Assembly (NCBI GenBank): GCA_030634675.1
Contig: DAOWAH010000110.1
Span: forward strand, 1-6,126
Direction of reading: 5' to 3'
Origin: Fidelibacterota bacterium
GTDB lineage: Bacteria; Marinisomatota; Marinisomatia; Marinisomatales; TCS56
Length of the DNA: 6,126 nt
Made by a program: the position numbers and the translations under genes. How positions within the stretch are numbered: the first letter of the stretch is position 1; the number at the start of each line of letters is the position of its first letter. The notes under the pieces are model-generated. The model saw only the letters and a list, made by a program, of their open reading frames with translations, made no database searches and had not been told where the DNA came from. Positions 1 through 6,126 of this stretch are shown here, piece after piece.

Positions 1-664
1 CCAGGTATTGATCCGCTATGTTAGCATAGAATTCAACTATATTTAAAATATTTGTGCTTGTATCTTCAGATACACTAACGCTTGGGGAACTACCTTGACC
101 TTGGATGAAAGTAGTACCGCTGTAATCATTAGCCAGGGTTGTACTATCCTCTACGCTGGATACGGTAATGCCTGGTAAATCAGGAGCTGAGCCAGTGGTG
201 CCATCGATTTTTGTGTCGATGCCATAGATATGTACGTTTCCTGAAAAACTGAATGTGGTTGAATCAGAATACACTCCAACTGATGAATTAATTGGTGGGA
301 TAAGAATACTGCGGCTAACCAGGTTTACATAGCTGGTTTCACTGATGGATTCGTATTCGCAGATAGTAGTTATTGATACTGTATCGATGAACTGGATCGT
401 ATCCTTCCCGTCAAGAGAAATGGTTGCTGTTATTTCACTGCTTTGCCAAGCAGTATCGGAAATGGTAGTATCAGTATTCCCGGTTTGTAAGTATACTGAA
501 ATTGCATATTCCATGGCACTGGCCGTCAACTGTTGATGGGATATTTTCTTGGCAAATTCGGAAGAGTTATCCATTGCACGTTCTGATGTCCTGTTCATGT
601 TATTCCTGATATAGCCGAAAACGACAATAAATCCCAGAACTACTATTAGCATCATGCGCCCCAT
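1..664 (-). CDS. Membrane-anchored pilin/PilX-like protein, C-terminus cut off by window edge
   Basis: An uninterrupted minus-strand frame of 221 codons runs off the left edge, so the C-terminus is missing. The ATG at 664 is the earliest start, since an in-frame TAA lies 9 bases upstream. ATGs at codons 4 and 5 are alternatives, and no site has a convincing Shine-Dalgarno. Residues 4-18 form one hydrophobic helix (MLIVVLGFIVVFGYI), followed by a polar helix rich in Ser, Asn and Ala. The rest is a Ser/Thr-rich, probably beta-structured ectodomain. This plan (short N-terminus, one membrane helix, long polar helix, beta domain) resembles the PilX-like minor pilin or pilus-assembly proteins of FCB-group bacteria. 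The stretch around residues 141-168 (SGNVHIYGID...DLPGITVS) recalls a motif I associate with that group. Family assignment is inference. It lies 41 bases downstream of the secreted-protein gene on the same strand, so the two are probably co-transcribed. Confidence 0.7.
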   Translation of the reverse strand, partial: MGRMMLIVVLGFIVVFGYIRNNMNRTSERAMDNSSEFAKKISHQQLTASAMEYAISVYLQTGNTDTTISDTAWQSSEITATISLDGKDTIQFIDTVSITTICEYESISETSYVNLVSRSILIPPINSSVGVYSDSTTFSFSGNVHIYGIDTKIDGTTGSAPDLPGITVSSVEDSTTLANDYSGTTFIQGQGSSPSVSVSEDTSTNILNIVEFYANIADQYL

Positions 665-705
665 GGCAGCTTAGGTATTTGCCCGATTCTGTCTGATTGC
701 TGCAG

Positions 706-1230
706 CTATGGTGAGCATATACCCTGAATTTTGATATTATAAATCATGAACTCACCTGGAATGTTCTGATCAGTGCGGACAGCCACAGTGAGCCGTATGT
801 TTAACTGTTGAACCCATCCTGCAAGATGTGAAAGATCACGGTCGTATATTTCAGTCCAGTAGGAATTGTTTTCATGTTTTACAAAGGTTTGAATCGTGGC
901 TATCACCCAGGATTCTGGTTCTGGTAATTGATCTCTTGTGTCAAAATAAATAAAGGCTGAATCACAGCTCGTTAAGTCCACGCTGGGAATCAAGTCCAGA
1001 GTTACTGTATCCGGTCGTGACTTGGGAGGATTATTTTCATCGAAAGAGAAAATAAATCCCAGGGTTGAGTCTACAGTTGAGTATGAAACATTGCCTTCAG
1101 TGTTCCACTCATTAATGGTTGTACCTGTGTAAATGGTAGTATAGACATGATCCTGAGCAAAGACTGCCAGGTTAAGGCATGTCACTGACAGGATAAAATA
1201 ACATTTTAAATAATATTGTGATATTTTCAT
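706..1230 (-). CDS. Secreted hypothetical protein with Sec signal peptide
   Basis: This 174-residue protein matches no family I recognise. Residues 1-25 look like a Sec signal peptide: a short Lys-containing N-region, a hydrophobic core (YFILSVTCLNLAV) and a signal-peptidase I site AFA|Q after residue 25. Cys18 is not in a lipobox, so a lipoprotein is unlikely. The mature part has no further membrane segment, is rich in Thr, Ser and aromatic residues, and alternates in a way that suggests beta strands. It keeps two cysteines (89 and 172, three residues from the end) that could form a disulfide. The start is well supported by AAGGGAG (1239-1245 on the minus strand), 8 bases before the ATG. The gene sits 41 bases upstream of the pilin/PilX-like gene on the same strand, suggesting a shared transcript and an envelope or surface role. 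No terminator is visible between them. Confidence 0.75.
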   Translation of the reverse strand: MKISQYYLKCYFILSVTCLNLAVFAQDHVYTTIYTGTTINEWNTEGNVSYSTVDSTLGFIFSFDENNPPKSRPDTVTLDLIPSVDLTSCDSAFIYFDTRDQLPEPESWVIATIQTFVKHENNSYWTEIYDRDLSHLAGWVQQLNIRLTVAVRTDQNIPGEFMIYNIKIQGICSP

Positions 1231-1507
1231 AAGATCTTCTCCCTTGTGGAAATTTCTAATCTTTCGGATTTTTCAACCAAAAAGTTAAGGTGCACTTTTC
1301 GCATTTAGAGCTGGGGGCAATTTACCTGTTTTGAGTTTATAATCCCAACTACCTATCTATCACCAGTTTGTCGAAGATAAGCGCCATGATTTTACAAGGC
1401 GGAGGCCCCCATTCATTTACTTCACCGCATCTCCAATCATTTTAAATTCTCCCGCCCAATATGAATCCAAACCACCAGAAAATTATAAACACCATTAGCA
1501 GCTATAA
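1231..1507. other. Intergenic region between minus-strand pair and decayed gene
   Basis: Apart from the Shine-Dalgarno of the secreted-protein gene at 1239-1245, I see no supported gene, strong promoter or terminator here. A plus-strand frame from the ATG at 1461 (MNPNHQKIINTISSY...) could be the original N-terminus of the decayed gene that follows, with another frame slip near 1508. It has no ribosome binding site and is too short to be sure. Confidence 0.4.
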
Positions 1508-2088
1508 ATGCACTATGTCCAAAGAGAAAAAGAATGGGGCATGATTCGTGATGGCTCTCCGGTAATAGATATATATTGGGTCCTCTATATTTGCGAATAG
1601 ATGATACTCAAGGAGCATTGAAGCACTACCGGTGGTTTGAGGCTACTTTTCCCGATGATAGTGGCGAACCTTTTCACTGAATGATCTGGAGTCTTGCACT
1701 ATATAGGGCTTGTGATTCTGAAGTAGCAGAAAAAATGCTGCTCAAGGCAATATTCTGGAATATGTATCTGTTCTCGATTCTCTTTGGCTCAGATATTCTA
1801 TATTCACCAAGCTCCCAAATGGATGTTGGGTCTCTGGAACGATTCAGAAATCTCTTGGGCGAAGACACACTTTTTATTGAACCGGACAGCTTAGTGGTTG
1901 ACCTCTATTATGGCAAAGATACCCTCATCTATGGATTCTTTAATCCAAGTGACTATAAGACGATAACGATTACAGCAAAAGTTTCTGAAGATATTCAAAA
2001 TGTATTTTCAAAATGAAAAGCTAACTATTCGGATCTGGAATACAGACAGTATTTCATTCGAAAGGCTTTAGTCAAACTCAGGAGTTGA
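1508..2088 (+). pseudogene. Decayed gene, possibly TPR-like; frameshift and two internal TGA codons
   Basis: Three coding-like pieces line up as one broken gene. The first, from ATG 1508, reads MHYVQREKEWGMIRDGSP. Near 1555-1560 the sense continues in another frame (LSGNRYILGPLYLRIDDTQG, then ALKHYRWFEATFPDDSGEPFH) up to TGA 1678-1680. Beyond that stop, still in frame, MIWSLALYRACDSEVAEKML begins an open piece of 111 codons (1681-2016). After TGA 2014-2016 the same frame goes on for 23 codons with a plausible C-terminus (DLEYRQYFIRKALVKLRS) before TGA 2086-2088. The helical pattern (ALKHYRWFE..FPDD..., ALALYR..DSEVAEKML) resembles a tetratricopeptide-type protein; a precise family is not claimed. 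The ATG at 1681 has no Shine-Dalgarno, so the 111-residue piece is more likely a remnant than a separate gene, though an automated caller might report it. Other genes here use no internal TGA, which favours decay over recoding. Confidence 0.6.
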
Positions 2089-2340
2089 AAAATTCAAGGT
2101 TCAAGCACAAACGTGTGAACTGTTAGATATAATTTATCTGAGATTGATAATTGGATGAAAGGGACGAAAAAAATATAAATAATTGCGTCGTTCAGACGCG
2201 ACCTCTTCCGCAGAAACGTGCCAAATCTTACGGAATTATTGTGAAATATGCAGAATAATTAGGAAAGCCGTATTAATTATATAATTTTGATATAGTGTGT
2301 AATATCACAATCTTATAATATCATTAATACTATTAAAAAT
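2089..2340. other. AT-rich intergenic stretch, no gene seen
   Basis: I see no supported gene in either strand. A small hairpin, GCGTC (2185-2189) with GACGC (2195-2199), lacks a following T-run and is not convincing as a terminator. From about 2220 to 2340 the sequence is very AT-rich (TTGATA at 2287, TATAAT at 2314), but these are 21 bases apart, too far for a normal sigma-70 promoter. Confidence 0.4.
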
Positions 2341-2448
2341 TTATCCGCCTGCGCAGAAAACCACGGGCTTCGCCCGTGGATGAATGCGTGAAGAATCGTC
2401 CAAAAATGAAGTATTGTTGCTACGGCGGATGTCGCCAGTTGCGGATAA
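2341..2448. repeat. 108-base element bounded by TTATCCGC / GCGGATAA inverted repeat
   Basis: TTATCCGC at 2341-2348 is the exact reverse complement of GCGGATAA at 2441-2448. Between them lie the palindrome at 2361-2379 and a smaller hairpin GGCG(GATGT)CGCC at 2424-2436. There is no coding content that I believe. It could be a small non-autonomous palindromic element, but eight bases is a short match and the boundary is tentative. Confidence 0.35.
2361..2379. repeat. Perfect palindrome CCACGGGC-TTC-GCCCGTGG
   Basis: Two 8-base arms are separated by a 3-base loop. The same arms recur at 2490-2508 with loop TCT, so this is a dispersed REP-like palindrome rather than chance. No T-run follows, so it is not a typical intrinsic terminator. 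Confidence 0.75.
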
Positions 2449-2475
2449 CCCTCCGAAGCCTTGGCGTAGGAGGGT
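2448..2475. repeat. Palindromic repeat ACCCTCC...GGAGGGT
   Basis: ACCCTCC (2448-2454) pairs with GGAGGGT (2469-2475) around a 14-base loop that itself contains GCC-TT-GGC. Read on the minus strand it would encode PSYAKASEG. I recognise that peptide as a frequent spurious translation of a palindromic repeat in metagenome-derived bacterial genomes. It is best treated as a non-coding repeat. It abuts the GCGGATAA arm of the preceding element. Confidence 0.6.
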
Positions 2476-2480
2476 ATTTT

Positions 2481-2516
2481 ATGGAGGTACCACGGGCTCT
2501 GCCCGTGGGGCTCCAT
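2481..2516. repeat. Nested palindrome: outer ATGGAG/CTCCAT, inner CCACGGGC-TCT-GCCCGTGG
   Basis: The inner palindrome (2490-2508) has the same 8-base arms as the one at 2361-2379. It is enclosed by a second stem, ATGGAG (2481-2486) with CTCCAT (2511-2516). The two inner copies differ only in their loops. There is no T-tract, so a terminator is unlikely. It lies in the palindrome cluster upstream of the acyltransferase gene. Confidence 0.7.
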
Positions 2517-2536
2517 TAGCTACGGGTAATACGCAG

Positions 2537-2555
2537 AATCCCGCCCTCTCCGCCA
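2537..2555 (+). other. Possible tRNA 3'-end remnant (T-arm and acceptor half, CCA)
   Basis: The bases parse exactly as the last part of a tRNA: AAT from a T-loop, a 5-base T-stem strand CCCGC (2540-2544), a 7-base acceptor strand CCTCTCC (2545-2551), discriminator G (2552) and CCA (2553-2555). An acceptor ending CCTCTCC-G-CCA would suit a serine tRNA. The 5' part is missing: upstream there is no matching T-stem at the right distance, no anticodon arm and no GGAGAGG, so no functional tRNA is present. The CCA is also the start of a 41-base repeat, the same arrangement as at the intact tRNA-Ser. Confidence 0.45.
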
Positions 2556-2604
2556 ACCTGCGTCCCGTCGTGACGGGAACTTCGGTTGACAGGCCCAACC
2601 TGCG
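2553..2604 (+). repeat. 41-base hairpin repeat (distant copy) plus partial second unit
   Basis: The full unit is 2553-2593. It starts CCAACCTGCG, has an inner hairpin TCCCGTC/GACGGGA and ends ACTTCGGTTGACAGG. The terminal CCAACC and GGTTG can pair. A truncated second unit (CCCAACCTGCG, 2594-2604) follows. The layout matches the repeats next to the tRNA-Ser some 2.7 kb away, with the inner stem changed on both sides so that pairing is kept, which implies that structure matters or is being copied. Confidence 0.75.
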
Positions 2605-2700
2605 CTTTATTATATTATTCTGTTCCTCGCACTCACAAAACCAAAACTCGATTTACAGATGCACTTTTAACTTCCGGCTGATCTACCCTAAATTCCAGTC

Positions 2701-3513
2701 ATGAAAGACAAGTTCAATCTACCCTGGCGGCTAATGGCCGCCACTCTGTATGGCCCACCCCGCGATGGTAAGGTCTACGGGGTAATTGATATTGATGTAA
2801 CCGCAATCGAGGAGTATATCAAAGAGCAACGCCGGGCCGGTAATAAATTAACCATGACCGCTTTTGTAATCTGTGCCGTTGGAAGAACCCTCGCCAGGCA
2901 CCCGGAAGTCAACTGCCATATCCGTCGTGGTAAACTAATACCACGTGATTATATCGATGTTATGGTTTCGGTCGGTATCAAAGGCGGGGAAGAGATGGCC
3001 GCTGTCAGGATCAAAGATGCCCACCTGAAATCAGCTTCGCAAGTAGCCGAGGAAATCCGTAATCTGGCTTTTGACGTCCGTCAGGGACAGGAGGGTAAGA
3101 TAATGCGGAATAAATATACCCTTACCAAAATTCCCTGGCCGCTACGTGGCTGGATCTATAAACTGATGCGCTGGGTTGTTAATGATCTGGGAATCAACCT
3201 GGGTTTTATGGGATATACGGATTCGGCCTTCGGATCAATAGTGTTATCTAATATTGGGACGATTGGGTTGACCAACGGCTGGCCGGCCCTGCTGCCGGCC
3301 GCCAAGATTCCAGCGGTGGTAAATATGGGTAAATGTGAGCAAAAACCGGTTGTCCGTGGGAAAAAGATTGTGATTCGTAGAATACTTCCACTGGCAGCCA
3401 CATTTGATCATCGCATCGTGGACGGAATGCATGCCGGTAAAATGGCCCGGCTGATTACCCGGATACTAACTAATCCGGTGAATCTGGATCAAGTACCGGA
3501 AACTGAATCGTAG
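2701..3513 (+). CDS. Stand-alone 2-oxoacid dehydrogenase E2-type acyltransferase domain protein
   Basis: The 270-residue protein is a CAT-fold acyltransferase of the 2-oxoacid dehydrogenase E2 family. The signature is FDHRIVDG at residues 235-242: His237 is the expected catalytic histidine and Asp241 completes the HxxxD motif. Other family features are the N-terminal strand VYGVIDIDVTAIEEYI, the helix TAFVICAVGRTLARHPEVN, and FGSIVLSNIGTIGL before the active site. Known E2 enzymes carry lipoyl and subunit-binding domains ahead of this domain. Here they are absent, so this is the catalytic domain alone. Some bacteria have such free-standing proteins and their acyl substrate is generally not known; a classical pyruvate dehydrogenase role is not supported. 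No E1 or E3 gene is nearby. The start has no Shine-Dalgarno; Met12 (MAATLYGPPRDG) is an alternative, but the residues before it fit the family. The gene converges on the transporter gene. Confidence 0.85.
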   Translation: MKDKFNLPWRLMAATLYGPPRDGKVYGVIDIDVTAIEEYIKEQRRAGNKLTMTAFVICAVGRTLARHPEVNCHIRRGKLIPRDYIDVMVSVGIKGGEEMAAVRIKDAHLKSASQVAEEIRNLAFDVRQGQEGKIMRNKYTLTKIPWPLRGWIYKLMRWVVNDLGINLGFMGYTDSAFGSIVLSNIGTIGLTNGWPALLPAAKIPAVVNMGKCEQKPVVRGKKIVIRRILPLAATFDHRIVDGMHAGKMARLITRILTNPVNLDQVPETES

Positions 3514-3520
3514 TTATTCA

Positions 3521-4921
3521 TTAGTTTTCCGAATCGACCCTTTTCAATCGTAGATAACCAATCATCTTCCAGATTATTGTAAGAATTATCCAGTAGACAA
3601 CAATAATTCCCAACGTTATCCAATAGCCTTTGACTGAATTATTGAAAAATTGCATCGGGATTCCCAGCGAAAACAGTAAGGGCAGTCCGATAAATAGCGA
3701 TAAACCACTACCGTAAACTGCATCTTCGGCGACCGGTGTTTTAAATTCAGGGTCCAGGACTCGTAAAAGGATTAGTCCTGAGTTTGTGGTTCCGGTGAAT
3801 TCACCGAATAATTCCACAAACCGTTCAAAATGAAAATTATCAAACGCTCGCCAGCATATCCAGTACAGGGTAACAAATGTCACCGGACCAGCTACGAGCG
3901 ACATTATCAGCAATGCTTCCCAGTACATGCCAATGACTTTTATGCTAATAGCAGCGATAGCGCCAACAACCAGGTAATCCAGAAACACACCCATTCCTCG
4001 GGTCATGAGACCTTTATCAATCACATACGAGCGACCGGAGATATCAATTAATTTTCGGATAATAATGGCAATTATTAATCCAAATACGAAATGAAAAGAC
4101 CAGAAGATATCCACAAAGTCGTGTAAGTTTGCATTGGCAAGGGGAATAGTAACTAATTTTAAAAAACCATACGTTAATAAATATACGAAGCCGATAAGAC
4201 CCAAATGAAAAGCCATTGGTTCAATAGCTTCGGTTGATAATGGTAAATGACCCGCGACCGGTGGTTGTTTAGATTTATAAACACCAGTCCGCATGTCAAC
4301 CGTAATGTGGTCAGTACTTTTTATGAGCGCGCTTTTCCGCGTCTTGATTCCCCAATTAATTATTGTCATACCGGCAAAATAGGCATATAGGAATCCAATC
4401 GCAGCGAACGTTACACCAACCGTACTGCCGCCTTCGAATCCATACTGTTCCCAGCTTCCACCCATGCTGGCTGCCAGCCCGGGACCCATGGCGAATCCCA
4501 GCGGTAGCAGCAGTCCGACCCCGAGAAATAAATCCGGTTTTATAGTATAAAACAGGGCGAAGGCGATCAATATTCCTATGGTGGCCTGGAGGCAAATAAT
4601 CGTGAGACCGGCAAAACTTTTGCTAACAGGACCTTTACCCCACTCGGTTTTCTGTTGACGTAATCCGAGGGCAATAAAAGTTAACGCTAATAAATGATAG
4701 ATATAAGCGGTTAGCCGTTCGGTGGGAAGATCTATCCACCCAAGTACCTGGGTACTGAATATCAGTGCCAACAGTCCACCGATTAAATTATTTGGAATTA
4801 GAAATTTTTGGAAAAATTTAATGTAACGACGAGCTATTGTTCCAATCAGAATAAAAGTGCTCATATACATAAAATCAAAAATAAATTCAACCAGGGTTAG
4901 CTCCATTTGCCAAAATTTCAT
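3521..4921 (-). CDS. GltS-like sodium/glutamate symporter family (ESS) membrane transporter
   Basis: This 466-residue protein is strongly hydrophobic, with about ten or more membrane segments. Clear ones lie near residues 10-30, 43-60, 72-87, 103-125, 130-150, 168-190, 238-258, 272-288, 316-333, 337-355, 405-425 and 436-455. Two glycine-rich segments (GFAMGPGLAASMG at 142-154, GEFTGTTNSGLIL at 373-385) sit in the two halves, as expected for the inverted-repeat re-entrant loops of GltS-type Na+-coupled transporters. The context after the first (GFEGGSTVGVTFAAIGFLYAYF) also resembles GltS. It would import an anionic substrate such as glutamate; the substrate is not proven. Residues 190-235 form a long polar loop, making it somewhat longer than a typical ~400-residue GltS. 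The start is supported by AAAGGG (4927-4932, minus strand) 5 bases before the ATG. Met6 is a less likely alternative. It is transcribed toward the acyltransferase gene, with 7 bases between the stops. Confidence 0.75.
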   Translation of the reverse strand: MKFWQMELTLVEFIFDFMYMSTFILIGTIARRYIKFFQKFLIPNNLIGGLLALIFSTQVLGWIDLPTERLTAYIYHLLALTFIALGLRQQKTEWGKGPVSKSFAGLTIICLQATIGILIAFALFYTIKPDLFLGVGLLLPLGFAMGPGLAASMGGSWEQYGFEGGSTVGVTFAAIGFLYAYFAGMTIINWGIKTRKSALIKSTDHITVDMRTGVYKSKQPPVAGHLPLSTEAIEPMAFHLGLIGFVYLLTYGFLKLVTIPLANANLHDFVDIFWSFHFVFGLIIAIIIRKLIDISGRSYVIDKGLMTRGMGVFLDYLVVGAIAAISIKVIGMYWEALLIMSLVAGPVTFVTLYWICWRAFDNFHFERFVELFGEFTGTTNSGLILLRVLDPEFKTPVAEDAVYGSGLSLFIGLPLLFSLGIPMQFFNNSVKGYWITLGIIVVYWIILTIIWKMIGYLRLKRVDSEN

Positions 4922-5233
4922 GTTATCCCTTTCCAGTATTTTATTAAAATCGGTATCAAGTCATCACTATGGATGATAATTACTGACACAACCATTCTTC
5001 CCAAGGCAAAAATCAGCTCGAATACAGGGCAGATTAATTAGTCCGAACCTTCTGCCACCCACGAATGTAGCGTTACCCCCAAACTGCCCGGGGAATATAG
5101 GGTATAATGGTTTAAAGACAAAACCGGTAATAATTTACGTTGGGTATCGTGTTTGGTTTTGTTTTTTTATATGATCGGATATGATGGTATTACTAAAATT
5201 CTCGGCCTGTAATCAGGTAATATTTGATATTTT
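4922..5233. other. Divergent intergenic region between transporter and tRNA-Ser
   Basis: It should hold the promoters of the minus-strand transporter gene and the plus-strand tRNA. I see TATAAT at 5103-5108, and TATGAT at 5170-5175 and 5180-5185, on the plus strand. None has a good -35 box at proper distance, so no promoter is called. TTGGTT at 5153 is 21 bases from the TATGAT at 5180. No open frame here is convincing. Confidence 0.4.
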
Positions 5234-5323
5234 GGAGGCGTGGCAGAGCGGTTGAATGCACCGGTCTTGAAAACCGGCAAGGGTTTACGCCCTTCAGAGG
5301 TTCGAATCCTCTCGCCTCCGCCA
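5234..5323 (+). tRNA. tRNA-Ser (anticodon UGA), CCA encoded
   Basis: It folds fully. The acceptor GGAGGCG (5234-5240) pairs with CGCCTCC (5313-5319). The anticodon stem CCGGT (5261-5265) pairs with ACCGG (5273-5277) around loop CTTGAAA, with anticodon TGA at 5268-5270, reading UCA serine codons. A long variable arm with the stem AAGGG/CCCTT is typical of serine tRNAs. The T-arm is AGAGG-TTCGAAT-CCTCT (5296-5312). The discriminator is G at 5320 and CCA is encoded at 5321-5323. These last three bases are also the first three of the 41-base hairpin repeat that follows with no spacer. The final 16 bases are duplicated exactly at 5707-5722, beyond the nuclease gene. Confidence 0.97.
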
Positions 5324-5361
5324 ACCTACGCCCCGGCTTACCGGGGACTTCGGTTGGCAGG
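5308..5361 (+). repeat. Left 54-base direct repeat: tRNA 3' end plus 41-base hairpin unit
   Basis: The first 16 bases are the 3' end of the tRNA-Ser. The 41-base unit (5321-5361) overlaps them at CCA. The unit has a terminal stem CCAACC (5321-5326) with GGTTGG (5352-5357) and an inner hairpin CCCCGG-CTTA-CCGGGG (5331-5346). The copy at 5707-5760 differs at two positions, one in the inner loop and one in the terminal stem. A short echo of a next unit (TCAACCTG, 5362-5369) follows. No T-run is present, so this is probably not a terminator. Confidence 0.9.
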
Positions 5362-5418
5362 TCAACCTGTTGTGAAAAGGAAATGAGACTAAACTGTTTT
5401 ATATAACATGTTTTTCAA

Positions 5419-5425
5419 AAGGAGG
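5419..5425 (+). promoter_or_regulatory. Shine-Dalgarno AAGGAGG deciding the GIY-YIG start
   Basis: The near-perfect AAGGAGG ends 9 bases before ATG 5435. The upstream ATG at 5408 lies before it and would place the ribosome site inside the gene, so 5435 is the likely start. Confidence 0.8.
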
Positions 5426-5434
5426 GCTTTTAGA

Positions 5435-5701
5435 ATGTGGTATGTGTATTGCATGGAAAACAAAGATAAGAATTATTTATATGTGGGTTCGACAAAAGAT
5501 CTTAAGCGAAGGGTCATGGAACATAATCATGGTTTGAGTAAATCAACTAAACCGCATCTACATTTACATTTGACAGCATATATTGCAGTCATTTCAGAAA
5601 AACGTGCACGAAATTTGGAGAAATATTTCAAAACTGGTTCAGGGAAAACTGTGTTGAAGAAACGAATTTTACAAAACGAAGTCCCGTTTAGCGGGACGTA
5701 G
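5435..5701 (+). CDS. Small single-domain GIY-YIG endonuclease
   Basis: The 88-residue protein is a complete minimal GIY-YIG nuclease domain. Motifs in order are YVY (3-5) as the GIY element, YVG (16-18) as the YIG element, the basic helix LKRRVMEHN (23-31) with Arg25/Arg26 and His30, and Glu62 in ARNLEKYFKTGSGKTVLKKR as the expected metal-binding catalytic glutamate. This size and the GSGK..LKKR tail fit the small UPF0213/YhbQ-like, URI-domain proteins. These are predicted DNA nucleases whose biological role is mostly unknown. There is no extra DNA-binding domain. A frame open from ATG 5408 would add nine residues, but the Shine-Dalgarno supports 5435. The gene lies between two direct repeats of the tRNA-Ser 3' end. 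Its last codons and stop come from an inverted copy of the repeat core (5677-5701). The context suggests a mobile cassette, possibly homing-like; this is inference. Confidence 0.88.
   Translation: MWYVYCMENKDKNYLYVGSTKDLKRRVMEHNHGLSKSTKPHLHLHLTAYIAVISEKRARNLEKYFKTGSGKTVLKKRILQNEVPFSGT
5677..5701 (-). repeat. Inverted copy of the 41-base repeat core, forming the 3' end of the GIY-YIG gene
   Basis: The plus strand reads CGAAGT, a GTCCCG/CGGGAC stem (5681-5686 with 5692-5697), then CGTAG. This has the same order as the reverse complement of the tRNA-side repeat (CGAAGT, CCCCGG stem, CGTAGG). The TAG stop of the nuclease gene is the TAG of this repeat. TTTT at 5702-5705 follows, so the hairpin might also act as a weak terminator. 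Confidence 0.6.
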
Positions 5702-5706
5702 TTTTG

Positions 5707-5760
5707 CCTCTCGCCTCCGCCAACCTACGCCCCGGCATACCGGGGACTTCGGTCGGCAGG
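5707..5760 (+). repeat. Right 54-base direct repeat: duplicated tRNA-Ser 3' end plus hairpin unit
   Basis: It matches 5308-5361 at 52 of 54 positions, exactly 399 bases downstream. Bases 5707-5722 repeat the 3' T-stem strand, acceptor strand, discriminator and CCA of tRNA-Ser, without the rest of the tRNA. Together with the left copy it brackets the GIY-YIG gene in the manner of attachment sites at a tRNA. Confidence 0.9.
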
Positions 5761-5925
5761 CCAACCCTGCACCAGTTGAATCGGGTCATTTGGTTAGCAG
5801 GCCAACCCTGCGCCAGTTGAATCGAGGACTTCGGGTGGCAGGCCATACCTACGTCCCGCATAGCGCGAACTTCGGGATGCTGGCCATCCCTGCGTCCCGT
5901 CGTGACAGGAACTTCGGCTGGTTGG
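5720..5925 (+). repeat. Tandem array of five 41-base hairpin units, increasingly degenerate
   Basis: Units are 5720-5760, 5761-5801, 5802-5842, 5843-5883 and 5884-5925 (lengths 41, 41, 41, 41, 42). Each starts CCAWMCC or CCATCCC and most end ACTTCGG...GG. The first is nearly identical to the tRNA-adjacent copy. Units two and three share CCAGTTGAATCG in place of the inner hairpin, suggesting they arose from one another. The last again has a CCCGTCGTGACAGG core like the copy at 2553. There are no unique spacers between units, so it is not a CRISPR array. No coding content is supported. Confidence 0.8.
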
Positions 5926-5967
5926 CTCATTCGGACTGTAGATCAGATTCCACCAGCAAAATTAAAT

Positions 5968-5983
5968 TGGCACTTAATTTGTA
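5968..5983 (+). promoter_or_regulatory. Possible sigma-54 (-24/-12) promoter
   Basis: TGGCAC (5968-5973), five bases, then TTGTA (5979-5983) matches the sigma-54 pattern TGGCAC-N5-TTGCA with one change, the -12 C being T. Transcription would start about 5993-5995, giving a leader of roughly 22 bases before the response regulator. The -12 mismatch and the AT-rich surroundings keep this tentative. Confidence 0.4.
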
Positions 5984-6016
5984 TATATTTTCAATCAATA
6001 ATTGTAAGTTAGGCTT

Positions 6017-6126
6017 ATGGATGGATTAAAAAATATCAAATTCTTTCTCGTCGATGACGATCCCGGTGTGGTCGAGATCATCTCTGGATATTTGAAGCAG
6101 GAAAATGCTGTTGTAAATAGTACCAC
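6017..6126 (+). CDS. Response regulator receiver domain, N-terminal fragment (cut by window end)
   Basis: The first 36 codons run off the right edge. The sequence KNIKFFLVDDDPGVVEIISG is the typical beginning of a CheY-like receiver domain: a hydrophobic beta strand ending in acidic residues (Asp13-Asp15) that would bind Mg2+, then the first helix. The phospho-accepting aspartate and any output domain lie outside the window, so the regulated process is unknown. ATG 6017 is the only reasonable start, since a TAA lies in frame at 6005-6007 and the codons between are not starts. The ribosome site is weak (TTAGG region, 6009-6013). A sigma-54-like promoter precedes it. Confidence 0.85.
   Translation, partial: MDGLKNIKFFLVDDDPGVVEIISGYLKQENAVVNST

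Follow-up and report, generated by a model that had tools for sequence, protein, structure and literature searches.

A minimal GIY-YIG nuclease element that probably homes into bacterial tRNA genes

A single-domain GIY-YIG nuclease gene flanked by paired hairpins, found at the 3′ end of a tRNA-Ser gene in a Fidelibacterota bacterium, almost certainly belongs to a mobile element of tRNA genes. The DNA analysed (the window) is a stretch of 6,126 nucleotides, contig DAOWAH010000110.1, read on the forward strand. Comparison with relatives indicates that this is probably a minimal site-specific element, 385 bp long plus a duplicated 14-bp block, which homes into tRNA genes, here that for tRNA-Ser. 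The nuclease is probably the mobility enzyme of the element, judging from its linkage to tRNA genes, intact motif, signs of selection and the lack of an integrase in the window’s element. If so, the element is among the smallest autonomous mobile elements in bacteria, and tRNA and tmRNA genes join the homing targets of free-standing nucleases. It would represent a way of occupying essential genes harmlessly.

The target gene is an intact tRNA-Ser(TGA) on the forward strand (5234–5323), called by ARAGORN and scoring 60.6 bits with Rfam. Its nucleotides 61–74 (5308–5321, forward strand), still within the tRNA, form the left copy of the duplicated block, and an orphan copy, identical at 14/14 positions, lies at 5707–5720 (forward strand). 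The repeat starts at nt 61, the first base after the T-loop, with AGAGGTTCGAAT before the boundary and CCTCTCGCCTCCGC after it. A sequence-only reading of the window had noticed 54-base repeats, and direct comparison of 5308–5361 with 5707–5760 confirmed them (52/54 identical; 95% over 60 nt). Its assignment of the left copy to a complete tRNA-Ser(TGA) and of the right copy to an orphan end also held, as the right copy lacks the tRNA 5′ part and ARAGORN calls only the tRNA at 5234–5323. The 399 bases given as the interval between the repeats are correct as their start-to-start spacing; the gap itself is 345 nt. The tRNA end is duplicated, as that reading stated, with the general unit being the 14-nt block of nt 61–74 and not the 54-nt repeat.

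The hairpin that had been noticed within the repeat is present and is the left end of the element (F; 5318–5360, minus strand), with the tRNA end forming its outer stem and a GAA/GTA internal loop on the minus strand. Its partner, which had gone unreported, is the right terminal hairpin (R; 5672–5706, forward strand). R is built of outer stem, GAA, inner stem, loop, inner stem, GTA and outer stem, and is inverted relative to F. The TAG stop codon of the nuclease gene (5435–5701, forward strand) falls inside R, and the orphan tRNA end begins directly after it. Comparison places the element between tRNA nt 74 and the second copy of nt 61–74, so that the tRNA stays whole; under the duplication model its junctions would set it at 5322–5706 on the forward strand (385 bp). 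The GIY-YIG ORF is the sole gene-like ORF between the repeats, in agreement with the earlier statement that no integrase is present, and no transposase domain was found in the window’s element.

Traces of further copies are visible in the window. Behind the orphan end stands a second F-type hairpin (5717–5759, minus strand), probably left by an earlier occupant, followed by degenerate 41-nt units like the F hairpin (5760–5904; repeat family D1). A decayed copy at 2448–2592 consists of an R-type hairpin (2448–2475) and a tRNA-Ser-like 3′ end (CCCGCCCTCTCCGC) with an F-type hairpin (2550–2592); no tRNA was called beside it. The window also encodes, at 2701–3513, a 270-aa protein that matches 2-oxoacid dehydrogenase acyltransferases over their catalytic domain only (E = 7e-30).

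The nuclease ORF encodes 97 aa from the ATG at 5408 or 88 aa from the ATG at 5435; the latter has AAGGAGGG upstream, and homologues P0001–P0007 start at the same place. The protein belongs to the GIY-YIG superfamily (Pfam PF01541, E = 1e-14), with the GIY, YIG, Arg and Glu motif positions present. Aligned with 37 of its 86 homologues (alignment A1), it shares with all of them Y5, Y16, G18, R26 and E62, invariant across the 38 sequences, among which presumably are the catalytic residues. Like the small UPF0213 GIY-YIG proteins, it has a single domain, and we know of no linkage of UPF0213 proteins to tRNA ends. The AlphaFold2 model is compact (pLDDT 87.9). By sequence and fold, the nearest solved structures are UPF0213 BH0048, Slx1 and I-TevI, joined by UvrC on sequence; the closest is UPF0213 (PDB 1zg2), with a sequence profile E-value of 7.3e-8 and the best Foldseek match (E = 1.8e-3). 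A separate DNA-binding domain is absent, which leaves site specificity unaccounted for and counts against the homing interpretation. The gene is mostly under purifying selection: dN/dS is 0.19 (0.050/0.256) between the window and its relative L001, and 0.05–0.21 in seven of 13 pairs, those with usable dS. Five further pairs were saturated, undefined or failed, and the close pair L002/L004, with dN of 0.015 and dS of 0, counts against the argument from selection.

Among the six of the 86 homologues listed with an organism name, four are from Marinimicrobia/Fidelibacterota. We scanned a collection of 84,980 species with two peptide patterns and kept the best 80 of 105 confirmed stretches, equal to 79 loci, mostly from metagenome-assembled genomes; with the window these make 80 places. 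The search for the same arrangement elsewhere, which the sequence-only reading had proposed, was successful: within this best 80 of 105, 74/80 places are at a tRNA or tmRNA gene, and in 70/80 a same-strand tRNA ends no more than 600 nt upstream of the nuclease. These 70 tRNAs (from the same best 80 of 105 stretches) comprise 63 for Ser (22 GCT, 17 GGA, 15 TGA and 9 CGA), 2 for Gln, 2 for Met and 1 each for Asn, Arg and Asp. Elsewhere in the same loci, an upstream tRNA was found at 32/5538 anchors (0.6%). Two loci lie at tmRNA (ssrA) genes, L026 and L057, and in the second an orphan tmRNA 3′ end follows the nuclease gene. Two places are of a five-prime type, with tRNA-Arg downstream, immediately in L079 and beyond another nuclease match in L074. 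At the remaining six, the contig begins 1–259 nt upstream of the nuclease and no tRNA is visible.

Of the tree tips, 71 carry a phylum name, and 13 such names are represented among them; within the phylum of L001, 33/245 genomes match at E ≤ 1e-20, 13 of these at E < 1e-30. A nuclease tree was built from 77 of the 80 rows (leaving out L035, L061 and L071); it has few alignment columns, and 10/74 inner branches are starred. Isoacceptor changes on this tree number 27 over 61 tips (200 shuffles: mean 32.8, range 28–37), and phylum changes 27 over 71 tips (shuffles: mean 41.0, minimum 37). Both counts are below every shuffle, suggesting some inherited signal besides much switching, with the counts themselves inflated by poor tree resolution. 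A viral origin was set aside, as the viral collection contains a single relative.

The duplicated block could be tested in 72 of the 80 places, the other eight comprising six lacking upstream sequence and two of the five-prime type. An orphan block corresponding to tRNA nt 61–74 was found beyond the nuclease gene, at ≥12/14 identity, in 49/72 testable loci from the best 80 of 105 stretches: 25 exact, 20 with one difference and 4 with two, 38 being identical over nt 62–74. These 49/72 loci show a target-site duplication of the kind looked for in DNA transposons. Shuffled blocks often reach ≥12/14 because the block is C/T-rich, and did so at least once per 200 trials in 38/72 loci; the orphan block beat all 200 shuffled blocks in 40/49. 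The other 23/72 lack a block at this threshold, which counts against the duplication model; they include three with shorter ends (L016, L027 and L042) and one at a contig end (L056). No orphan end was found in L052, L067, L072, L073, L077 and L078.

In 45 loci, the nearest nuclease relative has a differing block. There, the orphan is closer to its own tRNA than the relative’s block is in 40, tied with it in 5 and farther in none, and the likeness holds with unusual T-stems (L007, L030, L047 and L076) and for tmRNA (L057). The orphan end is under no evident constraint and yet resembles its own tRNA, which argues for duplication of the target and not for a carried end. On this comparison, the block looks target-derived rather than carried. 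Gene conversion between the left and orphan copies is a possible alternative means of keeping them alike. Many loci have repeats longer than 14 nt, reaching 60 nt in the window and 135 nt in L039, lengths for which a plain 14-nt duplication could account only if there had been earlier occupants.

Under strict criteria, R hairpins were found at 37/80 gene ends and F hairpins at 36/72 tRNA ends, with 0 expected from shuffles; that only about half of the ends carry them counts against the homing interpretation. The strict finder requires GAAG...G[TC]A, and we repeated the right-end test with no loop sequence required. A two-stem hairpin lay within 3 nt of the orphan in 22/49 loci (0.25 expected), and 14 of the 22 have the GAA/GTA loop, with differing stems. 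F and R stand in inverted orientation, as terminal inverted structures of the type looked for in DNA transposons. More than 700 nt from nuclease genes, we counted five hairpins in 526,642 bp against 1.3 expected, a figure for the flanks of the loci and not for complete genomes. Genome-wide dispersal like that of REP/RAYT sequences was rejected, given the rarity of the hairpins in the flanks, where two of the five are from the decayed copy in the window. The distribution identifies F and R as ends of the element rather than genome-wide repeats. Some loci carry unusual hairpin arrangements: L014 has a tandem array of six R-type units with 63-nt spacing, from −405 to −51 relative to the nuclease start; L168 shows, by eye, several F-like units in tandem; and in L225 and L046 (Balneolota) an R hairpin appears by eye inside the orphan tRNA end, with only TCCGC after it, as if a separate insertion.

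Occupied and empty alleles at orthologous tRNA-Ser sites, as expected of homing elements, were found in three lineages, so that the comparison of related genomes proposed in the sequence-only reading revealed sites empty in some relatives and occupied in others. In Fodinibius, 12 genomes share an orthologous tRNA-Ser(GCT) gene, with a nuclease match within 860 nt in L110, L114 and L118 only and none in 9/12. By eye, the tRNA is followed by a hairpin-like end and a terminator in six of those without it (L111, L113, L115, L116, L117 and L121) and by both of these plus a decayed nuclease stub in L112, whereas L119 and L120 show neither the hairpin-like end nor the terminator. The strict finder detects an F hairpin in 4/12 of these loci (L112, L114, L115 and L117); hairpin-like ends in L110, L111, L113, L116, L118 and L121, and remnants in L129 and L133, were assigned by eye. 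In L118, hairpin, terminator and nuclease come one after another behind the intact tRNA, and a plain terminator stands behind the orphan end; this order would be expected if the orphan was the tRNA’s original end.

The second lineage, Marinimicrobia, has seven orthologous tRNA-Ser(GCT) loci whose upstream DNA is similar over about 512 nt, 4/7 lacking the nuclease: L168, L169 and L174 are occupied, L170, L171 and L172 have neither nuclease nor hairpin, and L173 has hairpins and a stub. The tRNA in L170 is immediately followed by a terminator similar to that behind the L169 orphan end. Third, in the genus of genome G009 (Rhodohalobacter sulfatireducens, locus L056; 28 genomes), two of 24 tRNA-Ser(GGA) loci have a nuclease, and 22/24 lack both the nuclease and the F hairpin. 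By eye, the left end in Fodinibius and Rhodohalobacter seems to carry a terminator that replaces the displaced native one.

Spread within genomes is also apparent. Single genomes carry copies at different tRNA genes: Ser CGA and GCT (L011/L012), Ser GCT and GGA (L034/L048) and Gln TTG and CTG (L037/L058). In G009, the left ends at tRNA-Ser(GCT) and tRNA-Ser(GGA) (L225/L198) are identical at 81/83 positions and the tRNA bodies differ; in Fodinibius genome G013, tRNA-Ser(GCT) and tRNA-Ser(GGA) are followed by the same 67 nt (L115/L124). L050 and the tRNA-Ser element L043 are sister copies from one genome; behind L050 comes a tRNA-Gln-like end, and its upstream side is lost at the contig end. The tRNA linkage of the relatives, the orphan blocks and the empty sites together support the earlier proposal of an element inserted in a tRNA 3′ end with the gene restored. 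That reading had named uniform occupancy, and GIY-YIG homologues unconnected to tRNA ends, as the results that would speak against it; what we found are empty sites and GIY-YIG relatives that do link to tRNA ends.

How the element moves is less certain, and we give about an even chance to a staggered cut plus copy-in. GIY-YIG enzymes cut DNA by hydrolysis, which makes homing with two nicks the simplest scheme. The enzyme would make one nick in an empty tRNA gene where the T-loop meets the T-stem (nt 60/61) and another, on the opposite strand, near the tRNA 3′ terminus (about nt 74/75). The 14-nt stagger would be filled in on both sides, and repair would copy the element in from another tRNA gene, leaving the target’s own 14 nt on both flanks. 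Such a scheme yields a target-derived duplication with no need for strand-transfer chemistry. The hairpins may be a recognition feature for the enzyme or for host repair, and longer repeats such as that in the window could arise by re-invasion of sites where a previous occupant had left its hairpin. The staggers produced by known GIY-YIG homing enzymes are short and not of 14 nt, which counts against the staggered-cut model. With an exact insertion point and hairpin ends to work from, the mechanism is open to direct testing.

It is unlikely, though worth weighing, that the element moves as a transposon would. In that case, either the GIY-YIG protein or a host enzyme working on the two hairpin ends would excise or copy the element and join it to a staggered cut in the tRNA gene, to give a true 14-bp target-site duplication without homology. 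A target-derived block, inverted hairpin ends with a conserved loop and the occupation of targets as unlike as Ser, Gln, Met and tmRNA genes would all fit. Against it, we know of no strand-transfer chemistry in GIY-YIG enzymes, the conserved target point suggests a homing habit, and many loci have longer repeats.

We consider it very improbable that the element is a satellite moved in trans by a tyrosine integrase coded elsewhere, with the tRNA 3′ end a carried att site and the nuclease a passenger. The T-loop crossover point and restored 3′ end do recall integrase islands. A carried block should follow the element, whereas here it follows the target (40/45, none against), which disfavours a carried attP-type tRNA end (5 ties), and the nuclease is retained, mostly under purifying selection. 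That the gene is merely an old immobile neighbour of tRNA genes, inherited vertically and often lost, is scarcely credible. In its favour, phylum and isoacceptor type each change 27 times on the nuclease tree, fewer than in any shuffle (minima 37 and 28, respectively), so that some of both signals is retained. Against it stand empty sites where the native terminator is all that follows the tRNA, the almost identical ends seen at two tRNA-Ser genes in a single genome, and the match of orphan ends to the local tRNA. A group I intron with a homing endonuclease was rejected, no intron RNA match having appeared in the window or in any of the 14 loci (out of 79) that were searched.

The element differs from the tRNA-targeting systems known to us. 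Genomic islands and phages that target tRNA genes use a tyrosine integrase, insert inside the tRNA gene, restore it and leave an orphan 3′ end. Here, in contrast, the element is about 0.4 kb with one nuclease gene, that in the window has no integrase, and the block is apparently not carried. The tRNA-targeting retrotransposons of Dictyostelium and yeast insert beside tRNA genes and not inside them. For these, tRNA genes are discussed as safe targets in compact genomes, in the part of the source drawn on here (PMC5006619). Penelope-like retroelements, as far as the sections concerned describe them, have a GIY-YIG endonuclease credited with insertion and target-site duplications of 8–10 bp in the cases covered (PMC3846280). 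They share with our element the GIY-YIG enzyme, target-site duplications and palindromes at repeat ends; in contrast, they are eukaryotic and have a reverse transcriptase, with no mention of tRNA targeting in those sections (PMC3846280).

Of the systems compared, the closest precedent is the mobile ORFs of fungal mitochondria, in Allomyces atp6 and in Glomus atp6, atp9, cox2 and nad3 (PMC3630166). As presented there, a free-standing endonuclease ORF (GIY-YIG in Glomus atp9) lies inside a conserved gene, the gene 3′ end is duplicated, the gene is whole, a second end lies beyond the ORF and insertion-free relatives exist (PMC3630166), all as in our element. The fungal ORFs, by the same account, bring in a foreign gene end, whereas here the duplicated 14 nt match the element’s own target (40/45, with 5 ties). 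Our element also differs from what is described of them in its bacterial chromosomes, its tRNA and tmRNA targets and its paired hairpin ends. No description of a bacterial tRNA element of this kind was found in the open-licence PMC literature.

We raise tentatively, while leaning against it, a broader reading in which these loci define a new class of prokaryotic DNA mobile element. Such a class would have elements of ~0.4 kb with a single-domain GIY-YIG nuclease as the only protein and no integrase, transposase or reverse transcriptase of their own, two inverted hairpins with GAA/GTA loops, one fixed point in tRNA/tmRNA genes, a target-derived 14-bp duplication, 13 named phyla and sister subfamilies for other tRNAs. 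The element gives a reason for small GIY-YIG genes beside tRNAs, for which databases offer no name beyond GIY-YIG nuclease family protein. Among 26 lower-scoring GIY-YIG loci (60–85 bits), 14 lie no more than 700 nt from a tRNA upstream or downstream (Ala, Leu, Val, Gly, Asn, Glu or Met), suggesting subfamilies with other targets.

These distant genes lie beside tRNAs for Ala (L105, L155, L162 and L164), Leu (L102 and L109), Val (L107), Gly (L108), Asn (L098) and Glu (L159). Orphan ends occur in L162 (tRNA-Ala) and L097 (5′ end of tRNA-Met). In the five-prime-type loci L074, L079 and L097, the tRNA 5′ end is repeated upstream of the nuclease and the intact tRNA (Arg or Met) lies downstream. 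L151, L154, L158 and L163 are GIY-YIG genes with no nearby tRNA, flanked by direct repeats of 36–127 nt and, in some cases, with hairpin-like sequence.
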